Assembly (NCBI RefSeq): GCF_000022205.1 | Contig: NC_012029.1 | Coordinates: 2,108,001 to 2,172,000 of the forward strand | From: Halorubrum lacusprofundi ATCC 49239 | Lineage (GTDB): Archaea; Halobacteriota; Halobacteria; Halobacteriales; Haloferacaceae | Direction of reading: 5' to 3' | DNA: 64,000 nucleotides | Shown here: positions 1 to 64,000 of the stretch, piece by piece | How positions within the stretch are numbered: the first letter of the stretch is position 1 | How the letters are laid out: the number at the start of each line of letters is the position of its first letter | Translations under genes and position numbers: made by a program | Notes under the pieces: generated by a model | Database searches by the model: none | What the model was told of the DNA's origin: nothing | The model's input: the letters and a program-made list of their open reading frames with translations, nothing else

Positions 1-347
1 AAGCTCTCGCCCGTAGTGACGATGGTGCGCTCGCCCGCGGGATCGCTGAGGATCACCGACCGCGTCGAGGGGTCGTTCCCGACAGAGACGCGCGAGGCGT
101 CGACCCCGGTGTCCGCGAGGTACTCGAAGGCCCGCCGACCGTACTCGTCGTCGCCGACGCGGCTCACGAGTCCGACTTCGCGTCCGAGTCGATCGAGCGC
201 GACGCAGACGTTGGCGCCGACGCCGCCGAACGCGGTCGTCACCTCGCTCGCGAACGCGCCGCCGTCCGGCTCGGGGAGGTTGCTGACGGCGTACCACTCG
301 TCGATCGCTGCGGCGCCGACTGCGAGGACCGGAGGAGAGTCGGTCAT
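1..347 (-). CDS. PfkB-family carbohydrate kinase, N-terminal part (cut by window edge)
   Basis: About 115 residues are visible before the gene runs off the left edge. It starts MTDSPPVLAVGAAAIDEWYA. The early GG-x-GAN segment (AFGGVGANVCVALDRLG) and the following RVGDDEYGRRAFEYL stretch are the standard N-terminal sugar-binding part of ribokinase/PfkB kinases. The family phosphorylates sugars or nucleosides with ATP. The C-terminal DTxGAGD catalytic motif lies outside the window, so neither substrate nor integrity can be judged. It lies 30 bp downstream of the deaminase gene on the same strand, so the two may be co-transcribed, which would suit nucleoside or sugar salvage (inference). Confidence 0.85.
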   Translation of the reverse strand, partial: MTDSPPVLAVGAAAIDEWYAVSNLPEPDGGAFASEVTTAFGGVGANVCVALDRLGREVGLVSRVGDDEYGRRAFEYLADTGVDASRVSVGNDPSTRSVILSDPAGERTIVTTGES

Positions 348-377
348 GGACGCGGCGAGCTTCCCCGACTGCTCACG

Positions 378-902
378 CTACGACTCACCGTACACCGATT
401 CATGGAGTTCCATGGCGGCCGCCTCGGCGATCGGTCCCTCGACGGTCGTGTCGCCGCCGGCCCGGCGGATCACCTCCGCGCAGGGGATCGACACCGCGTC
501 GCCGGTGAGCCCGTCGAGCGTCTCGCCCGCGACGCCGAAGACGACCCGACCGATCCCGGCGTAGTGGATCCCGGTCGCACACATCGGGCATGGCTCCGTG
601 CTGGCGTACATCGTACAGCGGGCGCGCTCGTCGACGTCGAGCTCGCGGCCGGCCCACCGCGCGAGCGCCAGTTCCGGGTGGGCCGCCAGATCGTCCTCGG
701 TCAGCGTCTCGTTGTGGGCCTCGGCGACGATCTCGCCGTCGAGGACGAGCAGCGCACCGAACGGCGTGTTCCCCATCTCGACGGCTTCCTCGGCGAGTTC
801 GATCGCCCGGTCGACGTACTTGCGATCGCTCGGAGTGGAGTCGCCCGTCGCGTCGCTGTCGTTCCGGTCGTCCCCCGGACCGTCGGCGGTCGAATCGGTC
901 AT
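378..902 (-). CDS. Nucleoside/cytosine-type deaminase (zinc-dependent)
   Basis: 174 aa protein of the cytidine/guanine/tRNA-adenosine deaminase fold. The zinc-site motif PCPMC lies about 25 residues after a histidine-containing HPE triplet (AAHPELALARW). In most family members the first motif is HAE, so the Pro is unusual, but the zinc-binding His and catalytic Glu are kept. An acidic, Asp-rich N-terminal tail of about 30 residues precedes the domain. The likely reaction is hydrolytic removal of an exocyclic amino group from a base or nucleoside; the substrate (guanine, cytosine or other) cannot be told from sequence alone. It sits just upstream of a PfkB kinase on the same strand, which is consistent with salvage. 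Confidence 0.85.
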   Translation of the reverse strand: MTDSTADGPGDDRNDSDATGDSTPSDRKYVDRAIELAEEAVEMGNTPFGALLVLDGEIVAEAHNETLTEDDLAAHPELALARWAGRELDVDERARCTMYASTEPCPMCATGIHYAGIGRVVFGVAGETLDGLTGDAVSIPCAEVIRRAGGDTTVEGPIAEAAAMELHESVYGES

Positions 903-951
903 GTCTCCGTGTTTGTCCGCGGGTACCTAACCTTTCGTCTGGCACGGAGAG

Positions 952-1197
952 TCACTTGTCGGGGTCGATGTTCTCGGCATCTGCGCTCGCGTTGTCGGCG
1001 TCCACACCGCCATTCTCGGCGTCCTCTGCTTCCGGCGCCGACCCGTTCTGTCGAACGTCCCGGAGCGCGCCGACGGCGTCGGCGAGAAAGAGCGCGTCGT
1101 CAACGTGGCCTGTTCTTTGAGCGTCCGTTTCTCGGATGAATCTAGCAATATCGTCGCCACTCGAAACCTCGTTGGAGCGTAAACGGCAGTACGCCAA
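952..1197 (-). CDS. Small acidic hypothetical protein, possibly a 5'-truncated remnant
   Basis: A frame of 81 codons opened by TTG. The C-terminal half (after about codon 25) has the GC-rich codons and acidic composition typical of this genome, including a run rich in Ala, Asp and Asn ending DPDK. The N-terminal third uses lower-GC codons and merges into the AT-richer island that carries the next gene. This change of composition near 1120 suggests that the island's insertion replaced the original 5' end. No family was recognised. It could also be spurious. Confidence 0.35.
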   Translation of the reverse strand: MAYCRLRSNEVSSGDDIARFIRETDAQRTGHVDDALFLADAVGALRDVRQNGSAPEAEDAENGGVDADNASADAENIDPDK

Positions 1198-1335
1198 ACG
1201 TCTGAGAATCTACCGATTGCTGTGTTCAAACATTGTTATTCCATACCGGTAGTCGTGCCGGCTGACTAGTGTTATTAAATATGATAAAACAAACGGAGGG
1301 CTCTTGTTGTTGCCAGAATTTTCAGATGTAAGACG

Positions 1336-2418
1336 ATGGAAAAATTATCTGCAGAAAAAAGTGATAAAAAGGTAACATCAATATCGCGCCGATCGTGGCT
1401 CAAAACACTCGGAGTCGGCGCCTCTCTAATCAGCTTAGAGTCAGGGAGTGTTGCAGCGACGTCAGGCGGATACGGTATCGGTGGATATGGTGCGAGTGAA
1501 TACGGTGACTCGGATACTGGAGTAACGGTCACGACCGACGGAGCGAGCGACGTCGGCGAAACGAATGTGACGCTCAACGGGTCACTGACTGATCTGGGCG
1601 GCACCTCCTTCGTGGACGTTTACTTTGAGTATCGGCACACCAACGTTACCACTTGGAGTGCCACCGCTACGCAAACCGCCTCGTCAGCTGGTGGTTTCAG
1701 TGCCGCTATTACGGGTCTCGGAGATGGCGTTGCTTACGAATTCAGGGCCGTTGCGTTGACGAGCGATGGGAATTCGGTTACCGGGTCACCGAGTAACTTC
1801 ACTACCACCGAACACTCCGTGGTCGTTTCAACGGATGGTGCGACCGCTATCGGTGAAACGACTGCGACTCTCAACGGCTCTGTGACGGACCGCGGTAACG
1901 CAAATTCAGCTGATATCTACTTTGAGTACCGCGAAGCCGGGAGTAGCAGTTGGAACGCGACAAGCACACAGACACTTACCTCAGCGGAAAGTTTCACACA
2001 GAATCTGAACAACCTAAAGAGTGGTACGGACCACGAGTTCAGAGCAGTCGCACTGGCTAGCGACGGTGACACTGATACTGGAGGCTCGGTCACATTTGTG
2101 ACGGTGACCGCCGAGAGCGATCCAGCTGTCGGTACGTTCAGTATTTCAGAGGCTGGCTCGCCGAATCCACACGCAGAAATCAACGTTGACTGGGCTGTTT
2201 TCGACGTGGACGGCGACCTCAGTCTGGTCACCGTCTCAGTTGCTGATTCAACTGGGGCAACTGTGAAATCCAGCACGACGTCCGTTAGTGGTAGCAGCGT
2301 CTCAGGATCTGATTCGCTCAAAATCAAACACGGGGGCGGCGAGGTTTACGAGGTCACGCTCCGTGTAGAGGACAACGCCGGCAACGTTGTCACTGAAACG
2401 GGGTCTGTGTCATCCTGA
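1336..2418 (+). CDS. Secreted TAT-signal protein with two fibronectin-III-like repeats
   Basis: 360 aa. The N-terminus has a twin-arginine signal (SRRSWLKTLG around residues 17-26) followed by a hydrophobic stretch and a Gly/Tyr-rich linker, so export in folded form is likely. Two similar fibronectin-III-like repeats follow at about residues 63-157 and 161-256; each starts with a VxVxTDGA..GET..TLNGS block and contains YFEYR and EFRAVAL. A third Ig-like domain lies at about 262-358. No C-terminal membrane anchor is visible. Base composition is clearly lower in GC than the neighbours, which suggests a recently acquired gene. A 24-bp tandem duplication covers its stop codon. The role is unknown; cell-surface binding or adhesion is a guess from the domains. 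Confidence 0.8.
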   Translation: MEKLSAEKSDKKVTSISRRSWLKTLGVGASLISLESGSVAATSGGYGIGGYGASEYGDSDTGVTVTTDGASDVGETNVTLNGSLTDLGGTSFVDVYFEYRHTNVTTWSATATQTASSAGGFSAAITGLGDGVAYEFRAVALTSDGNSVTGSPSNFTTTEHSVVVSTDGATAIGETTATLNGSVTDRGNANSADIYFEYREAGSSSWNATSTQTLTSAESFTQNLNNLKSGTDHEFRAVALASDGDTDTGGSVTFVTVTAESDPAVGTFSISEAGSPNPHAEINVDWAVFDVDGDLSLVTVSVADSTGATVKSSTTSVSGSSVSGSDSLKIKHGGGEVYEVTLRVEDNAGNVVTETGSVSS

Positions 2419-2443
2419 GAAACGGGGTCAGTGTCATCCTGAG
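2396..2443. repeat. 24-bp tandem duplication across a stop codon
   Basis: Two adjacent 24-bp copies (2396-2419 and 2420-2443) beginning AAACGGGGTC and differing at one base (T at 2406, A at 2430). The first copy contains the last codons and the TGA stop (2416-2418) of the secreted protein gene, so the second copy is outside the coding region. Confidence 0.95.
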
Positions 2444-2546
2444 AAGACGTCCGATCACAGGGTGAAGAGCCGCGTCGGATTCATCCCGTGCCGCCGCGTG
2501 CGACGTAGCCCAGCGATTCCCTTCGAAGGTACGGATCGAGTCCACG

Positions 2547-3080
2547 TTATCGAACGATGGACACGAGATACTTGTAACAGTCGCGTATCGCGTGTGAGGT
2601 CCGGCGGCGACGACGCGATCTGATATCGATCGATATACCCTGGCTCTCGATCCAGCGCCGCATCTCGTCGCTCCCGGCTTCCCGCTCGATATCGACTTGC
2701 CGGAGGTGTTTGATCGGGTGTCGCAGCCAGTTGTACTCCTCGTGAGCGAACACGTCGACGTAGTCCGGCGAGTGAGCGATGAGAATGGCGTGGATCTGTC
2801 TGTCGGCCAGTAGACTCCGTTGATACGTCCAGCTGCCGTCGGGCTCCGACCCAACCGGCGGCTGGTGATACCACGCCAGCGGATCCCACTCGAAACCGTG
2901 TTCTTGGAGCGTCTCCGTGAACTCGTCCAGCGGCCGTTGGACGGTACCGACGTATTCGGTGTCGCGAAGCCGGTACTCGGGCTGCCCGAACCGCCGCGCG
3001 AATCGGGTGACCAAGGGACCGAGTCGCTGTCTCACGCGGTAGGACACGTCCGGTTGGAGAGTCTCGGTGATGGTCCGCAT
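2547..3080 (-). CDS. Conserved haloarchaeal hypothetical protein
   Basis: 177 aa from the ATG at 3080, giving the N-terminus MRTITETLQPDVSYRVRQRL; a longer frame exists upstream but its codons look non-coding. It contains several conserved-looking blocks rich in aromatic and charged residues (RLRDTEYVGTVQRPLDEF, DGSWTYQRSLLADRQIHA, AHEEYNWLRHPIKHLRQVD). No catalytic motif, signal peptide or membrane segment is apparent, so it is probably a cytoplasmic protein. The Arg-rich tail after about residue 150 does not look like the body of the protein and may reflect a frameshift or decay near the lower-GC boundary. Function unknown. Confidence 0.7.
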   Translation of the reverse strand: MRTITETLQPDVSYRVRQRLGPLVTRFARRFGQPEYRLRDTEYVGTVQRPLDEFTETLQEHGFEWDPLAWYHQPPVGSEPDGSWTYQRSLLADRQIHAILIAHSPDYVDVFAHEEYNWLRHPIKHLRQVDIEREAGSDEMRRWIESQGISIDIRSRRRRRTSHAIRDCYKYLVSIVR

Positions 3081-3169
3081 TCGTGATCGTTGGGTTCCCA
3101 CCGGGTCAAATGTGTCGTCGCTTAGCCGAAGGAAACGGAACCGAATACCCCTTGATCGTCCATCGCGCA

Positions 3170-3177
3170 TTTATATA
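3170..3177 (+). promoter_or_regulatory. TATA box for the PHP-domain gene
   Basis: TTTATATA centred 26 nt before the GTG at 3200. This spacing predicts transcription starting at or near that codon, and it supports GTG 3200 over start codons further upstream. Confidence 0.7.
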
Positions 3178-3199
3178 CCTCCCACCGTCTAATCCGGGT

Positions 3200-4126
3200 G
3201 TGTCCTGCGTCACTGTCAGCATCGACCCTCACGTCCACTCGGACGACAGCTACGACGGCCACGAGCCGGTGGAACTCATCTTGGAACACGCTTCGGAGAT
3301 CGGACTCGATGCAGTGGTGATAACCGACCACGACGTGATCGGCGAGTCGAAGCGCGCGGCGGAGATTGCCGACGAGTACGGGCTGATCGGCATCCCCGGC
3401 GTCGAGGTGTCGACCGCGCACGGCCACCTGCTCGCGGTCGGCGTCGAACGCATGCCGCCGCGACGACGCCCCTACGACGAGACGATCGCATGGATCCACG
3501 AGCACGGCGGCGTCGCGATCGTTCCCCATCCCTTCCAGCGATCGCGCCACGGCGTCCGCGAGCGGAACATTCCCGTTCCGGAGGCGAACGAGGGGAGAAG
3601 CGAGAGGAACGCCGAGAGCGACGGTGGCAGTGCGACTGTCGAGGTTGCTGACGCGAACAGCGCAGTCCCTGAAGTCCCCGCAGTCCCCGAGGTCGACGCG
3701 ATCGAGGTGTTCAACGCGTGGCTGTTCACCGGGTACCGCAACCGCCGCGCGCGACGGTTTGCGGCCAAATACGACTATCCGGGAGTCGCGGCGAGCGACG
3801 CACACCACCTGAAGTACGTCGGGCGCGCGTTCACCGAAGTCGAGATCGCGGGGCGCGAGTCGGTCGACGCGGTCACCGCCGACGACGTGCTCGACGCGAT
3901 CCGAAACGGCACGACGCGGGTGGACGGCCGTCGTGCGCCGATCCGAATGGCGGCGAAACACTACGTCGGCGCGGCCGGGCGTAGGACGGGATACTACGCA
4001 CGGACGGGTGCGGTGCGGAGTGTAACCGCCACGCGCCGAGGCGTCGCCGAGATCGTCTCGACTCTCCGAGTCGCCGTCTCGCAGGGCGCGCATCGCGCGG
4101 CACGCGTCCTCTCGTGGGTGACCTGA
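3200..4126 (+). CDS. PHP-domain metal-dependent phosphoesterase
   Basis: 308 aa from GTG 3200, chosen because a TATA box lies 26 nt upstream and because the PHP domain begins only a few residues later (DPHVHSDDSYDG). Further metal-site motifs are visible: VVITDHD, the GIPGVEVST segment, a VPHPFQ histidine, and a late GVAASDAHH motif. These match the PHP fold used by histidinol-phosphate phosphatases, polymerase PHP domains and nucleotide phosphatases such as YciV/TrpH. An acidic low-complexity insertion sits between PHPFQ and the EVFN segment. Substrate unknown; related stand-alone PHP proteins act on phosphonucleotides. Probably cytoplasmic. Confidence 0.85.
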   Translation: MSCVTVSIDPHVHSDDSYDGHEPVELILEHASEIGLDAVVITDHDVIGESKRAAEIADEYGLIGIPGVEVSTAHGHLLAVGVERMPPRRRPYDETIAWIHEHGGVAIVPHPFQRSRHGVRERNIPVPEANEGRSERNAESDGGSATVEVADANSAVPEVPAVPEVDAIEVFNAWLFTGYRNRRARRFAAKYDYPGVAASDAHHLKYVGRAFTEVEIAGRESVDAVTADDVLDAIRNGTTRVDGRRAPIRMAAKHYVGAAGRRTGYYARTGAVRSVTATRRGVAEIVSTLRVAVSQGAHRAARVLSWVT

Positions 4127-4217
4127 CCGCCCTGACGGGCGGCGATCCGATCAGCCTGCCGAAACCGATCGACCCACCGGAGACGGATTTTTGCCCGCGG
4201 GCGTGAAACGACCGTTC

Positions 4218-5474
4218 ATGAGCCACGACAGACGCGAGGCCGGATTCAAGCGACGGACCCGCGTCGCGGACGCGCTGGCGACGCTACTCGACGCCGCCGA
4301 GCCCCACGGCCGGACCGAGTCGGCGCCGCTCGCCGACGCGGACGGACGGGTCGTCGCCGAGCCGATCGACGCGCCGGCGCCGGTCCCGAGCTATGACCGG
4401 GCAGCGATGGACGGGTACGCGGTCCGCGCCGAGGATACGTTCGGTGCGTCCGACCGGTCACCGGCGGTGCTGCGGGCGGTCGGCACCGAAGCCGACTCGA
4501 TCGCGCCGGGCGAGGCCGCGCGGGTGCACACGGGCAGCGCGGTCCCGGAAGGGGCCGACGCAGTCGTGATGATCGAGCAGGTGGAAACGGTCGCGGACGA
4601 GGTCGAGGCGTTCGACGCGGTCGCCGAGGGAGAGAACGTCGGTGAGGCGGGCGAAGACGTGGCGGACGGACAGCGCCTCTTCGAGGCCGGCCACGTCCTC
4701 CGGCCCTCCGACCTCGGCCTCCTGAAGTCGGTCGGACTCGACGCGGCCCCCGTCTACGAGCGCTCGACCATCGCCGTGATCCCGACCGGCGAGGAGCTGG
4801 TGCAGTCCGATCCCGGCCCGGGCGAGGTGATCGAGACGAACGGGCTGACGGTCTCGCGGCTGGTCGAGCGGTGGGGCGGAGAGGCCCGCTACCGCGACGT
4901 GGTCACCGACGACGAGGACGCGCTCTCGGCCGCGATCGAGGCCGACCTCGACGCCGACGTTGTCGTCACCACCGGGGGGTCCTCGGTTGGCGAGCGCGAC
5001 TTGCTCCCGGAGGTCATCGATTCTATCGGGGAGGTACTTGTCCACGGCGTCGCCCTGAAGCCGGGGCATCCGGTCTGTCTCGGCGTCGTCGACGACACCC
5101 CGATCGTCTCGCTTCCCGGCTACCCGGTCGCCTGTATCGTCAACGCCGCGCAGTTCCTCCGGCCGCTCCAGAAGCACGTCGGCGGAACGACCGCGAACCC
5201 GTTCCCGACGCGGCGCGCGACGCTTACCCGAAAGGTACCGAGCGAGCCCGGCACGCGAACGTTCGCGCGGGTGTCGGTGGAGGGAACCGGCGAAGGCGGC
5301 GACGGGGACGGAGACGACTCGGCCCTCCCCGCCGCCACGCCGACCCGCGCCAGCGGTTCTGGCATTCTGTCGAGCGTCGCGCTCGCTGACGGCTGGGTCG
5401 TCGTCCCCGAACCGCGAGAGGGGCTCGACGCGGGCGAGATCGTCGACGTGGAGCTGTGGGAGGCGAGCCAATGA
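4218..5474 (+). CDS. moeA: Molybdopterin molybdotransferase MoeA
   Basis: 418 aa from ATG 4218; a TATA-like GATTTTTGC lies about 28 nt upstream. MoeA inserts molybdate into adenylylated molybdopterin to form the molybdenum cofactor. The characteristic segments are in order: YDRAAMDGYAVRAEDTFGAS near residue 60, IAPGEAARVHTGSAVPEGAD, VVTTGGSSVGERD with the metal/AMP-binding region, then KPGHPVCLG and SLPGYPVACIV. The C-terminal domain IV follows after an acidic insertion. The stop codon overlaps the ATG of the second moeA (ATGA), so the two are translationally coupled. Confidence 0.93.
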   Translation: MSHDRREAGFKRRTRVADALATLLDAAEPHGRTESAPLADADGRVVAEPIDAPAPVPSYDRAAMDGYAVRAEDTFGASDRSPAVLRAVGTEADSIAPGEAARVHTGSAVPEGADAVVMIEQVETVADEVEAFDAVAEGENVGEAGEDVADGQRLFEAGHVLRPSDLGLLKSVGLDAAPVYERSTIAVIPTGEELVQSDPGPGEVIETNGLTVSRLVERWGGEARYRDVVTDDEDALSAAIEADLDADVVVTTGGSSVGERDLLPEVIDSIGEVLVHGVALKPGHPVCLGVVDDTPIVSLPGYPVACIVNAAQFLRPLQKHVGGTTANPFPTRRATLTRKVPSEPGTRTFARVSVEGTGEGGDGDGDDSALPAATPTRASGSGILSSVALADGWVVVPEPREGLDAGEIVDVELWEASQ

Positions 5475-7468
5475 GCGACCGCAAGGAGTTCCGCGACCTC
5501 GCGACGCCCGAGGCCGCCCGCGAGGCGATCGACGACCTCGATCTCTCGCCGGCGCCGGAGACAGTCCCCCTAGAGGACGCCCGCGGCCGCGTCCTCGCGG
5601 AGCGGATCGACGCCGCCATCGACGTGCCGGGGTTCGACCGCGCCTCGATGGACGGGTACGCGGTCCGCGCCCGCGACACCTTCGGCGCCGACGAGGCCGA
5701 TCCGGCCGACCTCGACCTCGTCGGGGCGGTCCACGCTGGCGCGGCGCCCGAGGTCACCGTCGAGCCCGGCACCTGCGCCGAGATATCCACCGGGGCCGTG
5801 ATGCCGGACGGCGCTGACGCCGTGGTGATGGTCGAGCGGACGGACGAGGTCGGCGGGGATCCGGACGCCGAGGGAGGCGGCCCCGACCGAATCGCGGTCC
5901 GGACCGCGGTCGCGCCGGGCGACCACGTGATGAGCGCGGGCGCCGACATCGCCGCCGGTGCCCGCGCGCTCGGTCCCGGAACTCGCCTAACGCCCCGCGA
6001 GATCGGCCTGCTCTCGGCGCTCGGCGTCGACGAGGTGCCGGTCGCGGGGAAACCGCGGGTCGGGATCGTCTCGACCGGCGACGAGCTGGTTCGCCCCGGA
6101 GAGGCGCTCGATCCCTCGCGCGGCGAGATCTACGACGTGAACTCGACGACGATCGCGGCCGGCGTCGAGGAGGCGGGGGGCGAGCCCGTTCTCTACCCGC
6201 ACGCCGGCGACGACTACACGGAGATGGAGCGGTTGCTCCGGCGGGCGGCCGACGAGTGCGACCTCGTACTCTCGTCCGGATCGACCTCGGCGAGCGCGGT
6301 CGACGTGATCTACCGCGTGATCGAGGAGCGTGGCGACCTCCTGCTTCACGGCGTCGCGGTCAAGCCCGGCAAGCCGATGCTGATCGGGCGACTCGACCGC
6401 GGCGGGAGCGAGGCAGTGGGCGAGAGCGATGCCGACGGCGACACCGACCCTCGTACCGGCGAGTCCGCCTACGTCGGCCTCCCCGGCTACCCAGTCTCTG
6501 CGCTCACGATCTTCCGGACGTTCGTCGCGCCCGCGATCCGCGAGGCGGCTGGTCAGCCCGAACCCGCGACGGCAACTATCGAAGGCCGGATGGCCGTCGG
6601 CGAGCGCTACGGCGAGGGACGCATGCGGCTGATGCCGGTCGGACTGCTCGATCTGAACGACGGCGATCTGCCCCTCGTCTACCCGGTCGACAAGGGGTCT
6701 GGCGCGACGACGAGCCTCGTCGAGGCCGACGGCGTCGTCGCGGTCGACCCGGACACCGAGTACCTCGACCGGGACGAGCGCGTCACGGTGCAGCTGTTCT
6801 CGCCCGACGTGCGTCCGCCGACCCTGCTCGGCGTCGGCGAGGACGACCCGGCGCTCAACCGCCTGCTCGACCGGCTCGACGCTCCCCGGTACCTCCCGGT
6901 CGGCTCCCGTGAGGGGCTCCGCCGACTCCGCGACGGCGTGCCCGACGTGGCGGTCGTCGCGGGCCCGACAGACCGCGACGTCGACGCCGTCGATCTCGGC
7001 GGCTGGGCTCGCGAGTGGGGGTTAGTCGTCCCCGAGGGTAACCCGGCCGGCGTGACGGGGCTTGCAGACCTCGTCGACGGCGAGATGCGCTTCGTCAACC
7101 GGCCGACCGACTCGGGGCTCCGCCGGAGCCTCGACGACGCGCTCGCCGACCTCGCGACCGATCGCGACGCGTCGCGCGGTGACCTCGCCGACCGGATCGA
7201 CGGCTACGAGCTGACAGTTCGCGCGTTCGAGAGCCCGGTCAGGAAGGTGCTCGCGGGCGACGCCGACGCCGGACTCGGGCTCCGAGAGACGGCCGACCGG
7301 CTCGACTGTGGGTTCGTCTCGCTCGGCGAGCAGTCCGTCACCGTCCGCGCCGCACCCGACCGGGTCGAGCGGGACGCAGTCGAGGAACTCGCGGACGCGC
7401 TGAATGATCCGACCGACCTCCTCGCCGATCTGGCGGGCTACTCGCGGAACAGTCGGAACGACCCCTGA
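5471..7468 (+). CDS. MoeA fused to a C-terminal periplasmic-binding-like (PBP) domain
   Basis: 665 aa. Residues 1 to about 415 form a full MoeA module (FDRASMDGYAVRARDTFGAD, EISTGAVMPDGADAVVMVER, VSTGDELVRPGE, SSGSTSASAVDVIY, HGVAVKPGKPMLIG, GLPGYPVSALTIF). The remainder resembles the LysR-type/PBP substrate-binding fold (GVGEDDPALNRLLDRL through LADLVDGEMRFVNRPTDSGLR and GLGLRETADRLDCGFVSLGE), a combination known in archaea and bacteria and proposed to sense molybdate or a cofactor form. The SSGSTSASAVD segment replaces the GGxSVGxxD of the first MoeA, so the two paralogues may not do the same step. Its 3' end overlaps the convergent thioesterase gene by 31 bp. Confidence 0.92.
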   Translation: MSDRKEFRDLATPEAAREAIDDLDLSPAPETVPLEDARGRVLAERIDAAIDVPGFDRASMDGYAVRARDTFGADEADPADLDLVGAVHAGAAPEVTVEPGTCAEISTGAVMPDGADAVVMVERTDEVGGDPDAEGGGPDRIAVRTAVAPGDHVMSAGADIAAGARALGPGTRLTPREIGLLSALGVDEVPVAGKPRVGIVSTGDELVRPGEALDPSRGEIYDVNSTTIAAGVEEAGGEPVLYPHAGDDYTEMERLLRRAADECDLVLSSGSTSASAVDVIYRVIEERGDLLLHGVAVKPGKPMLIGRLDRGGSEAVGESDADGDTDPRTGESAYVGLPGYPVSALTIFRTFVAPAIREAAGQPEPATATIEGRMAVGERYGEGRMRLMPVGLLDLNDGDLPLVYPVDKGSGATTSLVEADGVVAVDPDTEYLDRDERVTVQLFSPDVRPPTLLGVGEDDPALNRLLDRLDAPRYLPVGSREGLRRLRDGVPDVAVVAGPTDRDVDAVDLGGWAREWGLVVPEGNPAGVTGLADLVDGEMRFVNRPTDSGLRRSLDDALADLATDRDASRGDLADRIDGYELTVRAFESPVRKVLAGDADAGLGLRETADRLDCGFVSLGEQSVTVRAAPDRVERDAVEELADALNDPTDLLADLAGYSRNSRNDP

Positions 7469-7899
7469 CCGACGACGACCTCGGCGGCGTCACCGTTCGT
7501 CGAGCTGGTGACCGTCATGTCGCTGACGCCGATCGAGCCGCCGGACCTGACGATCGTCGCCTCCGCCCGGAGGTCGCCGGTCGCCGGCCGGAGGTAGTTC
7601 GCGTTGAGGTTCACCGTCGCGACCCCGCCCGAGAGTGGCTCCTCGAAGGCGGTGCGCTGGACGATTCCGCCCGCGGTGTCGACGAGCGTCGCGGCCACGC
7701 CCCCGTGAATGGTACCGCCGTCGCTGTTCGTCAGCTTGTCGTCGAACGGGATCGAGAGGACGACCCGACCGCGCTCGACGACGTCGACCGACGTGTTCAG
7801 CCACGAGAGGTAGCCGTGCTCCTCCTCGATCCGCCGCTCGACGAGTTCGACCGCCGCCGCCGACAGCGGCTCCATCGCCTCGACCTCGCTCCGGTCCAT
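7438..7899 (-). CDS. PaaI-family hotdog thioesterase
   Basis: 153 aa hotdog-fold protein. The diagnostic segment GTIHGGVAATLVDTAGG (about residues 62-78) matches the PaaI/YbgC-type thioesterases that hydrolyse acyl- or aryl-CoA thioesters; the substrate-contacting NANYLRPA block follows. The end overlaps the convergent MoeA-PBP gene by 31 bp. Most such archaeal proteins have no assigned substrate. Cytoplasmic, no signal sequence. Confidence 0.85.
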   Translation of the reverse strand: MDRSEVEAMEPLSAAAVELVERRIEEEHGYLSWLNTSVDVVERGRVVLSIPFDDKLTNSDGGTIHGGVAATLVDTAGGIVQRTAFEEPLSGGVATVNLNANYLRPATGDLRAEATIVRSGGSIGVSDMTVTSSTNGDAAEVVVGQGSFRLFRE

Positions 7900-8150
7900 A
7901 CCCCACCCTCGGCGTCGTCCCGCTTGTAGTCCTCGAAACTCGCAACAACGGCTGGGAGGTTGGGGCGGTACGGTCGGAGAGAGGCCCTCCGCCTCCCGTC
8001 CGACGGCTTATCACCGATCCCGCGCCATCCGCCCCGTGACCTGACGCGTTGCCCCGCGGCGGCCGAGGCGGGAGCCCGGCGCACCGCCGCGGCGGATCGT
8101 TCGCGCCGGCTGTCCGCCACCCGTCTCGCCAGCCGCTGGTGATCCCAAAC

Positions 8151-9038
8151 TCACCCTACACCGAGTCGGATCGGGTCGTCGCTCGGCGCGAGCGCGAGCG
8201 AGACGGTCTCGCCGAGGTCGAACCGTCTGTCCGGACAGACGATCTTCGCCCCGAATCCGTCGTCTCTGGCCGCGAACAGCGACAGCCCCACCACCCGCTC
8301 GCCGTTCGCGAGCACGTCGATCGGGTCCCACGCGACGCCTCGCCCTCGGGCGACGCCGACGCGGGTGCCCCACAGCGACACCGCCGCCCCGTCCACGAGT
8401 TCGTCGAACGCGCCGCCGCCCGCGTAGTGCGCCAGCCCGCCGTCGAGAGGTATCCCGTCGTCGCTCGCGAGCGCCGCGAACCGCTGACCGGGGGCCGGGT
8501 GGGTCGGCGCGTCGAGGACGACGTGCGTCGGGCCGCGCTCGACGACTGCGCCGGTCCCGTCCCACTGTATCGGCTCGACCGACACGTCGACATCGACCGG
8601 GAGCGACCCGCTCGCCCGGAGCGCGTTCGCACCCGGCGCTCTGAATCCGAGGTGGACGTGGTTGTCGACCCACTGACCGAAGAAACCGGACCGCGTCAGC
8701 GGGCCGAGAGCGTCGCCGACCGCGACGCGGTCACCCGCCGAGACCTCCGGAACAACGTGGAGAATCCGCGCGATCGTTCCGGGTGCCGCGCCGGCTCGTC
8801 GGCACCAGTCCTCATCGAGCTCGACGACGATCAGGTGGTCCTCGTCGGCGGCGTACGGCCGGTCCGGACAGCCGACGGTCCGCGTTTCGCGGACGACCCC
8901 GGCGACCGGCGAGATCCCCGCCTCGCTGTCCGGGTAGAGGTCGATCGCGCAGCCGTCATCGTGCGCCGGATACGGTGAGTTAAACCGCGAGAACCGTCGG
9001 TAGCGGTCGAGCACCGACGACGAGAGCGTGACAGCCAT
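8151..9038 (-). CDS. M23/LytM-like metallopeptidase-fold protein of haloarchaea
   Basis: 295 aa. The N-terminal 135 residues read as a duplicated-hybrid-motif (LytM/M23) domain. Visible landmarks are YPAHDDGCAIDLYP (His26 and Asp33), SPVAGVV, ARILHVVPEVSAGDRVAVGD (His94) and DNHVHLGFR (His127, His129). In LytM the zinc is held by H..D and the last His of HxH, and two further His are catalytic; all five positions have candidates here, although the H-D spacing is longer than usual. The C-terminal half (from about 140) is a different, unrecognised beta-rich domain. There is no signal peptide or membrane segment. M23 enzymes usually cut murein peptides, which haloarchaea lack, so the substrate is open. 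The assignment to M23 is by motif inspection only. Confidence 0.6.
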   Translation of the reverse strand: MAVTLSSSVLDRYRRFSRFNSPYPAHDDGCAIDLYPDSEAGISPVAGVVRETRTVGCPDRPYAADEDHLIVVELDEDWCRRAGAAPGTIARILHVVPEVSAGDRVAVGDALGPLTRSGFFGQWVDNHVHLGFRAPGANALRASGSLPVDVDVSVEPIQWDGTGAVVERGPTHVVLDAPTHPAPGQRFAALASDDGIPLDGGLAHYAGGGAFDELVDGAAVSLWGTRVGVARGRGVAWDPIDVLANGERVVGLSLFAARDDGFGAKIVCPDRRFDLGETVSLALAPSDDPIRLGVG

Positions 9039-9124
9039 CGAGTCGTCACGAGGAGCCCGACGTGCAAGTGGCCGTCGAAGCCGGCCATCGCGGTCGGTCT
9101 ATGAGACGACCGTCAACCACCGGA

Positions 9125-10804
9125 TCAGTCGTCAGCGGGCTCGATCCCCGAGATCACGAAGCGCGCGCCGCCGGACGCTGACTCCTCGACAGAGAGCTCC
9201 CACCCGTGCGCCTCGGCGATGTCGCCGACGATGGCGAGCCCGAGTCCGGTCCCGCCGCCGAGGGAGACGCCGCGCTCGATTACCTGCGACCGCTGATCCG
9301 GCGGGACGCCGGGACCGTCGTCGGCGACCGTGAGCGCAATATCGTCCTCTCGTCGCTCGATTTCGACCCGCACCGTCACGTCGTCGCCGGCGTGTTCGAT
9401 CGCGTTGCGGAACAGGTTCGAGAGGAGCTGTTCGAGCCGGTCGCCGTCGGCCAAGGCAGACACGTCCGGCCCGTTGACCGACAGCGTCGCGTCTGCGGTT
9501 TCAAGGCGTGACCAGACCCGTCTCGCGGTCCCGTCGAGCGAGACGCGGTCGACCTCGTCGACGGACTTCCCGGCGGTCGCCAGCGACAGCAGCCCCTCGA
9601 TCAGGTCGTCCATCCGCTCGTGGGCGTTCGCGGCGCGGTCGAGTGCGTCCTCGTTGTTCCGGTCGCCGTGGCGAGCGAGCTCCACTGCCGCAGTCGCCGC
9701 CGCGAGCGGATTCCGGAGGTCGTGGGAGACGACGCCGGCGAAATCCTCCAACCGCTCGTTTTGCCGCTCTAACTCGACCTCGCGGCGCTCCAGTTCGGTC
9801 TGTCGACGCTCGCGTTCGGTCACGTCACGGAGCAGGAACACGTGCCCGCGATCGGTCCCGCGGGGGTCGGTGATCGGGTCCTCTTGGATGTCGAACTGCC
9901 GCCCGCCGATCGATATCGGGTGTTCCACCCCGACCTCCAAGAGCGGGAACACGTTCGACAGCGAAGAGCCGACCGCGTCGGACGGAAGGAGTTCCTCTGC
10001 CGCTGGGTTGAGGTCACGTATCCGACCGTCAGAGCCGGCGACGATCACGGGGTCCTGCATCACCTCGACGGCCGTGTCGCGCGCGACGACGGCGGCGTCG
10101 AGCGTCCCGAGCCAGAAGACGGTCCCGTACAGGAAGACGCCGTGGACCACGAGCCCCGCCGGGAACCACGCGAGGTGCGCGTAGCTCCCTACGTCGACGA
10201 CCGTGACGATGCCGCCCAGAAACGGAAACAAGGTTCCGAGCAGGATCACGAACGTCTGAAGACGGTAGCGGTTTCCCGTCCGCCGGTACAGATCGACCAC
10301 GACGAGGACACCGGCGATACACAGCCCGTAGGCGTACAGTACGAACGCCACATCCGCGATCCCGAGCCCGAACGAGAGCAGCGTGAACGGCCCCTCGACG
10401 ACGGCTGCCAGCGAGCGTCGCGAGAGCCCGTGGGTCCCGCTCGACCAGGCGGTCAACACCCAGACGAACGGCGGGGCCGCGAGCGCGACAGTCCGGTTCT
10501 CCGTGCGCCACCGGTCGTGGCCGGAGAACGCCAGCACGAACGCCATCCAGATGCCGGGGACCGCGGCGACGAGCGGCGTTGAGAGGTTGAGTGCGACGAT
10601 CATCGCTAGTTCGCTCGCGCTCGCGACTCTAACGGCGTACAGAAGCGAGACGGCACCGCCACAGAACAGGTAAAGCGAGACCTCGGTGCCGCCCGGTTCG
10701 TCACGGTCGACCCACGCGACGCGGCCGAGCCAGACTCCGATGACCCCGGCGAGGAGGCAGGCTGCGAGGTACGCCTGCACCGGCAGTGCGCCGAGATCGC
10801 TCAT
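9125..10804 (-). CDS. Membrane sensor histidine kinase (7TM-PAS-HisKA-HATPase)
   Basis: 559 aa. Residues 1 to about 235 hold seven hydrophobic segments like the 7TM sensor domain of haloarchaeal kinases. A PAS domain (about 245-330, DPVIVAGSDGRIRDLNPAAE) follows, then a coiled-coil linker rich in Glu and Arg. The HisKA domain has the phospho-acceptor His361 in VVSHDLRNPLAAATAAVEL. The HATPase domain has the N-box LLSNLFRNAIEHAG, DDGPGVP and GGGTGLGLAIV. It should autophosphorylate and pass phosphate to a response regulator, but none is encoded next to it. Signal unknown. Confidence 0.92.
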   Translation of the reverse strand: MSDLGALPVQAYLAACLLAGVIGVWLGRVAWVDRDEPGGTEVSLYLFCGGAVSLLYAVRVASASELAMIVALNLSTPLVAAVPGIWMAFVLAFSGHDRWRTENRTVALAAPPFVWVLTAWSSGTHGLSRRSLAAVVEGPFTLLSFGLGIADVAFVLYAYGLCIAGVLVVVDLYRRTGNRYRLQTFVILLGTLFPFLGGIVTVVDVGSYAHLAWFPAGLVVHGVFLYGTVFWLGTLDAAVVARDTAVEVMQDPVIVAGSDGRIRDLNPAAEELLPSDAVGSSLSNVFPLLEVGVEHPISIGGRQFDIQEDPITDPRGTDRGHVFLLRDVTERERRQTELERREVELERQNERLEDFAGVVSHDLRNPLAAATAAVELARHGDRNNEDALDRAANAHERMDDLIEGLLSLATAGKSVDEVDRVSLDGTARRVWSRLETADATLSVNGPDVSALADGDRLEQLLSNLFRNAIEHAGDDVTVRVEIERREDDIALTVADDGPGVPPDQRSQVIERGVSLGGGTGLGLAIVGDIAEAHGWELSVEESASGGARFVISGIEPADD

Positions 10805-10932
10805 CGTTACCTGACACAGTCAGAGGGCCGGCAAAACCTTTGTGTCACGCGCTCGTCGCCCTCCCGAGCGGCGAACGACGCGCGTCGGACGCGCGCCGCA
10901 AGTCGCTTGTCTGATCGCCTCCTGAAGGCGGT

Positions 10933-11646
10933 ATGCGCGTGCTCAGAGGTCGCGACCCTCGCCCCGCAGTGGACCGCGAGCACACGGCGGCGCTGCTCGC
11001 CGACGCGAGCGACGGGACGCCGGGAGTTCGGGTGTGGACGCCGCCCCGTCAGGTCGCCTTCGGACGCCGCGATGCACGAGAGCCGGGATTCGGGCGAGCG
11101 AAGCGGCTTGCCGCCGAGCGAGGGTTCGAGCCGATCGAACGCGACGTGGGGGGGCGAGCCGTCGCGTACCCGGGCGACACGCTCGCGTTCGCACACGCGC
11201 TCCCGCTCGTCGACGGCCGGGGTTTCGAGTCGATTCCGGACCGATACGAGCGCGCGATCGAGACGGTTATCAGAGCGTTGCGGAGCCTCGGCGCGGAGGT
11301 GTCGACCGGCGAGCCGCCGGAGTCGTTCTGTCCGGGCGATCACTCAATCCGCGTCGCGGGTGGCGGCAAAGTTGCGGGGATCGCCCAGCGCGTTCGGGGG
11401 GACGCCGCGCTCGTGGCGGGCTGTCTGGTCGTCACGCGGGCGGACGCGAGTGCCGTCGCCGATGCCACCGCGGCGGTGTACGACGCGCTCGGCGTTCCAT
11501 TCGACCCCGAGACGGTCGGGAGCGTCGCGGAGGCGAACGGTCCCGAGGATCCGAAACCAGTCGCTCGGGCGCTGGAAGACGCGTTTGTCGACGGGCCGTG
11601 GGGCGACGGCGAACCGAAGATCGACCGGATCGACCGCAGCGGCTGA
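10933..11646 (+). CDS. Lipoate-protein ligase A family protein
   Basis: 237 aa with the BPL/LplA catalytic fold. It has the IERDVGGRAVAYPGDTLAFA segment, corresponding to the RRxxGGGxVYH substrate loop of lipoate ligases, and the catalytic-lysine region GGGKVAGIAQRV. Such enzymes attach lipoate or octanoate to E2 and glycine-cleavage H subunits. In haloarchaea several paralogues occur, and some may serve other acyl substrates. It lacks the small C-terminal LplA domain found in the E. coli enzyme, as is usual for archaeal forms. It stands alone between a divergent kinase and the S6e gene. Confidence 0.8.
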   Translation: MRVLRGRDPRPAVDREHTAALLADASDGTPGVRVWTPPRQVAFGRRDAREPGFGRAKRLAAERGFEPIERDVGGRAVAYPGDTLAFAHALPLVDGRGFESIPDRYERAIETVIRALRSLGAEVSTGEPPESFCPGDHSIRVAGGGKVAGIAQRVRGDAALVAGCLVVTRADASAVADATAAVYDALGVPFDPETVGSVAEANGPEDPKPVARALEDAFVDGPWGDGEPKIDRIDRSG

Positions 11647-11732
11647 GCAGCGATCGGTGCTCGCGACGCGATTCGCGGGCGGGTTGCGGACGGATGGTGG
11701 GTGGATCCCAGGTGGATCGCGGTTTCGACGTG

Positions 11733-11740
11733 CTTTTTAT
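11733..11740 (+). promoter_or_regulatory. TATA box for ribosomal protein S6e
   Basis: CTTTTTAT centred 26 nt before the ATG at 11763, predicting a leaderless or nearly leaderless transcript. Confidence 0.65.
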
Positions 11741-11762
11741 TCGCGGGAGTCTCAGTTCGCCC

Positions 11763-12170
11763 ATGGCCGAATTCAAAGTCGTCATCGCCGACCCCAACAC
11801 CGGTGAGACGTTCCAGCGAGAGGTTGACGGACAGGACGCAAACCGGTTCCTCGGTCGCGATATCGGTGACGAGATCGGCGGCGACGCCGTCGGGCTCTCC
11901 GAGCACACGATCGCGATTACCGGCGGCTCGGACGAGACCGGGCGCCCGATGCGCGAGGACGTCTCCGGCACCCGCCTGAAGGAGCTCCTGCTCGAAGGCG
12001 GCGTCGGATTCGAGCCGTCTCGCGAGGGCGAGCGCAAGCGAATCACCGTCCGCGGCCGCGAGATCGACAACGACGTGGCCCAGATCAACGTCTCGGTGGT
12101 CGAGGGCGACGACGTCGCCGCCGCGCTCGGAGAGGGCGACGCCGACGCTGACGACGCCGACGAGGAGTAA
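11763..12170 (+). CDS. rps6e: 30S ribosomal protein S6e
   Basis: 135 aa starting MAEFKVVIADPNTGETFQRE, a typical archaeal S6e start. The family's middle section is present (LGRDIGDEIGGDAVGL, ITGGSDETGRPMREDVSGT, GERKRITVRGREIDNDVAQINV). The tail is an acidic Asp/Ala run, which is common in haloarchaeal ribosomal proteins. It is a component of the small ribosomal subunit. The start is fixed by the TATA spacing and the conserved N-terminus. A hypothetical gene follows 13 bp downstream and may be co-transcribed. Confidence 0.96.
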   Translation: MAEFKVVIADPNTGETFQREVDGQDANRFLGRDIGDEIGGDAVGLSEHTIAITGGSDETGRPMREDVSGTRLKELLLEGGVGFEPSREGERKRITVRGREIDNDVAQINVSVVEGDDVAAALGEGDADADDADEE

Positions 12171-12183
12171 GCGCCCGTTTTCG

Positions 12184-12651
12184 ATGCCCCGCGTTCCCTC
12201 CGACGACGAGGGCGTCGCCTCGATCCGCGTCTCGCTCGCCCGGAGCGGCGGGACTCGCCGGCCCTGCGTCCGGATTCCGAACGACGACGAGCTCGACGGT
12301 CGCGTCGAATCCGGGACCTGTGAGTCGCTGTCGCTCGCCGCGGGCGACGTAATTCGTGTCGCCATCGACCGCGAGGAGTACCACGCGCCGGTACGGAGCG
12401 ACAGCGAGGGACGGATCATCCGCGGCGCGTTCGACAACCGACGGCTCGCGCGCGAGCCCGGCGAAGGAGCGAACCGCCTCGCCGAGTGGCTCGACGAAAA
12501 CGACCGCGAGCCGGGCGACGTAATTGTCCTCGATGTCGTCGTTCCCGGCGAGCTGTACGGACTCCGAATCCCCGGCGAGCGGACGGTGTACGAGGCGAAC
12601 CGCGGCCCGCGGTCGTCGCTGTCGGACATCGCTCGCGACCTCGACGGGTGA
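12184..12651 (+). CDS. Conserved haloarchaeal hypothetical protein
   Basis: 155 aa acidic protein. It opens with a VASIRVSLARSGGTRRP block, contains VIRVAIDREEYHAPVRSDSEG and GAFDNRRLAREPGEGANRLA, and ends DIARDLDG. From memory it resembles a haloarchaea-only family catalogued as DUF7112, but I cannot confirm this here. No signal, membrane segment or catalytic motif is visible. It starts 13 bp after the S6e stop, so it probably shares that transcript. Function unknown. Confidence 0.8.
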   Translation: MPRVPSDDEGVASIRVSLARSGGTRRPCVRIPNDDELDGRVESGTCESLSLAAGDVIRVAIDREEYHAPVRSDSEGRIIRGAFDNRRLAREPGEGANRLAEWLDENDREPGDVIVLDVVVPGELYGLRIPGERTVYEANRGPRSSLSDIARDLDG

Positions 12652-12708
12652 ACCTGAGCGGGTCGCTCCGACCCGATCGGCATCAGCGTCGACGAACGGG
12701 TCGGATCG

Positions 12709-12714
12709 CTTATT
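12709..12714 (+). promoter_or_regulatory. TATA-like box for the heme operon
   Basis: CTTATT centred about 28 nt before the ATG at 12739, the first gene of the ahbAB-met8-hemA operon. It suggests a leaderless operon start. Confidence 0.55.
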
Positions 12715-12738
12715 CTCGCGCGGACCCGATCCAGACGT

Positions 12739-13824
12739 ATGCAAGAGGTCGACGCAGATCTGACGGCGCTCGACCGCGGGATCATCAACGCCTTTCAAGG
12801 CGGATTCCCGGTGACCGAGCGCCCCTTCGAACCGGCCGCGGCCGCGCTCCGCGAGCGCGGGATCGACGTGACCGGCCCGGAGCTGTGCGAGCGCGTGCGC
12901 GAACTCGACGAGGCGGGGACCCTCTCCCGGTTCGGGGCGCTCGTCAACGCCGAGGAGATCGGCGGAGCGGCCTCGCTCGTCGCGATGCACGCCCCCGAAG
13001 ACCGGTACGAGGAGATCGCGGAGACGGTCAACGAGTTCACCGCGGTGGCGCACAACTACGAGCGCGAGCATCCCCACCTCAACATGTGGTTCGTCGTGAG
13101 CGTCGCCGACCACCCGGATCCCGACAAGGACGGGAGCGACCGGGTCGACGAGGTACTCGCGGAGATCGAGGCCGCGACCGGGCAGGAGACGTACAACCTC
13201 CCGAAGGTTCGCGAGTTCCACGTCGGCGCGAAGTTCCTCGTCGACGGCCCGGTTCCCGACGGCGAGATCGACCTCTCGGATCTGGGGCCCGCGGTTTCGG
13301 CCAGCGGCCGGTCGACGCTCACCCTCGACGAGCGCGACCTCGTCGTCGAGATTCAGGGCGGACTCCCGATCACGGAGATGCCGTACGCCGACGTGGCGGC
13401 CGCGATCGGCGCCGAGGTCGACTGGGTGATCGAGACGATCAAGCGGTTCAACGCGGAGGGGAAGGTGCGCCGCGTCGGCGTCATCCCGAACCACTACGCG
13501 CTCGGGTACACCGAGAACGGGATGACCGTCTGGGACGTGCCCGAGGACGCGCTCGACGAGGTCGGGCCGGTCGTCGCGAGGCTCGACTTCGTCACCCACT
13601 GTTACGAGCGACCCCGGCACGCGGGCGTCTGGGAGTACAACTTCTTCGCGATGACCCACGGGCGGACGGAGGCCGAAAGCGAGCGCCGGATCGCGGAGGT
13701 CAAAGAGCTGATGGACGAGTACTGGGAAGTCGGCGAGAGCGACTGGGACACGCTGTTCTCGACCCGAATCTTGAAGAAGACGGGGATCCGCATCGCTGAC
13801 CGCGCCGACAGCAACACCGCGTGA
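12739..13824 (+). CDS. ahbAB: Siroheme decarboxylase, AhbA-AhbB fusion
   Basis: 361 aa made of two related Lrp/AsnC-like units. The first (about 1-185) has DRGIINAFQGGFPVTERPF and NMWFVVSVAD. The second (about 200-350) has DLVVEIQGGLPITEMPYADV, GVIPNHYALGYTENGMTVWD and WEYNFFAMTHGRT. In other archaea and sulfate reducers AhbA and AhbB are separate proteins of about 150-170 aa that together decarboxylate siroheme to 12,18-didecarboxysiroheme in the alternative heme pathway. These HTH-like proteins are often misannotated as Lrp regulators. The context decides: the next two genes, joined by 4-nt overlaps, make siroheme and start tetrapyrrole synthesis. AhbC and AhbD are not in this window. Confidence 0.85.
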   Translation: MQEVDADLTALDRGIINAFQGGFPVTERPFEPAAAALRERGIDVTGPELCERVRELDEAGTLSRFGALVNAEEIGGAASLVAMHAPEDRYEEIAETVNEFTAVAHNYEREHPHLNMWFVVSVADHPDPDKDGSDRVDEVLAEIEAATGQETYNLPKVREFHVGAKFLVDGPVPDGEIDLSDLGPAVSASGRSTLTLDERDLVVEIQGGLPITEMPYADVAAAIGAEVDWVIETIKRFNAEGKVRRVGVIPNHYALGYTENGMTVWDVPEDALDEVGPVVARLDFVTHCYERPRHAGVWEYNFFAMTHGRTEAESERRIAEVKELMDEYWEVGESDWDTLFSTRILKKTGIRIADRADSNTA

Positions 13825-14498
13825 TCCCGCTGTACCACGACTTCACCGGCGAGACGGTGCTGGTGTTCGGCGGCGGCACCGTCGGGTCGCGGAAGGCGTC
13901 CCGGTTCGCCGACGAGGCGCGAGTCGTCGTCGTGAGCCCCGGCTTCGACGATCGGCTGGTCGACCTCGCCGAGGAAGATCGCGAGTCAGTAGAACTGGTC
14001 CGCGCCACACCTGACGCCGAGGCCATCCACGGGTGGATCGACCGCGTCGACCCCGCTCTCGTCGTCGCCGCCACGGACGACGCGGCCGTCAACGCGGCAG
14101 CCGAGGCGGCCGCGCTCGACACCGGCGCGCTCGTCAACCGGACCGACGTGTCGGCCGGGGACCGTTCGGGCGGCCGAGACGTGCGGAGCGTCGTCGTCCC
14201 GGCGACGATCGAGGACGACCCGGTCAGGGTGGCGCTCTCGACCGGGGGCGCGAGTCCGGCGCTCGCGAAGGCGCTCCGCGAGCGGATCGAAGCGGAGATC
14301 GACGGCGCCGGCGCGATGGCGGAGCTGTCAGGGACGCTCCGTGCGGAGCTCAAAGACCGAGATGTCCCCCCCGAGAAACGTCGGGAAGCGATCCGCCGCG
14401 TCGTGCGATCCGAGGGGGTTTGGAAGGCTTTACAAAAGGGGGATTCCTACGGCCGGCAAGAGGCAGATTCCGTGATCGAGGAGGTACTCAATAGATGA
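13821..14498 (+). CDS. Precorrin-2 dehydrogenase / sirohydrochlorin ferrochelatase (Met8/CysG-N type)
   Basis: 225 aa from a GTG start inside GTGA, overlapping the ahbAB stop by 4 nt. The N-terminal NAD-binding fold is clear (VLVFGGGTVGSRKASRFADE). The family's VVAATDDAAVN segment with a conserved Asp, and the ARG-free STGGASPALAKALRERIE block, follow. The enzyme oxidises precorrin-2 to sirohydrochlorin with NAD and may insert iron to give siroheme, the substrate of AhbAB. Its stop overlaps the hemA ATG by 4 nt, so all three are translationally coupled. Confidence 0.92.
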   Translation: MIPLYHDFTGETVLVFGGGTVGSRKASRFADEARVVVVSPGFDDRLVDLAEEDRESVELVRATPDAEAIHGWIDRVDPALVVAATDDAAVNAAAEAAALDTGALVNRTDVSAGDRSGGRDVRSVVVPATIEDDPVRVALSTGGASPALAKALRERIEAEIDGAGAMAELSGTLRAELKDRDVPPEKRREAIRRVVRSEGVWKALQKGDSYGRQEADSVIEEVLNR

Positions 14499-15838
14499 AG
14501 GAGACGGGCGCTATCACGGGCATAAGCGTCGCCTACTCCCGCGCGACGGTCGACGAGATCGAGGCTGCGGGCGGCGACGGCGTCCGAGCCACCGTCTCGG
14601 ACCTGCTCGCGCGCGACGGGGTCGAGGAGGCGTTCGCGATCCAGACCTGCAACCGCTCGGAGGCGTATGTCGTCACCGACCGGACCATTGACGGCTCGGT
14701 CGCGCTGGAGTCGTTCGCCCCCGAGGTCCGCGGCGGCGCGGTCCGTCGACTCGACCACGAGGAGAGCTTAGAACACCTGATGCGGGTTGCCTCCGGGCTC
14801 GAATCGCTCGTGCTCGGCGAAGACCAGATCATCGGGCAGCTCCGCGAGGCGTACGAGGAGTCGAAGTCCGCGGGCGGCATCGGTCCCGTGTTGAAAGACG
14901 GGGTGACGAAGGCGCTCCACGTCGGGGAGCGGGCGCGCAACGAGACGTCGATCAACGAGGGGGTCGTCTCGCTCGGATCGGCCGCGGTACGGCTGGCCGC
15001 CGACGAGATCGACCTCACCGACGGCTCTGCTGTCGTGGTCGGCGCCGGAGAGATGGGGACGCTCGCGGCACGGACGCTCGACGACACCCCGGTCTCGGAG
15101 ATCGTCGTGGCAAACCGAACGGTGCCGAACGCGGCGTTCGTCGCCGAGGAGGTTGAGACTCCTGCTGAGGCGGTGCCGCTCGCCGACCTCGCAACCGTGA
15201 TCCCGGACGCCGATCTCGTGATCGCGGCGACTGGCAGCCCAGACCCGGTGATCCGGTCGGAACACGTGACGGGCGCCGACCGGCTCGTCTGTATCGACAT
15301 CGCGCAGCCGCGAGACATCGAGCCCGCGCTCGCCGACCGCGACAAAGTCACGCTGTACGACATCGACGCCTTGGAGGACGTGACCCGCAAGACCCGCGAG
15401 AGCCGCGAGGAAGAGGCGCGAGAGGTCGAGGCGATTATCGACGAGGAACTCGACCGCATCCTGGAGGCGTACAAGCGCAAGCGCGCCGATAACGCCATCT
15501 CGGCGATGTATGCCGGCGCCGACCGCGTGAAGGCCCGCGAGGTCGACCGCGCCGTCTCGAAACTCGAAGCGCAGGGTGGACTCACCGACGAGCAGCGCGA
15601 GACCGTCGAGGATCTGGCGGACGCGTTGGTCGGTCAGTTGCTCGCCGCTCCGACTCGGTCGCTTCGCGACGCGGCCGGCGAGGACGACTGGGAGACGATC
15701 CGCACCGCGCTCCGGCTGTTCGACCCCGAATTCGACACGCTGCCGGAGGGTCCGGGAGCGAGCGGATCTGGGCACGACGCGGCACCCGGCGACATTGAGG
15801 TCCCGCCCGGCTCGGTCGCCGAGGAACTCGACGACTGA
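14495..15838 (+). CDS. hemA: Glutamyl-tRNA reductase HemA
   Basis: 447 aa. It reduces Glu-tRNA(Glu) to glutamate-1-semialdehyde with NADPH, the first committed step of tetrapyrrole synthesis. The catalytic cysteine is Cys52 in AIQTCNRSEAY. Further landmarks are SGLESLVLGEDQIIGQLREAY, the NADPH fold VVVGAGEMGTLAARTL, and DIAQPRDIEP. The C-terminal dimerisation helices follow, and the tail is a Gly/Ser/Asp-rich extension. Third gene of the overlapping heme operon. Confidence 0.95.
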   Translation: MKETGAITGISVAYSRATVDEIEAAGGDGVRATVSDLLARDGVEEAFAIQTCNRSEAYVVTDRTIDGSVALESFAPEVRGGAVRRLDHEESLEHLMRVASGLESLVLGEDQIIGQLREAYEESKSAGGIGPVLKDGVTKALHVGERARNETSINEGVVSLGSAAVRLAADEIDLTDGSAVVVGAGEMGTLAARTLDDTPVSEIVVANRTVPNAAFVAEEVETPAEAVPLADLATVIPDADLVIAATGSPDPVIRSEHVTGADRLVCIDIAQPRDIEPALADRDKVTLYDIDALEDVTRKTRESREEEAREVEAIIDEELDRILEAYKRKRADNAISAMYAGADRVKAREVDRAVSKLEAQGGLTDEQRETVEDLADALVGQLLAAPTRSLRDAAGEDDWETIRTALRLFDPEFDTLPEGPGASGSGHDAAPGDIEVPPGSVAEELDD

Positions 15839-15912
15839 GCGCGGCTCACCGACCGCGCCGTGGCTTTCTAGATAACTCACCAAACCCGTGAGCGACCGCG
15901 ACGCCGGCCTGC

Positions 15913-17397
15913 TCAGTCGCCGGCGACCGCGAACCGCGAGGCGTCGGCCTCGGCGGTCGGTACGGTGACGAGCGAGACGCCGACCGTGAGAACCGCCGAG
16001 AGGACCATCAGCCCGAGCGCCACGTCCCAGCCGCCGGCGACGGCGCGGGGCAGCGTCGGCACGGCGGCGACGACCGCCGACAGCACCACCGCGAGGTACA
16101 CGATCTGCGGTACGAGCACGCCGACGATCATGCCGGAACGCGTCGTCCGATCCCAGTAGAGCGCACAGATCACCGGGAGCGCGAGCAGCGCGAACCCGGA
16201 GAAGGCGGTGTCACCGACCTCGATCAGCGTCCCGGGCCGGAAGAGGCTCGCGACGAACGCGAGGAGGGCGAAGACGGCGACGCCGATCCGGGCGATCCAC
16301 GCCTCACGGCGCTCGGAGGCGTCAGCGTTGATCACGGGGCGGTACACGTCGCGAGTGAAGTACGAGGACCCCGACAGCAGCATCGAGTCCGAGGACGACA
16401 TCATCGCGGCCATCGCGCCCGCGATCACGAGCGCCGCGAACCACGCTGGCGTGTACTCGTCCAAGACGACGGGGAGCACGTTGGCGTTCGCGGGCACCTC
16501 GACCGGCATTCCGGCCGCCCACGCGCCGAGCATGAACGCGGGGAGAAAGAGGAGGAGGACGAGCACCGGCCACAGCACGAACGACCGCTTCAGCGTCTCG
16601 CCCGACTTCGCGACGAAGAAGCGCTGGTTGATCTGCGGGAACATCGTCACGCCGAACGCGATGGTGATCGCGGTGGAGATGATGAACCCGGGCGAGTAGA
16701 GGCCGCCGCCGAAGCTCCCGAACTCGGGCCGGGCGTCGAGCATGGCGCCGGTGGCCGCGCCGACACCGCCGACCGCCGAGACCACCCACACGGCGGCGAT
16801 CCAGACCACCGAGAGCATGAACAGCCCTTGTACCGTGTCGGTCCACGCGACGCCGCGCATCCCCGCGAGGACGACGTAGAGGATCATGAAAGCGGTGACC
16901 AGCGCTGCGCCGCCCCAGTAGGGGACGACGCCATCGGTAAGTCCCACGAGCGCCTCGCCTGCGCCCATCTGCTGAAGCATGACGTACGGGAACAGCCACA
17001 GGAGGCTCACCCCGGCGACGAGCGCGCGTAGCCCCACGGAGCCGAACCGGTCGCCGAGCATCTCGCCGAGCGTGACGTAGCCGTGCCGGTCGCCGATCAG
17101 CCACTGCCGATACCCGATTGCGTACCACAGCACCGCGAACAACACCCCGTCGAGCGTCCCCATCACGATCAGCCACTCCGGGCCGGCGGCGAACGCGAGG
17201 TTCGGCCCGCCGAAGAAGGTGAACGCTGAGAGCAGGGTCGCGAACGTGGTGAAAAGCAGCACGACCGTCCCGATCGAGCGGTTCGCGAGGTAGTAGTCCT
17301 CGGCGGTGGCCTCGGAGACGCGGTAGGCGACGAGCCCGACCGCGAGCGCGAACAGGAGATAGCCGACGACGATACCGAGCGAGAGCGAGAGCGTCAC
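15913..17397 (-). CDS. Sodium:solute symporter family (SSS) transporter
   Basis: 494 aa with about 13 predicted membrane helices. Family landmarks are YYLANRSIG near residue 40, TLLSAFTFFGGPNLAFAAGP, LWYAIGYRQWLIG, GGMRGVAWTDTVQG-like (AGMRGVAWTDTVQGLFM) and the Ser-rich helix AMAAMMSSSDSMLLSGSSYF typical of Na+-coupled LeuT-fold symporters. The substrate is unknown. It starts with GTG overlapping by 4 nt the stop of a DUF3311 protein, a partnership also seen for bacterial SSS carriers, where the small protein is thought to be a subunit. Confidence 0.9.
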   Translation of the reverse strand: MTLSLSLGIVVGYLLFALAVGLVAYRVSEATAEDYYLANRSIGTVVLLFTTFATLLSAFTFFGGPNLAFAAGPEWLIVMGTLDGVLFAVLWYAIGYRQWLIGDRHGYVTLGEMLGDRFGSVGLRALVAGVSLLWLFPYVMLQQMGAGEALVGLTDGVVPYWGGAALVTAFMILYVVLAGMRGVAWTDTVQGLFMLSVVWIAAVWVVSAVGGVGAATGAMLDARPEFGSFGGGLYSPGFIISTAITIAFGVTMFPQINQRFFVAKSGETLKRSFVLWPVLVLLLFLPAFMLGAWAAGMPVEVPANANVLPVVLDEYTPAWFAALVIAGAMAAMMSSSDSMLLSGSSYFTRDVYRPVINADASERREAWIARIGVAVFALLAFVASLFRPGTLIEVGDTAFSGFALLALPVICALYWDRTTRSGMIVGVLVPQIVYLAVVLSAVVAAVPTLPRAVAGGWDVALGLMVLSAVLTVGVSLVTVPTAEADASRFAVAGD

Positions 17398-17648
17398 CGT
17401 CGGTCACCCCCGACTGTCGATCCGGGTTCCGACTCGGGGCGGAGACCCATGCCACGCTCCCACGCACCGCTCCGGACGAACCGCCAGAACAGGACGGTAC
17501 ACAGTCCGAGCCACGCCACGTGCCACCAGATCCACACCGGGAGCCCGGCGACGACCCGATCGACTCCCCACAGCGGCCACGGCACCGCGAAGGCGACGAG
17601 AACCGCGAACGTCGGTATCCAGACGAGATCTCTCCGCGATCGACTCAT
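17394..17648 (-). CDS. DUF3311-type small membrane protein, partner of the symporter
   Basis: 84 aa with two membrane helices (LVWIPTFAVLVAFAVPWPLW and VWIWWHVAWLGLCTVLFW) and a charged C-terminus. Short two-helix DUF3311 proteins are typically encoded directly before an SSS transporter, as here, with a 4-nt overlap. A role as an accessory subunit is inferred from context only. Confidence 0.8.
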   Translation of the reverse strand: MSRSRRDLVWIPTFAVLVAFAVPWPLWGVDRVVAGLPVWIWWHVAWLGLCTVLFWRFVRSGAWERGMGLRPESEPGSTVGGDRR

Positions 17649-17672
17649 ATGGAGCAGTATTAGAATGCGCCG

Positions 17673-17680
17673 AATAAATA
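17673..17680 (-). promoter_or_regulatory. TATA box for the DUF3311-symporter operon
   Basis: On the minus strand TATTTATT lies about 28 nt before the ATG at 17648, suggesting a leaderless start. Confidence 0.65.
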
Positions 17681-17823
17681 GTGTTTGCCTAATTCGGTAG
17701 TAGCTATCGAAGATAAATTCTCTTCAAACGGGGTCGACGCAGGCGCGTGCGATAACTATTTTCGCTGACGGACACAACGACGCACGGGCGGCCAGCGCCG
17801 CCGATCATCACCATTCACCCATC

Positions 17824-19341
17824 ATGAAAGACACCGAAAAATACCTCATCCACGCCAACATCGCGGCCGACGGCGTCGTCGAGCGGAGCGACGTCGTCGG
17901 CGCGGTGTTCGGCCAGACCGAGGGGCTCCTCGGGGATGAGCTGGACTTACGAGACCTCCAGGAGTCCTCGCGGGTCGGCCGGATAGACGTCGCCGTCGAG
18001 TCCGAGAACGGTCAGTCGTTCGGCGAGGTCACGGTCGCGTCGAGCCTCGACAAAGTCGAGACCGCGATCCTCGCCGCCGCGTTAGAGACGATCGACCGCA
18101 TCGGCCCCTGCCACGCCTCGGTGGAGGTGACGAGCATCGAGGACGTGCGGGCGGCGAAGCGCCGCGAGGTCGTCGAGCGCGCCAAGGAGTTGGTCGCCGG
18201 CGGCTTCGAGGAGACGAGCCTCGCGAGCGACGATATCTTAGACGAGGTCCGCGAGGCCGCCCGTGTCGAAGGAATCGTCGACTATGAAGGGCTTCCCGCC
18301 GGCCCTCGCGTCGGCGACTCCGACGCCGTCATCGTCGTCGAAGGGCGCGCGGACGTGTTGACCTTGCTCGAATGTGGCATCAAGAACGCAGTCGCCGTCG
18401 AGGGGACCAACGTCCCCGACGCGGTCGCCGACCTCACCGCCGACCGCACCGTCACCGCGTTCCTCGACGGCGACCGCGGCGGCGAACTCATCCTCCGCGA
18501 GCTCGCGCAGGTAGGCGACGTGGACTACGTCGCGTTCGCGCCGCCGGGCGAGTCGGTCGAGGACCTCGACCGCAACACCGTCTTCGAGGCGCTTCGCGGC
18601 AAGGTACCGTACAGCAGCCTCGCCGACGAGCCGAACCTCCGCGAGGCGGCCACTGACGACTCCGGAAGTGCCCCCATCGACAACGAAGGAAGGGGCCGCT
18701 CGGGCGAGATGTCCGAGCCTTCCGAGAGCGAAACCGAGAGCGAGCGAGCGAGCGACGGCGGTGACGACGGTGACGCCGGTGTCGTTGCCGGCGGAGCCCG
18801 GAGCGCGACGGATCGCGGGCTCGTGGACGCGGTCGAGGATACGCCGGCGCCCGCGGCGACCGACGCGGGCGAGGTCGACGAGGTCGGCGAGGATCGCGAG
18901 GGGGACATGGAAAGCGACTCCGACACCGCAGATATCAACGACGCAGAATTTGACGATCGAGCGGCCGACGATCCGAATCTCGACGAAGCGGCGGATGCCG
19001 AGAGCGTTGAAGAGACCGACGCCCCCCTCGACAACGAGCCGCGCTCGATCGAAGAGCACGTACAGGAGATCGTCGACGCCGGCAGCGACCGCGCCCGACT
19101 GCTCGGCGACGATCGCGGCGTCCTCGCGGAGATCGACGCCGTCGACGCCTTCGACGCGATCGAGGACGCCGAGACGGCCCCGCACACGGTCGTCGTCGAC
19201 GGGCTGATCGACCAGCGCCTCCTCGACGTCGCCGCCCAGCGCGGGGTCAGCGAGCTGCTCGGCCGCGAGGTCGGCGAGTTCGTCAAGCGACCTGTGGGAA
19301 CGCGAGTGCTCACGGTCGGCGACCTCCGCACCGGGAGCTGA
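17824..19341 (+). CDS. dnaG: Archaeal DnaG-type primase / exosome subunit
   Basis: 505 aa starting MKDTEKYLIHANIAADGVVE, the standard archaeal DnaG N-terminus. The Toprim domain lies at about 165-250 with catalytic Glu173 in VVEGRADVLTLLECG and the DxD of TAFLDGDRGGELILRELA (Asp215, Asp217). A long acidic low-complexity insert (about residues 280-400, rich in Asp, Glu and Ser) separates it from a C-terminal region ending VGTRVLTVGDLRTGS. In archaea DnaG is mainly known as part of the RNA exosome cap and has some primase activity. Here it stands as a single gene with about 170 bp upstream. Confidence 0.95.
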   Translation: MKDTEKYLIHANIAADGVVERSDVVGAVFGQTEGLLGDELDLRDLQESSRVGRIDVAVESENGQSFGEVTVASSLDKVETAILAAALETIDRIGPCHASVEVTSIEDVRAAKRREVVERAKELVAGGFEETSLASDDILDEVREAARVEGIVDYEGLPAGPRVGDSDAVIVVEGRADVLTLLECGIKNAVAVEGTNVPDAVADLTADRTVTAFLDGDRGGELILRELAQVGDVDYVAFAPPGESVEDLDRNTVFEALRGKVPYSSLADEPNLREAATDDSGSAPIDNEGRGRSGEMSEPSESETESERASDGGDDGDAGVVAGGARSATDRGLVDAVEDTPAPAATDAGEVDEVGEDREGDMESDSDTADINDAEFDDRAADDPNLDEAADAESVEETDAPLDNEPRSIEEHVQEIVDAGSDRARLLGDDRGVLAEIDAVDAFDAIEDAETAPHTVVVDGLIDQRLLDVAAQRGVSELLGREVGEFVKRPVGTRVLTVGDLRTGS

Positions 19342-19400
19342 CGGCGGGCGCGGAGCACCTTCAGCGCGCACGATACCTGTTCTCAAACCACCCCGACTGC

Positions 19401-20393
19401 TCAGACGAGGCCGACCGCGCCGAGTACCGCGAACAGCGCGTCGCCGAACGTCAGCGAGACGACCAGCCCGATCGCCATCGGGACGACGAACGGCATCCCC
19501 GGCGACACCAGCACACGGTCCTTCCGGGCGACGACCGCCAGTCCGCCGCGAAGCGTCTCGGCGTCGGTGCCGTACGCGCCGTGATCGATCTCCTCCAAGA
19601 ATCGCTCGGCGGCCCAGGGGTCGTCGCCGGGACGATCGGCGCCCCCCTCGCCGTCGACTCCGGTCACGGTCCCCCCGTCCGTCCGCGGTCCGACGTGCGT
19701 GCCGCCGTCGGTCGGGTCGTGCGTCTCGCCGACGCTGTCGGGGTCGCGGAAGCGGTCTGGATTCTCGCGCAGGTCCGCGAGCGTCGCCCCACGCCAGCGC
19801 AGGTACATCCGGAGCGCGTCCAGATCGAGCCCGTTCCGGGTCGTCCCCGCGTCGTCCTCGAACAGGCGCCCGTGGCGGTCCGGCAGCGAGTCGGTCGCCA
19901 CCGGCCGCGCGAAGAACATCGTCGCCGAGCGCTCCCCGCGGAGGAGGTTGCTTACGGCGAGCCCCAGCGGGTACGCCAGCGCGAGCAGGACCGTGTTCGT
20001 GAGCACCGTCAGCGAGAACACGCCGAGCTGGGTGTCGACGAGCGGGAGGATCAGCCCGGCGACGGCGTACTCCGGAAAGGTGGGAAAGAGGATCGCGATC
20101 GCGATCAGCGCCTTCGCGTCGGCCCCGCCGAACGCCCCGAGGTACCAGAACGCGTAGCCCAGCGGGGCGACAAACAGTAGGCTGATAGCGGCCCGCACCG
20201 CGAATCGCACCTCCTCGAATCCCGCGAGGGGCCATATCGCCGCAAGCTCCCAGATCAGCAGTAGCGCCCCGAACGCGTACAGCGGCGGCCACAGCCGGTT
20301 CGGGAGGCGTCGGGTCCGGACGTCTTGCAGGGCCGCCCACGCGAAGACGGGGACGACGAACAGGCGGAGAGCGTCCGGCAGCGTCGCGAACAT
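19401..20393 (-). CDS. Archaeal type IV prepilin peptidase (PibD/FlaK family, A24)
   Basis: 330 aa from ATG 20393. Two catalytic aspartates are visible: Asp24 in ALQDVRTRRLPN and Asp92 in the GGADAKAL motif (GxHyD type). About seven hydrophobic segments are present, four before and three after a large acidic soluble loop (roughly 150-275). The enzyme cleaves class III signal peptides of archaellins and type IV pilins at the membrane. The large inserted loop is longer than in methanogen FlaK and is common in haloarchaeal PibD. Confidence 0.9.
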   Translation of the reverse strand: MFATLPDALRLFVVPVFAWAALQDVRTRRLPNRLWPPLYAFGALLLIWELAAIWPLAGFEEVRFAVRAAISLLFVAPLGYAFWYLGAFGGADAKALIAIAILFPTFPEYAVAGLILPLVDTQLGVFSLTVLTNTVLLALAYPLGLAVSNLLRGERSATMFFARPVATDSLPDRHGRLFEDDAGTTRNGLDLDALRMYLRWRGATLADLRENPDRFRDPDSVGETHDPTDGGTHVGPRTDGGTVTGVDGEGGADRPGDDPWAAERFLEEIDHGAYGTDAETLRGGLAVVARKDRVLVSPGMPFVVPMAIGLVVSLTFGDALFAVLGAVGLV

Positions 20394-20502
20394 GTCACCA
20401 CGGCCGGCGCGGGCGTAATTAGGCGTTCGGGTTCGCGTATCGCGATCGATAGCGCGGACCGAACCGCCGGTGCTTTGTGGGCTCACCCACGACCGGCGAG
20501 CG

Positions 20503-21024
20503 ATGCGCCGCCGCCTCGGAACCAGTCTGTACGCCGGGCTCCTCTTCACCGTCCTCGGTGCGATCGCGTGGGCCACCGGCCAGCCGTTCGTCTTCCCGAG
20601 CCTCGGGCCGTCGGCGTTCCTGCTCGCGTTCGACCGACGGAGCGAGCGCGGGCGCGCCGCCCGGATCGTCGGAAGCCACCTCATCGGCGGCGTCGCCGGG
20701 CTCACAGCGTGGTGGCTGATCGCGCCCGGCGCGAGCCTCACCGCGACCGCGCCTGCGTTCTCGCCGGCGGGGTTCCGGCTGGCCGCGAGCGCGACCGTCT
20801 CGCTCGTGGCGACGAGCTGGGCGATGATCGCGACCGACGCGGTCCACGCGCCCGCCTGCGCGACGACGCTGATCGTGTCGCTCGGGCTCCTCTCGACCCC
20901 GACCGAAGTGGCGATCATCGTCGCGAGCGTGAGCGTTCTCGTCGGCTTTCACGCCGGCGTCATTCGGGTGTTCAAGCGGATCGTCGGCGACGCACACCCT
21001 CTCTATCGGGTAGAAAAAGGCTGA
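20503..21024 (+). CDS. HPP-family integral membrane protein
   Basis: 173 aa with four hydrophobic helices. The family signature is present in FPSLGPSAFLLAF near the N-terminus and in TDAVHAPACATTLIVSLGLL (HPP-like HAP). HPP proteins include nitrite transporters of chloroplasts and cyanobacteria; many prokaryotic members are uncharacterised. ATG 20503 is chosen because the helix begins right after MRRRLGTSLYAG. It is divergent from the prepilin peptidase gene and convergent with the next. Confidence 0.8.
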   Translation: MRRRLGTSLYAGLLFTVLGAIAWATGQPFVFPSLGPSAFLLAFDRRSERGRAARIVGSHLIGGVAGLTAWWLIAPGASLTATAPAFSPAGFRLAASATVSLVATSWAMIATDAVHAPACATTLIVSLGLLSTPTEVAIIVASVSVLVGFHAGVIRVFKRIVGDAHPLYRVEKG

Positions 21025-21033
21025 TCGTCGCGA

Positions 21034-21264
21034 TCAGCGGTCCGGTCGCTCCGACCGCGCCGGCCCCGCGTCGCGGTGGAGGTACAGGTACGCGAGCACC
21101 GGAACGATCGTGAACAGGAGCGTCGCGAGCGCCCAAACAATCGCGTAGCGGCTGCCGCGCGCCTTCGCGTCGCGGTAGATCCACACCGCGGCGGCGACGA
21201 CGACGCCGTATATCACCAGCGTGAGCGGGAGCGACCACGGGAGCGCGACGCCGAAGAGGCTCAT
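21034..21264 (-). CDS. Small two-helix membrane protein
   Basis: 76 aa with two membrane helices (about residues 12-30 and 41-62), the motif IYRDAKARGSRYA between them, and a charged tail. IYRDA-x-ARG-type loops are common in small haloarchaeal and bacterial membrane proteins of the PLDc_N-like size class. It overlaps the upstream GNAT gene by 4 nt (ATGA), placing it last in the gatD-GNAT operon. Function unknown. Confidence 0.75.
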   Translation of the reverse strand: MSLFGVALPWSLPLTLVIYGVVVAAAVWIYRDAKARGSRYAIVWALATLLFTIVPVLAYLYLHRDAGPARSERPDR

Positions 21265-22325
21265 GGTTCGCCCGTGAGGTCCGCACTCATTACGAAATCG
21301 GGCTCGGCGGCCACCGGGATCCGGTTTGCGCCCGTGTCGCTGACGTGCTCGACCGTTTCGGGGATCAGCACTCGGGCCGCGTCGGCGTCGACCGCGGCGG
21401 CGTCGCCGGCAATCGCGTCGTACAGCGCCCCCGCCGCGTCGACATCGCGCCACGCGGCGGTGCCGTAGGTCGCGGTCCGGATCGTCTCGTTGTCCGTCTC
21501 CCGCTCCGTCACGCGAGTCCGGACCGCGAAGCCGGCGAGCGCGTCGGCGTCGGCGACCGCGAGCAGTCGATCCTCGTCGGCCGCGGTCGCCAGTCGCCCG
21601 CGGGTGAGCGCCGAGCAGGCCCACGACTCGTCGGAGTCGAGCGCGAGCCCGCGCAGGTGGTCGCGGGCGTCGCTGTCGCTCCAGAACGCCCACGCGGCGT
21701 TCGGGTCGGGATCGGTGACGGTCTCGAGGGGTGTGGCCTCAGAGCCCCCCATCGAGGCGGACGCGTCCGGCTCCGGCTCCGCGAACCGGAACTCCGTCGC
21801 GGGCTCGAAGCCGACCGCCCGCGACTGCCCGAGCCCCATGATGTTCCACGAGAACACCATGTTTCGACACACCCGCGCGCCGCGGTCGCGGGCCCAGTCG
21901 AGCGCGGCGGTCGAGAGCGCGGTCCCGACGCCGAACCCGCGGGCCGCGGGGTCGACGCGGATCCCCTGCCCCCACGCCTCCCACTCGGAGAGCAGAACGC
22001 CTTGGATACAGCCGACCACGGCCTCCGGCTCGCCCGCCGCGACCGCGCCCGCGCCGTCGCCCTCGACGAGGGTGTCGCCCTCGGCGCGGTCGTCGCGCTC
22101 CGCGACCGCGTCGCTCTCGGCCACTGCTTCCGGCGGCAGCGTCGCGACGAAGGTGCCGCTGTCGGGGTCGTCGGACGCGGCCCACTCGGGAAACACGCGC
22201 GGGATGTAATCCTCGTGGCGCTCGCCCCACGTGTCGTGCGTGAACGCGGCGATCGCGTCGGCGTCGGCGGGGCGGGCCTCGCGGACGACGACGGCGGAAG
22301 ACGATTCCGCGTCGGGGGTCGTCAT
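21261..22325 (-). CDS. GNAT-family N-acetyltransferase with a C-terminal second domain
   Basis: 354 aa. The N-terminal half is a GNAT domain: VREARPADADAIAAFTHDTW opens it, and GIRVDPAARGFGVGTALSTAA is the acetyl-CoA-binding R/Q-x-x-G-x-G/A loop. GLGQSRAVGFEPATEF closes it. An acidic linker leads to a second region (about 245-354) that looks like a degenerate GNAT fold (DRLLAVADADALAGFAVRTRV). It overlaps gatD by 4 nt at its start and the small membrane protein at its end. Substrate unknown. Confidence 0.85.
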   Translation of the reverse strand: MTTPDAESSSAVVVREARPADADAIAAFTHDTWGERHEDYIPRVFPEWAASDDPDSGTFVATLPPEAVAESDAVAERDDRAEGDTLVEGDGAGAVAAGEPEAVVGCIQGVLLSEWEAWGQGIRVDPAARGFGVGTALSTAALDWARDRGARVCRNMVFSWNIMGLGQSRAVGFEPATEFRFAEPEPDASASMGGSEATPLETVTDPDPNAAWAFWSDSDARDHLRGLALDSDESWACSALTRGRLATAADEDRLLAVADADALAGFAVRTRVTERETDNETIRTATYGTAAWRDVDAAGALYDAIAGDAAAVDADAARVLIPETVEHVSDTGANRIPVAAEPDFVMSADLTGEP

Positions 22326-23626
22326 CGCCAGGGCTGTGACTCCTCGGTCAGCTCGCCGGCGAGGTCGCGCCCCATCGCCTCGGCGGGGTCGGACAGGTTC
22401 GCGAGCGCCCACATCAGCTTCACCTTCGCGGTGCCGGGGAGGGTGTCGCCCGCCTCGACGACGCCGGCGTCGAGCAGATCGCGGCCGGTGTCGTACACCC
22501 GGTCGCAGACGCGGCCGGCGAGACACTGGCTCGTCATCGCGACGACGGTCCCGTTCTCGATCAGCGCCTCGATCCGCGGGATGAGGTCGGTGTGAACGTG
22601 GCCGAGTCCGGTTCCCTCGATCACGACGCCGTCCTTGCTGTCGAGATAGTCCCACGCGGCCGGGTCCATGCCGGGCGTGAACTTCACCAGTTCCACGTCG
22701 CCGTCGAGGTCGGGTTCGAGGTCGACGCTGGCGCCGTCTTCGCCCGCGTCCTCCCCCCGCGGGAGCGGATCGCGGGTCCACTCGATGGCGGCGTCGGCCG
22801 CGTCGCCGTCGGCGCCCGCCTCGGCCGCGGCCTCGTAGTCGATGCGGCCGAGTGGTGCGCCGCCGACCGTCTCGAAGGCGTCGCGCCGGGAGGTGTGGTT
22901 CTTCCGGACGCGGGTGCCGCGGTGGAGCGCGCAGGCGTCGTCAGACTGGCTCGCGTGCATGCAGACGAGCGTCTCGGCGTGGTCGGCCTTCGCGGCCTCG
23001 ACGGCACAGACCGCGTTCATCACGTTGTCGGAGGAGGGCCGATCCGCCGAGCGTTGGCTCCCGGTGAACACGATCGGAACCGGCGAGTCGAGCATGAACG
23101 AGAGCGCGGACGCGGAGTACTGCATCGTGTCGGTGCCGTGCATCACGACGACGCCGTCGGCGCCGGCGGCGATCTCCTCGCGGACGGCCTCGGCGAGCTC
23201 CTGCCAGATCGGCGGCTCCATGTTCTCGGAGAGGATGTTGGCGACGACGCGCCCGCGGTAGTTCGCGCGCCCGGCCAGATCGGGGACGGCTCGCAGCACG
23301 TCCTCGGCGTCGAACTGGGCGGTGACCGCGCCGGTCCGGTAGTCGACGGTGGAGGCGATGGTGCCGCCGGTAGAGATGAGCGAGATCGTCGGCAGGTCGC
23401 CGTCGAAGGTGATCTCGGAGGCCTCGCCACCGCCCGCGTCAGCGCCCTCGTCGACGTCGCGGGCGCCGGATTCGAGCACTTCCACGTCGGCTTCGTCGCG
23501 GTCGATACCGACGTTGTACCCCCCGTCGAGCTTGACGACGAGGTGGTCGTGAGTCGTCGAGGGGAGTAGTACGCCCTCGTTCGTGACGTCCCCGCGGTCG
23601 ACGCGGACGCGATCTCCCGGTTGCAT
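22322..23626 (-). CDS. gatD: Glutamyl-tRNA(Gln) amidotransferase subunit D
   Basis: 434 aa. GatD is the L-asparaginase-like subunit that releases ammonia from glutamine for GatE, which converts Glu-tRNA(Gln) to Gln-tRNA(Gln) in archaea. The N-terminal beta-barrel tail domain is seen in [20 protein letters not shown]. The asparaginase core follows: [20 protein letters not shown] with the first catalytic Thr, [20 protein letters not shown] with the second Thr-Asp pair, and the [16 protein letters not shown] segment. ATG 23626 is the natural start. GatE is not nearby, as is usual. Confidence 0.94.
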
Positions 23627-23726
23627 ACCACCGGGTTCCCCTCCGGCGGACTTGAATCCAACCGTTCGGCGATCCGGGGCGGACCGGCGTTCGACCGGAC
23701 TCACGCCGGGACCGGACCCAGTACGT

Positions 23727-23732
23727 CTTTTA
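23727..23732 (+). promoter_or_regulatory. TATA-like box for deoC
   Basis: CTTTTA centred 26 nt before ATG 23756; a leaderless start is likely. Confidence 0.55.
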
Positions 23733-23755
23733 CCCGCGCCCCCGACCGAGAGCGC

Positions 23756-24403
23756 ATGGACCGCGACGAGTTCGCCGCCAGCATCGACCACACCGTACTC
23801 GGCCCGGAGACGACGTGGGGAGACGTCGAGACCATCCTCAACGAGGCCGCCGACCACGGGATGAACGCCTGTATTCCGCCCTGTTACCTCCCCGAGGCGG
23901 CCGACTACGAGAACGCCCCGAAGACGATCGCGACCGTGGTCGGGTTCCCGCACGGCCAGCACGCCCCCGGGGTGAAACGCGACGAGGCGGTCACCGCGTG
24001 GGACGACGGCGCCGACGAGATCGATCTGGTGATCAACGTCGGTCGGCTGAAGGCTGGCGAGGACGACGCGGTCGCGGCCGAGATTTCGGACGTGGTCGCC
24101 GCGGTGCCGGTTCCGGTGAAGGTGATCATTGAGACCGCGCTCCTGAGCGACGACGAGAAGCGCCGCGCCTGCGAGGCCGCCGTCGAGGCCGACGCCGACA
24201 TGGTGAAGACCTCCACGGGGTTCGCCGACGGCGGCGCGACTATCCGAGATGTGGAGCTGATGAGCGAATACCTCCCGGTGAAGGCCTCCGGCGGCGTCGG
24301 CTCCTACGAGGAAGCGACCGCCATGCTCGACGCCGGCGCAGTCCGAATCGGCGCCTCTTCCGGCGTCGCCATCGTTGAGGGACACCCCGGGGACGGGGAC
24401 TAA
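23756..24403 (+). CDS. deoC: Deoxyribose-phosphate aldolase
   Basis: 215 aa, the usual length. DERA cleaves 2-deoxyribose-5-phosphate to glyceraldehyde-3-phosphate and acetaldehyde. Landmarks are [16 protein letters not shown] at the start, [10 protein letters not shown], the [13 protein letters not shown] strand, KVIIETALL and the Schiff-base lysine region [16 protein letters not shown], then VKASGGVGS and [13 protein letters not shown]. It serves deoxynucleoside catabolism. Its stop overlaps the end of a convergent transducer pseudogene. Confidence 0.95.
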
Positions 24404-24946
24404 CGCCCGTCAGGCGACGAATCTCGGCCGTGGCCGTCGGCGACGAGACCGTCTCCGTGCGTCGAATCGTCGCTGTCGGCGTCTATCTCCCCGTTCTCGG
24501 CGTTCTCTCCGTTCTCCGCGCGCTCTCCGCCCCCGTCGCCGTCAATCTCGTCGCTGTCGACGTCGACCTCGAAGGCCGCGGACACCTGTTCGGAGCCAGT
24601 TGCGACTTCCCCGCTCACCGCTGCGACATCCTCGACGCCCTCGACCGCGCGCTGGGTCGACCGCGCTTGGTCCTCGGCGGCCTCGCTTATCTCTTGGACG
24701 CCGTGGTTCGTTTCCTCGACCGCGTCGACGACGGCCTCGAGCGACGACGACGGCCTCGAGCGACGACGACGCCTCGCGAACGATGCCGGCCCCCTCGTCG
24801 ATCCGCGCGTTCGTCTCGCGGACGGTCGCGATCTGCGACTCGATCTCGGCGGCGGCCGCCTGCGTTTCCTCCGCGAGATCCTTGACTTCGTTCGCGACGA
24901 CCGCGAACCCCTCGCCGGCCTCGCCCGCGCGGGCGGCCTCGATGGA
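24400..24946 (-). pseudogene. Remnant of a methyl-accepting chemotaxis (halobacterial) transducer
   Basis: Only the 3' part of a transducer signalling domain remains. The minus strand reads [20 protein letters not shown] then [19 protein letters not shown], the invariant MCP hairpin tip and descending helix. The recognisable sequence stops abruptly just before SIEAARAG (near 24946), where AT-rich unrelated DNA begins, so the 5' two-thirds is gone. A 19-bp tandem duplication near 24733-24770 shifts the frame; on its other side the frame resumes as [20 protein letters not shown] followed by [20 protein letters not shown] and an acidic tail ending SSPDGR. The stop (TAG) overlaps deoC's stop. Not functional. 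Confidence 0.85.
24733..24770. repeat. 19-bp tandem duplication inside the transducer pseudogene
   Basis: GGCCTCGAGCGACGACGAC occurs at 24733-24751 (its last base pair belongs to an overlapping CGACGAC run) and the GGCCTCGAG core recurs exactly 19 bp later at 24752. Since 19 is not a multiple of three, it breaks the reading frame. Confidence 0.85.
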
Positions 24947-25117
24947 GGATCTGCGCTCGACGGATCGGGGATAAAACCGCTATGCAGAGATTCTCAATAA
25001 TAATAACAAGGATACTACTCGCCTCTGAATGCGACACCGTGTGTCGTGGAGCACGATGTAAATGGCTCTGGACACCCCTCATCGCGTTCTCTCGTCGTGA
25101 GAATGCCGTCGTATCCA

Positions 25118-25125
25118 TTTATATA
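25118..25125 (+). promoter_or_regulatory. TATA box for a small membrane protein
   Basis: TTTATATA centred about 25 nt before ATG 25146, implying a leaderless mRNA and supporting the small ORF as a real gene. Confidence 0.7.
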
Positions 25126-25145
25126 CAGAACCCCTACAGCAAGGC

Positions 25146-25376
25146 ATGAGTCACCCGACCGGACCAGAATCGCGGGGACAGAACCTCGACGCGGCGTTCA
25201 AAGCGTTCGGCGCGGTGGGCATCCTCATTTCCGTCGCGCTCATCGTCGGCGTGCTTGTACTCACCGACCCGTTCGGCGAGCTCGTCAGGACCTCGCCGGC
25301 GGTGTTCGGGAGTCTGCTGTCGGCGGGCCTACTCGTCGCCGTCGGCTACGCGACCTACGCGCTGCGGCGTCGCTGA
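25146..25376 (+). CDS. Small two-helix membrane protein (haloarchaeal)
   Basis: 76 aa. A short charged N-terminus is followed by two membrane helices (AVGILISVALIVGVLVLT and FGSLLSAGLLVAVGYATYAL) and an RRR tail. The strong TATA box at leaderless spacing supports it. It belongs to the many small haloarchaeal membrane proteins without assigned function. It is convergent with the TrmB-like regulator. Confidence 0.75.
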   Translation: MSHPTGPESRGQNLDAAFKAFGAVGILISVALIVGVLVLTDPFGELVRTSPAVFGSLLSAGLLVAVGYATYALRRR

Positions 25377-25466
25377 CGAGACGAGCCCGGCGATCGGCGA
25401 AGAACAGCGACACGGAACTGACCACAAACGCGGAATCGGCGCAACGAGCGGCGAGCGACCGTCCGA

Positions 25467-25871
25467 TCAGCTGGACACGGTCGCGGACTCGGTCTCCGAC
25501 CGGTCGTACTTCTCTTCGAACTCTTGAATGAGCTGTCCCATCTTCGCGTACCAGTCGTTGAGCATGCGCTGCATCTCGTCGGTGATCTTCTCGGGGTCGG
25601 TCGGCGAGTAGACGTGGTAGTAGCCGCCCTGATCGTAGTTGATCTGCTCTTTGGTAATGAAACCGGTCTGGAGCAGCCGTTGAACCGACCGGTAGGCGGT
25701 CGAGCGCTCACGATCGACCGCCTCGGCGACCGCGTCGATGGTCATGGGTTCGTCGCTCTCGACGAGCACCCTGAAACACTCGCGATCGAGCGGCTTGAGT
25801 CCGTGGAAACACTCGAGTAGCCCCTCACACTGCATGTCGCTCTGGAGCTGTTCGGACAAGGAATCCGGCAT
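25467..25871 (-). CDS. TrmB-like winged-helix transcriptional regulator
   Basis: 134 aa from ATG 25871. The winged helix is visible: LKPLDRECFRVLVESDEPMT, then AVAEAVDRERSTAYRSVQRL as the recognition-helix region and TGFITKEQINYDQGGYYHVY as the wing. This resembles the TrmB/GlpR-type haloarchaeal regulators that control metabolic or sulfur genes. A C-terminal helical segment (DEMQRMLNDWYAKMGQLI) probably dimerises it. An upstream TATA-like CTTTTAC lies about 33 nt before the start. The target is unknown; no neighbour in the same operon. Confidence 0.85.
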   Translation of the reverse strand: MPDSLSEQLQSDMQCEGLLECFHGLKPLDRECFRVLVESDEPMTIDAVAEAVDRERSTAYRSVQRLLQTGFITKEQINYDQGGYYHVYSPTDPEKITDEMQRMLNDWYAKMGQLIQEFEEKYDRSETESATVSS

Positions 25872-26071
25872 AGTATTATCCCAGCGTACGACACGTACCC
25901 GTAAAAGGCTTGTGTGTGGATAATACAATCTTGCGACATCCTGCTAACGAAGGCGAGCGCGGTCGATCATTGCCGTCGGCGGCACCGAAGAGGACGTGAC
26001 CACGTTCGCCGTCGTCGCCACCGCCACCGTCGCCGCCACCACCACCGATCGCCGACGCGAGAGACCCGCTC

Positions 26072-26959
26072 TTACGCCGTGCGCGGCGGCGGCACGAGAA
26101 AGACGTTCCCGGTCGCGCGGGCAACGACCTCCTCGGAGACGCTCCCCAACAGGAGCCGTCGGAGCCGGCTGCGCCCGCGAGAGCCGACGAGCAGGGTACT
26201 CGGGTCGTACTCCGTCTCAGCAGCGAGGATCTCCTTGGCGGGATCGCCGCGCCGCACCTCGGTGCGAGCGTCGAGCCCCCAGTCGCCGAGTCGGTCGGCG
26301 AGGTCGGCGAGGCGCTCGTCGGGGTCGGCTTCGCCGCCCGCGTCGTCTTTCGGCGACTCGACGTGGACGAGCGTCACCTCCTCGGTCGCGTGTCGCAGGT
26401 ACTCGAACGCCTGAAAGGCGCGCTCGGCGTTCTCCGAGAAGTCCGTCGCGAACAGCGTCCGTTTAAATAGGTGGCGTCGGATCGGGTCCGGGTCGTCGAC
26501 GCCGCGCTCGATGCGGTCGACGAGCAGCGGGACGACGGTCGTGCGGGCGAGATTACGCGCAGTCGACCCGATCACGCGATTTTCGAGCGGACTCTTCCCG
26601 CGGGAGCCGACCAAGATGAGGTCGGCAGCGATCGACTCGGCGATCCCGTTGATCCGGCGGTGGGGCGTCCCGCGGACGACGTGGGTTTCGACCTCGAACC
26701 CGGCGTTCTCGATCGTCGATCGATACGCTCGAAGCGCCTCTTTCCGGCGTTTCTGGAAGTTCATTCCCGGCATCCCCGAGTGGACGTTCGAGGGGACGAC
26801 CGTCACGAGGTGAATCCGATCGACGCCGATCCGGTCGAGACAGGAGAGCCCCGTCTCGGACTCGATCATCGTCTTGCTCGCCGCGGAAAGGTCCGTCGCG
26901 ATCACCGCGGACTTCGCGCTCGGGGGCGATTCACCGAGCGGCGTAGAGCCGCCGGTCAT
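26072..26959 (-). CDS. Tandem universal stress protein (two UspA domains)
   Basis: 295 aa from ATG 26959. Two UspA-like domains are present: residues about 15-150 (SAVIATDLSAASKTMIE, DLILVGSRGKSPLENRVIGS) and about 165-293 (RTLFATDFSENAERAFQAFE, TLLVGSRGRSRLRRLLLGSV). The second carries the G-x2-G-x9-G-S ATP-binding loop typical of ATP-binding Usp proteins. Haloarchaea carry many such proteins, often for stress or transport regulation. A divergent small gene lies upstream. Confidence 0.9.
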   Translation of the reverse strand: MTGGSTPLGESPPSAKSAVIATDLSAASKTMIESETGLSCLDRIGVDRIHLVTVVPSNVHSGMPGMNFQKRRKEALRAYRSTIENAGFEVETHVVRGTPHRRINGIAESIAADLILVGSRGKSPLENRVIGSTARNLARTTVVPLLVDRIERGVDDPDPIRRHLFKRTLFATDFSENAERAFQAFEYLRHATEEVTLVHVESPKDDAGGEADPDERLADLADRLGDWGLDARTEVRRGDPAKEILAAETEYDPSTLLVGSRGRSRLRRLLLGSVSEEVVARATGNVFLVPPPRTA

Positions 26960-27090
26960 CGTCGTCCTCCGACCGCAATGGGTCGTCGGGTGGGGTCGCC
27001 ACCCCAATTGATATTTCTCATACTGCACAATACTCACGTAGAAGCGATAAATCTCCCGGTCAGATCGCGGCGTGACGACGACAGCAAGGG

Positions 27091-27098
27091 CTATAACC
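27091..27098 (+). promoter_or_regulatory. TATA-like box for a 55-residue protein
   Basis: CTATAACC centred 27 nt before ATG 27122, consistent with a leaderless transcript. Confidence 0.6.
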
Positions 27099-27121
27099 CG
27101 GCGGCGGTCGAACCAGTGACT

Positions 27122-27289
27122 ATGAGCGATGAGACGATCGAGGCTGCGGTCGAACACTTCCTTGACGAGACTGAGTCCTCGCTGGACAGCTACGAACAGG
27201 GGTACGCGGACGCCGACGCGACGCTCACGGTGCTCCGGACGCACATCGACGAGTTAGCCGCCGCCGTCGACGACGAGAGGTCGGAGTAG
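27122..27289 (+). CDS. Small acidic helical protein
   Basis: 55 aa, starting MSDETIEAAVEHFLDETESS and ending in an AAAVDDERSE helix. It is predicted all-helical and strongly acidic, with no cysteines or membrane segment. The TATA box at leaderless distance and clean GC-rich codons support it as a gene. It could be a haloarchaeal coiled-coil microprotein; function unknown. It lies between a divergent universal stress protein and the convergent ABC ATPase. Confidence 0.7.
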   Translation: MSDETIEAAVEHFLDETESSLDSYEQGYADADATLTVLRTHIDELAAAVDDERSE

Positions 27290-27329
27290 ACGGGTCGGTG
27301 CCCGACTGACCGCGATCGCCGAGGCCGTC

Positions 27330-28145
27330 TTAGGGCCCCGCGCCGATCAGCTCCCGCACGCGGGCGACATGCTCGCCGAAAGCGGGGTCGCCGCGCTCGC
27401 GCGGTCGCGGCACGTCGACATCGACGAGCTCGGCGACGCGACCGGGTTCGGCCGCCATCACGACGATCCGGTCTGCGAGCGTCACCGCCTCGGCCACGTC
27501 GTGCGTGACGAACAGGACGGTCTTGCCGGTCGACCCCCACACGTCGAGCAGCTCGCGCTGCAGCATCTCCCGGGTCTGGGCGTCGACCGCGCCAAACGGC
27601 TCGTCCATTAAGAGTAGTTCGGGGTCGACCGCGAGCGACCGCGCGATGGCGACGCGCTGTTTCATCCCGCCCGAGAGCGACTTCGGGTGCGAGTCGCGGA
27701 ACTCGGTGAGCCCGACGAGGTCGAGCATCTCGTCGACCCGCTCTGCCTGCTCCGCCTCGGAGCGGTCGCTCCGTTCGAGCCCGAAGCCGACGTTCTCCTC
27801 GACCGTGAGCCACGGGAACAGGTGGTACTCCTGGAAGACGACGCCCATGTCCGTCGTCGGCCCGGTGACCGGGGTGCCGGCGAGGCGGACCTCGCCGTCG
27901 GTGGCCTCCGCGAGTCCGGCGATGATCCGGAACAGCGTCGTCTTCCCGCAGCCGGAGGGGCCGACGAGACAGACGAACTCCCCCTCGTCGACCGCGAAGG
28001 AGACGTCGTCGAGCGCGCGGACGGGATTACCGTCGCCGTTGCCCTCGTACGTCTTCCCGATGCGGTCGACGGCGACGCCGGACTCCTCGACGGCGCGCTC
28101 GGCGTCTCCGTCCGTATCGGTCTCGGCCATCGACCCGTCGTTCAC
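27330..28145 (-). CDS. ABC transporter ATPase (TauB/SsuB/NrtD family)
   Basis: 271 aa from GTG 28145, which overlaps the permease stop by 4 nt; ATG 28130 is an alternative. All ABC motifs are present: Walker A GPSGCGKTT, Q-loop VVFQEYHLFPW, signature SLSGGMKQRVAIARSL, Walker B LLLMDEPFGAVD and the switch His in FVTHDVAEAVTLADR. The EYHLFPWLTVEENVGFGLE region is typical of the nitrate/taurine/sulfonate subfamily. It energises import by the permease and binding protein encoded upstream in the same operon. Confidence 0.94.
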   Translation of the reverse strand: MNDGSMAETDTDGDAERAVEESGVAVDRIGKTYEGNGDGNPVRALDDVSFAVDEGEFVCLVGPSGCGKTTLFRIIAGLAEATDGEVRLAGTPVTGPTTDMGVVFQEYHLFPWLTVEENVGFGLERSDRSEAEQAERVDEMLDLVGLTEFRDSHPKSLSGGMKQRVAIARSLAVDPELLLMDEPFGAVDAQTREMLQRELLDVWGSTGKTVLFVTHDVAEAVTLADRIVVMAAEPGRVAELVDVDVPRPRERGDPAFGEHVARVRELIGAGP

Positions 28146-28945
28146 GCCCGCCACACTAACACCCTCCGTTGGACCGCGCGGAACGCCACGTCGACGAGGA
28201 GGAACATCAGGCTCAACACGAGGATGTACGCGATCACCTTGTCGACGAGGAGGTTGTTGCTCGCGCGCAGGATCTCGCGGCCGACGCCGGGCACGCCGAA
28301 TATCTCGGAGGCGACGACGAGCATCCAGCAGCGTCCGAGCCCGGTGCGGATCCCGGTCGTGATCCCCGGCATCGACGCCGGGAGGACGATCGATCGGACC
28401 ATGTCGAGGTCGCCGCGCACGCCGAGCGTCCGGCCCACGTCGAGTAAGTCCTCGGAGACCCCTTCGACGGCGCCGTACGACGCGTAGAAGTTGATCCAGA
28501 ACGCGCCGACGGCGATGATAAAGGCCGCGCCGGCGTGGTTGATACCGAACCACGCGATAGCGAACCCGATCAGCGCGAGCGGCGGCACCGGTCGGAGCGT
28601 CCGGACGAGCGGGGCGGTCACGTCGTCGAGGAGGCCGCTCCACGAGAAGGCGACCCCGGCGGCGACGCCGAGCCCGGTGCCGACGACGGTTCCGGGTATC
28701 CAGTGGCGGATGCTCGACCACAGCGCGGTCGTCATCGTCCCGGAGGCGAACTCCTCGGCGAACGCGTCCCCGACCGCCACCGGCGACGGCAACACGTACG
28801 CCGCCTGCGTGAGCGATATCAGGTGCCACACGACCACGAACCCGACGACGCCGGCGAGTCCGCGGAGGAGCCGCCGGGGATCGTCGAGGCCGAGGCCGCT
28901 GCGCAGTTCGTCCCCGTCGAACTCCCGTCCGGTGTCGGTGGCCAT
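28142..28945 (-). CDS. ABC transporter permease (TauC/SsuC family)
   Basis: 267 aa with about six membrane helices. The coupling (EAA) loop is visible in DVGRTLGVRGDLDMVRSIVL followed by PASMPGITTGIRTGLGRCWM, close to the canonical EAA-x3-G-x9-I-x-LP loop. The start of the mature region, YVLPSPVAVGDAF, is also typical for the taurine/sulfonate permeases. It overlaps the binding-protein stop by one base (TGATG) and the ATPase start by four. Confidence 0.93.
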   Translation of the reverse strand: MATDTGREFDGDELRSGLGLDDPRRLLRGLAGVVGFVVVWHLISLTQAAYVLPSPVAVGDAFAEEFASGTMTTALWSSIRHWIPGTVVGTGLGVAAGVAFSWSGLLDDVTAPLVRTLRPVPPLALIGFAIAWFGINHAGAAFIIAVGAFWINFYASYGAVEGVSEDLLDVGRTLGVRGDLDMVRSIVLPASMPGITTGIRTGLGRCWMLVVASEIFGVPGVGREILRASNNLLVDKVIAYILVLSLMFLLVDVAFRAVQRRVLVWRA

Positions 28946-29970
28946 CAGAGCGAGTCGTACACCTCGAAGTCGAAGATCGCCTCGTTCGACAGCTGTTCGT
29001 CGATCTGTCCGTTGTTCGCCGCGAACTCCGAGAAGACCGGGGTCGCCTCGGTGATCTCGCGGGGGTCAGTGACGAAGTTCGACAGCGGCGAGTCGAGCGC
29101 CCGGCGGGCGCGGTCAGCCGGCATCCCGATCCCCGACTCGACGTGCCCGGCGGTCGCGTCCGGGTTCTCGTCGATGAAGTCGGTGGCACGGACGTGCTGC
29201 TCGACGAACTGCACGGCGAGCGGAGAGTCGCGGACCGCGTCGCTCATCAGGGTGACCGCCGCGGGCTGGCCGGGGAGGATCTGCGCGGCCGTCCGGAGCA
29301 TCGTGACGGACGAGCCCTCCTCTTGGGCGATCGTTGGCACCGGCTCCATGATCGAGGTGCCGTCGATCTCGTCGTTGGCGATCGCCTGCCAGACGGCGCT
29401 CGCGCCGTTGATCTCGATTATCTCGACGTTCTCGTTCGACTCGGGGTCGACGCCGATCTCCTGGAGCCAGTAGCGGAGCAGCACGTCCGGGACGCTGCCC
29501 TGCGGGAAGGTGCCGAACCGGAAGGGCCCGCCGTTCTCCTCGGCCCACGTCGCGAACGCGTCGCCGCCCTCCGCCTCGAAGGTCTCGTGGAACGACTCCT
29601 CGGCCATGATCCCCATCGGTTCGCGGATGTTCGCCGCGGTCACCTGCGCGGGGATGTCGCGGTCGATGACGATCATCGCCGGCACGATCCCGAACATGGC
29701 GACGTCGATGTCGCCGCCGCCGATCGCCTGCACGATCGACGGGCCGTCGGTGAACTCTCGGCCGGTGATCTCGGCGTCGATCTCGGAGAAGTAGCCCTCG
29801 CCCTCCATCACGTACCACTGGAGGTCGGGGTAGATCGGCATGTGTGCGACCGTCAGTTCGTTGAGTCCGCCGTCGTCGCCGCCGAGACAGCCGGCGAGAC
29901 CGACCGTGGCCGCTCCGCCCGCGGCCGCAAGAAAGGACCGTCGCGAGGCTCCCGCGTTTCGCTCGTACAT
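28945..29970 (-). CDS. Substrate-binding lipoprotein of a TauA/SsuA/NMT1-type ABC importer
   Basis: 341 aa. The N-terminus combines a twin-arginine signal (ASRRSFLAAAGGAATVGLAG) with a lipobox cysteine (LAGC, then GGDDGG), so it should be exported by TAT and lipid-anchored on the outer face. The mature part has LTVAHMPIYPDLQWYVMEGE, IDAEITGREFTDGPSIVQAI and ASAVWQAIANDEIDGTSIME, the pattern of the NMT1/THI5-like binding proteins for taurine, sulfonates, nitrate or pyrimidine precursors. Ligand not determinable. First gene of the three-gene operon. Confidence 0.92.
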   Translation of the reverse strand: MYERNAGASRRSFLAAAGGAATVGLAGCLGGDDGGLNELTVAHMPIYPDLQWYVMEGEGYFSEIDAEITGREFTDGPSIVQAIGGGDIDVAMFGIVPAMIVIDRDIPAQVTAANIREPMGIMAEESFHETFEAEGGDAFATWAEENGGPFRFGTFPQGSVPDVLLRYWLQEIGVDPESNENVEIIEINGASAVWQAIANDEIDGTSIMEPVPTIAQEEGSSVTMLRTAAQILPGQPAAVTLMSDAVRDSPLAVQFVEQHVRATDFIDENPDATAGHVESGIGMPADRARRALDSPLSNFVTDPREITEATPVFSEFAANNGQIDEQLSNEAIFDFEVYDSL

Positions 29971-30167
29971 ACCGATCACAGGGGTCGTGCGTGCAATACC
30001 CCCTCGCCACCAGCAACTGGAGCGGATACCGGTGACGGCGCATATCGGACAGAAGCGTCGGTACTCGTGGATCCGGTCGCCACGTCCGGTGATACTCCGT
30101 TGAAACTGCGTCCGTGGTCGACGCAATACTTGCGAGGGCGATCGGCGTGATCGCTGCCGGCCTCGGC

Positions 30168-30320
30168 CGCCGCCGCCGATTCGCCACCGATCCGCCGGCG
30201 ACCTGCCGCCGATCCGCCGTCGGCCTGCCGCCGATCCGCCAACAATCCGCCGCCGCCAACCTGCGCCGACCCGCCACCGACCTCCGCATCCGCCGCCGAC
30301 CCGCCGCCGACCCGCCGTCG
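30168..30320. repeat. Degenerate GC-rich tandem repeats upstream of menB
   Basis: Within the gene-free 29971-30349 stretch, the sequence is made of imperfect repeats of about 22 bp built on CCGCCGATCCGCC followed by GTCGGCCTG, GGCGACCTG or variants. At least four recognisable units occur, grading into shorter CCGCCGACC units. No reading frame with coding character is seen in it, and the menB TATA box lies immediately after it. The remainder of the gap (29971-30167) holds the binding-protein promoter region and nothing else I can identify. Confidence 0.7.
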
Positions 30321-30326
30321 TTTATG
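30320..30326 (+). promoter_or_regulatory. TATA-like box for menB
   Basis: GTTTATG centred 27 nt before ATG 30350; predicts a leaderless transcript. Confidence 0.6.
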
Positions 30327-30349
30327 AGGCCGCCCGCCAACACGCGCGT

Positions 30350-31261
30350 ATGGTCTCGGATATCTTCGACCCCGATGCGTGGGAGCCGGTCACCGACGAG
30401 TTCGACGACATCACCTATCACCGCGGCGTCGACGTGCCGGTCGTCCGGATTGCGTTCGACCGCCCGGAGGTCCGGAACGCGTTCCGCCCGGGCACCGTCG
30501 ACGAGCTGTACGCCGCGCTCGACCACGCGCGCAAGCAGGCCGACGTTGGCTGCGTGCTGCTCACCGGCAACGGCCCCTCGGAGAAGGACGGCGGCTGGGC
30601 ATTCTGCTCCGGCGGCGACCAGTCGGTGCGCGGCGGCTCCGGCTACGAGTACCGTGACGACGACGAGGCGGGCGACGAGGACGACCCGCTCGTCAAGGAA
30701 GCCCGGGCGGGTCGACTCCACGTCCTCGAAGTCCAACGGCTGATCCGGTTCATGCCCAAGCCCGTCGTCGCGGTCGTCCCCGGCTGGGCGGTCGGCGGCG
30801 GCCACTCGCTGCACGTGATCTGTGACCTCACGCTCGCCAGCGAGGAGCACGCGAAGTTCCTCCAGACCGATCCCGACGTGGCCTCCTTCGACGGCGGGTT
30901 CGGCTCCGCGTACCTCGCGAAGCAGATCGGCCAGAAGAAGGCCCGCGAGGTGTTCTTCCGCGGGAAGACCTACTCAGCCGAAGAGGCCGCAGACATGGGG
31001 ATGGTCAACGAGGCGATTCCCCACGAGGAACTGGAGGAGGTCGCGATCGAGTGGGCCGACGAAATGACGAAGAAGTCGCCGACCGCGATGCGGATGCTGA
31101 AGTACGCGTTCAACATGACCGACGACGGGATGGTCGGCCAACAGGTATTCGCGGGCGAGGCCACCCGCTTGGCGTACATGACCGACGAGGCGCAGGAAGG
31201 CCGCGACGCGTTCTTGGAGAAGCGGGACCCCGAATTTCGCGACTACCCGTGGCACTACTGA
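30350..31261 (+). CDS. menB: 1,4-dihydroxy-2-naphthoyl-CoA synthase
   Basis: 303 aa crotonase-fold enzyme that cyclises o-succinylbenzoyl-CoA in menaquinone synthesis. MenB hallmarks are RIAFDRPEVRNAFRPGTVDE, AFCSGGDQSVRG, VAVVPGWAVGGGHSLHVICD (oxyanion hole region), QTDPDVASFDGGFGSAYLA and the C-terminal YPWHY. An acidic insertion (DDDEAGDEDD) after the GGDQ loop is a halophile feature. Other men genes are not in the window. Menaquinone is the main quinone of haloarchaea. Confidence 0.94.
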   Translation: MVSDIFDPDAWEPVTDEFDDITYHRGVDVPVVRIAFDRPEVRNAFRPGTVDELYAALDHARKQADVGCVLLTGNGPSEKDGGWAFCSGGDQSVRGGSGYEYRDDDEAGDEDDPLVKEARAGRLHVLEVQRLIRFMPKPVVAVVPGWAVGGGHSLHVICDLTLASEEHAKFLQTDPDVASFDGGFGSAYLAKQIGQKKAREVFFRGKTYSAEEAADMGMVNEAIPHEELEEVAIEWADEMTKKSPTAMRMLKYAFNMTDDGMVGQQVFAGEATRLAYMTDEAQEGRDAFLEKRDPEFRDYPWHY

Positions 31262-31287
31262 GGGGCCCACCGTCCGCCGTCCGCGTC

Positions 31288-32181
31288 TTACCCGTGCGTG
31301 TACCCACGGTCGGGAAGCGGGTCGCCGTCGGCGGTCACCCCGTCCGCGGCGTCGACGACTCTCCCCACGCGGGTCAGCCCGCCCGGACACGTCTCGCTGA
31401 CGGGCTCGACCGCGTCGTCGGGGAGGGTACAGACGAGCTCGAAGTCCTCACCGAAGTGTGCGGCCAGTTCGAACCGCTCGGCCGGATCGTCGGCGACCGC
31501 GTCGACGGCGGGGTGAACGGGAACGCGGTCGGGATCGAGTTCGAACCCGACCCCGCTCGCCTCCGCGAGCTGGTGGAGTGAGCGCGCGAGCCCGTCCGAG
31601 GAGTCCATCATCGCGGTCGCCCGATCCGCGAGCGCCAGCCCGTCGGCGACGCGTGGCGTGAACCGGAACAGGTCGTTGGCGCGCTCGACCGCCTCGTCGT
31701 CGCCCCTTTTAAACAGCCGGAGCGCGGCCGCGGAGCGCCCCCACTCGCCGGTGACGCAGAGCGCGTCGCCGGGGCGCGCGCCCGACCGCGTGACGACGCC
31801 CGCGTCGGTCACGTCGCCGATCGCGGTCGAGGCCGTGGTGAACTCGTCGTGGGTGTCGAGGTCGCCGCCGACGTACTCGGCGTCGACCGCCTCGCAGACA
31901 TCGATCGCGCCGGCGACGAATCGGTCGAGGTCCCCCTCGTCGAAGGCGGCATCGGCGTAGACCGCGACCGCGGCGGTCGCCGCCGCGCCCATCGCCGCCA
32001 CGTCCGAGAGCGACGCGCCGACCACGCGCCACCCGGCGGTGTACCGCGTCGTCCCGGGCGGGAAGTCGGTCCGCTCGTGGAGCATGTCGGTCGTGATCAC
32101 GGTGTCGTCCACGACGGCGGCGTCGTCGCCAGCGTGCGGGAGATCGGCCGTGAGCGCCCGAAGCGCATCTCGCTCGTTCAC
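31288..32181 (-). CDS. thiL: Thiamine-monophosphate kinase
   Basis: 297 aa from a GTG start; a TATAAT-like box lies about 30 nt upstream. ThiL phosphorylates thiamine phosphate to thiamine diphosphate. Motifs: HAGDDAAVVDDTVITTDMLH at the start, GWRVVGASLSDVAAMGA, EYVGGDLDTHDEFTTASTAI, the SGARPGDALCVTGEWGRSAA strand and MMDSSDGLARSLHQLAEASG. The N-terminal lobe is a little shorter than in bacterial ThiL. It is convergent with menB. Confidence 0.93.
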   Translation of the reverse strand: MNERDALRALTADLPHAGDDAAVVDDTVITTDMLHERTDFPPGTTRYTAGWRVVGASLSDVAAMGAAATAAVAVYADAAFDEGDLDRFVAGAIDVCEAVDAEYVGGDLDTHDEFTTASTAIGDVTDAGVVTRSGARPGDALCVTGEWGRSAAALRLFKRGDDEAVERANDLFRFTPRVADGLALADRATAMMDSSDGLARSLHQLAEASGVGFELDPDRVPVHPAVDAVADDPAERFELAAHFGEDFELVCTLPDDAVEPVSETCPGGLTRVGRVVDAADGVTADGDPLPDRGYTHG

Positions 32182-32207
32182 GATACCGACGGATCGGGAC
32201 GGAACGG

Positions 32208-32216
32208 ATTATAAGG
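32208..32216 (-). promoter_or_regulatory. TATA box for thiL
   Basis: On the minus strand CCTTATAAT lies about 30 nt before the GTG at 32181. Confidence 0.65.
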
Positions 32217-32337
32217 GATCGATCCGGGCGGCGCGGGCTCGCTTCCCGATCGCTCATCCACGATTTGCTGATTGTTACCAAGACCCATTTAAACGAGTAA
32301 TACACATTAACGAATATTATCATTATCAATCATTATG

Positions 32338-32344
32338 TTTATTA
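32338..32344 (+). promoter_or_regulatory. TATA box ahead of the small-ORF chain and isocitrate lyase
   Basis: TTTATTA centred about 30 nt before ATG 32371, in an AT-rich stretch (32270-32350) that contrasts with the surrounding DNA. It is the only clear promoter upstream of isocitrate lyase that I can see, so the lyase mRNA probably carries about 550 nt of leader with three small ORFs. Confidence 0.6.
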
Positions 32345-32370
32345 CTCACCACTCTGACGTACCGAGTGCA

Positions 32371-32472
32371 ATGACAGTATCCGTACACGGACACGCAGCA
32401 GCCCGAGCCGCCGACAGCACGATCACCAGACGACCACCGCAACCACCCACACGACCCGATGACGACACCTAA
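32371..32472 (+). CDS. 33-codon upstream ORF, first of a chain before isocitrate lyase
   Basis: 33 aa starting [16 protein letters not shown] and ending [12 protein letters not shown], rich in His, Arg, Pro and Thr. It starts at the position expected for a leaderless transcript from the TATA box at 32338. Its last 14 bp overlap the start of the next small ORF. No similarity recognised. It may be a regulatory leader peptide or may not be translated at all. Confidence 0.35.
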
Positions 32473-32767
32473 CGACACCACGCCCACCGACGACCCGACG
32501 AATCAGACGGCCCGAACGACCGATCAAACGTCGACCGATCGACGCAACGCCGACACTTCTCCCCGGACGATCCCCGGGCGCACGCCGATCACCGAAGAAG
32601 CGGGCGCCCCGATCGTCCCGACGACACGTCCGACGACAGCGGGGTCGACCGCGACCGACACTCCCCGACGCCCGAGCCCGCCGCCGACCGACGACGAGCG
32701 GGACGCCCCGCTGGTCCCGGACCTGCGACCGACGCGTCGCCCGCGGACCGACGGGAGGTCGCGATGA
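32459..32767 (+). CDS. 102-residue Thr/Pro/Asp/Arg-rich low-complexity ORF
   Basis: 102 aa starting [17 protein letters not shown]. It is dominated by Thr, Pro, Asp and Arg, without hydrophobic core, signal or known motif, and is probably disordered. Third codon positions are mostly G or C, as in real genes here. Its ATG overlaps the previous ORF's end (14 bp) and its stop overlaps the next ORF's ATG (ATGA, 32764-32767), an arrangement typical of translational coupling. It could also be a chance open frame in GC-rich leader DNA. Confidence 0.4.
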
Positions 32768-32916
32768 GCGCCGTTCCCATGGCGGGGACCGGGCGCGGAC
32801 CGCGACCGGACCCGACGACGTTCACGCGGTGTGCGACCGACCAGTTCACCGACGACGCGACCACGCGGATCGACGACACGAGCGACCAGTTCACCGACGA
32901 CGCGACCACGGAGTGA
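32764..32916 (+). CDS. 50-residue ORF with an internal duplicated block, just before isocitrate lyase
   Basis: 50 aa starting [17 protein letters not shown]. The end contains the block [10 protein letters not shown] / [10 protein letters not shown] twice, encoded by 28-bp direct repeats 45 bp (15 codons) apart, so the duplication kept the frame. The tail is acidic like real halophile proteins. ATGA overlap with the previous ORF; its TGA is 5 bp before the isocitrate lyase ATG. Role unknown; a coupled leader ORF is the simplest idea. Confidence 0.4.
32838..32910. repeat. 28-bp direct repeat pair, 45-bp period
   Basis: CGACCAGTTCACCGACGACG plus the next eight bases occurs identically at 32838-32865 and 32883-32910. 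The period is a multiple of three and matches a repeated peptide in the 50-residue ORF. Confidence 0.95.
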
Positions 32917-32921
32917 CACCA

Positions 32922-33965
32922 ATGTATCCCAACGAACTCGACGACGACGTCTTCACGAAAGATATCGATAACCCCGCCGGCCGCCGGCTCCGCGAGCTGT
33001 TCGAGGAGCAGGACTACACGTTCGCGCCCGGGATCTACCACGCGCTCGACGCCCGCCTCGCGGAGATGGCCGGGCTCGACGCCGCCTACATGAGCGGCTA
33101 CTCGACCGTCCTCGGCCAGTTCGGCTTCCCAGACCTGGAGATGGTCACGATGTCGGAGATGGTCGAGAACGCGAAGCGCATGGTCGAGGCGACGAACCTC
33201 CCGGTTATCGCCGACTGCGACACCGGCTACGGCGGCACCCACAACGTCCGCCGGGCAGTTCGCGAGTACGAGAAGGCCGGTGTCGCCGCGATCCACATCG
33301 AGGACCAGACGACGCCCAAGCGCTGCGGCCACATCGCCGGGAAGGAGGTCGTCTCCCAGGAGCAGGCGCGCTCGCGCTTCGAGGCCGCCGTCGACGCCAA
33401 GCAGAGCGAAGACACCGTCATCATCGCTCGCATCGACTCGTACGGCTCCGCCAACGGCGACTGGGAGGACCACCTCGAACGCGGCCGGATCTACGCCGAC
33501 GCCGGCGTCGACCTCGTCTGGCCGGAGATGCCCGACCCGTCGCGCGAGGACGCGATCGAGTACGCCGAGACGATCCACGAGACCCACCCCGATCTGGATC
33601 TCGCCTTCAACTACTCCTCCTCGTTCGAGTGGGGCGCACAGGAGGACCCGCTCACCTTCGAGGAGCTGGGCGATCTGGGCTACCAGTACATCTTCATCAC
33701 GCTGTACGGGCTCCACTCGGGCGCGCACGCCGCCTACGAGGACTTCGCGAACATCGCCGAAAACGACGAGGAGGCGCAGTTCGACCTCGAAGAGCGGTAC
33801 ATCGGCCACGAGACCGAGAGCCACCACGAGCTCTCCTTCGTCCCGCGGTACCAGGACATCGAGGCCCAGTTCGACCCCGACGCCAGCCGGCGCCACGAGG
33901 AGTCGGCCGGCTTCACCGACGAGGAGAGCGACCCGATCACCACCGAGAGCAACGACGACGACTGA
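32922..33965 (+). CDS. aceA: Isocitrate lyase
   Basis: 347 aa, matching the short haloarchaeal isocitrate lyases (about 345 aa) rather than the longer bacterial ones. The catalytic signature is KRCGH with Cys135 ([14 protein letters not shown]). [10 protein letters not shown] holds the metal-binding Asp residues, and IEDQ and SSFEWG follow. The enzyme splits isocitrate into glyoxylate and succinate in the glyoxylate shunt, used for growth on acetate or fatty acids. The acidic tail ends DDD. The malate synthase gene is not adjacent. It is preceded by three overlapping small ORFs; a 20-bp duplication covers its stop codon. Confidence 0.9.
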
Positions 33966-34000
33966 TCGCGTCGACGGACAACTGATCGCGTCGACAGACG
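33961..34000. repeat. 20-bp tandem duplication across the isocitrate lyase stop codon
   Basis: ACTGATCGCGTCGACGGACA (33961-33980) is followed directly by ACTGATCGCGTCGACAGACG (33981-34000), identical over the first 15 bases. The first copy contains the TGA stop (33963-33965). Confidence 0.9.
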
Positions 34001-34028
34001 ATCGACCGCCAATCGCGGTGCCCGGCCG

Positions 34029-35270
34029 TCACCGGTTCGGGATCGCGCCCCGTTTTTTCAGCTCGTTGAGATCGCCGTCGCCGTAGCCGTACTCTCTGAG
34101 GACCGCCTCCGTGTGCTCGCCGAGCGACGGCGGATGCTGTCGGACCGTCGTCGGCGTCCGCGAGAAGTGCATCGGCGACCCCGGCACCCGCATCGGTCCG
34201 GCGGTCGGGTGATCGAACTCGGCGATCATGTTCCGCGCGGCCAGTTGCGGGTCGTCGAACACCTCCGCCATGTCGCGGACGGGACTCGCGGGGACGCCGT
34301 GCTCATCGAGCCGATCGAGGGCGTCCTGCGTCGTCAGATCGGCGAACGCGGCGTCGAGTTCGGGGTCGAGCGCGTCCCGGTTGCGCACGCGCTTCTCGTT
34401 GGTCCCGAACCGGTCGTCGGCCAGCAGGTCGGGGCGGTCGAGCGCCTCACAGAGCCGCGGCCAGAACGCGTCGGACGCGCAGGCGACGACGACGTACCCG
34501 TCGCGCGTCTCGAACGCCTGATACGGAGCGATGTTCGGGTGTTTGCTCCCCATCCGTCCCGGCGGCTCGCCGCTCGCGAAGTAGTTCGCCGCCATGTAGC
34601 TGGTCCATGCAGCCTGCCCGTCGAGCAGGCTCACGTCGATCTTCTGGCCCGTCCCGTCGCCGAGTTCGCGTTCTAAGAGGGCCGCGAGGATCGCCTGCGT
34701 CGCGTACATCCCGGCGCCGATGTCGGCGAGCGCGACGCCGATCCTGACCGGGGGGCCGCCATCGACACCCGTGATCGACATGAACCCGCCGCGCGCCTGC
34801 ATCATGATGTCGTAGGCGGGCTTGTCGCGGTCCGGACCCCACTCGCCGTACCCGGAGATGCCACAGTAGATCAGCTCGGGGTTCTCCGCGGCGAGGTCGG
34901 GGTAGTCGAGGTCCCACTCGGCCATCTTCCCGACCCGGAAATTCTCGACGACCACGTCCGCCTCGCGCGCAAGGTCGCGGAACACCGCTCGCCCGGCCTC
35001 GCCCGCGAGGTTCAGCTCGACGGAGCGCTTGTTGCGGTTGACGCTGGCGTAGTAGGCGCTCTGGGCGCCGTCGCCCTCGCCGAAGGCGGGCGGACGCCAC
35101 GTCCGCGTCTGGTCGCCCTCGCCCGGGCGCTCGATCTTTATCACCTCGGCACCGAGGTCGCCGAGCTGCATGGTGCAGAACGGCCCCACGAGCACCCGCG
35201 AGGCGTCGAGCACGGTGAGTCCGTCGAGCGGTCCCGTGTCGCCGTCGGGGTCGCGCGCCTCACCGACCAC
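34029..35270 (-). CDS. CaiB/BaiF family (class III) CoA transferase
   Basis: 413 aa from GTG 35270. Class III CoA transferases move CoA between carboxylic acids; the catalytic aspartate is Asp154 in KPAYDIMMQARGG. Other family segments are LDASRVLVGPFCTMQLGDLG, EVIKIERPGEGDQTR, NRNKRSVELNL, ADVVVENFRVGKM and DVSLLDGQAAW. The substrate is unknown. Its convergent neighbour is isocitrate lyase, so C4/C5 dicarboxylic acids are a reasonable guess, but no more. Confidence 0.9.
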   Translation of the reverse strand: MVGEARDPDGDTGPLDGLTVLDASRVLVGPFCTMQLGDLGAEVIKIERPGEGDQTRTWRPPAFGEGDGAQSAYYASVNRNKRSVELNLAGEAGRAVFRDLAREADVVVENFRVGKMAEWDLDYPDLAAENPELIYCGISGYGEWGPDRDKPAYDIMMQARGGFMSITGVDGGPPVRIGVALADIGAGMYATQAILAALLERELGDGTGQKIDVSLLDGQAAWTSYMAANYFASGEPPGRMGSKHPNIAPYQAFETRDGYVVVACASDAFWPRLCEALDRPDLLADDRFGTNEKRVRNRDALDPELDAAFADLTTQDALDRLDEHGVPASPVRDMAEVFDDPQLAARNMIAEFDHPTAGPMRVPGSPMHFSRTPTTVRQHPPSLGEHTEAVLREYGYGDGDLNELKKRGAIPNR

Positions 35271-35334
35271 GCCGGGTCACCCCCGTAGCCGGCCGCCGTG
35301 TCACGTTCATGCCACCGACTCGGGCGGGCGGGTA

Positions 35335-35475
35335 ATGAGCCTCTCGGCATCCGCCCGGAGCAGCCCCATCGCCAGCGCGGACACCGGGTTCGCCTCGCTG
35401 AACGTATTCGTCACGACGGTCGCGTCGGTCGCGTCTCTGACCCTGCTGGTCGAGTTGATCGGCGTCGTGGTGTGA
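35335..35475 (+). CDS. Small single-helix membrane peptide (uncertain)
   Basis: 46 aa from ATG 35335 starting MSLSASARSSPIASADTGFA with a C-terminal hydrophobic helix (NVFVTTVASVASLTLLVELI). No clear promoter or ribosome site. It is divergent from the CoA transferase. It may be a real microprotein or a chance frame. Confidence 0.3.
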   Translation: MSLSASARSSPIASADTGFASLNVFVTTVASVASLTLLVELIGVVV

Positions 35476-35601
35476 GGCGGAGCGAGCGGCGGCCCAGCTC
35501 CCGGTTCTGGCGAGTCGACAGCGAGTGACGGAATGTGGAGAACGGAGGCGTTGCGGCGGGTGGTTACGGTGAGTCGACGTTGTGGTTGGGTCGGACGGGT
35601 G

Positions 35602-35766
35602 TCAGGCCGGCAGCGTGTCGATCCCGTTGATCTCGACGTAGCCGTACCCGCACTCGGGGCAGCGCCACTTCGTCTTCTCGCCGAGGTGGAGCGTCATCGC
35701 CGCGGTCCGGTAGAACGACTGCGTCTCTCCGCACGAGGGACAGTCAACGTCCTTTTCGAGCGCCAT
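35602..35766 (-). CDS. Small zinc beta-ribbon protein
   Basis: 54 aa with two CPxCG knuckles, VDCPSCGETQSFYRTA and WRCPECGYGYVEI, spaced as in a zinc ribbon. From memory a haloarchaeal family of this size exists (catalogued as DUF7838). Small CPxCG proteins of haloarchaea affect many traits, usually through RNA, DNA or protein contacts. ATG 35766 gives the compact domain; the longer upstream frame is not coding-like. Confidence 0.85.
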   Translation of the reverse strand: MALEKDVDCPSCGETQSFYRTAAMTLHLGEKTKWRCPECGYGYVEINGIDTLPA

Positions 35767-35822
35767 GTGCGCGGATCCGTTCGGCGCAGTTTTGAAGCTA
35801 CTGATCCGGTGTTCCTCGCATC

Positions 35823-35970
35823 TCACGTGACCCCGCTCAGCCACGCCTGCCTGAGGGTCGCGGCGACGAACTTCTGTTCGGCGGCCCGATGATCTGATGG
35901 AAGGTTGGCGAGGAGATGTCGAACCGCTCGGCGAGCGACTGCTCGGGATGCCCCGTCGAGCGCGGGAAAG
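35823..35970 (-). pseudogene. Degenerate HTH_10 (bacterio-opsin-activator-type) regulator C-terminus
   Basis: The minus strand reads HPEQSLAERFDISSPTFHQ and, after a frame change, AAEQKFVAATLRQAWLSGVT to a stop at 35823. This is the layout of the C-terminal HTH_10 domain found in haloarchaeal Bat-like regulators, where the recognition helix (LAERFDISSPTFHxHLR) and AAEQK helix are continuous. Here the frame is broken between them, and no intact protein extends upstream. The gene-free stretch 35767-36099 holds this remnant and an AT-richer end without other features. Confidence 0.4.
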
Positions 35971-36099
35971 CGGAGTTGCGGATCGGAGAGAAACGGGGTG
36001 TGTCAGATGTGTGCCTCTGACAGTAACGTAGAGTGCCTCCTTCGGGATAGTCGCATTCCCTATTGAATTAGGTGGGGGGGGAGTCGGCGACGGTAGTCG

Positions 36100-37902
36100 C
36101 TACGTCTCGTCGACGTGCCGGACCTCGCTGGCGACGCCGCGCGTCGACTCGACCATCTCCGGGCCGGACATCTCGGCGCGACCGATCGCGAACGCCTTCG
36201 GTCCCTCGATGACGACCTCGTCGCCGACGCGAATATCGTCGTCCGCGTCGACGACGCCGGGCGCCAAGACGGAGCCGTGCGGGACGAACGGGTCGATCTC
36301 GACCCGCTTGGTGGGAGCGTCGCTCTCGGCCCAGCGGCGCGCGCCGGCGAGAGTAAAGGAGAGGGTGCCATACTGCGGCACCATCGTCGCGAGCTGTTCG
36401 CCCGGCTCGCCCTCGCGGCCGGCGTCGGGGTCGTCGCCCCACACCTGCAGTTTGGGGTAGCGTCCGGTGGTGCGGATGTCGGCCTCGCCGGGGCCGCCGA
36501 ACAGGTCGTCGCCCGCGCCGTCGCCGAGGAGGTAGTCGGCGAGCGCCCGGACCGTGTTGTGCTCGCGCTCCCGCTTGCTGTAGGCGGGCTCGCCCTGTAA
36601 GGCGGCGTTCAGCTCCCCGAGCGACTCGTCGCTCGTCGGGTGGCCGACGCAGGTGTACTCGAAGGACACGTCGATCGCGGGGTCGCTCTCGACGCGCTCG
36701 CAGATCTCGCGGTAGCCGTCCTCGGGGACGTGCGCGACGACCCGGGAGTAGTCGTTCCGCTCCAGATACCGCCGCAGCACCTCGGCGACGAACCCGATCT
36801 CGTCTTCGCTCCAGTCGCCCGTGACGACGGCGTCGTAGTGCTGGGCGGGGTAGGTCGTCTCCAGTTCCTGGGGCACCACGCCGATCGGCGAGGTCATCGA
36901 AACGGTGTGACCGCGCCACTGGATCGCGTCGTGGAACTGCCCGTGGCTCTGAGAGTCGCTGTACGGTTTGGTGGCCGAACAGGGGACGAGGACGAGCGGC
37001 TGGTCGGTGAACCGATTCTGGTACCGGCTCGTGACGCGGTCGGCGAACCGCCGGATCTCGACGCGGTCCAGCGTCTCCGCGGTCGCCGCGGTCACCTCGG
37101 CGTCACGCATGAGCGGGGTCCGCTCCTCGACGTACCCCCACTGGTCGTCGAACTCGCGGAACGCCGCCGTGAGCCACTGCTCGTGACGGGTCTGGCCCTC
37201 GATGTAGTCTCGCAGACGACCCGCCCGGATCCGCTCGCGGACCCGTCGGAGCTCGGCGCGGAGCGCGTTGACGTTGTGCTCGGCGCAGTCCGCGCGCGTG
37301 AACTCCTCTCGAGGCCCCGCGCAGGCCGGACAGGCGCACGGGAGCTCGTCGAGGTCCTCGAGGAAGTGCTCGGCGTCGGCGGTGCAGTACATCCCCTGCG
37401 CCCCCTTCGTTCGCGCGAGCGTCTCGTCAACGAGGTCGACGCCGGCGTACGCGAGGAGCGCGACGTTCCGGGGCGTGGCGACGCCCGACAGCATCAAGGC
37501 GGTGTCGGCGGGGAGCGACTCCTTCGCGGAGACGATCGCGTCGCGGAACGCCTCGCCGTGGCCGACGAACCCGGAGGCGTCCGCAAGGACGTACGCGTCA
37601 GCGCCCACGTGGCGGGCGCTCTCGCTGTCGACGACCGCCGCGGCGGGGAAGTCGACCTCGGGGTGATCGACCGCGAACGACTCGCGGACCTCTCCGCGGG
37701 TTCCCGCGGGGAACGCGCGATGCGGCAGAACGGTGAGCGAGGCCTCGTCGCCGTCGGGGACCGTCCGCTCGGCGGCCCAGAGGCTGCCCGCGTCCGCTAA
37801 GAACGGGTCCGCGAGCGCCGGCGTCGTCACCGGGTCGGCGAGCCGGAGCTCCCCGAGCCGGGCGGCGCCGTCGCGCTCGTGGATCTCGAAGTAGTCAGTC
37901 AT
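36100..37902 (-). CDS. arcS: Archaeosine synthase ArcS (TgtA2)
   Basis: 600 aa. ArcS turns preQ0 at position 15 of tRNA into archaeosine. The N-terminal half is a degenerate Tgt fold with a zinc site Cys189, Cys191, Cys194 (PCACPACAG) and His209. The ArcS-specific motif PCSATKPYSDSQSH lies at about 307-320, followed by AHVPEDGYREICERV. A PUA RNA-binding domain occupies about 525-600 (KRVEIDPFVPHGSVLAPGVV, VGDEVVIEGPKAFAIGRAEM). TgtA, which inserts preQ0 first, is encoded 1.9 kb away on the same strand. Confidence 0.94.
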   Translation of the reverse strand: MTDYFEIHERDGAARLGELRLADPVTTPALADPFLADAGSLWAAERTVPDGDEASLTVLPHRAFPAGTRGEVRESFAVDHPEVDFPAAAVVDSESARHVGADAYVLADASGFVGHGEAFRDAIVSAKESLPADTALMLSGVATPRNVALLAYAGVDLVDETLARTKGAQGMYCTADAEHFLEDLDELPCACPACAGPREEFTRADCAEHNVNALRAELRRVRERIRAGRLRDYIEGQTRHEQWLTAAFREFDDQWGYVEERTPLMRDAEVTAATAETLDRVEIRRFADRVTSRYQNRFTDQPLVLVPCSATKPYSDSQSHGQFHDAIQWRGHTVSMTSPIGVVPQELETTYPAQHYDAVVTGDWSEDEIGFVAEVLRRYLERNDYSRVVAHVPEDGYREICERVESDPAIDVSFEYTCVGHPTSDESLGELNAALQGEPAYSKREREHNTVRALADYLLGDGAGDDLFGGPGEADIRTTGRYPKLQVWGDDPDAGREGEPGEQLATMVPQYGTLSFTLAGARRWAESDAPTKRVEIDPFVPHGSVLAPGVVDADDDIRVGDEVVIEGPKAFAIGRAEMSGPEMVESTRGVASEVRHVDET

Positions 37903-38039
37903 ACCTCCTCTCGCGGGGGGACGGTCAATTCTCTTGTGTTCCGCGGCCGCGAGGCGGGCCGGAGGGTGTACCTGGTGGGAAGGAAAGAGGCCCCGGTTCG
38001 GCCCCTCCAATCTCACGACCGATACCCGCGTGCGAAACG

Positions 38040-38048
38040 TTTTATTTT
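38040..38048 (+). promoter_or_regulatory. TATA box for the orphan kinase
   Basis: TTTTATTTT centred 27 nt before ATG 38071, implying a leaderless mRNA. Confidence 0.7.
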
Positions 38049-38070
38049 GGACTATCGTCGCCGGAGGCGG

Positions 38071-39246
38071 ATGACTGGACGGTACGACACGCGGGACACG
38101 AGGGAGGGCCGACTGACGGAACTGCTCGTGACGCTCGGGGTCACCGAGCCGGACCACGTCTCCGTGGAGCCGGAGGGCGGGATCGCCCGCGTGGCCGCCG
38201 CGCTGTTCGTCTCGGTTTCGGGATTCGCCCTGCTGATCCCGAACGTGACCCCGCTGGTCTCGGGAGGCGAACCCCCGATCGGGATCGCCCTCTCGGTGCT
38301 GGGGACCGTGCTTTCGGTCGCGCTGGTGCTCGTCGGCGGGCTCTTATACAGGAGCACGTTCACAACGCGCAACGCGGTCCGCATCGCCGTCTGGAGCCTC
38401 TTCGGGATCGTCGTGCTCGGCGGGATCATGCTCGGGATCATCCGGTATCAGGCGCAGCTCGGGACGCCGATGGTCGCGCCCACCTTCACGGTCGCGAAGG
38501 TGCTCTCGATCGGCGCAGTCGCACACGTGATCATCGGGGTCTACGACGCCCGACGGGTCCGCGCCCAGCAGCTCGCCAATGAGCAGCGCCGAGTCTCCGT
38601 GCTGAACCGGATGATCAGGCACAACCTCCGAAACGAGACGACGGTGCTCGGCGGGCACGCGTCGCTGATCGCCGAGCGCGTCGACGATCCGGAACTCCGC
38701 GACTCGGCTGAGGCGGTGGCGAAGAGTGCCGCAGTGATCGGCGGGCTCGCTAAGGATGCGAACCGGCTACAGGCTGCCTTCGAACGTCGCCCCGACGCGC
38801 GTGGGGCGGTCCCGGTCGAGCCGCTGATCGAGGACGCCGCCGAGGCCGCCCGCGAGGCCGGCGCCGAGACCGTCGCGGTCGATGTCGAGCCCTGCGCGGC
38901 GCTGGCCGACGACCGGCTCGCGACCGCGGTCGAGGAGCTCGCGACGAACGCGCCCGAACACGGCGCGACCGCGGTCGAGCTATCGGCTCGCGCGGTCGAC
39001 GGCGGCGTCGAAATCGCCGTCACCGACGACGGTCCCGGGATCCACGAGTCCGAGAGCCGCGTGATCACCGGTCGCGACCCGGAGACGCAACTGGAGCACG
39101 CGAGCGGGCTCGGGCTTTGGATCGTCCGGGCGACCGCCGACGCGTTCGACGGGTGGCTGTCGATCGAGACGAGGCGCGCGGGCGACGAGGGCGCGAGCGA
39201 CGACGAGACCGGCACGACGGTGACGATCGGGGTTCCGGCACCGTAG
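38071..39246 (+). CDS. Membrane histidine kinase, short sensor
   Basis: 391 aa. Three to four membrane helices lie between residues 38 and 158 with almost no extracytoplasmic domain. The kinase module has His184 in NRMIRHNLRNETTVLGGHAS, the haloarchaeal HNLRNE type of H-box. The ATP-binding module has ATAVEELATNAPEHGA, VTDDGPGIHE and HASGLGLWIVRATADA. In the N-box, Pro-Glu-His stands where xxxH is usual. No response regulator is nearby. The ATG is fixed by its TATA box. Confidence 0.9.
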   Translation: MTGRYDTRDTREGRLTELLVTLGVTEPDHVSVEPEGGIARVAAALFVSVSGFALLIPNVTPLVSGGEPPIGIALSVLGTVLSVALVLVGGLLYRSTFTTRNAVRIAVWSLFGIVVLGGIMLGIIRYQAQLGTPMVAPTFTVAKVLSIGAVAHVIIGVYDARRVRAQQLANEQRRVSVLNRMIRHNLRNETTVLGGHASLIAERVDDPELRDSAEAVAKSAAVIGGLAKDANRLQAAFERRPDARGAVPVEPLIEDAAEAAREAGAETVAVDVEPCAALADDRLATAVEELATNAPEHGATAVELSARAVDGGVEIAVTDDGPGIHESESRVITGRDPETQLEHASGLGLWIVRATADAFDGWLSIETRRAGDEGASDDETGTTVTIGVPAP

Positions 39247-39312
39247 CCGGAGTTGCTGTCAGACCGCCGCTCCCGGCCGAACCGTTAGGTCCCCCGCGTT
39301 CTTACGGCACAC

Positions 39313-39759
39313 ATGGAGATCACCGGCCCGTGGGACCGCGAGCGCGTCGACGAGTTCCTCGACGAGGCGCGGGTCCCGGTCCGTCTCGGCTGTCGCACCC
39401 CGCGCGACGCGCCGTGGATCGTCTCGCTGTGGTTCGCGTGGGACGGCGCGATCAACTGCGCGACGAGCGCGAGCGCCGACCTCGCCGACTTCCTCGCGCA
39501 CGACGATCACGTTTCCTTCGAGGTGTCGACGAACGAACCCCCTTATAAAGGCGTCAGGGGACGAGGGCACGCGACGGTAACACCGGACGCGGACAAAGAG
39601 CTGTTGCGCTCGCTGTTGGAGCGGTACCTCGACGGCGTCGATAACCCGACCGGCGACCGGCTCCTTCGGCCGGAACGCGAGGAGATACGGGTGCGGATCG
39701 AGCCGGAGCGGCTGCACTCGTGGGACTACAGCGGGCGGATGGGGCCGGCCGAGCGCTGA
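39313..39759 (+). CDS. Pyridoxamine 5'-phosphate oxidase-like flavin-binding protein
   Basis: 148 aa split-barrel protein. The visible blocks are RVPVRLGCRTPRDAPWIVSL, CATSASADLADFLAHDDHVS and the strand FEVSTNEPPYKGVRGRGHAT, which match the PNPOx-like family binding FMN or F420. A C-terminal IRVRIEPERLHSWDYSGRM segment is typical. Reaction unknown. It follows the kinase by 66 bp. Confidence 0.8.
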   Translation: MEITGPWDRERVDEFLDEARVPVRLGCRTPRDAPWIVSLWFAWDGAINCATSASADLADFLAHDDHVSFEVSTNEPPYKGVRGRGHATVTPDADKELLRSLLERYLDGVDNPTGDRLLRPEREEIRVRIEPERLHSWDYSGRMGPAER

Positions 39760-39774
39760 TTCTACTTCCGCAGC

Positions 39775-41277
39775 TCAGCGACCGAGGTGCCGCAGATTTT
39801 CCGTCTCGACGCGGTCCGGAACCGCGTCGACCGCGCGCGGCACCCAGTCGTCGTGGCCGAGCGTGAGTTCGGTGTCGGGGTTGGACTCGGCGAGACTCGC
39901 GACGCCCTCGGCGGCCGCGACCTGCGCCGCACCGTCGATCCGCTCCGGGACCTCTGCGGTGAGCGGGTACGTCTCGGAGAGCGCGCGAGGGAAGGGACCG
40001 AACGGGGGTTTCACGCGCCACACCGCGTCGTAATCGTGGTTCGACGGCGCGTCCGACTCGGTGAGGAGAAGGCGGTCGGGGACCGCGAGCCGCGAGAGCC
40101 GGTCGTGGTGTCGACTGACCTCGGGGCGGCGGGCCGACTCGTGGGAGGTGTAGAAGAACGCGTCCTTCGAGACCGGGTCCGTCCGCTCCAGTTCGTCGGC
40201 GTGATCGAGGAGGACCCGGAACCCGTCGAGCATCGCGGGGTGGCCGCGGGCGCGGCGGTCGACGAGCTGAAGGAGGTTTCCGGACCGGATCGCGGCCTTC
40301 ACGCGCCGTAGCTCTTCGAAGGTGACGTGGAGGTTGTGCTCGGCGAGGAGCTGCTCCGCGGACTGGTCGGCGCTGTCCCCGCCGCTCCCGTCCATCTCTC
40401 GGAGCTCCGCGGGCGTGTACTCGGCGCAGACGGGACACGAGCAGGGGAAGTACTCCATGTCTTCGAGGTGTTCGGTCCCCGAGACCGTCAGGTACCGGCC
40501 GTCACGGGCCATCAGCGCGTAGGCGGCCGAGTCGAACAGGTCACAGCCGGCCGCGACCGCCAGCGCGAGCATCATCGGGTGGCCGGCGCCGAACAGGTGG
40601 ACCGGCGCGTCCGGGTCGAGCCCGCGTTTGGCCGCCCGCACCGCCTCAACGACCTCGGCGTAGCGGTAGGAGTTCAGCAGGGGAACCATCGCGCCGACCG
40701 GGAACACGTCCAGATCGGTCGCGCTCGCGTGGCGTCCCGCCTCCTCGCGGAGGTCCGGGAACGTCGACCCCTGCACGGGGGCGTTGACCAGCATGTCGCC
40801 CGTCTCAGCGGCCTCGGCGTCGGCGAGCGCCTGCTTCGTCGTCTCCAGTTCCCGCTCGGCGCGCTCGCGGTCGACATCGGGCGGCGTGGGCACGTCCACC
40901 GGGGTGGCCACGTCGCTGCCGATCTGCCGCTGGAACTCGATTATCTCCTCGGTGGTCACGTCGATGTCGCCGTACTCGGCGAGCTGGAAGGAGCCGGAGT
41001 CGGTCATGATCGCGCCGTCGAACCCGAGGAAGTCGTGGAGCCCCTGATCGAGGACGCGGTCGCGGATCCGGTCGGTGCTCCGGATGATGTAGGAGTTGGT
41101 GATCAGCATCTCCGCGCCGAACTCCTCGGCGAGCCGCCGCGGCTCGATCGTGAGGACGTTGGGGTTGACGACCGGCAGGAGCGCCGGCGTCTCGACGGTC
41201 ACCCCGGCGCGGGGGACCTCCAGCCGCCCGATCCGCCCGGCGGCGTCGTGGTCCCGGATTTCGAAGTGATCGCGCAT
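39775..41277 (-). CDS. tgtA: tRNA-guanine(15) transglycosylase TgtA
   Basis: 500 aa archaeal Tgt, which exchanges G15 of tRNA for preQ0. The nucleophilic aspartate is Asp93 in [38 protein letters not shown] is the QG substrate motif, and [20 protein letters not shown] and [16 protein letters not shown] surround the second Asp. The zinc site is [15 protein letters not shown] plus a later LAEHN. The usual C-terminal PUA domain of archaeal Tgt is absent; haloarchaeal TgtA proteins of this length also lack it, and ArcS carries one here. Confidence 0.95.
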
Positions 41278-41338
41278 ACCCGGAGTCCGGGGACGCGGGC
41301 GGTAAGGGTTGCGTTCGGGGGCGACGAGTCGATACTCC

Positions 41339-42121
41339 TCAGAGCCCGGTCGGGTGGCTCACGTACGTCGTCTCCAGTCCCCACTCCTCGGTCAGCGCCT
41401 GTAGCGACCGAACGCCGAACGTCTCGGTCGCGTAGTGGCCCGCGAGGAAGACGGTGAGTCCGGCCTCGCGCGCGTCGTGGTACACTTGCCCTTTCCCCTC
41501 GCCCGTGACCAGCGCGTCGGCGCCCGCGTCGACCGCCTCGTCGAGCCAGTCGGTCCCGGAGCCAGTGACGACCGCGATGCGCTGGATCTCGTCGGGCCCG
41601 AAGTCGATGACCTGCGTTGGCGACTCCTCATCCTCGCCGTCCGGCTGGCCCTCGAACCCGTCGAGCGTCTCACGGAGCGACGCGGCCGACCGCGGCGCGT
41701 CCGCCTCGCCGATCGTTCCGATCGTGACCGGTCCGATATCGCCGAACGGCTCCCGGTCGTCGAGACCGAGTTCCGCCGCGACGCCGGCGGCGTTGCCGAG
41801 GTCGGGATGGCCATCGAGCGGGAGGTGCGAGACGTACAGGGCGAGGTCGTGGTCTGCGAGCGCCGCGACCCGGTCGTACGTCCGGTCCGTGACGCGGTCG
41901 ATCCCGCCCCACGAGATCCCGTGGTGGACGACGAGGACATCAGCGTCCGCGTCGGCCGCGGCTTCGATCGTCGCGTCCGCGGCGTCGACCGCGAACGCGA
42001 CGCGCTCGATCTCCCCTCGGTCCGACCCCACCTGTAACCCGTTCGCGCTGGCGTCGACGTCGGCGTACGCGGCCGTGTCGAGCCGATCGTCGAGCCGCCG
42101 CACGTACTCGGAGCGCTCCAT
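41339..42121 (-). CDS. Nif3-like dinuclear metal centre protein (YbgI family)
   Basis: 260 aa. Metal-ligand motifs are [11 protein letters not shown] (His66/67), [15 protein letters not shown] and the C-terminal [15 protein letters not shown] and GHYATETFG segments, the Nif3/YbgI pattern. Members are proposed GTP cyclohydrolase I-type or hydrolase enzymes, but the substrate is unsettled. Acidic insertion [11 protein letters not shown] in the middle. Runs in the same direction as tgtA and the PfkB gene. Confidence 0.88.
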
Positions 42122-42186
42122 ACCGACGCGTGCGTCGGGCGGGAGATAAAGCGCGCGGCTCCGGCGAGTCGGTATCTCGTCGACTG

Positions 42187-43167
42187 CTACGCTCTCTCCG
42201 CGACGAACGCCTCGACGGCCTCGCGGTCGGGGAGCGCCGTCATCCCTCCGTGGTCCCGCACCGAGAGCGCGGCCGTCGCGTTGGCGAACGCGAGCGCGTC
42301 GGCGAGGTCCGGCGGGTCACCGGCGTCGTCCGCCCCCGCCGCCAACCGGTTTATCAGCCCGGACGTGAACGCGTCGCCGGCGCCGGTGGCGTCGACCGCA
42401 TCGACGGTGAATCCCCCGTGACGCGCGGTCGTCTCGCCCCACGGCGCCGCGTCCATGCTCGCTGCGACCGCGCCCGCTGAGCCGAGAGTGACGACCGCCG
42501 TGTGCGGGCCGAACTCCAGTACGTCCCGGGCCAGACCCTCGCCCTCGCGCGAGGAGATACCGGTCGCCGCCACGTCCTCGTCGCTGGCGAACGCCACGTC
42601 GGTGTCCGCGAGGATGTCGCGAATCGCCTCGACCACCGCGTCCCGCTCACCCTCCGGAACCAGATCCGGGCGGTAGTTCACATCGAACGAGACCGTACAG
42701 CCGCGCTCGTCGGCGACGGCCGCCAGCTCGCGCATCGCCGTCCGACCCACCGGGTGCGTCAGGGCGACGCCGCCGAGGTGGACCCACGAGGCGGACGCCA
42801 GCGCGTCGGTCGGGACCGTGTCGGGCTCGAACCCGAACGTCACGTCCCGCGAGCCGTAAAAACGGAACCGCCGACCGTCGACGCCGGGCGGCGATACCAC
42901 CGCGAGAGTGGTGTTGCCGGCGACGCGCTGAGAGAGCGCGTCCGGGACGCCCTCCTCATCGAGCGTCTCCCGCAGGAAGTCGCCGAAGGGGTCGTCGCCG
43001 AGCCGGGTCCAGAACGCCGGCGGCGAGCCGAGCCGCGTGAGCCCGACCGCGACGTTGGCCGGAGCGCCGCCCGGTCGGTGCGTGAAGCCGTCCACGTCGT
43101 GCAGCGTCTCGCCCGCCCCGGGAAGCAGGTCGACGAGCGTCTCTCCGGCCACGAGAATGTCCGTCAT
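42187..43167 (-). CDS. PfkB-family sugar kinase (fructokinase/KDG-kinase-like)
   Basis: 326 aa complete PfkB kinase. Motifs are HRPGGAPANVAVGLTRLG (sugar site), SFDVNYRPDLVPEGERD, and VDAVDATGAGDAFTSGLINR with the catalytic Asp of GAGD. FDVNYRPDLW-type segments occur in fructokinases and 2-keto-3-deoxygluconate kinases, so hexose or KDG is likely. It stands without sugar-pathway neighbours. Confidence 0.88.
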   Translation of the reverse strand: MTDILVAGETLVDLLPGAGETLHDVDGFTHRPGGAPANVAVGLTRLGSPPAFWTRLGDDPFGDFLRETLDEEGVPDALSQRVAGNTTLAVVSPPGVDGRRFRFYGSRDVTFGFEPDTVPTDALASASWVHLGGVALTHPVGRTAMRELAAVADERGCTVSFDVNYRPDLVPEGERDAVVEAIRDILADTDVAFASDEDVAATGISSREGEGLARDVLEFGPHTAVVTLGSAGAVAASMDAAPWGETTARHGGFTVDAVDATGAGDAFTSGLINRLAAGADDAGDPPDLADALAFANATAALSVRDHGGMTALPDREAVEAFVAERA

Positions 43168-43240
43168 GAGTGGAAGGAGGGGTGCCGGCCGGTATGAAAG
43201 TTCGCGGTTCGTCGACGGGGTCGGCAGCTCGCGGACGACC

Positions 43241-44470
43241 CTACTCGTCGGTTTCGGTCTCGTCCGACTCGTCCGCCGCCGCGACCTCTTCCGCGACCGC
43301 CTCGAACGCCGCGAGGATGACCCGCTTGCAGGCCTGCCCCTCGGTCGTCCAGTGCTGTGCGTAGTCGAGCATGTCGTCGTAGATGTCGGGCTTGCAGCCG
43401 GCCGCCTGCGGGTGGCCGCCCCCGTTCACCTTCCCGGCGACCTCGTGGGCGTGCTGGAAGTCCTCGGAGCCGCGGATCGACGCGGAGCCGGCGGGCTTGA
43501 CGATCACGGCGCCGTCGGCACCCTGCTCGCGAAGGGCCTCGGCGACCTCGTTCTGCGAGCAGCGGCCGTACGTCACCGCGACGGTCCACTCGCCGATGTC
43601 GTGGGTGACCGCGCGGTCGACGGCGGCGTCGATCCGAGCGTCCTTCTCGACGCGCCGATCGGCGACGAACTCTCGGACCGTTTCGGGGAGATCGGCGCCG
43701 TACGCGCCCACGATCGTCGTGTACTCCTCGCTGCCGGCCCAGTAGGAGTAGTCGGCCAAGTCGTCGGAGCGCGAGTCCTCCTTGATCCAGAGGTCGTGGT
43801 CTCGCGTCACGACCGCCAGCTCGGCCCACCGGTCGTCGAAGTCGTGATCGAGCGAGCGGAGCGCCACGTCGGCGGTACACTCCTCGTCGGACTCGCCGAC
43901 GACGAGGTCGACGCCGAGGTCGCGGACGGCGGCGGCCGTCGACTCGTCCCACTGGTGGTGGTCGAACCACCGGATCGAGGCGGTCGACTCGGCGAGCGCC
44001 TCCAGCGGCTCGGCGATCCACTTGTAGTCGTCGGGACAGAGGTCACAGACGAACAGGTCCACGTCGTCGTCGGCGTACGCGAGCACGCGTTCGAGCGACG
44101 TGTCGATGGAGTACGGCCCGGCGGCGATCAGCCCGACCGACGACTGCGTGTGGGCGTTCTCGGTGGGGTCGTCCTCGCTATCACCGTCGTCGGCCTCGCT
44201 CTCACCGTCGCCGAGCCGCGCCGTGATGGCCGCCTCGAAGTCCGCGGCGTCGAGCGCGGCGTCGTACGCCTCTCGGACCATCGCCGCGCAGGCGAGCCCG
44301 TCGGCGTCGCCGTCGGCGATCACGATCGCCTCGCTCCCCTCGATGACCTCTTTCGCTCGCGTCTCGGCGCGCTCGTCGTCCAGCGAGTCCGGGTAGAAAA
44401 AGCCCTTTCCCGGCAGTCGCGTGTACCGCGAACGGGGGATATCCGCCTCGTCGATGAGTTCGTCGTCCAT
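43241..44470 (-). CDS. DHH/DHHA1 phosphoesterase (archaeal RecJ-like nuclease)
   Basis: 409 aa from ATG 44470. Metal-site motifs: ADGDADGLACAAMV (Asp53-Asp57 region), DLFVCDL, the DHH motif at 170-172 (WFDHHQWDE), and VTRDHDLW. The DHHA1 domain shows NGGGHPQAAGCKP. Haloarchaea have several RecJ-like DHH proteins acting as single-strand DNA or RNA exonucleases, oligoribonucleases or GINS-associated nucleases. Which of these it is cannot be told. An acidic low-complexity insertion (about 88-105) is halophile-typical. Confidence 0.88.
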   Translation of the reverse strand: MDDELIDEADIPRSRYTRLPGKGFFYPDSLDDERAETRAKEVIEGSEAIVIADGDADGLACAAMVREAYDAALDAADFEAAITARLGDGESEADDGDSEDDPTENAHTQSSVGLIAAGPYSIDTSLERVLAYADDDVDLFVCDLCPDDYKWIAEPLEALAESTASIRWFDHHQWDESTAAAVRDLGVDLVVGESDEECTADVALRSLDHDFDDRWAELAVVTRDHDLWIKEDSRSDDLADYSYWAGSEEYTTIVGAYGADLPETVREFVADRRVEKDARIDAAVDRAVTHDIGEWTVAVTYGRCSQNEVAEALREQGADGAVIVKPAGSASIRGSEDFQHAHEVAGKVNGGGHPQAAGCKPDIYDDMLDYAQHWTTEGQACKRVILAAFEAVAEEVAAADESDETETDE

Positions 44471-44544
44471 ACCGTCGAACCGAGCGGGAACGGGAAAACT
44501 CCGCCGTTCTCGGGCGATCAAAGCACGTAAATCCGTGCCGCAGG

Positions 44545-44619
44545 CCCTCAGATTGTCGTCCGCCGCGGGCCCTCAGATTGTCGTCCGCCGCGGGCCCTCA
44601 GATTGTCGTCCGCCGCGGG
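44545..44619. repeat. 25-bp tandem repeat, three perfect copies, covering a stop codon
   Basis: CCCTCAGATTGTCGTCCGCC plus CGCGG-type ending repeats at 44545-44569, 44570-44594 and 44595-44619 without mismatch. The third copy is the 3' end of the universal stress protein gene on the minus strand (codons for DPRRTTI and TGA). The other two copies lie downstream of that stop. Confidence 0.95.
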
Positions 44620-45062
44620 TCCTCGTCGGTGAGCTGTCGGACGGTGAGCACGGGAATCGGACACGTCCGGACGACGCGCTCGGCGACCGAGCCGATGAGG
44701 AACCGATTCTCCCCGTGTCGCCCGCGCGTCCCCATCGCGACCACGTCGGCGTCGATCTCGCGCGCGTACTTGGAGATCTCGGCCGCCGGCCGTCCCTCGC
44801 GTGCCTCGATCGTGATGTCGAGGTCGGCGTCGCGCGCGGTCGCGGCGTCGGTCACCTGGTCGAGCGCGGCCTCACCGTGATCGTCGAGCGCATCGCGGAG
44901 GTCGTCGCGGACCTCGTCCGGCGTGGACTCGACCTCGCCGCTGTCGACGACGTAGACGGCGTGGACCTCCGCGTCGAACCGCGCGGCGACGTCGACCGCG
45001 ACGTCGACGGCCCGGCGGACGCTGTCGGAACCGTCGGTCGCGATCACGATCGTGTCGAACAT
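44598..45062 (-). CDS. Universal stress protein (UspA family)
   Basis: 154 aa from ATG 45062. MFDTIVIATDGSDSVRRAVD opens the fold, DADVVAMGTRGRHGENRFLI is the nucleotide-binding G-x2-G-x9-G(S/T) loop (here GTRGRHGENRFLIGS), and VRTCPIPVLTVRQL closes it. A single-domain, probably ATP-binding Usp. Its last 25 bp are present in three tandem copies. The upstream side borders the second low-GC island. Confidence 0.93.
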   Translation of the reverse strand: MFDTIVIATDGSDSVRRAVDVAVDVAARFDAEVHAVYVVDSGEVESTPDEVRDDLRDALDDHGEAALDQVTDAATARDADLDITIEAREGRPAAEISKYAREIDADVVAMGTRGRHGENRFLIGSVAERVVRTCPIPVLTVRQLTDEDPRRTTI

Positions 45063-45150
45063 ACGCACCCGTTCGCCGAGGTGATAGTTAAAAACAGGCG
45101 GTCGGGTTCGGTAGGGCATATAAAACTGCGACCACGGCAGCGGCGGTTGC

Positions 45151-45210
45151 TTATAAATAGACGGCTGAGTCCGTTGAGATCCTCAGGAAGTGAGATGTTC
45201 TGACTCAGCC
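45151..45210 (+). promoter_or_regulatory. TATA-like box with an adjacent 9-bp inverted repeat at an island edge
   Basis: TTATAAAT (45151-45158) is followed by GGCTGAGTC at 45163-45171 and its perfect inverse GACTCAGCC at 45202-45210, a stem with a 30-nt loop. No gene starts at the leaderless distance. It may be a promoter with a structured leader or an operator, or the end of the inserted segment. Confidence 0.4.
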
Positions 45211-45355
45211 ACGGTCAATACAGGGGTGTATGTAGCAAAAGAAATGCGTTCATTACCAGCGGCTCCCTCGAACCGTGTCGCGGATATTGTCGGCTTATTT
45301 TCGGAGTAATTTGAAGGAGCAGCATAACTTTCAGATTCGTTTGCGAGGTAGACTC

Positions 45356-45478
45356 ATGACGCAGTCAGTGCCGGCTCCTCGATCGCTGCGGGAACGACTG
45401 GCTCGAGGCTACAATCGGGTGAGCGGCATCGTGTCCTCAACGAACAAGCAGATCACGGTGAATTATCGGATACCATGA
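45356..45478 (+). CDS. Short ORF before the secreted protein (uncertain)
   Basis: 40 codons from ATG 45356, starting MTQSVPAPRSLRERLARG; an in-frame GTG at 45275 would add 27 residues. Basic in overall charge, unlike haloarchaeal proteins. Its TGA overlaps the next gene's ATG by 4 nt. It may be a coupled leader or a chance frame. Confidence 0.25.
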   Translation: MTQSVPAPRSLRERLARGYNRVSGIVSSTNKQITVNYRIP

Positions 45479-46626
45479 GACTCACGCTATCGGCATCCAT
45501 GACCCGTGTACTGCTCGTCAGTCTGTGCATTGGACTGATTGTTCTATCTGTGCCAACCGCTGTGGTTCAGTCGATGCCCGACGACCAAGTAACGGCATCG
45601 CCGAATCAATCAGTTCAGTCAGCAACGCCAGTTGAGTTAACAAACAGTACAACTGAGGGTCCTCCAGGGACATCAGATACCGGGATAGATAACGTGACGC
45701 GCCTCATTGAGGCCCATCAATCGACATTGAATAACAGCATCTACGAGGAGCAGATGGAGTGGGACCAGGTTGCTGCTGTGTCGAGCCAGGGTATTGATTT
45801 TGTGCCGATATCGCTAACAAGTACTAATGGTGCAAACGTTTCCCGCACCAAGATTGCCAGCGAGGGCGTTGTGAATGAGTATTGGGTCACCGAGAATTCG
45901 ACTGCAGGTAAGACAACCACGGACTACCTAGGCACACAATCCGCAAATTATGATTATCACAATCGTCCACTGTCGTTTCAGGATGCAGGAAGTGAAACGG
46001 TACACGATTGGTTGAACACCTCCACGTACGATTTCACGGGGACAATCACCCGAAGCAACGGGACACTATACGAGTTCTGGGCCGATGGACTCCGGGGAGA
46101 TACCACCCCAATTGAGGACGCTCACGCCCGCGTATTGATCGACCAAGAGGGGGTTATTCACGAAGCCGTCGTCACACGGATCTACAGCCAAGGGAACGAA
46201 ACGGTGACCGCGAGGCTGGCCTACGCGGTCCGGCGGACTGGAACGACCCCACCAACACGGCCCGACTGGGTCACTGCTGAACTCCCCCATTTGGACGCGT
46301 CGGTAATCGGGAACGGAACGGTCATTGCGTTAGAACACACCGGCGGCACGAACGTCTCGACGGCAACGATCTCTACGTACTTTCCGGATGGCCCGCAGCC
46401 CGAGACGGAGATTGAGACCTTTGAGCGCGGCGAGACCTTGTACCTCTACCGAACCGAAGCCGATCCTGACCGGGTTTTGGTGAGCGAGAATGAGGCTCCC
46501 GCGGTGAACGACTCATTCATACCCGTCGGCGAGGATCAGGTCTTTGTTAGCGTCTTCAAGTGGCCGGCGGCATTTTCCGAGGGGAACGGAAGTCTGCACA
46601 TCGAACTAGAACCCAGCAATAGGTGA
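45475..46626 (+). CDS. Secreted glycoprotein-like protein of a low-GC island
   Basis: 383 aa (or 375 from the ATG at 45499). A Sec-type signal peptide is clear: a short charged start then LLVSLCIGLIVLSVPTAVV. The mature part is rich in Asn, Thr and Ser with many N-glycosylation sequons (NQS, NST, NVT, NNS, NVS, NTS, NGT). A central segment (TSTYDFTGTITRSNGTLYEF, then RVLIDQEGVIHEAVV) resembles the haloarchaeal lipoprotein family catalogued from memory as DUF7537, although there is no lipobox. Codon use is much lower in GC than the neighbours, which suggests transfer. Role unknown; a surface protein is likely. Confidence 0.75.
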   Translation: MRLTLSASMTRVLLVSLCIGLIVLSVPTAVVQSMPDDQVTASPNQSVQSATPVELTNSTTEGPPGTSDTGIDNVTRLIEAHQSTLNNSIYEEQMEWDQVAAVSSQGIDFVPISLTSTNGANVSRTKIASEGVVNEYWVTENSTAGKTTTDYLGTQSANYDYHNRPLSFQDAGSETVHDWLNTSTYDFTGTITRSNGTLYEFWADGLRGDTTPIEDAHARVLIDQEGVIHEAVVTRIYSQGNETVTARLAYAVRRTGTTPPTRPDWVTAELPHLDASVIGNGTVIALEHTGGTNVSTATISTYFPDGPQPETEIETFERGETLYLYRTEADPDRVLVSENEAPAVNDSFIPVGEDQVFVSVFKWPAAFSEGNGSLHIELEPSNR

Positions 46627-47085
46627 GCTTCGAGGCGCGAAGCGTTGATCGGTTATTTATAAGTAATCGAGTGGTGTTGCTGGCGGCTGTTTATAACTGA
46701 CCGACAATTCCGCGGTGAACACTTCCAAAGCCTCGGTCGCCCGCAACCGTACCGTGCCTCACACCTCCCAAGCCTCGTCGGCACGCAGGGCGAGAGCGAC
46801 GCTCTCGCTTGCAGACGGCGGCAAAGCCGCCGCCGACGCCACCGCCGAGTTTATTTATAAGCGATCGCCGCTGTCGCTCACGACTATTTAAATACGGTAT
46901 CGATGCCACCGATCTGCGTCACACCCTCGATATCGATCGAGAGATTCGTCTACCGAGCGGTCGGTTCACGACGATAGATGTCTGGAAACGAGGATTTTGA
47001 CAGAACACTCACTTTTAGTTGGCCCCGTACGTTCGGTCGGTAAACCCGTCTCTCCGGCGACTGCGCCGGGGTGCCCGATCCCACC
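46627..47085. other. Gene-free stretch with TATA-like palindromes and two perfect hairpins
   Basis: No convincing gene. TATTTATAAG occurs at 46654-46663 and 46852-46861, and its inverse at 45150-45159 on the other side of the secreted protein. Two perfect hairpins lie next to each other: GCGAGAGCG/CGCTCTCGC (46790-46808, 1-nt loop) and CGGCGGC-AAA-GCCGCCG (46816-46832). The GC-rich core 46690-46850 looks different from the AT-rich flanks. It could be a small mobile element remnant or a non-coding RNA. A 5' leader for thyA with no obvious TATA at leaderless distance covers 46900-47085. Confidence 0.5.
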
Positions 47086-48114
47086 ATGCAACAATATCTC
47101 GATCTCGTCGACGACACCCTGTCGACGGGCACGTACAAGCCGAACCGAACGGGCGTCGACACGATCGCGACGTTCAGCGGGCAGTACACCGTCGACCTCT
47201 CGGAGGGGTTCCCGCTCCTCACGACCAAGAAGATGGACGGCTACCGCTGGAACTCGCTGATCCACGAGGTGCTCTGGTACCTCTCCGGCGAGGAGCACAT
47301 CCGGGACCTCCGCGAGGAGACGAAGATCTGGGACGCGTGGGCCGACGACGAGGGCCGCCTCGACACCGCGTACGGTCGGTTCTGGCGCCGGTTCCCCGTG
47401 CCGGACGGCGTCGACGCGCTCCCCGGCGAGACGTGGCCGAAGGATGCGCACCGCTGGGTCACCGTCGAGGAGGGGCCGGAGGGCGTCGAGCGCCGGACCT
47501 TCGACCAGATCCAGTACGTGCTCGACACCCTCGACGAGAACCCCCGGTCGCGCCGGATGGTCGTGAACGCGTGGCACCCCGCCAACGCCGCTGTCTCGAC
47601 GCTGCCGCCGTGTCACTACACCTTCGTGGTGAACGTCCAGGACGGGCGGCTCAACCTCCACCTCACGCAGCGCTCGGGCGACATCGCGCTCGGGGTGCCC
47701 TTCAACATCGCCGCGTACGCGCTGCTCGCGAACGCGCTCGCACAGCGAACGGGGTTCGAGATCGGCGAGTTCGGCCACACCGTCGTCGACGCCCACATCT
47801 ACTGCGGGCGCGGCGATCGCGGGCAGTGGTACGCGAACAACCTCCGGTACGTGCAAGACCGGCTCGCGACCGTCGAGAGCAAGGCCGACTACCTCGACGT
47901 GAAGAGCTGGGTCGAGCGGACCGCCCCCGACGAGGCGGACGGCGAGGAGAGGTACGACCACGTCCCCGGGCTGCTCGAACAGCTCTCGCGGGAGCCGCGC
48001 GAGCGACCCCGGATCGAGATCGCCGACAAGCCGCTCGACGAACTCACGTACGAGGACATCGAGGTCGTCGACTACGACTCCGCGGACGGCATCTCGTTCG
48101 CGGTCGCGGAGTGA
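47086..48114 (+). CDS. thyA: Thymidylate synthase (folate-dependent)
   Basis: 342 aa. It methylates dUMP to dTMP using methylene-tetrahydrofolate. The catalytic cysteine is Cys176 in STLPPCHYTFVV. Other family blocks: FPLLTTKKMDGYRWNSLIHE, NPRSRRMVVNAWHP, LTQRSGDIALGVPFNIAAYA, GEFGHTVVDAHIY. An acidic insertion near the middle makes it longer than bacterial ThyA (264-316 aa). ATG 47086 is chosen over an upstream GTG because the conserved MQQYLDLV start follows. Its stop overlaps folA (TGATG). Confidence 0.96.
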   Translation: MQQYLDLVDDTLSTGTYKPNRTGVDTIATFSGQYTVDLSEGFPLLTTKKMDGYRWNSLIHEVLWYLSGEEHIRDLREETKIWDAWADDEGRLDTAYGRFWRRFPVPDGVDALPGETWPKDAHRWVTVEEGPEGVERRTFDQIQYVLDTLDENPRSRRMVVNAWHPANAAVSTLPPCHYTFVVNVQDGRLNLHLTQRSGDIALGVPFNIAAYALLANALAQRTGFEIGEFGHTVVDAHIYCGRGDRGQWYANNLRYVQDRLATVESKADYLDVKSWVERTAPDEADGEERYDHVPGLLEQLSREPRERPRIEIADKPLDELTYEDIEVVDYDSADGISFAVAE

Positions 48115-48698
48115 TGGCCGGCGACGCGTCCGCCGGCGGCGACGCTGATGCGGCCGACGGCACCGACATCGACCTCGTCCTCGTCGCCGCCGTCGCCGAG
48201 AACCGCGTCATCGGCGACGACGGAGGGATGCCGTGGCACTATCCGGCCGATCTGGCGCGCTTCAAGCGGCTCACGACCGGTCACCCCGTGATCGTCGGCC
48301 GCGCGACCTACGAGAGCATCGCCGACCGGATCGGCGGCCCGCTCCCCGACCGAACCAGCGTCGTGTTGACGACCCGCGACCTCGATCTCCCCGAGGGCGC
48401 CGTCGTCGCGAACGACCTCGACGAGGCGGTCGATCTCGCGGGCGCCGACGCCGCCGACCGCGGTGTCGACGACGTGTACGTCATCGGCGGTGCGACCGTC
48501 TACGAGCAGTTCCTCGACCGCGCCGACCGGATGGTGCTGACGGAGGTCCCCGAGCAGCCCGACGGCGACACGCGCTTCCCGGACTGGGACGACGAGGAGT
48601 GGGTCGAGACGGAGCGCGAGGTGGTCGGAGCTGACGGCGAACGCGGCGGCGAGGCCGACGCGCTCGCGTTCGTCACCTACGAACGGGTCGACGGGTGA
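48114..48698 (+). CDS. folA: Dihydrofolate reductase
   Basis: 194 aa. It reduces the dihydrofolate made by ThyA. Landmarks: LVLVAAVAENRVIGDDGGMP with the substrate Trp (PWHYPADL), FKRLTTGHPVIVGRATYESI, and VYVIGGATVYEQFL (NADPH-binding GG). An Ala/Asp/Gly-rich extension of about 20 residues precedes the domain. Coupled to thyA by a 1-nt overlap, the classic haloarchaeal thyA-folA pair (known from Haloferax). Confidence 0.95.
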   Translation: MAGDASAGGDADAADGTDIDLVLVAAVAENRVIGDDGGMPWHYPADLARFKRLTTGHPVIVGRATYESIADRIGGPLPDRTSVVLTTRDLDLPEGAVVANDLDEAVDLAGADAADRGVDDVYVIGGATVYEQFLDRADRMVLTEVPEQPDGDTRFPDWDDEEWVETEREVVGADGERGGEADALAFVTYERVDG

Positions 48699-48879
48699 AG
48701 ACGAGAGACCGAGCCCGCTATCGGTTCACCGATCATAGTCTGCTACTGTGGAATCAGAACAGGAATTTTTCTTTATATTCATACAGTATTCAGTAGAGGC
48801 TCAACGAATATCCCACACTGTATCCGCGTAGTAGCGATCGACCAAACATTTTTGAGCCCATGGTGTGTTAGGAGTTCAC

Positions 48880-49056
48880 ATGGCACTATCAGAAACCTCG
48901 ATCGAGCCCAGCCAGTGTCCGTTCTGCGGGACGGAAATCGCGTCACCCGGTGCGGGGTTCATGCGCCACGTCGAGAACGAGCCCGAGTGTCGCGACGCGT
49001 TCGACACGTGGCGCGACCGCGTCACCGACGACATGCGGGGCGGCTGGGCGGGGTGA
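48880..49056 (+). CDS. Small zinc-finger protein
   Basis: 58 aa starting MALSETSIEPSQCPFCGTEI with Cys-x2-Cys at the N-terminus and a later His and Cys (FMRHVENEPEC), a C2HC-type zinc-binding layout. A ribosome-binding GGAG lies 9 nt before the ATG (GGAGTTCACATG), unusual in a window of mostly leaderless genes and supporting this start. Function unknown. The upstream region 48699-48870 is AT-rich and holds no other gene. Confidence 0.75.
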   Translation: MALSETSIEPSQCPFCGTEIASPGAGFMRHVENEPECRDAFDTWRDRVTDDMRGGWAG

Positions 49057-49094
49057 CGGCGACGCCGGCGCGCGTCGCGTTGTCTGGCGCTGAC

Positions 49095-50441
49095 TCAGCT
49101 CCGCAGCGCCTCCACGGGTCGCTCGTTCGCCGCCTTCCACGCGGGGTACGCCCCGCTGACGATCCCCACACCGACGCCGAACACGAGCGCCAACAGGAGG
49201 TAGTAGCCGTTCGTCGGGTCGAGCACGAGTGCAGCGTCGACCGCGGGCGTCGTGGCCACCAGCCCGGCGACGAGCAGCACGGTCAGTAGGGTCCCCGCCG
49301 CCGCCCCCGCTGCGCCGATGAGCCCGGCCTCCGCCAACAGCACGCGCAACACGTCCCGACGCGTCACGCCGACCGCGCGCATCACGCCGATCTCCTGTCT
49401 GCGCTCGACCGTACTCATCAGCATGACGTTGAGGATCGAGACGCCGGCGACGACGAGCGAGATGGCACCGAGCCCGAGCAGGAAGGTGCTCAAGAGATCG
49501 AAGAAGTCGTTGATCTCGTCGACGACCGCGGCCAGCTCGAACAGGTCGACGCGCTCTTCGCGGACGTTCACCGTCTCGCGGATCGCGTCCGCGGCGGCTC
49601 GCGCCGTCGCCCCCGACTCCGCGACGACCAGCGCCTGTGCGTAGCCGTCGGCGGCGAACGCCGACTCCGGGAGGAAGACGGCGTTGTCGGGCGCGACCGG
49701 GCTGAACGTCTGGCTCTCGGCGAGCACGGCGACGACGCGGACCTGCGACCCCGCGATCCCGACGGTGTCGCCCGCACTAACCTCAAGATCCTCGGCGATC
49801 CCCGCGCCGACGATCGCGCCCCGCCGGTGGCGGTCCGGGAGCCTGCCTTCGGCGGCCTCGAACGCGAGGCCCGGCTCCTCGACGCCGTAGACCGTCACGA
49901 AGGTCTGTGTGCCCGCGCCTTCGACGACCGCGCTGTCCGAGTACAACGGGATGACGGCCGCGTCCCCGACCGCCGGGTCGTCAACGGCGCGCCGGATCGC
50001 CGCCACGTCGGCCGCCGAGAGCGACTCCACGCCGGCGTCGGCGTTCGGCGAGACCACCACCTGCGTGCCGATGTCGCCGATGGCGTCGTTGGCGCCGAGC
50101 GCGAGCACGTTTCCGAAGATCCCCAGCGCCGCGACCGCGAGCACACCGATGCAGACGCCGAGCACCGCCAGCACCGTCCGCACCCTGTTTCGCCGGAGGT
50201 TCCGCGCGGCCATCGAGACGACGGGGCGCCAGCCGCGAAACCAGCCGCCGACCCCTTCGCGGAGTCGACCGCTACCCCGCCCCTCCGACTCTCCGCTCCC
50301 CTCCGACTCTCCGCCCCCCTCCGACTCTCCGCTCCCCTCCGACTCTCCGCCCCCCTCCGACTCTCCGCCCCCCTCCGACTCTCCGCCCCCCTCCGCCTCC
50401 GCCCCCGGATCCCACGGCGGCCCCCTCTCGCCGCCGGTCAT
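49095..50441 (-). CDS. MacB/FtsX-type ABC transporter permease with a repeat-encoded N-terminal linker
   Basis: 448 aa. The MacB-like layout is one N-terminal helix (RTVLAVLGVCIGVLAVAALG), a large extracytoplasmic MacB_PCD domain (about 110-310) and three C-terminal helices ending in the family's AYPAWKAANERPVEALRS. The first 55 residues are a run of EGGGES/EGSGES hexapeptides encoded by 18-bp tandem repeats, outside any known domain. The gene begins in the ATPase stop (ATGA). It should work with the ATPase and the secreted protein upstream as an export or mechanotransmission system. Confidence 0.9.
   Translation of the reverse strand: MTGGERGPPWDPGAEAEGGGESEGGGESEGGGESEGSGESEGGGESEGSGESEGRGSGRLREGVGGWFRGWRPVVSMAARNLRRNRVRTVLAVLGVCIGVLAVAALGIFGNVLALGANDAIGDIGTQVVVSPNADAGVESLSAADVAAIRRAVDDPAVGDAAVIPLYSDSAVVEGAGTQTFVTVYGVEEPGLAFEAAEGRLPDRHRRGAIVGAGIAEDLEVSAGDTVGIAGSQVRVVAVLAESQTFSPVAPDNAVFLPESAFAADGYAQALVVAESGATARAAADAIRETVNVREERVDLFELAAVVDEINDFFDLLSTFLLGLGAISLVVAGVSILNVMLMSTVERRQEIGVMRAVGVTRRDVLRVLLAEAGLIGAAGAAAGTLLTVLLVAGLVATTPAVDAALVLDPTNGYYLLLALVFGVGVGIVSGAYPAWKAANERPVEALRS
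50281..50400. repeat. 18-bp coding tandem repeats (EGGGES hexapeptides)
   Basis: About six units of CTCCGACTCTCCGCCCCC or the variant ending GCTCCC on the plus strand, equal to Glu-Gly-Gly/Ser-Gly-Glu-Ser on the minus strand. The unit is a multiple of three, so copy-number change would keep the permease in frame. Confidence 0.9.
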
Positions 50442-51181
50442 CGTTCCTCCGGTGCGGGTGCCGAGTCGGCGTCACGGGCCGACGAGAAGCCGTCCGCCGA
50501 GGACGCCCCGTCCGGGATTCCGCCGACCAGTACCCCGTCCGTGAGTTCGACGACGCGGTCCGCATACTCCTCGACCAGCGGATCGTGTGTGACGGCGATG
50601 ACGGCGACCCCTTCCTCCTTCACGCGTTCGAACTCGGCGAGGATCGACTTGCCGGTCTCCGTGTCGAGGTTCCCCGTCGGCTCGTCGGCGAGCAGCACCG
50701 CCGGCTCGTTGATGAGCGCTCTGGCGATGGCGACCCGTTGTTTCTGCCCGCCGGACAGCTCCGCGGGTTTGTGATCGAGCCGGTCGCCGAGCCCGAACCG
50801 CTTGAGCAGGTCGGCGGCGCGGTCGCTCTCGTCGCCCGGATCGAACGCGGTCGGGAGCGCGACGTTCTCGACCGCGGTCAGCGTCGGCAACAGGTGGAAG
50901 TCCTGGAAGACGAACCCGATCGATTCCTTTCGAGCCGCGGTGCGCTCGGCGACCGTGAGCTCGGTCACGTCGGTACCGTCCAGCAGGCGCTGCCCCTCGG
51001 TGGGGTCATCGAGGAGCCCGAGCACGTTGAGGAGCGTCGACTTCCCGGAGCCGCTGGGGCCGACGACCGCGACGAACTCTCCCGGCTCGACCGCGAAGTC
51101 AACAGTGTCGAGCGCCACCACCGGCTCGCCGCCTCCGCCCGGGTACCGCTTGGTCACGCCGCGGAGCTCGACGCTATACAT
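50438..51181 (-). CDS. ABC transporter ATPase (LolD/MacB family)
   Basis: 247 aa with Walker A GPSGSGKST, Q-loop FVFQDFHLLPTLTAVENVAL, signature ELSGGQKQRVAIARAL, Walker B VLLADEPTGNLDTETG and AVTHDPLVEEYADRVVEL. The LLADEPTGNLD block is diagnostic of the LolD/MacB/FtsE branch that drives permeases without transporting through the membrane itself. Acidic C-terminal tail. Overlaps the secreted protein's stop by 8 nt and the permease start by 4 nt. Confidence 0.95.
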   Translation of the reverse strand: MYSVELRGVTKRYPGGGGEPVVALDTVDFAVEPGEFVAVVGPSGSGKSTLLNVLGLLDDPTEGQRLLDGTDVTELTVAERTAARKESIGFVFQDFHLLPTLTAVENVALPTAFDPGDESDRAADLLKRFGLGDRLDHKPAELSGGQKQRVAIARALINEPAVLLADEPTGNLDTETGKSILAEFERVKEEGVAVIAVTHDPLVEEYADRVVELTDGVLVGGIPDGASSADGFSSARDADSAPAPEER

Positions 51182-52604
51182 CGCGACGACGGATCACGCT
51201 CCCGGCGACCGCGACCCCCGCGCCGCCGACGAGCCCGACGATGCCGATCGCTCCGAGCGTCCCGACGGCGCCGGATCCCCCTCCACCACCGTCGCCCGAA
51301 TCGGGAAGCGCCACCGTCTCGGTCTCGGTGTATCGGACGCCGCGCTCGGTGTACGCGATCCGGATCGGGACCTCGTCCGCCACGGAAGCGTTCACCGCGG
51401 TCCGCAGGTCGAAGGCGACGAAGTCGCCCGCGCCCACGCTGCCGACGAAGTACTCTCGGCCGGCCGGAGTCGGCTCGACCCCCTCGGCGCCGGCGACCGA
51501 GACGACGACGCCCTCTAGCTCGCCGGTGCCCGCGTTGCCGAGGTTGGCGTCCACGACCACTTCGCCGTCGGCGGTCGTCTCGACGGTCGCGTCGGTGACG
51601 GTCGGGCTCCCCTCCCGCGGCGGATACCGGAGCGTCGACGTCGCCGTCCGGTTCGCACCGGTGCCCGCTCGCGCGTCGAGTTCGGACCGGAACGCCGCCG
51701 TGACCGTCACGTCCGAGCGCTCGTCGAGGGGACCGAGGTCGACGACCACCTGCCGCTCTTCGCCGGGCGCGACATCCTCCACGACGAAGGGGCCGACCTC
51801 GACGGTCGGATCCGTTTCGTTACCGTCGCCGGAGCCCTCGCCGTCGCTCGTCCCGACCGGTGTTGTGACAGCGGTCAGGCTCACGCGGTCGGCCGTCGAT
51901 GTCCCGGTGTTGACGACGGTCACCGCGACCGGGGAGTCGGCCGACTGGACCGACTCGGTCTCGTCGTCTTCGGCGGTCTGGAGCCCGCCGCCACCGCCGA
52001 AGACGCCCTCGATGCCGCCGAGGCTGATCCCGCCGGCGTTCTGGTCCTCGTCGTCGCTCCGGAGGTCCGCCGGCGAGAGCGCTCGGGTGCGCACGTCGAG
52101 CGCGATCTCGGCCGGCTGGACGTCGACGACCACGTCGCGGGTCACGGTGACGGTCCCGCCGTCGTCGTCGTCGCCCGTCGCCTCTTGCTCGGCGACGACC
52201 TCGACCGTGAGCCGGTGCTCGCCCGGCTCGCCGAACCGGGTCCAGAGGACCACGTCCGTCGCGTCGCCCGCCGAGAGCGCCCCGACCGCGGTCGCCTCGT
52301 CGCGGGGGTCGCCGTCTCCGTCGTTCCCTCCGTCACCGTCCCCACCGCTTGCGTCGAGGAGGCGGACGCTCGTCACGTCGGCCGCCGCGGGGCTTCCGCC
52401 GGAGTTCGAGACGGTCACGTTCAGGGCCGTCCGCTCGCCGACGGCGGGATCGCTCGAACTCACGTCGACCCCGTCGATCGCGATCCGGGCGTCGGGCACC
52501 GCCGTGACCGCGCCGACGGCCCCCAGTAGCGCCAGCAGGGCCAGCAGCGCGGCTGTGGTTCTCGTGGGTGTCAATGTCACCCCTGTTAGGGGGCCGCGCG
52601 GCAT
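51174..52604 (-). CDS. Secreted membrane-anchored CARDB-like protein of the MacB-type operon
   Basis: 476 aa. N-terminal Sec signal (TTAALLALLALLGAVGAVTA), then repeated Ig-like domains with the CARDB-type sequence pattern (RTALNVTVSNSGGSPAAADV; SPVAVTVVNTGTSTADRVSL; DANLGNAGTGELEGVVVSVA), and a Gly-rich linker before a C-terminal helix (GTLGAIGIVGLVGGAGVAVA) and an RRRDV tail, so the protein is anchored with its bulk outside. Acidic Gly/Asp-rich loops separate the domains. Being the first gene of the operon with LolD- and MacB-like partners, it may be the extracellular element of the machine. Confidence 0.82.
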   Translation of the reverse strand: MPRGPLTGVTLTPTRTTAALLALLALLGAVGAVTAVPDARIAIDGVDVSSSDPAVGERTALNVTVSNSGGSPAAADVTSVRLLDASGGDGDGGNDGDGDPRDEATAVGALSAGDATDVVLWTRFGEPGEHRLTVEVVAEQEATGDDDDGGTVTVTRDVVVDVQPAEIALDVRTRALSPADLRSDDEDQNAGGISLGGIEGVFGGGGGLQTAEDDETESVQSADSPVAVTVVNTGTSTADRVSLTAVTTPVGTSDGEGSGDGNETDPTVEVGPFVVEDVAPGEERQVVVDLGPLDERSDVTVTAAFRSELDARAGTGANRTATSTLRYPPREGSPTVTDATVETTADGEVVVDANLGNAGTGELEGVVVSVAGAEGVEPTPAGREYFVGSVGAGDFVAFDLRTAVNASVADEVPIRIAYTERGVRYTETETVALPDSGDGGGGGSGAVGTLGAIGIVGLVGGAGVAVAGSVIRRRDV

Positions 52605-52689
52605 ATATCCGTCGTAGGTGGGGATTGCTGACCGACGCGGACGCATATATGATGCGGGGTCTCGGACCGGATGTACCGGTTAAGGAGGG

Positions 52690-52697
52690 TTTTTCAA
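52690..52697 (+). promoter_or_regulatory. TATA-like box for psmA
   Basis: TTTTTCAA centred about 27 nt before the ATG of the 13-codon ORF at 52720. Transcription would then start at that small ORF, not at psmA. Confidence 0.5.
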
Positions 52698-52719
52698 CCG
52701 TCCGACGCAAGGGACGGTA

Positions 52720-52761
52720 ATGAGCCAACGCGACACCGCGAGAGCGGGTGATCGGCGATGA
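52720..52761 (+). CDS. 13-codon upstream ORF coupled to psmA
   Basis: ATG 52720 opens a 13-residue frame (MSQRDTARAGDRR) whose TGA at 52759-52761 overlaps the psmA ATG at 52758. A TATA-like box lies at the spacing expected for a leaderless start at 52720. This architecture would make psmA translation depend on reading the short ORF. The peptide is basic and has no known relatives. Confidence 0.4.
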   Translation: MSQRDTARAGDRR

Positions 52762-53564
52762 TGGGCGGCAACGACCAGCAGGCGTACGACCGCGGCACGT
52801 CACTATTCTCGCCCGACGGCCGGATCTACCAGGTCGAGTACGCCCGCGAGGCGGTCTCGCGCGGCGCGCCGAGCGTCGGCGTCCGGACGGCCGACGGCGT
52901 CGTCTTCGTCGCGATGTCCCGCCCCTCCTCGACGCTGATGGAGGCCGAGAGCATCGAGAAGCTCCACAAGCTTGACGACCACCTCGGCACCGCGAGCGCC
53001 GGCCACGTCGCCGACGCCCGCCAGCTGATCGACCTCGCGCGCCGCCAGTCGCAGGGGAACCGCCTGCGCTACGGCGAGCCCGTCGGCGTCGAGACGCTGA
53101 CGAAGTTCGTCACCGACCACATTCAGGAGAACACCCAGCGCGGCGGCACCCGGCCGTACGGCGCCGCGCTACTCATCGGCGGCATCGACAACGGCGAGCC
53201 GCGTCTGTTCGCCGCCGACCCCTCTGGGACCCCCAACGAGTGGAAGGCGACCGTCATCGGCGGCGGCCGCTCCGACATCCAGGGCCACCTCGAAGAGAAC
53301 TGGACCGAGGAGCTCTCGCTCGACGCTGGCGTCGAACTCGCCATCGCCGCGCTCGCTGCCCACGACGACGAGTTCGAGCCGACGGATCTGGCCGTCGCCA
53401 CGGTCACCGAGGCCGACGGCTACCGGACCGTCCCCGTCGAGGAGGTCACCGAGGCGTTCGAGGCGGCCGGGCTGACGGTCGAAGAGGACGACGAGGGTGA
53501 CGAGGAAGAGGGCGCAGACGCGGACGCCGACGACGAAGCCACCGACGCCGACAACGAAGAGTAA
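52758..53564 (+). CDS. psmA: Proteasome alpha subunit
   Basis: 268 aa. It forms the outer rings of the 20S proteasome. The N-terminus QAYDRGTSLFSPDGRIYQVE and YAREAVSRG are the invariant alpha-subunit gate and helix H0 region; SVGVRTADGVVFVAMSRP and YGAALLIGGIDNGEPRLFAA follow. The acidic tail after about residue 235 is halophile-typical. The start is ATG 52758 or the next codon (52761); both are Met. The beta subunit is not in the window. Confidence 0.95.
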   Translation: MMGGNDQQAYDRGTSLFSPDGRIYQVEYAREAVSRGAPSVGVRTADGVVFVAMSRPSSTLMEAESIEKLHKLDDHLGTASAGHVADARQLIDLARRQSQGNRLRYGEPVGVETLTKFVTDHIQENTQRGGTRPYGAALLIGGIDNGEPRLFAADPSGTPNEWKATVIGGGRSDIQGHLEENWTEELSLDAGVELAIAALAAHDDEFEPTDLAVATVTEADGYRTVPVEEVTEAFEAAGLTVEEDDEGDEEEGADADADDEATDADNEE

Positions 53565-53627
53565 GCCGCTTCGCTCTTACCCTACCCCCTTCCGGACCCT
53601 TTTCTCGTCGCCCCCCGAACCGCGGGT

Positions 53628-54509
53628 ATGGCACGCATCGCGGCGCTCGTCGCGTACCCGCTGAAGTCGAACGACGGCGCCGCAGTCGACCGCGCCGAAC
53701 TCGGGCCGAACGGCGCCCTCCGCGGCGACCGTTCGTACGCACTCGTCGAAGCGGGCGTCGACCCGCACACGACCTCAGTCGGCGGCGACGGTGGCTACGT
53801 CAACGGGAAACGCGAGCCGGCGGTCCACGGCCTCTTGGCGCGCTACGAACGTGTCGGCTCGGCCGACGCGACGCCGACCGCGGTCACCCTCTCGCGGCCG
53901 GCGCGTCCCGAGACTGGGGCCGCCGCGGGCGAGCGCACCTTCGCGCTCCCCGAGGACAGCAAGGCGCTGGCGACGTGGGTCGGCGAGTACCTCGGCTACG
54001 GCGTCGACCTTGTCCGCGAGCCGAACGGGGGGCTCCCAGACGACCGGGCGGCGCCGGGGCCGACGGTCGTCTCGCGGGCGACGCTGGAGACGGTCGCCTC
54101 GTGGTTCGACGAGATTGCTGACGCAACGGAGATGCGGCGGCGGCTCCGGCCGAACCTCGTGCTCGACGACTGCCCGGCGTTCTGGGAGGACCGGCTGTTC
54201 GCCGACCACGGAGAGGCCGTGCGCGTCTCGATCGGAGCGACCGAGCTATTCGGGGTCAATCCGTGTCAGCGGTGCGTCGTCCCCTCGCGTGACCCGGACA
54301 CAGGCGACGAGATCGACGGGTTCCGCGAGACGTTCCTGCGGAAGCGCCGCGAGACGCTCCCGGCGTGGACCGAGAGCGACCGGTTCGACCACGACTTCCG
54401 GCTCATGGTCAACACGGTCGTCCCGGATGAGGAGTGGGGCTCGACGCTCGCGGTCGGCGACGCGGTCGCCATCGAGGGTGTCGAACCGGAGCCGGACAGC
54501 GAAACCTGA
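53628..54509 (+). CDS. MOSC-domain protein (mARC-like)
   Basis: 293 aa. The N-terminal MOSC_N beta-barrel starts ARIAALVAYPLKSNDGAAVD with GPNGALRGDRSYALVEAG, and the MOSC domain has FGVNPCQRCVVPSRDPDTGD, whose first Cys (NPCQRC) corresponds to the molybdenum ligand of mARC/YcbX proteins. Such enzymes reduce N-hydroxylated compounds with the molybdenum cofactor, whose late biosynthesis genes (moeA) occur in this window. The C-terminus ends in an acidic tail. Electron donor unknown. Confidence 0.88.
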   Translation: MARIAALVAYPLKSNDGAAVDRAELGPNGALRGDRSYALVEAGVDPHTTSVGGDGGYVNGKREPAVHGLLARYERVGSADATPTAVTLSRPARPETGAAAGERTFALPEDSKALATWVGEYLGYGVDLVREPNGGLPDDRAAPGPTVVSRATLETVASWFDEIADATEMRRRLRPNLVLDDCPAFWEDRLFADHGEAVRVSIGATELFGVNPCQRCVVPSRDPDTGDEIDGFRETFLRKRRETLPAWTESDRFDHDFRLMVNTVVPDEEWGSTLAVGDAVAIEGVEPEPDSET

Positions 54510-54528
54510 AAAAGGGATAAACAGCCGA

Positions 54529-55416
54529 CTACCGTCCACCGTCGGTCATCGCGACCGGGTCGTTGTCCGCGATGTCGCCGTCCGAGGCGTCGGCGTCGAC
54601 CGCGCCGCGCCCCTCGGCCGCCGGGTCCGCGGCGCCGAAGTGGGTCCAGAGGGTGGCGCCGACGACCGCGTAGGCGACGAGGTCGTAGTGGACAACCCCG
54701 TCGAAGCCGGTGAACGCGGCGGCGGTGCTGTACGCGAACAGCGCGGTGACGCTCGCCACGAACACGCTCTCGTTCGTCACTCGCCCCGCGGCCGCCGCGG
54801 CGAGAGACCGCTTGATCATCGGGCCGCAGGCGACGAGGAACGCGATCCCGGAGAGCGCGCCGAGGTTGACGAAGAAGTGTGTCGCCATCTGCGAGTCGAG
54901 GAGCGACTGCAGGTACGCGACCGTGAGGGGGTCGTAGAACAGCCACTCGAGCCGGGTCGGGTACAACACCGCGATGTACGGCGTCGCGACCATCAGCCCG
55001 AACAGCACGGCGACGGCGACGCGGGCCGACGCGAACTGCGAGGCTCGGCGGATCTCGAACGCTCGGTCCGCCGGATCGACGACGAGGCCGCACGCCTCCA
55101 GCATCTCCTGAAGGTCACCACGGGACACCGACGGGTCGTGGTGGACGCCGACGGTGTCGTTCCGCGCTGTCGCCGACGCGGCGCTCACACCGTCGCAATC
55201 GCGGAGGACAGCCTCCAACAGCCCCTCCCGGCGCTTCGTGTCGATCCCCTCAACGGAGAAGGTGTCGTGGACGTGCGGCTTGGGCACATGCGCGACCCGC
55301 GGCCCGGCGCCGGAATCGGACACGCTAGCCGGGGATTCTCCGGCCGGCGCGTCGATTCCCTGCTCGCGGACCACGGCGTCGAGCCGCGTCGACCGCCCGT
55401 GGTGGTCGTCTGTCAT
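54529..55416 (-). CDS. Membrane protein resembling the front third of a P1B-type ATPase (degenerate HMA plus four helices)
   Basis: 295 aa. Residues about 45-120 look like an HMA metal-binding domain (DTFSVEGIDTKRREGLLEAV, then HHDPSVSRGDLQEMLEACGL), but the M-x-C-x2-C metal site is replaced by GIDTKRR. Four hydrophobic helices follow, in the arrangement of helices MA, MB, M1 and M2 of P1B ATPases; SVFVASVTALFAYSTAAAF corresponds to the ALGTxAAYxYS helix. The protein then stops with an acidic tail, so the actuator domain, CPx helix, phosphorylation (DKTGT) and nucleotide domains are all missing. The intact frame, acidic tail and conserved-looking helices argue for a retained protein rather than decay. 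Role unknown. Confidence 0.7.
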   Translation of the reverse strand: MTDDHHGRSTRLDAVVREQGIDAPAGESPASVSDSGAGPRVAHVPKPHVHDTFSVEGIDTKRREGLLEAVLRDCDGVSAASATARNDTVGVHHDPSVSRGDLQEMLEACGLVVDPADRAFEIRRASQFASARVAVAVLFGLMVATPYIAVLYPTRLEWLFYDPLTVAYLQSLLDSQMATHFFVNLGALSGIAFLVACGPMIKRSLAAAAAGRVTNESVFVASVTALFAYSTAAAFTGFDGVVHYDLVAYAVVGATLWTHFGAADPAAEGRGAVDADASDGDIADNDPVAMTDGGR

Positions 55417-55445
55417 GTGAACTACCTACACGCGCACGGGGATGA

Positions 55446-55508
55446 AACTTCCCCCGTTCGGGGCCGAATACGGTCTAACTTCCCCCATTCGGGGCCAAAT
55501 ACGGATCT
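55446..55508. repeat. Duplicated 31/32-bp element upstream of the HMA-membrane protein
   Basis: AACTTCCCCCGTTCGGGGCC then GAATACGGTCT (55446-55476) is followed by the near-identical AACTTCCCCCATTCGGGGCC then AAATACGGATCT (55477-55508). Each copy contains the self-complementary CCCC-n4-GGGG core. Located 30-92 bp before the ATG of the minus-strand gene, where operators or a duplicated promoter would be. Confidence 0.9.
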
Positions 55509-55533
55509 AACCGGAATACGGGGAGAGAGTCAG

Positions 55534-56403
55534 CTAGGAGTTGACCGACTCCATGTACGAGGTGACGATCATCTGTCCCTTCCGCGTGAGCGCGGCGCCC
55601 GCGTCGCCGTCGACGACGAGGCTCTCCTCGCGGAGCGTGTCGAGGATCATCTCCGTTTGGGTGACGTCGCCGGTGACTACGTCGGCGATGTTCGCCTCGC
55701 CGCCGGCGGAGTAGATCGACACGAGAATCTCCAGCTGTTCCTCCGTCGGGTCGAACGCCTCGACGTCTTCCATCACCTCGTCGTATTCCAGCTTGATGTA
55801 CCGGCCGAGCACGTTGAGGGTTCGCTTGTCGGGAACGGTCGCGATCGACGTCACGGTCTGGGTATCCGGGACGTGGCGGAATACGAGCGCGGGGCGCTTG
55901 GTGCCGGCGATCGTGCGGTTGGTCCGCTCGTAGTCGATGACGGAGGACAGCTCGACCGTGAACGGGTCGGGGCAGTCGGCAAAGCCGATCGCGCCCGGCG
56001 AGAGGCTGATCGACGCGGTGTGGTCGGCCGCGTCCGTGACGCGCCCGCCGAGCTTCGCCGGGTGACGAACTGTGACCGTCACGCCGCGCAACAGGGCCTT
56101 GAACAGCAGTCGGGTGAACCGCTCCATGTCGTCCGGCTCACCCTCTACGAGGGCCGTACACCTGTCGCCGCCTTGCTCGTAGGCGACGGTGACGCTGTCG
56201 CTGAAAAACGACTGGAGGTCGCCGGGGACGGTGCCGACGACGATGTCGAACACCTTCGAGAGGGGGACAGTCGTCTTCATGTCGTCGGTGGCAAGCACGA
56301 GCCGGCGCTGGCTCAGGAGGACGCGGCCCGTCACGGGTTCGCCGCTTCCCAGACCGGAGGTGTGGACGCGGCCGACAAAGTCGGCGACGACGGACTCTTC
56401 CAT
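55534..56403 (-). CDS. cheF: Archaeal chemotaxis protein CheF
   Basis: 289 aa of the archaea-only CheF family (DUF439), which links CheY, CheD and CheC2 to the archaellum motor. Landmarks are [20 protein letters not shown] at the N-terminus, [55 protein letters not shown] and a C-terminal winged-helix-like [21 protein letters not shown]-like box (CTATTTAC read on plus, 56427-56434) is 27 nt before the ATG. Other che and arl genes are not in the window, apart from a decayed transducer and the prepilin peptidase. Confidence 0.88.
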
Positions 56404-56426
56404 CGAATCCTGCTTGCGCCTCTCGG

Positions 56427-56434
56427 CTATTTAC
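56427..56434 (-). promoter_or_regulatory. TATA box for cheF
   Basis: Minus-strand GTAAATAG centred 27 nt before the ATG at 56403; leaderless spacing. Confidence 0.65.
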
Positions 56435-56573
56435 TGTTACTCACGATGTATCAGTGGTGATAACATACCGATGTGTGGAAAACGAACGTGTTCTGACGCT
56501 TAGGGCGGTCGGATCTCCAGAGAAAAGCGCGGAACAGCAAAGCCTAATGAGGTGGGCATCAAACCGGCAGGTG

Positions 56574-56963
56574 ATGCCCACAGTAGAATACCTCAACTAC
56601 GAAGTGCTCGACGACCACGGCTGGTCGATGGACGACGACGACCTGTTCGAAGAGGCCGCTGACGCGGACCTCGACGCCGAGGATTACGGTAGCCTCGACG
56701 TGAATCAGGGCGAATACATCCTCGAATCCGCCGAGGCACAGGGCTACGACTGGCCCTTCTCGTGTCGCGCCGGCGCCTGTGCGAACTGCGCCTCCATCGT
56801 CATGGAGGGCGACATCGAGATGGACATGCAGCAGATCCTCTCCGACGAGGAAGTCGAAGAGAAGAACGTCCGCCTGACCTGCATCGGCAGTCCGGCGACG
56901 GACGAGGTCAAGATCGTCTACAACGCGAAACACCTCGACTACCTGCAGAACCGCGTCATCTAA
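56574..56963 (+). CDS. Halobacterial 2Fe-2S ferredoxin
   Basis: 129 aa, the size of the classic halobacterial ferredoxin. The cluster ligands are Cys64, Cys69 and Cys72 in [15 protein letters not shown] and Cys103 in [13 protein letters not shown]. The N-terminal acidic extension ([20 protein letters not shown]) is the hyperacidic halophile-specific domain. It carries electrons for 2-oxoacid oxidoreductases and other enzymes. TAATG-like promoter element about 28 nt before the ATG. Confidence 0.95.
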
Positions 56964-57091
56964 CGCCGCTTCGACCACGCCGCGGTCGAACTGACAGACG
57001 GTGTTCGATGTGGGTCACCCCCATCGGTGCCACCGTTTTTTCGAAGAAACTGTCTCGACGAGCGACCGCTCGACCCGAACCCGCTTCCCGC

Positions 57092-57742
57092 CTACCAGGC
57101 CGACCACGCCGTCAGACTCTCGTCGCGGGCGTACACCCGCTTGCAGTCCTTGGCGTACGCGAAGTCGCCGTCGTGGTCCAGCTTCTCGTGGCGGTACTCG
57201 GGGGCGTCCTCGCGGATCTGGACGCCCTCGACGACGAACTCCTCGTCGCCGAACTCGACGGTCTCGCCGACGGTGAACTCGTAGTCGCCGGGGACGTTCA
57301 CTCGCAGCGAGCGCGTCTGGTCAGCGTTGCCGTCCTTCGGGTGGAGCGTCACCGGGACGGTGACGTTGTCGACCGCGCGGGTCCACAGCGTCTCGACGTC
57401 CTCGATGTCGGCCTCCTCGACGCGCTGTTCGGGCCCGACCTCGATCCCGGTCACCCGGACCTGCATCAGGGCGTCGGGGGAGTCGACGACGAACTCCTCG
57501 CCCGTGGAGACGTAGGTGTCCGCGGGCACGTCCATCTCGGTCGAGAAGGACTCGCCGTCCTGCGAGACGATGACGGTCAGCCCGACGGTCTCCTCCTCCG
57601 GGATCTCGGTTTTGTACGTGTGATCGCAGTCGGTACAGCGGACGGTGGCCTGCCCGCCGGGACGCAACACTTCGTGAACGGTCTCCTCGCCCGGCGAACA
57701 CGACGGGCAGGCGAGACCGACTCGGTCTCCTGTTTCGGTCAT
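57092..57742 (-). CDS. HVO_0476-type zinc-finger protein
   Basis: 216 aa. Two CPxC/CxxC pairs at the N-terminus (LACPSCSPG, VRCTDCDHTY) form a zinc ribbon, followed by a beta-rich body with repeated VGETVEFGDEEFVVEGVQI-type strands. From memory the family is named after Haloferax HVO_0476 and is conserved in haloarchaea. The C-terminus ends KDCKRVYARDESLTAWSAW. A nucleic-acid or protein-binding role is possible; no enzyme motif is visible. Confidence 0.85.
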   Translation of the reverse strand: MTETGDRVGLACPSCSPGEETVHEVLRPGGQATVRCTDCDHTYKTEIPEEETVGLTVIVSQDGESFSTEMDVPADTYVSTGEEFVVDSPDALMQVRVTGIEVGPEQRVEEADIEDVETLWTRAVDNVTVPVTLHPKDGNADQTRSLRVNVPGDYEFTVGETVEFGDEEFVVEGVQIREDAPEYRHEKLDHDGDFAYAKDCKRVYARDESLTAWSAW

Positions 57743-57887
57743 TACGGCGTCGTATCCGCCGCTCGCGTAAATATCCGCCCCTGTGACCGCGGTGCGTCAC
57801 ACGCTCGCGTGGGGCTCGGTCGGCGGCCGCTCCGCGAGGCGGGCGAGTAAGGAAACTGGTTTACCGGTGTCTGGGGTACGAACGCCC

Positions 57888-58742
57888 ATGATCGTACCCG
57901 GATCCAGCTCACAGCTACTCGCGGCCACGCTCGCCGAGGAGACGGGTCGGCCGCTGGCGACGCCGACCTACGACCGGTTCCCGGACGGCGAGGGGCTCGC
58001 CGCAGTGCCCGACTTCGACGACGATGAGGCGACGATCGTCGCCGCGACCGACTCCGACGCGGCGTGGGTCGAACTGCTCCAGCTACAAGACGCCGTCCGC
58101 GAGGCCGGCGCCGAGCGTGTGACGACGGTGATTCCCTACATGGGGTACGCCCGACAGGACGAGTCGTTCGGCGATGGCCAGCCCGTCTCGGCGCGAGCAA
58201 TGGCGCGGGCGGTCTCGACCGGCACCGACCGGGTCGTCCTCGTCAACCCTCACGAGGCCGGCGTCGCCGACTTCTACGACGTGCCGGTCGAGACGGTCGA
58301 CGCCGCCAGTGTGCTCGCGGAGCCGCTCCCGACCGACCTCGCGGACCCGCTGTTCCTCGCGCCCGACGAGGGCGCGATCCGCATCGCCGAGACGGTCCGG
58401 GACGCGTACGGCACCGGCGAGACCGACTATTTCGAGAAGCACCGCGACCGCGACACGGGCGAGATCGAGGTGTCGCCGTCGGACGCCCACGTCGAGGGAC
58501 GGGACGTGGTCGTCGTCGACGACATCGTCGCCACCGGGTCAACGATGAGCGAGTCCGTCGCCGTGCTGAACGACCGCGGCGCGGCGCGGGTGCTCGCGGC
58601 CTGCGTCCACCCCATGCTCGCGGCCAACGCCGTGACGAAGCTCCGCGGCGCCGGCGTCGACCGTATCGTCGGCAGCGACACGCTCGAACGCGGCTGCAGC
58701 GTCGTCAGCGTCGCGCCCGTTCTCGCCGACGCGCTCGACTGA
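57888..58742 (+). CDS. prs: Ribose-phosphate pyrophosphokinase
   Basis: 284 aa archaeal PRPP synthase. It makes phosphoribosyl pyrophosphate for purines, pyrimidines, His and Trp. Landmarks: MIVPGSSSQLLAATLAEETG, YDRFPDGEG, PYMGYARQDESFGDGQPVSA (catalytic ATP site), DVVVVDDIVATGSTMSESVA (PRPP loop) and ADALD at the end. A TATA-like TTTACC lies 26 nt before ATG 57888. HisI, a PRPP-derived pathway enzyme, is encoded nearby. Confidence 0.95.
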   Translation: MIVPGSSSQLLAATLAEETGRPLATPTYDRFPDGEGLAAVPDFDDDEATIVAATDSDAAWVELLQLQDAVREAGAERVTTVIPYMGYARQDESFGDGQPVSARAMARAVSTGTDRVVLVNPHEAGVADFYDVPVETVDAASVLAEPLPTDLADPLFLAPDEGAIRIAETVRDAYGTGETDYFEKHRDRDTGEIEVSPSDAHVEGRDVVVVDDIVATGSTMSESVAVLNDRGAARVLAACVHPMLAANAVTKLRGAGVDRIVGSDTLERGCSVVSVAPVLADALD

Positions 58743-58754
58743 CTCTATTCGATT

Positions 58755-59306
58755 CTACTCGATCTCTCGAATCACCCGCGCCGGGTTCCCGCCGACGACG
58801 ACGCGGTCCGGCACGTCGTCCGTGACGACCGCGCCAGAGCCGATCACCGCGCCGTCGCCGACCGTCACGCCCGGGGTGAGCACGGCGCGACCGCCGATCC
58901 AGACGTCGTCGCCGACGGTCACCGGCTCGGCGCGCTCGCGGCCGGTCGCGCGCTCCTCGGGATCGATCGGATGCGTCGGCGTGTAGACGTGAACGCCCGG
59001 CCCGAGCAGACATCGATCGCCGAACGCGATCGGGTTGCTGTCGAGGAACACGCAGCCGTAGTTCGCGAAGAAGCCGTCGCCGACCGCGACGTTGTAGCCG
59101 TAGTCGCACCGGAACGAGGGGTGGACGACCGGGTCGTCGCCGACCGCGTCGAACAACTCCCGTAAGAGCGCCTCGCGTCCCTCCGCCTCGCTCGTCGCGT
59201 TGTATCGCCGAGCGAGGTCGCGGGCGCGCTCCCGGTCGGCGACCAGTTCCGGCGCGCTCGGGTCGTAGGGCTCCCCCGCGAGCATCCGCTCCGTCTCGGT
59301 GGGCAT
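58755..59306 (-). CDS. Maltose/galactoside O-acetyltransferase family (LbH hexapeptide) enzyme
   Basis: 183 aa. It has the MAC-type N-terminus (ERMLAGEPYDPSAPELVADR), then left-handed beta-helix repeats: VHPSFRCDYGYNVAVGDGFF, CVFLDSNPIAFGDRCLLGPG with catalytic His-type TPTHPIDPEER, and DDVWIGGRAVLTPGVTVGDG, GSGAVVTDDVPDRVVVGGNP. These enzymes acetylate sugars with acetyl-CoA. Substrate unknown. Convergent with prs, 12 bp between stops. Confidence 0.9.
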   Translation of the reverse strand: MPTETERMLAGEPYDPSAPELVADRERARDLARRYNATSEAEGREALLRELFDAVGDDPVVHPSFRCDYGYNVAVGDGFFANYGCVFLDSNPIAFGDRCLLGPGVHVYTPTHPIDPEERATGRERAEPVTVGDDVWIGGRAVLTPGVTVGDGAVIGSGAVVTDDVPDRVVVGGNPARVIREIE

Positions 59307-59366
59307 ACCCGACCGAACGCGCGCGGTCGGATAGCCGTTTCCGTCGGGGGCGATCTCTACTCCCTT

Positions 59367-59765
59367 TTAAATCGCCGTCACCCACGCCCGGTAGTCGTCG
59401 TCGAGTCCGTAAACCTCGCGGAACGCGCGCTCGACGAACCCTGCCACGCGGTTCGCGTCCGACCGGGCGGTGACGACGGCGTTCGTCCCCTCGGCCTCCT
59501 CCGGGCTCACCAGTTCGTCGATCCGGAACTCCGGGAACTCGCCGAGCAGGTCCTTCAACAGGTCTAGCTCCGCGTCGGTACAGTCGAGGATGAGTTCCGT
59601 GCCCGCGAGCTGGATCCACGGCGGCACCTCGCCGCCGCCGGTGGTGTCGCTGTCGGGGTCGACGTCGACAGTCATCACCTCGCTCGATCGGGCGCGGTGA
59701 GCGGTCGCCGCGTCCGCGAACAGCTTCAGCCGCTCTCCCTCGGTCGCGGCGTCGAATCTCGTCAT
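59367..59765 (-). CDS. Conserved haloarchaeal hypothetical protein
   Basis: 132 aa from ATG 59765. It has ATEGERLKLFADAATAHRAR near the start, a CTDAELDLLKDLLGEFPEFR segment and a C-terminal VERAFREVYGLDDDYRAWVT. It is alpha/beta, acidic and lacks signal or membrane segments. The family is not recognised. It lies between two minus-strand genes and may be transcribed with the coiled-coil protein upstream (84 bp). Confidence 0.75.
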   Translation of the reverse strand: MTRFDAATEGERLKLFADAATAHRARSSEVMTVDVDPDSDTTGGGEVPPWIQLAGTELILDCTDAELDLLKDLLGEFPEFRIDELVSPEEAEGTNAVVTARSDANRVAGFVERAFREVYGLDDDYRAWVTAI

Positions 59766-59849
59766 GTCCGCACGTCTGCGCCGCCGGTTCTTAAAAAGCC
59801 GCACCGCGCGCTGGTTCGGCTCCTCCTGCTCCGCCGCAGCTTAAAAGGG

Positions 59850-60995
59850 CTACTCCCGTTTCGTCTCCGCCAGCACGTCCTCGGCGATCGAGACGGTTCG
59901 CTCCGCCTCGCGAACCCGGTCGTCGATAACGCCCCGTTTTAAAAGGCCTCGCTCGGGCTCGTCGAGCGCGTCGCGCACCACGGCCGCCCGGCGGAGCCGG
60001 TCGTACTCCTCGTCGCGCGCGAGGTCGCGGACTGACCGGAGCGTCGCCACCGTCTCGTCGTCGGCGACCCGCGAGACGAGGGGGATCAGCTCGTCGATCT
60101 CGTAGGCCAGCTCGTCGCCGCCCGCCGGCGGCCAGTCGAGCGTCAGCGGCTCGGCGTCGAGCCGCTCGACGTAGGTGCGGTGGACCGCGACCGCGGTCCG
60201 GAGCGCGCCGGGATCGTCGACGTAGTGCTCCAGCTTCGAGTTCGAGTAGTCGGCGTACTCCAACAGCGTCGGAAGGGGCTCCTCGCCTGCGTCGTAGTCG
60301 GTGACGTACTCGCGCAGGTCAGTCGGCGGCACGTCCGCGTCGACGAACGGGGTGCCGTCGGCGCGGTCGAGGAAGGAGAACACGTCTCGGGCCGACGCCG
60401 ATTTATAAAAGGAGTCGAACGCCTCGCGGACCGCGTCGTTGTACGACTCGATCGGCTCTCGGAGCCGGTCCACGTCGGCGTCGAGGTCCGCGTCGGCCAT
60501 CCCGGCGACCTCGCGCAGGTCGTCGAGCCGGGCGTCGAGCGCCTTCCGGGCCTCTCTCGCGGCCTTGCGCGCGGCCCGGTAGTCGTCGAGGGCCTCGTCG
60601 CGGTCGGCGAGCAGGTCGACGTAGTTGCCAGCCGGCTCCAACGCGTCGCGGGCGGCGGCGAAGTCGGTCTCCGAGAGCCGGCGTTTGTCGACCGCATCGT
60701 CCGCAGCGGCGAACGCGTCGGCCGCGAGCGCGTCGTCGGCGGCGTCGACCGCCTCTCCGAACTCCCCCCGGAACTGGACGTACGAACCGAAGTCGCCGGT
60801 GCCGACCGCGTCCTCCTCGTACTGATCAAGCACGCGGTGCGCCCGGCGGTACGCGTCGGCGGCGGTCTCGATCCGATCCCGACCGAGGTCGGCTATCCGG
60901 GCCTCGATCCGGGCGAGTTCGTCGTACCGCTCGCGCAGCGTCGCGGCCGCCTCGCCGGCTTCGCGGACGGGGTCGGAGGCGTCCCCACCCGGCAT
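59850..60995 (-). CDS. Acidic coiled-coil hypothetical protein coupled to hisI
   Basis: 381 aa, almost entirely helical: long Ala/Glu/Asp/Arg heptad-like stretches (GEAAATLRERYDELARIEAR; DYRAARKAAREARKALDARL) form coiled coils at about 10-60 and 130-195. A middle domain (FDSFYKSASARDVFSFLDRA, DLREYVTDYDAG) and the C-terminal helices end ERTVSIAEDVLAETKRE. From memory such proteins are catalogued as a haloarchaeal DUF (DUF7118). Its ATG overlaps the hisI stop by one base, so it is translated with hisI. Function unknown. Confidence 0.75.
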   Translation of the reverse strand: MPGGDASDPVREAGEAAATLRERYDELARIEARIADLGRDRIETAADAYRRAHRVLDQYEEDAVGTGDFGSYVQFRGEFGEAVDAADDALAADAFAAADDAVDKRRLSETDFAAARDALEPAGNYVDLLADRDEALDDYRAARKAAREARKALDARLDDLREVAGMADADLDADVDRLREPIESYNDAVREAFDSFYKSASARDVFSFLDRADGTPFVDADVPPTDLREYVTDYDAGEEPLPTLLEYADYSNSKLEHYVDDPGALRTAVAVHRTYVERLDAEPLTLDWPPAGGDELAYEIDELIPLVSRVADDETVATLRSVRDLARDEEYDRLRRAAVVRDALDEPERGLLKRGVIDDRVREAERTVSIAEDVLAETKRE

Positions 60996-61378
60996 CAGTA
61001 CACCTCGTCCGGGTCGAAGACGCGCTCGCCGACGTGTTCACCGTCGACTGTCCGGTAGAAACACGAGCGGTGCCCCGTGTGACACGCCCCCACGTTCTGG
61101 TCGACGAGGTACAGCAGGGTGTCGGCGTCGCAGTCGACTCGCACCTCGCGGACTTCCTGGGTGTGCCCCGAGGAACCGCCCTTGTGCCACAGTTCGTCGC
61201 GCGACCGCGAGTAGTAGTGCGCCTCGCCCGTCTCGCGGGTGCGTTCGAGTGCCTCCGGCGAGACGTACGCGAGCATGAGCACCTCGCCCGAATCGGCGTC
61301 CTGCGCGACCGCCGGGACGAGGCCGTCGTCGCCGAAGTCAACCTCGATAGCCCCCTGATCCGCGTCGGCGTCGGTCAT
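60995..61378 (-). CDS. hisI: Phosphoribosyl-AMP cyclohydrolase
   Basis: 127 aa. It opens the ring of phosphoribosyl-AMP in histidine synthesis. Motifs: [55 protein letters not shown] and the metal-binding [20 protein letters not shown] then [10 protein letters not shown]. It lacks the HisE domain, as archaeal HisI does. Start ATG 61378. Followed by the coupled coiled-coil gene. Confidence 0.95.
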
Positions 61379-61469
61379 GTCTCGCCGGACGCGTGGGGCT
61401 CGAATAGGCCTTTTGTCTGTCCCCACGCGGCGAGGGCGTCGGACGCCTGACGAGAGCGCGCCTCCGCCC

Positions 61470-61916
61470 TCATTCCCGGCGCAACACCAGCGCGTCGCCG
61501 TCGGCGTACGCGTCGGCGCGCCGGTCGACGACCTCGAACCCCAGTTCTTCGTACAGCGACAGCGCGGCGTCGTTATCGGGGTGCGCCTGTAGCGTCACGG
61601 GACCGGTCGCGTCGGCGAGGACGGCCGAGAGCAACCCGCGAGCGCGCCCCTTCCGGCGATAGTCGGGAGCGACGGCAAGCTCGGCGAGATGGACGCCGGG
61701 GCGGTTCGGCGCGTCGACCGGGAGCAGGTAGCCGACCGCCCGGCCGTCGGCGACGCTGACGAGTGCCGACCCGACCGCGAGCCCGTACTCCAGCAGGTCC
61801 GGATTGGGCTGTCGGAGGTGGCCTTGTAGCCCCCGGATCTGGTTGGCGTCGGCTGGGCGGGCGGCGCGGACTCTGGGGTCGGGGGCGTGGCGGTCCCCAG
61901 GTGACTCCCCCGTCAT
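61470..61916 (-). CDS. GNAT acetyltransferase (RimI-like)
   Basis: 148 aa, [20 protein letters not shown] at the start, then [20 protein letters not shown], the acetyl-CoA-binding Q/R-x-x-G-x-G/A loop in altered form (RRKGRA), and [20 protein letters not shown]. The overall order matches RimI/ribosomal-protein or general N-acetyltransferases. It lies 1 bp after the DUF92 stop in the same direction and is probably co-transcribed. Substrate unknown. Confidence 0.88.
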
Positions 61917-61917
61917 C

Positions 61918-63249
61918 TCACAGCCCCACCCCGAGCGCGACGGCAGCGGCGACGCCGACGATCGCCCCCGACAGCGTTGCGAGGAAGTTCACCGCTTGGT
62001 TCCCGATCCGCTCACCCTCGATCAGCGCGCCGAGGAGGCTGTCGACGGTCATCCCCGCGACGCCCGCGAGGACGACGATCCCCCCGCCGGCGATCGCGTC
62101 GCCAATCGGCATCCCGAACGCAGCAAGGCCGGCGACAAGGAGCGCGCCCGCGAGCCCGGCCAGTTCGCCCTGCCACGTCACCGCGCCGTCGGTGCCCGGC
62201 TCGACTCGGCTCAGGGTCGTCACCAGCCGAGGACCGTCGTAGAGCCCGCCGATCTCCGAGGAGAGCGTGTCCGCCATCGCGGTCGCGGTCGCGCCGGCGA
62301 ACGCGAAGCCGAAGAGCGCACCCGGTACGCCGACGTGGGCGGTCGCCGCGTAGCCGACGACGGCGACGAGCGCGACCGCGGAGTTCGCCAGCACGTTCCC
62401 GGTGCCCCGGGCGCCCTCGTTCTCCTGTGCGACGCCTCGGTCCGCCTTCTCGTCGAAGCGGTACTTCGACGCCAACCCGCCGATCGCGTAAAACGACATG
62501 AGCGTGGCGAACCAGCCGACGCCGCCGAGGACGACGGCCAGCAGCGCGGACAACACGCCCGTCAGCATACCGGGGACAGAGGCCGTGCCGAGCGCGAACG
62601 AGACGTAGCCGAGCGCGCCGGTCACCGCCAGCCCGAAGGCGACGAGGGAGGCGGTGACCGCCGGGTCCAGCGCGACGAATCCCCAGACGGCGAACGCAAC
62701 GAGGATGACCGTGATGTGGGCGTCTCGGTCGAACACGAGCGATCTGACGAGCGCCGCCGTGAGCGCAGCCACGGCCGCAAGGAAGACGAGTTCGGGAAGG
62801 CCGTCGACGAGGCCCGCCCTGTCGGTCTGGAGCAGCACGCCGACCTGTCCCGCGAGAGCGCCGAGCGTCCCGCCGGCGACGTATCCCGCCACGAGGGGGA
62901 ACTCGTCGGTGGCGCGTCCGGCGACGACTGTACGACCGAGGCGACCGCCGCCGACCGCGAGCGTTGCCGCGGCGAAGGCCTCGTACGGGAGCGGGGCGCG
63001 GGGGAGGGAGGCGAACAGCGCGAGACCGGCAGCGGCGAGCGCGAACGCGACAAATCCGTAGAGGCGCTCTTCCTCGCGGTCACCGCGCAAAGCAAGCGTT
63101 TCAAACCATCTGCCGTCGCGGACCCCGAAGAAGGCGAGGCCGGCGGCGGCGAGGAACGGCACGGCGGCGGCGTCGCCGAGTGCCGGCGCGAGGACGGCGA
63201 CCGCGGCCACCGCGGCAAAGATACTCGCCCGTCGAAGCCTCCGTATCAC
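61918..63249 (-). CDS. DUF92/VTE6-like membrane protein with an N-terminal membrane extension
   Basis: 443 aa from GTG 63249. About 11 membrane helices. The second half is the DUF92 domain: TGVLSALLAVVLGGVGWFAT, YAIGGLASKYRFDEKAD, the loop GARGTGNVLANSAVALVAVV, AMADTLSSEIG and VTWQGELAGLAGALLV. VTE6, the plant member, is a phytyl-phosphate kinase; archaeal members are suspected prenyl-phosphate kinases. The first 200 residues form an extra membrane block not found in bacterial members. Substrate unknown. Confidence 0.85.
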   Translation of the reverse strand: MIRRLRRASIFAAVAAVAVLAPALGDAAAVPFLAAAGLAFFGVRDGRWFETLALRGDREEERLYGFVAFALAAAGLALFASLPRAPLPYEAFAAATLAVGGGRLGRTVVAGRATDEFPLVAGYVAGGTLGALAGQVGVLLQTDRAGLVDGLPELVFLAAVAALTAALVRSLVFDRDAHITVILVAFAVWGFVALDPAVTASLVAFGLAVTGALGYVSFALGTASVPGMLTGVLSALLAVVLGGVGWFATLMSFYAIGGLASKYRFDEKADRGVAQENEGARGTGNVLANSAVALVAVVGYAATAHVGVPGALFGFAFAGATATAMADTLSSEIGGLYDGPRLVTTLSRVEPGTDGAVTWQGELAGLAGALLVAGLAAFGMPIGDAIAGGGIVVLAGVAGMTVDSLLGALIEGERIGNQAVNFLATLSGAIVGVAAAVALGVGL

Positions 63250-63351
63250 ACCCTCGGATACCTGGGACGCGCACTTAACGGTCCCGACACTGCCCCGTCG
63301 CCGTCGGGGAACGCTCGCCGCGGTCGCGCAGCCGTTCGGTAACTCGACGAA

Positions 63352-63465
63352 TCAGTAGCGGTACTCGTTGAACTGCACTGCGTGTCCCTCGATCACGCGA
63401 ACGGCCTGCTCCGGGTCCTCCTCGTCGTCTCCCGTCTCGTTCTCGTGTGAGGTAACCTCTCTCAT
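63352..63465 (-). CDS. Small acidic protein with a leaderless TATA promoter
   Basis: 37 aa, starting MREVTSHENETGDDEEDPEQ and ending in AVRVIEGHAVQFNEYRY. The acidic head is followed by a short conserved-looking strand segment. A strong TATA box 26 nt before the ATG supports expression. Such tiny proteins are common in haloarchaea and are often missed by annotation. Function unknown. Confidence 0.55.
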   Translation of the reverse strand: MREVTSHENETGDDEEDPEQAVRVIEGHAVQFNEYRY

Positions 63466-63487
63466 ACTTTGATGGAAGCAACTATTC

Positions 63488-63495
63488 AATATAAA
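63488..63495 (-). promoter_or_regulatory. TATA box for the 37-residue protein
   Basis: TTTATATT on the minus strand, centred 26-27 nt before ATG 63465. Confidence 0.7.
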
Positions 63496-63569
63496 TGTTA
63501 CCCGTGAGGCGGAAGTGGTCGACGCCGCGATCAACACCTGAGGGGTCGGCCGTGTCGATGTGCCCACTC

Positions 63570-64000
63570 TCAGCCGATGACGCGGTCGATATCCCCGAGA
63601 TCGTCGAGCACGTAGTCCGGCGAGACGCTCGCGTCCGCGACGGCCGCCTCGTTCGTGACGCCGGACAGCACCAGTGCGGTGGTCATCCCGGCGCGTTCGC
63701 CGAGCGCGATGTCGGTGTTGAGCCGATCCCCGACGACGAGACACTCTTCGGGGGGGTACGGCAGTCGCTCGCGGACCATCTCGATCGCTGTTTCCGAGGG
63801 CTTCCCGAGGACCGCGTCCGGCTCGCGCTCGGCGACGCCCGCGATCGCGTTGATCACGGCCCCGGAACCCGGCACGTCGCGCTCGGGAGCCGGGATGACC
63901 ACGTCGGGGTCGGTGCCGATGAAGGGGATGTCACGGTCGAGTGCCCACAGCGCCGTACAGAGGTCGTCGTAATCGAACTCTCGATCGATCGAGGCCACGA
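63570..64000 (-). CDS. HAD-IIA (NagD-like) phosphatase, C-terminal part cut by window edge
   Basis: At least 142 residues; the N-terminus lies beyond the right edge (the visible GTG at 63998 is in the middle of the typical domain). ASIDREFDYDDLCTALWALD, FIGTDPDVVIPAPERDVPGS and GSGAVINAIAGVAEREPDAV are the cap-domain region, VLGKPS contains the motif III lysine, and CLVVGDRLNTDIALGERAGM holds the motif IV aspartates. The family includes phosphatases of glycolate-, glycerol- and nucleotide-phosphates. Substrate not determinable. Confidence 0.88.
   Translation of the reverse strand, partial: VASIDREFDYDDLCTALWALDRDIPFIGTDPDVVIPAPERDVPGSGAVINAIAGVAEREPDAVLGKPSETAIEMVRERLPYPPEECLVVGDRLNTDIALGERAGMTTALVLSGVTNEAAVADASVSPDYVLDDLGDIDRVIG

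Follow-up and report, generated by a model that had tools for sequence, protein, structure and literature searches.

In Halorubrum lacusprofundi ATCC 49239, the isocitrate lyase gene aceA is preceded by a chain of three overlapping small ORFs that are coding, conserved in frame and linked exclusively to aceA, and that carry peptide motifs under selection. On the basis of the window, i.e. the 64,000-nt stretch of contig NC_012029.1 analysed here (positions 2,108,001 to 2,172,000), and of related genomes, we give roughly even chances to the following explanation: one mRNA and a termination-reinitiation relay would produce mostly disordered small proteins that are dedicated to isocitrate lyase and likely bind it. 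Since these proteins were found only beside aceA in the genomes searched, production of the enzyme is probably matched to that of small proteins that partner or control it. Isocitrate lyase is the enzyme that commits carbon to the glyoxylate shunt, and the arrangement, if true, would constitute a protein-level control point of this shunt in haloarchaea. Co-production of a conserved partner with the enzyme could be tested directly by Haloferax volcanii genetics, and it would clearly exemplify a multi-step reinitiation relay.

The small-ORF chain upstream of aceA

All features of the chain lie on the forward strand. ORF1 (positions 32371-32472; 33 codons) is predicted to be leaderless and has a proline-rich end. 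It overlaps by 14 nt with ORF2 (32459-32767; 102 codons), whose product is predicted to be disordered and contains two APLVP-type motifs (copy 1, 32591-32620; copy 2, 32696-32725) with near-invariant columns in the Halorubrum alignment. ORF2 in turn shares a 4-nt overlap (ATGA) with ORF3 (32764-32916; 50 codons), which includes a conserved segment and ends 5 bp before aceA (32922-33965; 347 aa). On re-reading, the coordinates, lengths, overlaps and gap given by the first-pass annotation proved exact. Shine-Dalgarno-like sequences comprise GGGAGGT (32753-32759), located within the end of ORF2 ahead of ORF3, where nearly every Halorubrum locus retains a G-rich stretch, and GGAGTGA (32910-32916), read from the sequence, at the end of ORF3 ahead of aceA. 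ORF3 further contains a 32-nt direct repeat (32834-32865 and 32879-32910), the copies of which are 97% identical, 45 nt apart and in frame.

A TATA-like box (TTTATTA, 32338-32344, plus strand), conserved in Halorubrum, begins exactly where a TATA box had been proposed, 33 nt upstream of the ORF1 ATG. An alternative in-frame ATG at 32335 would extend ORF1 to 45 codons; because this ATG is placed at the TATA element and several relatives (L020, L028, L118) lack it, the 33-codon start is the better one. Also upstream of the chain, on the same strand, is a conserved operator-like element, AATATTATCATTATCAATCATTATG (32313-32337), present as a single copy in its own genome. Scanning positions 32345 to 32930 revealed no A/T run of five or more nucleotides, TTTATTA being the last before aceA, and therefore no second TATA-like promoter is visible, which confirms the earlier view that the lyase has no other visible promoter. 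The chain's neighborhood within the window includes genes for an enoyl-CoA hydratase family member (30350-31261, plus strand), an AIR-synthase-related, ThiL-like protein (31288-32181, minus strand) and a family III CoA-transferase (34029-35270, minus strand).

The aceA product matches the Pfam families ICL and PEP_mutase, scores under the NCBIfam equivalog cut-offs and is 82-83% identical to the enzymes of Haloferax elongans and H. larsenii, with its nearest relatives in Halorubrum. As a member of the ICL/PEP mutase family that is highly identical to its Haloferax counterpart, it qualifies as a haloarchaeal isocitrate lyase of predicted activity. In H. volcanii, aceA is essential for growth on acetate (PMC7746861). 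The Haloferax ace operon resembles the window in its homologous aceA, the same upstream element and two small ORFs before aceA (L048, L138), but there aceA is followed by malate synthase, whereas in this Halorubrum no malate synthase follows aceA. Searching its genome for a Haloferax-type malate synthase returned only a 31% partial match (L246; G000:C2:229054-229554).

Frame conservation and selection within Halorubrum

We matched aceA in 42 of 52 Halorubrum genomes (distantly in G022, partially in G032). The full chain was present at 39 of the 41 aceA loci examined, the two others being diverged (L117) or having a divergent isocitrate lyase (L121), and both the 14-nt ORF1/ORF2 and the 4-nt ORF2/ORF3 overlap were retained in the same proportion of loci (39/41). 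Across these 39 loci, ORF1 spans 31-34 aa, ORF2 93-133 aa and ORF3 27-87 aa, and in 36 of them ORF3 terminates no more than 5 nt from the aceA ATG. The remaining three are L020 and L113, in which ORF3 is divided and its second piece rejoined by a further 4-nt overlap, and L004, which has a duplicated aceA start with N in the sequence; this ~100-bp duplication in Halorubrum kocurii (L004, L072) is possibly an assembly fault.

ORF2 occurs in 23 different lengths, all in frame, and ORF3 in 26. This variety of in-frame lengths was used in place of pairwise nucleotide indel counts modulo 3, which are uninformative because the sequences are repetitive. Frame-disrupting indels, which the first-pass annotation had named as evidence against the chain, were sought in the related leaders, and in-frame lengths were encountered throughout; the few exceptions comprise re-coupled splits, one frameshift and clean loss in some lineages. 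The presence of the chain at 39 of 41 loci, and the recurrence in other genera and families of small ORFs that end at the aceA start, exceed what chance would give.

Selection was assessed across species, which are not independent samples for these ratios or for the presence counts: whole-ORF pN/pS was 0.72 for ORF1, 0.59 for ORF2 and 0.70 for ORF3, as compared to 0.13 for isocitrate lyase, and shifted sense frames gave values of about 1 or more. In 10-residue windows, pN/pS was 0.05 at copy 2 and 0.21 at copy 1 of the ORF2 motif, 0.20 at the ORF3 segment TGDGPRPDPT and 0.29 in a conserved window of ORF1; the linkers were at about 1, and ORF1 and the linkers are under weak constraint. Frame and peptide are thus conserved above the DNA, with strong constraint on the motif windows, in the comparison of synonymous and non-synonymous change that the first-pass annotation had proposed.

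The alternatives that the ORFs are spurious, that the gene lies on the antisense strand or that the leader is a structured RNA are very improbable. G+C-rich DNA has few stops, and the antisense frame that shares third positions, and hence the third-position signal, is open in many species and yields whole-ORF ratios similar to those of the sense frame; whole-ORF pN/pS alone therefore does not fix the strand. However, in roughly one quarter of species or more the antisense frames of ORF2 do not stay open, the start/stop geometry is conserved on the sense strand, and in-frame conservation holds across all ORF2 lengths. A riboswitch or structured RNA leader was rejected, as the leader had no Rfam match at E ≤ 1 and folded no better than shuffled sequences (z +1.31). 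Taken from sequence comparison, the case that the small ORFs encode proteins is strongly supported.

Distribution of the motif proteins and their link to aceA

Reading aceA loci from the 15 genera of the family that have aceA and from other families, we found a small ORF with an xAPLVP motif at about 114 of 139 sampled Halobacteriales loci (presence and absence being scored by regular expressions, partly checked by eye), most of them with a stop no more than 10 nt from the start of aceA. The motif follows the rough consensus E-x-x-[DEG]-A-P-L-V-P-[DF]-[LI] and is present in one or two copies. Variants include ENMDAPLVPFI in Haloferax, two AQxAPLVPD copies in genus g18, ETEAPLCPDL in g26 and, in other families, IENTGLPVVPDL (f12) and DNTGLPIVPQL (f14); an xAPLVP-type ORF also directly precedes aceA in genus g6. 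Several genera add a C-terminal helix, e.g. RRELAALRTQLNRIE, and most genera other than Halorubrum have fewer small ORFs. The last small-ORF stop is spaced at -8 to +10 nt from the aceA start in 101 of 110 loci, where the longest ORF ending near that start was taken and a few may be due to chance. Outside Halorubrum, 62 of 73 loci have a preceding short ORF linked to the motif ORF (a few of these being long chance ORFs), with an exact 4-nt overlap in 31. A further conserved small ORF of about 29-42 aa, containing DxIDDRELSLF, was observed in g6 and g21 (L127-L133, L139, L142, L143). The motif flagged by script in L206 was treated as spurious.

Of the 115 loci scored in this way as containing small ORFs, 81 have the element TATTATCATTA and its flanks ahead of the chain, at -243 to -786 from aceA; in 11 of 24 loci scored as lacking them, the element lies directly before aceA, at -57 to -150. 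As the element is kept in loci with and without the chain, the start of the aceA transcription unit seems conserved, and the small ORFs seem to lie between this start and aceA. Loci devoid of small ORFs include f4, most f5 lineages and two genomes from another genus of the family (L159, L167), indicating that isocitrate lyase works without them. L159 and L167 nest inside the Haloferax-type isocitrate lyase clade yet have no small ORFs, the element being located ~64 nt before aceA with none between; with the promoter element immediately in front of aceA in these two genomes, the chain is no universal requirement. Mapped on a 137-row isocitrate lyase tree, motif presence needs only about three changes, so that the motif is a long-standing feature of certain isocitrate lyase lineages. 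Only two isocitrate lyase columns, both weak, track the presence of the small proteins. Separately, one Halorubrum genome (G029, L121) has another family's type of isocitrate lyase and no small ORFs, and of the two isocitrate lyases in genome G451 (L229, L230) only one is accompanied by a small ORF; these patterns suggest gene transfer.

The association with aceA is exclusive in the genomes searched. A motif-plus-helix profile run against 167 genomes of the family gave strong matches immediately upstream of aceA, its weak matches (E above 0.001) being long unrelated frames. A profile of Halorubrum ORF2, run against 52 genomes, matched beside aceA in 39, detected a remnant beside the partial aceA of G032 and had no match in 11 complete Halorubrum genomes without aceA. 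Plasmid records yielded no tblastn hit to the Haloferax small protein. A genome-wide search for DNA encoding APxVP returned 26 hits (24 outside ORF2), fewer than the 73 for the reversed-pattern control, and none of those 24 resembled the small ORFs.

Probable coupling to aceA and possible roles of the small proteins

In the explanation we favor, a promoter with the conserved operator-like element would start a single mRNA just before ORF1, and ribosomes would load on the leaderless ORF1. Termination-reinitiation would then hand them from ORF1 to ORF2, ORF3 and finally aceA via the overlapping stops and starts, and this coupling would tie the amount of small protein to that of isocitrate lyase. 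The ORF2 and ORF3 products, mostly disordered and with one or two short linear motifs (plus the C-terminal helix in several genera), would most likely bind isocitrate lyase and act in its assembly, localisation or activity control. In vivo translation, coupling and binding are inferences that go beyond the coding evidence and the exclusive link to aceA described above.

Studies of H. volcanii make coupling a likely route to aceA and a binding partner plausible: almost every overlapping gene pair tested showed strict coupling and Shine-Dalgarno motifs had no function in de novo initiation at 5′-UTRs (PMC6728339), coupling dropped to near zero at about 22 nt, and short-spaced pairs were enriched for complex subunits (45.2% vs 5.6%; PMC10666635). 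The window junctions at -4 and +5 nt fall inside the -8 to +10 nt coupling range and the 14-nt ORF1/ORF2 overlap falls outside it. The joins had been described as being of the coupling type, and they do match junctions that couple in haloarchaea (PMC6728339, PMC10666635); from that published work, translational coupling of the chain to aceA is likely. As in the H. volcanii termination-reinitiation pairs (Huber et al. 2019, PMC6728339; 2023, PMC10666635), the host is a haloarchaeon, the junctions are short and on one strand, including 4-nt ones, and Shine-Dalgarno-like motifs lie inside the upstream gene. In contrast to those pairs, the window presents one enzyme gene preceded by as many as three very small ORFs in relay, for which coupling is predicted.

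Could the chain act in cis only? The small ORFs would then set aceA translation by loading ribosomes and passing them on, ribosomes might pause where ORF1 ends in its proline-rich stretch, and the peptides would be functionless. The conserved junction geometry, the PPxPP end of ORF1 common to many genera and the restoration of split ORF3 by another 4-nt overlap fit such a role, but we consider it unlikely, as a relay needs neither a pN/pS of 0.05 to 0.21 in the motifs, nor the same APLVP motif across families in ORFs of differing size and order, nor motif duplication. Conserved peptide motifs, presence in several families, duplication and exclusivity to aceA therefore favor functional small proteins over a cis-only leader. 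Bacterial leader peptides and uORFs are also short ORFs between a promoter and the main gene, but those of the window are longer, several in series and carry motifs conserved across families, and an attenuator or RNA structure was not detected at its leader. Of the leader-ORF control suggested by the first-pass annotation, the real ORFs, their conserved frames and the single visible promoter stand, whereas the overall picture fits protein partners better than a cis-only leader.

Functional small proteins might alternatively have another partner than isocitrate lyase, for example by acting as feedback regulators at the operator. In favor of this, the element has a single genomic copy and the proteins occur only with the aceA transcription unit; against it, family searches found no DNA-binding fold or family among the small proteins, and the element is retained in lineages without them, which renders this option quite improbable. 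Pfam had no match for ORF1-3 and NCBIfam none for ORF2 and ORF3, their relatives giving sub-threshold coiled-coil-like hits only, and the open-access papers searched on small ORFs or glyoxylate control held no report of the small proteins. A likeness of the motif to a 15-residue isocitrate lyase segment scored among the highest of some 11,500 background windows, yet far below true motifs, and was treated as not significant.

Returning to isocitrate lyase as the partner, we tentatively propose, at somewhat less than even chances, that an undescribed family of disordered small proteins binds the enzyme via APLVP and controls or assembles it, with its dose set by the relay from one operator. AlphaFold2 predictions of single chains assigned Halorubrum ORF2 a mean pLDDT of 61.9, with mostly low confidence except at residues 71-90, and placed a helix across residues 50-75 of the Haloferax small protein, where block-wise pLDDT is mostly 73-93, the rest of that chain being of low confidence.
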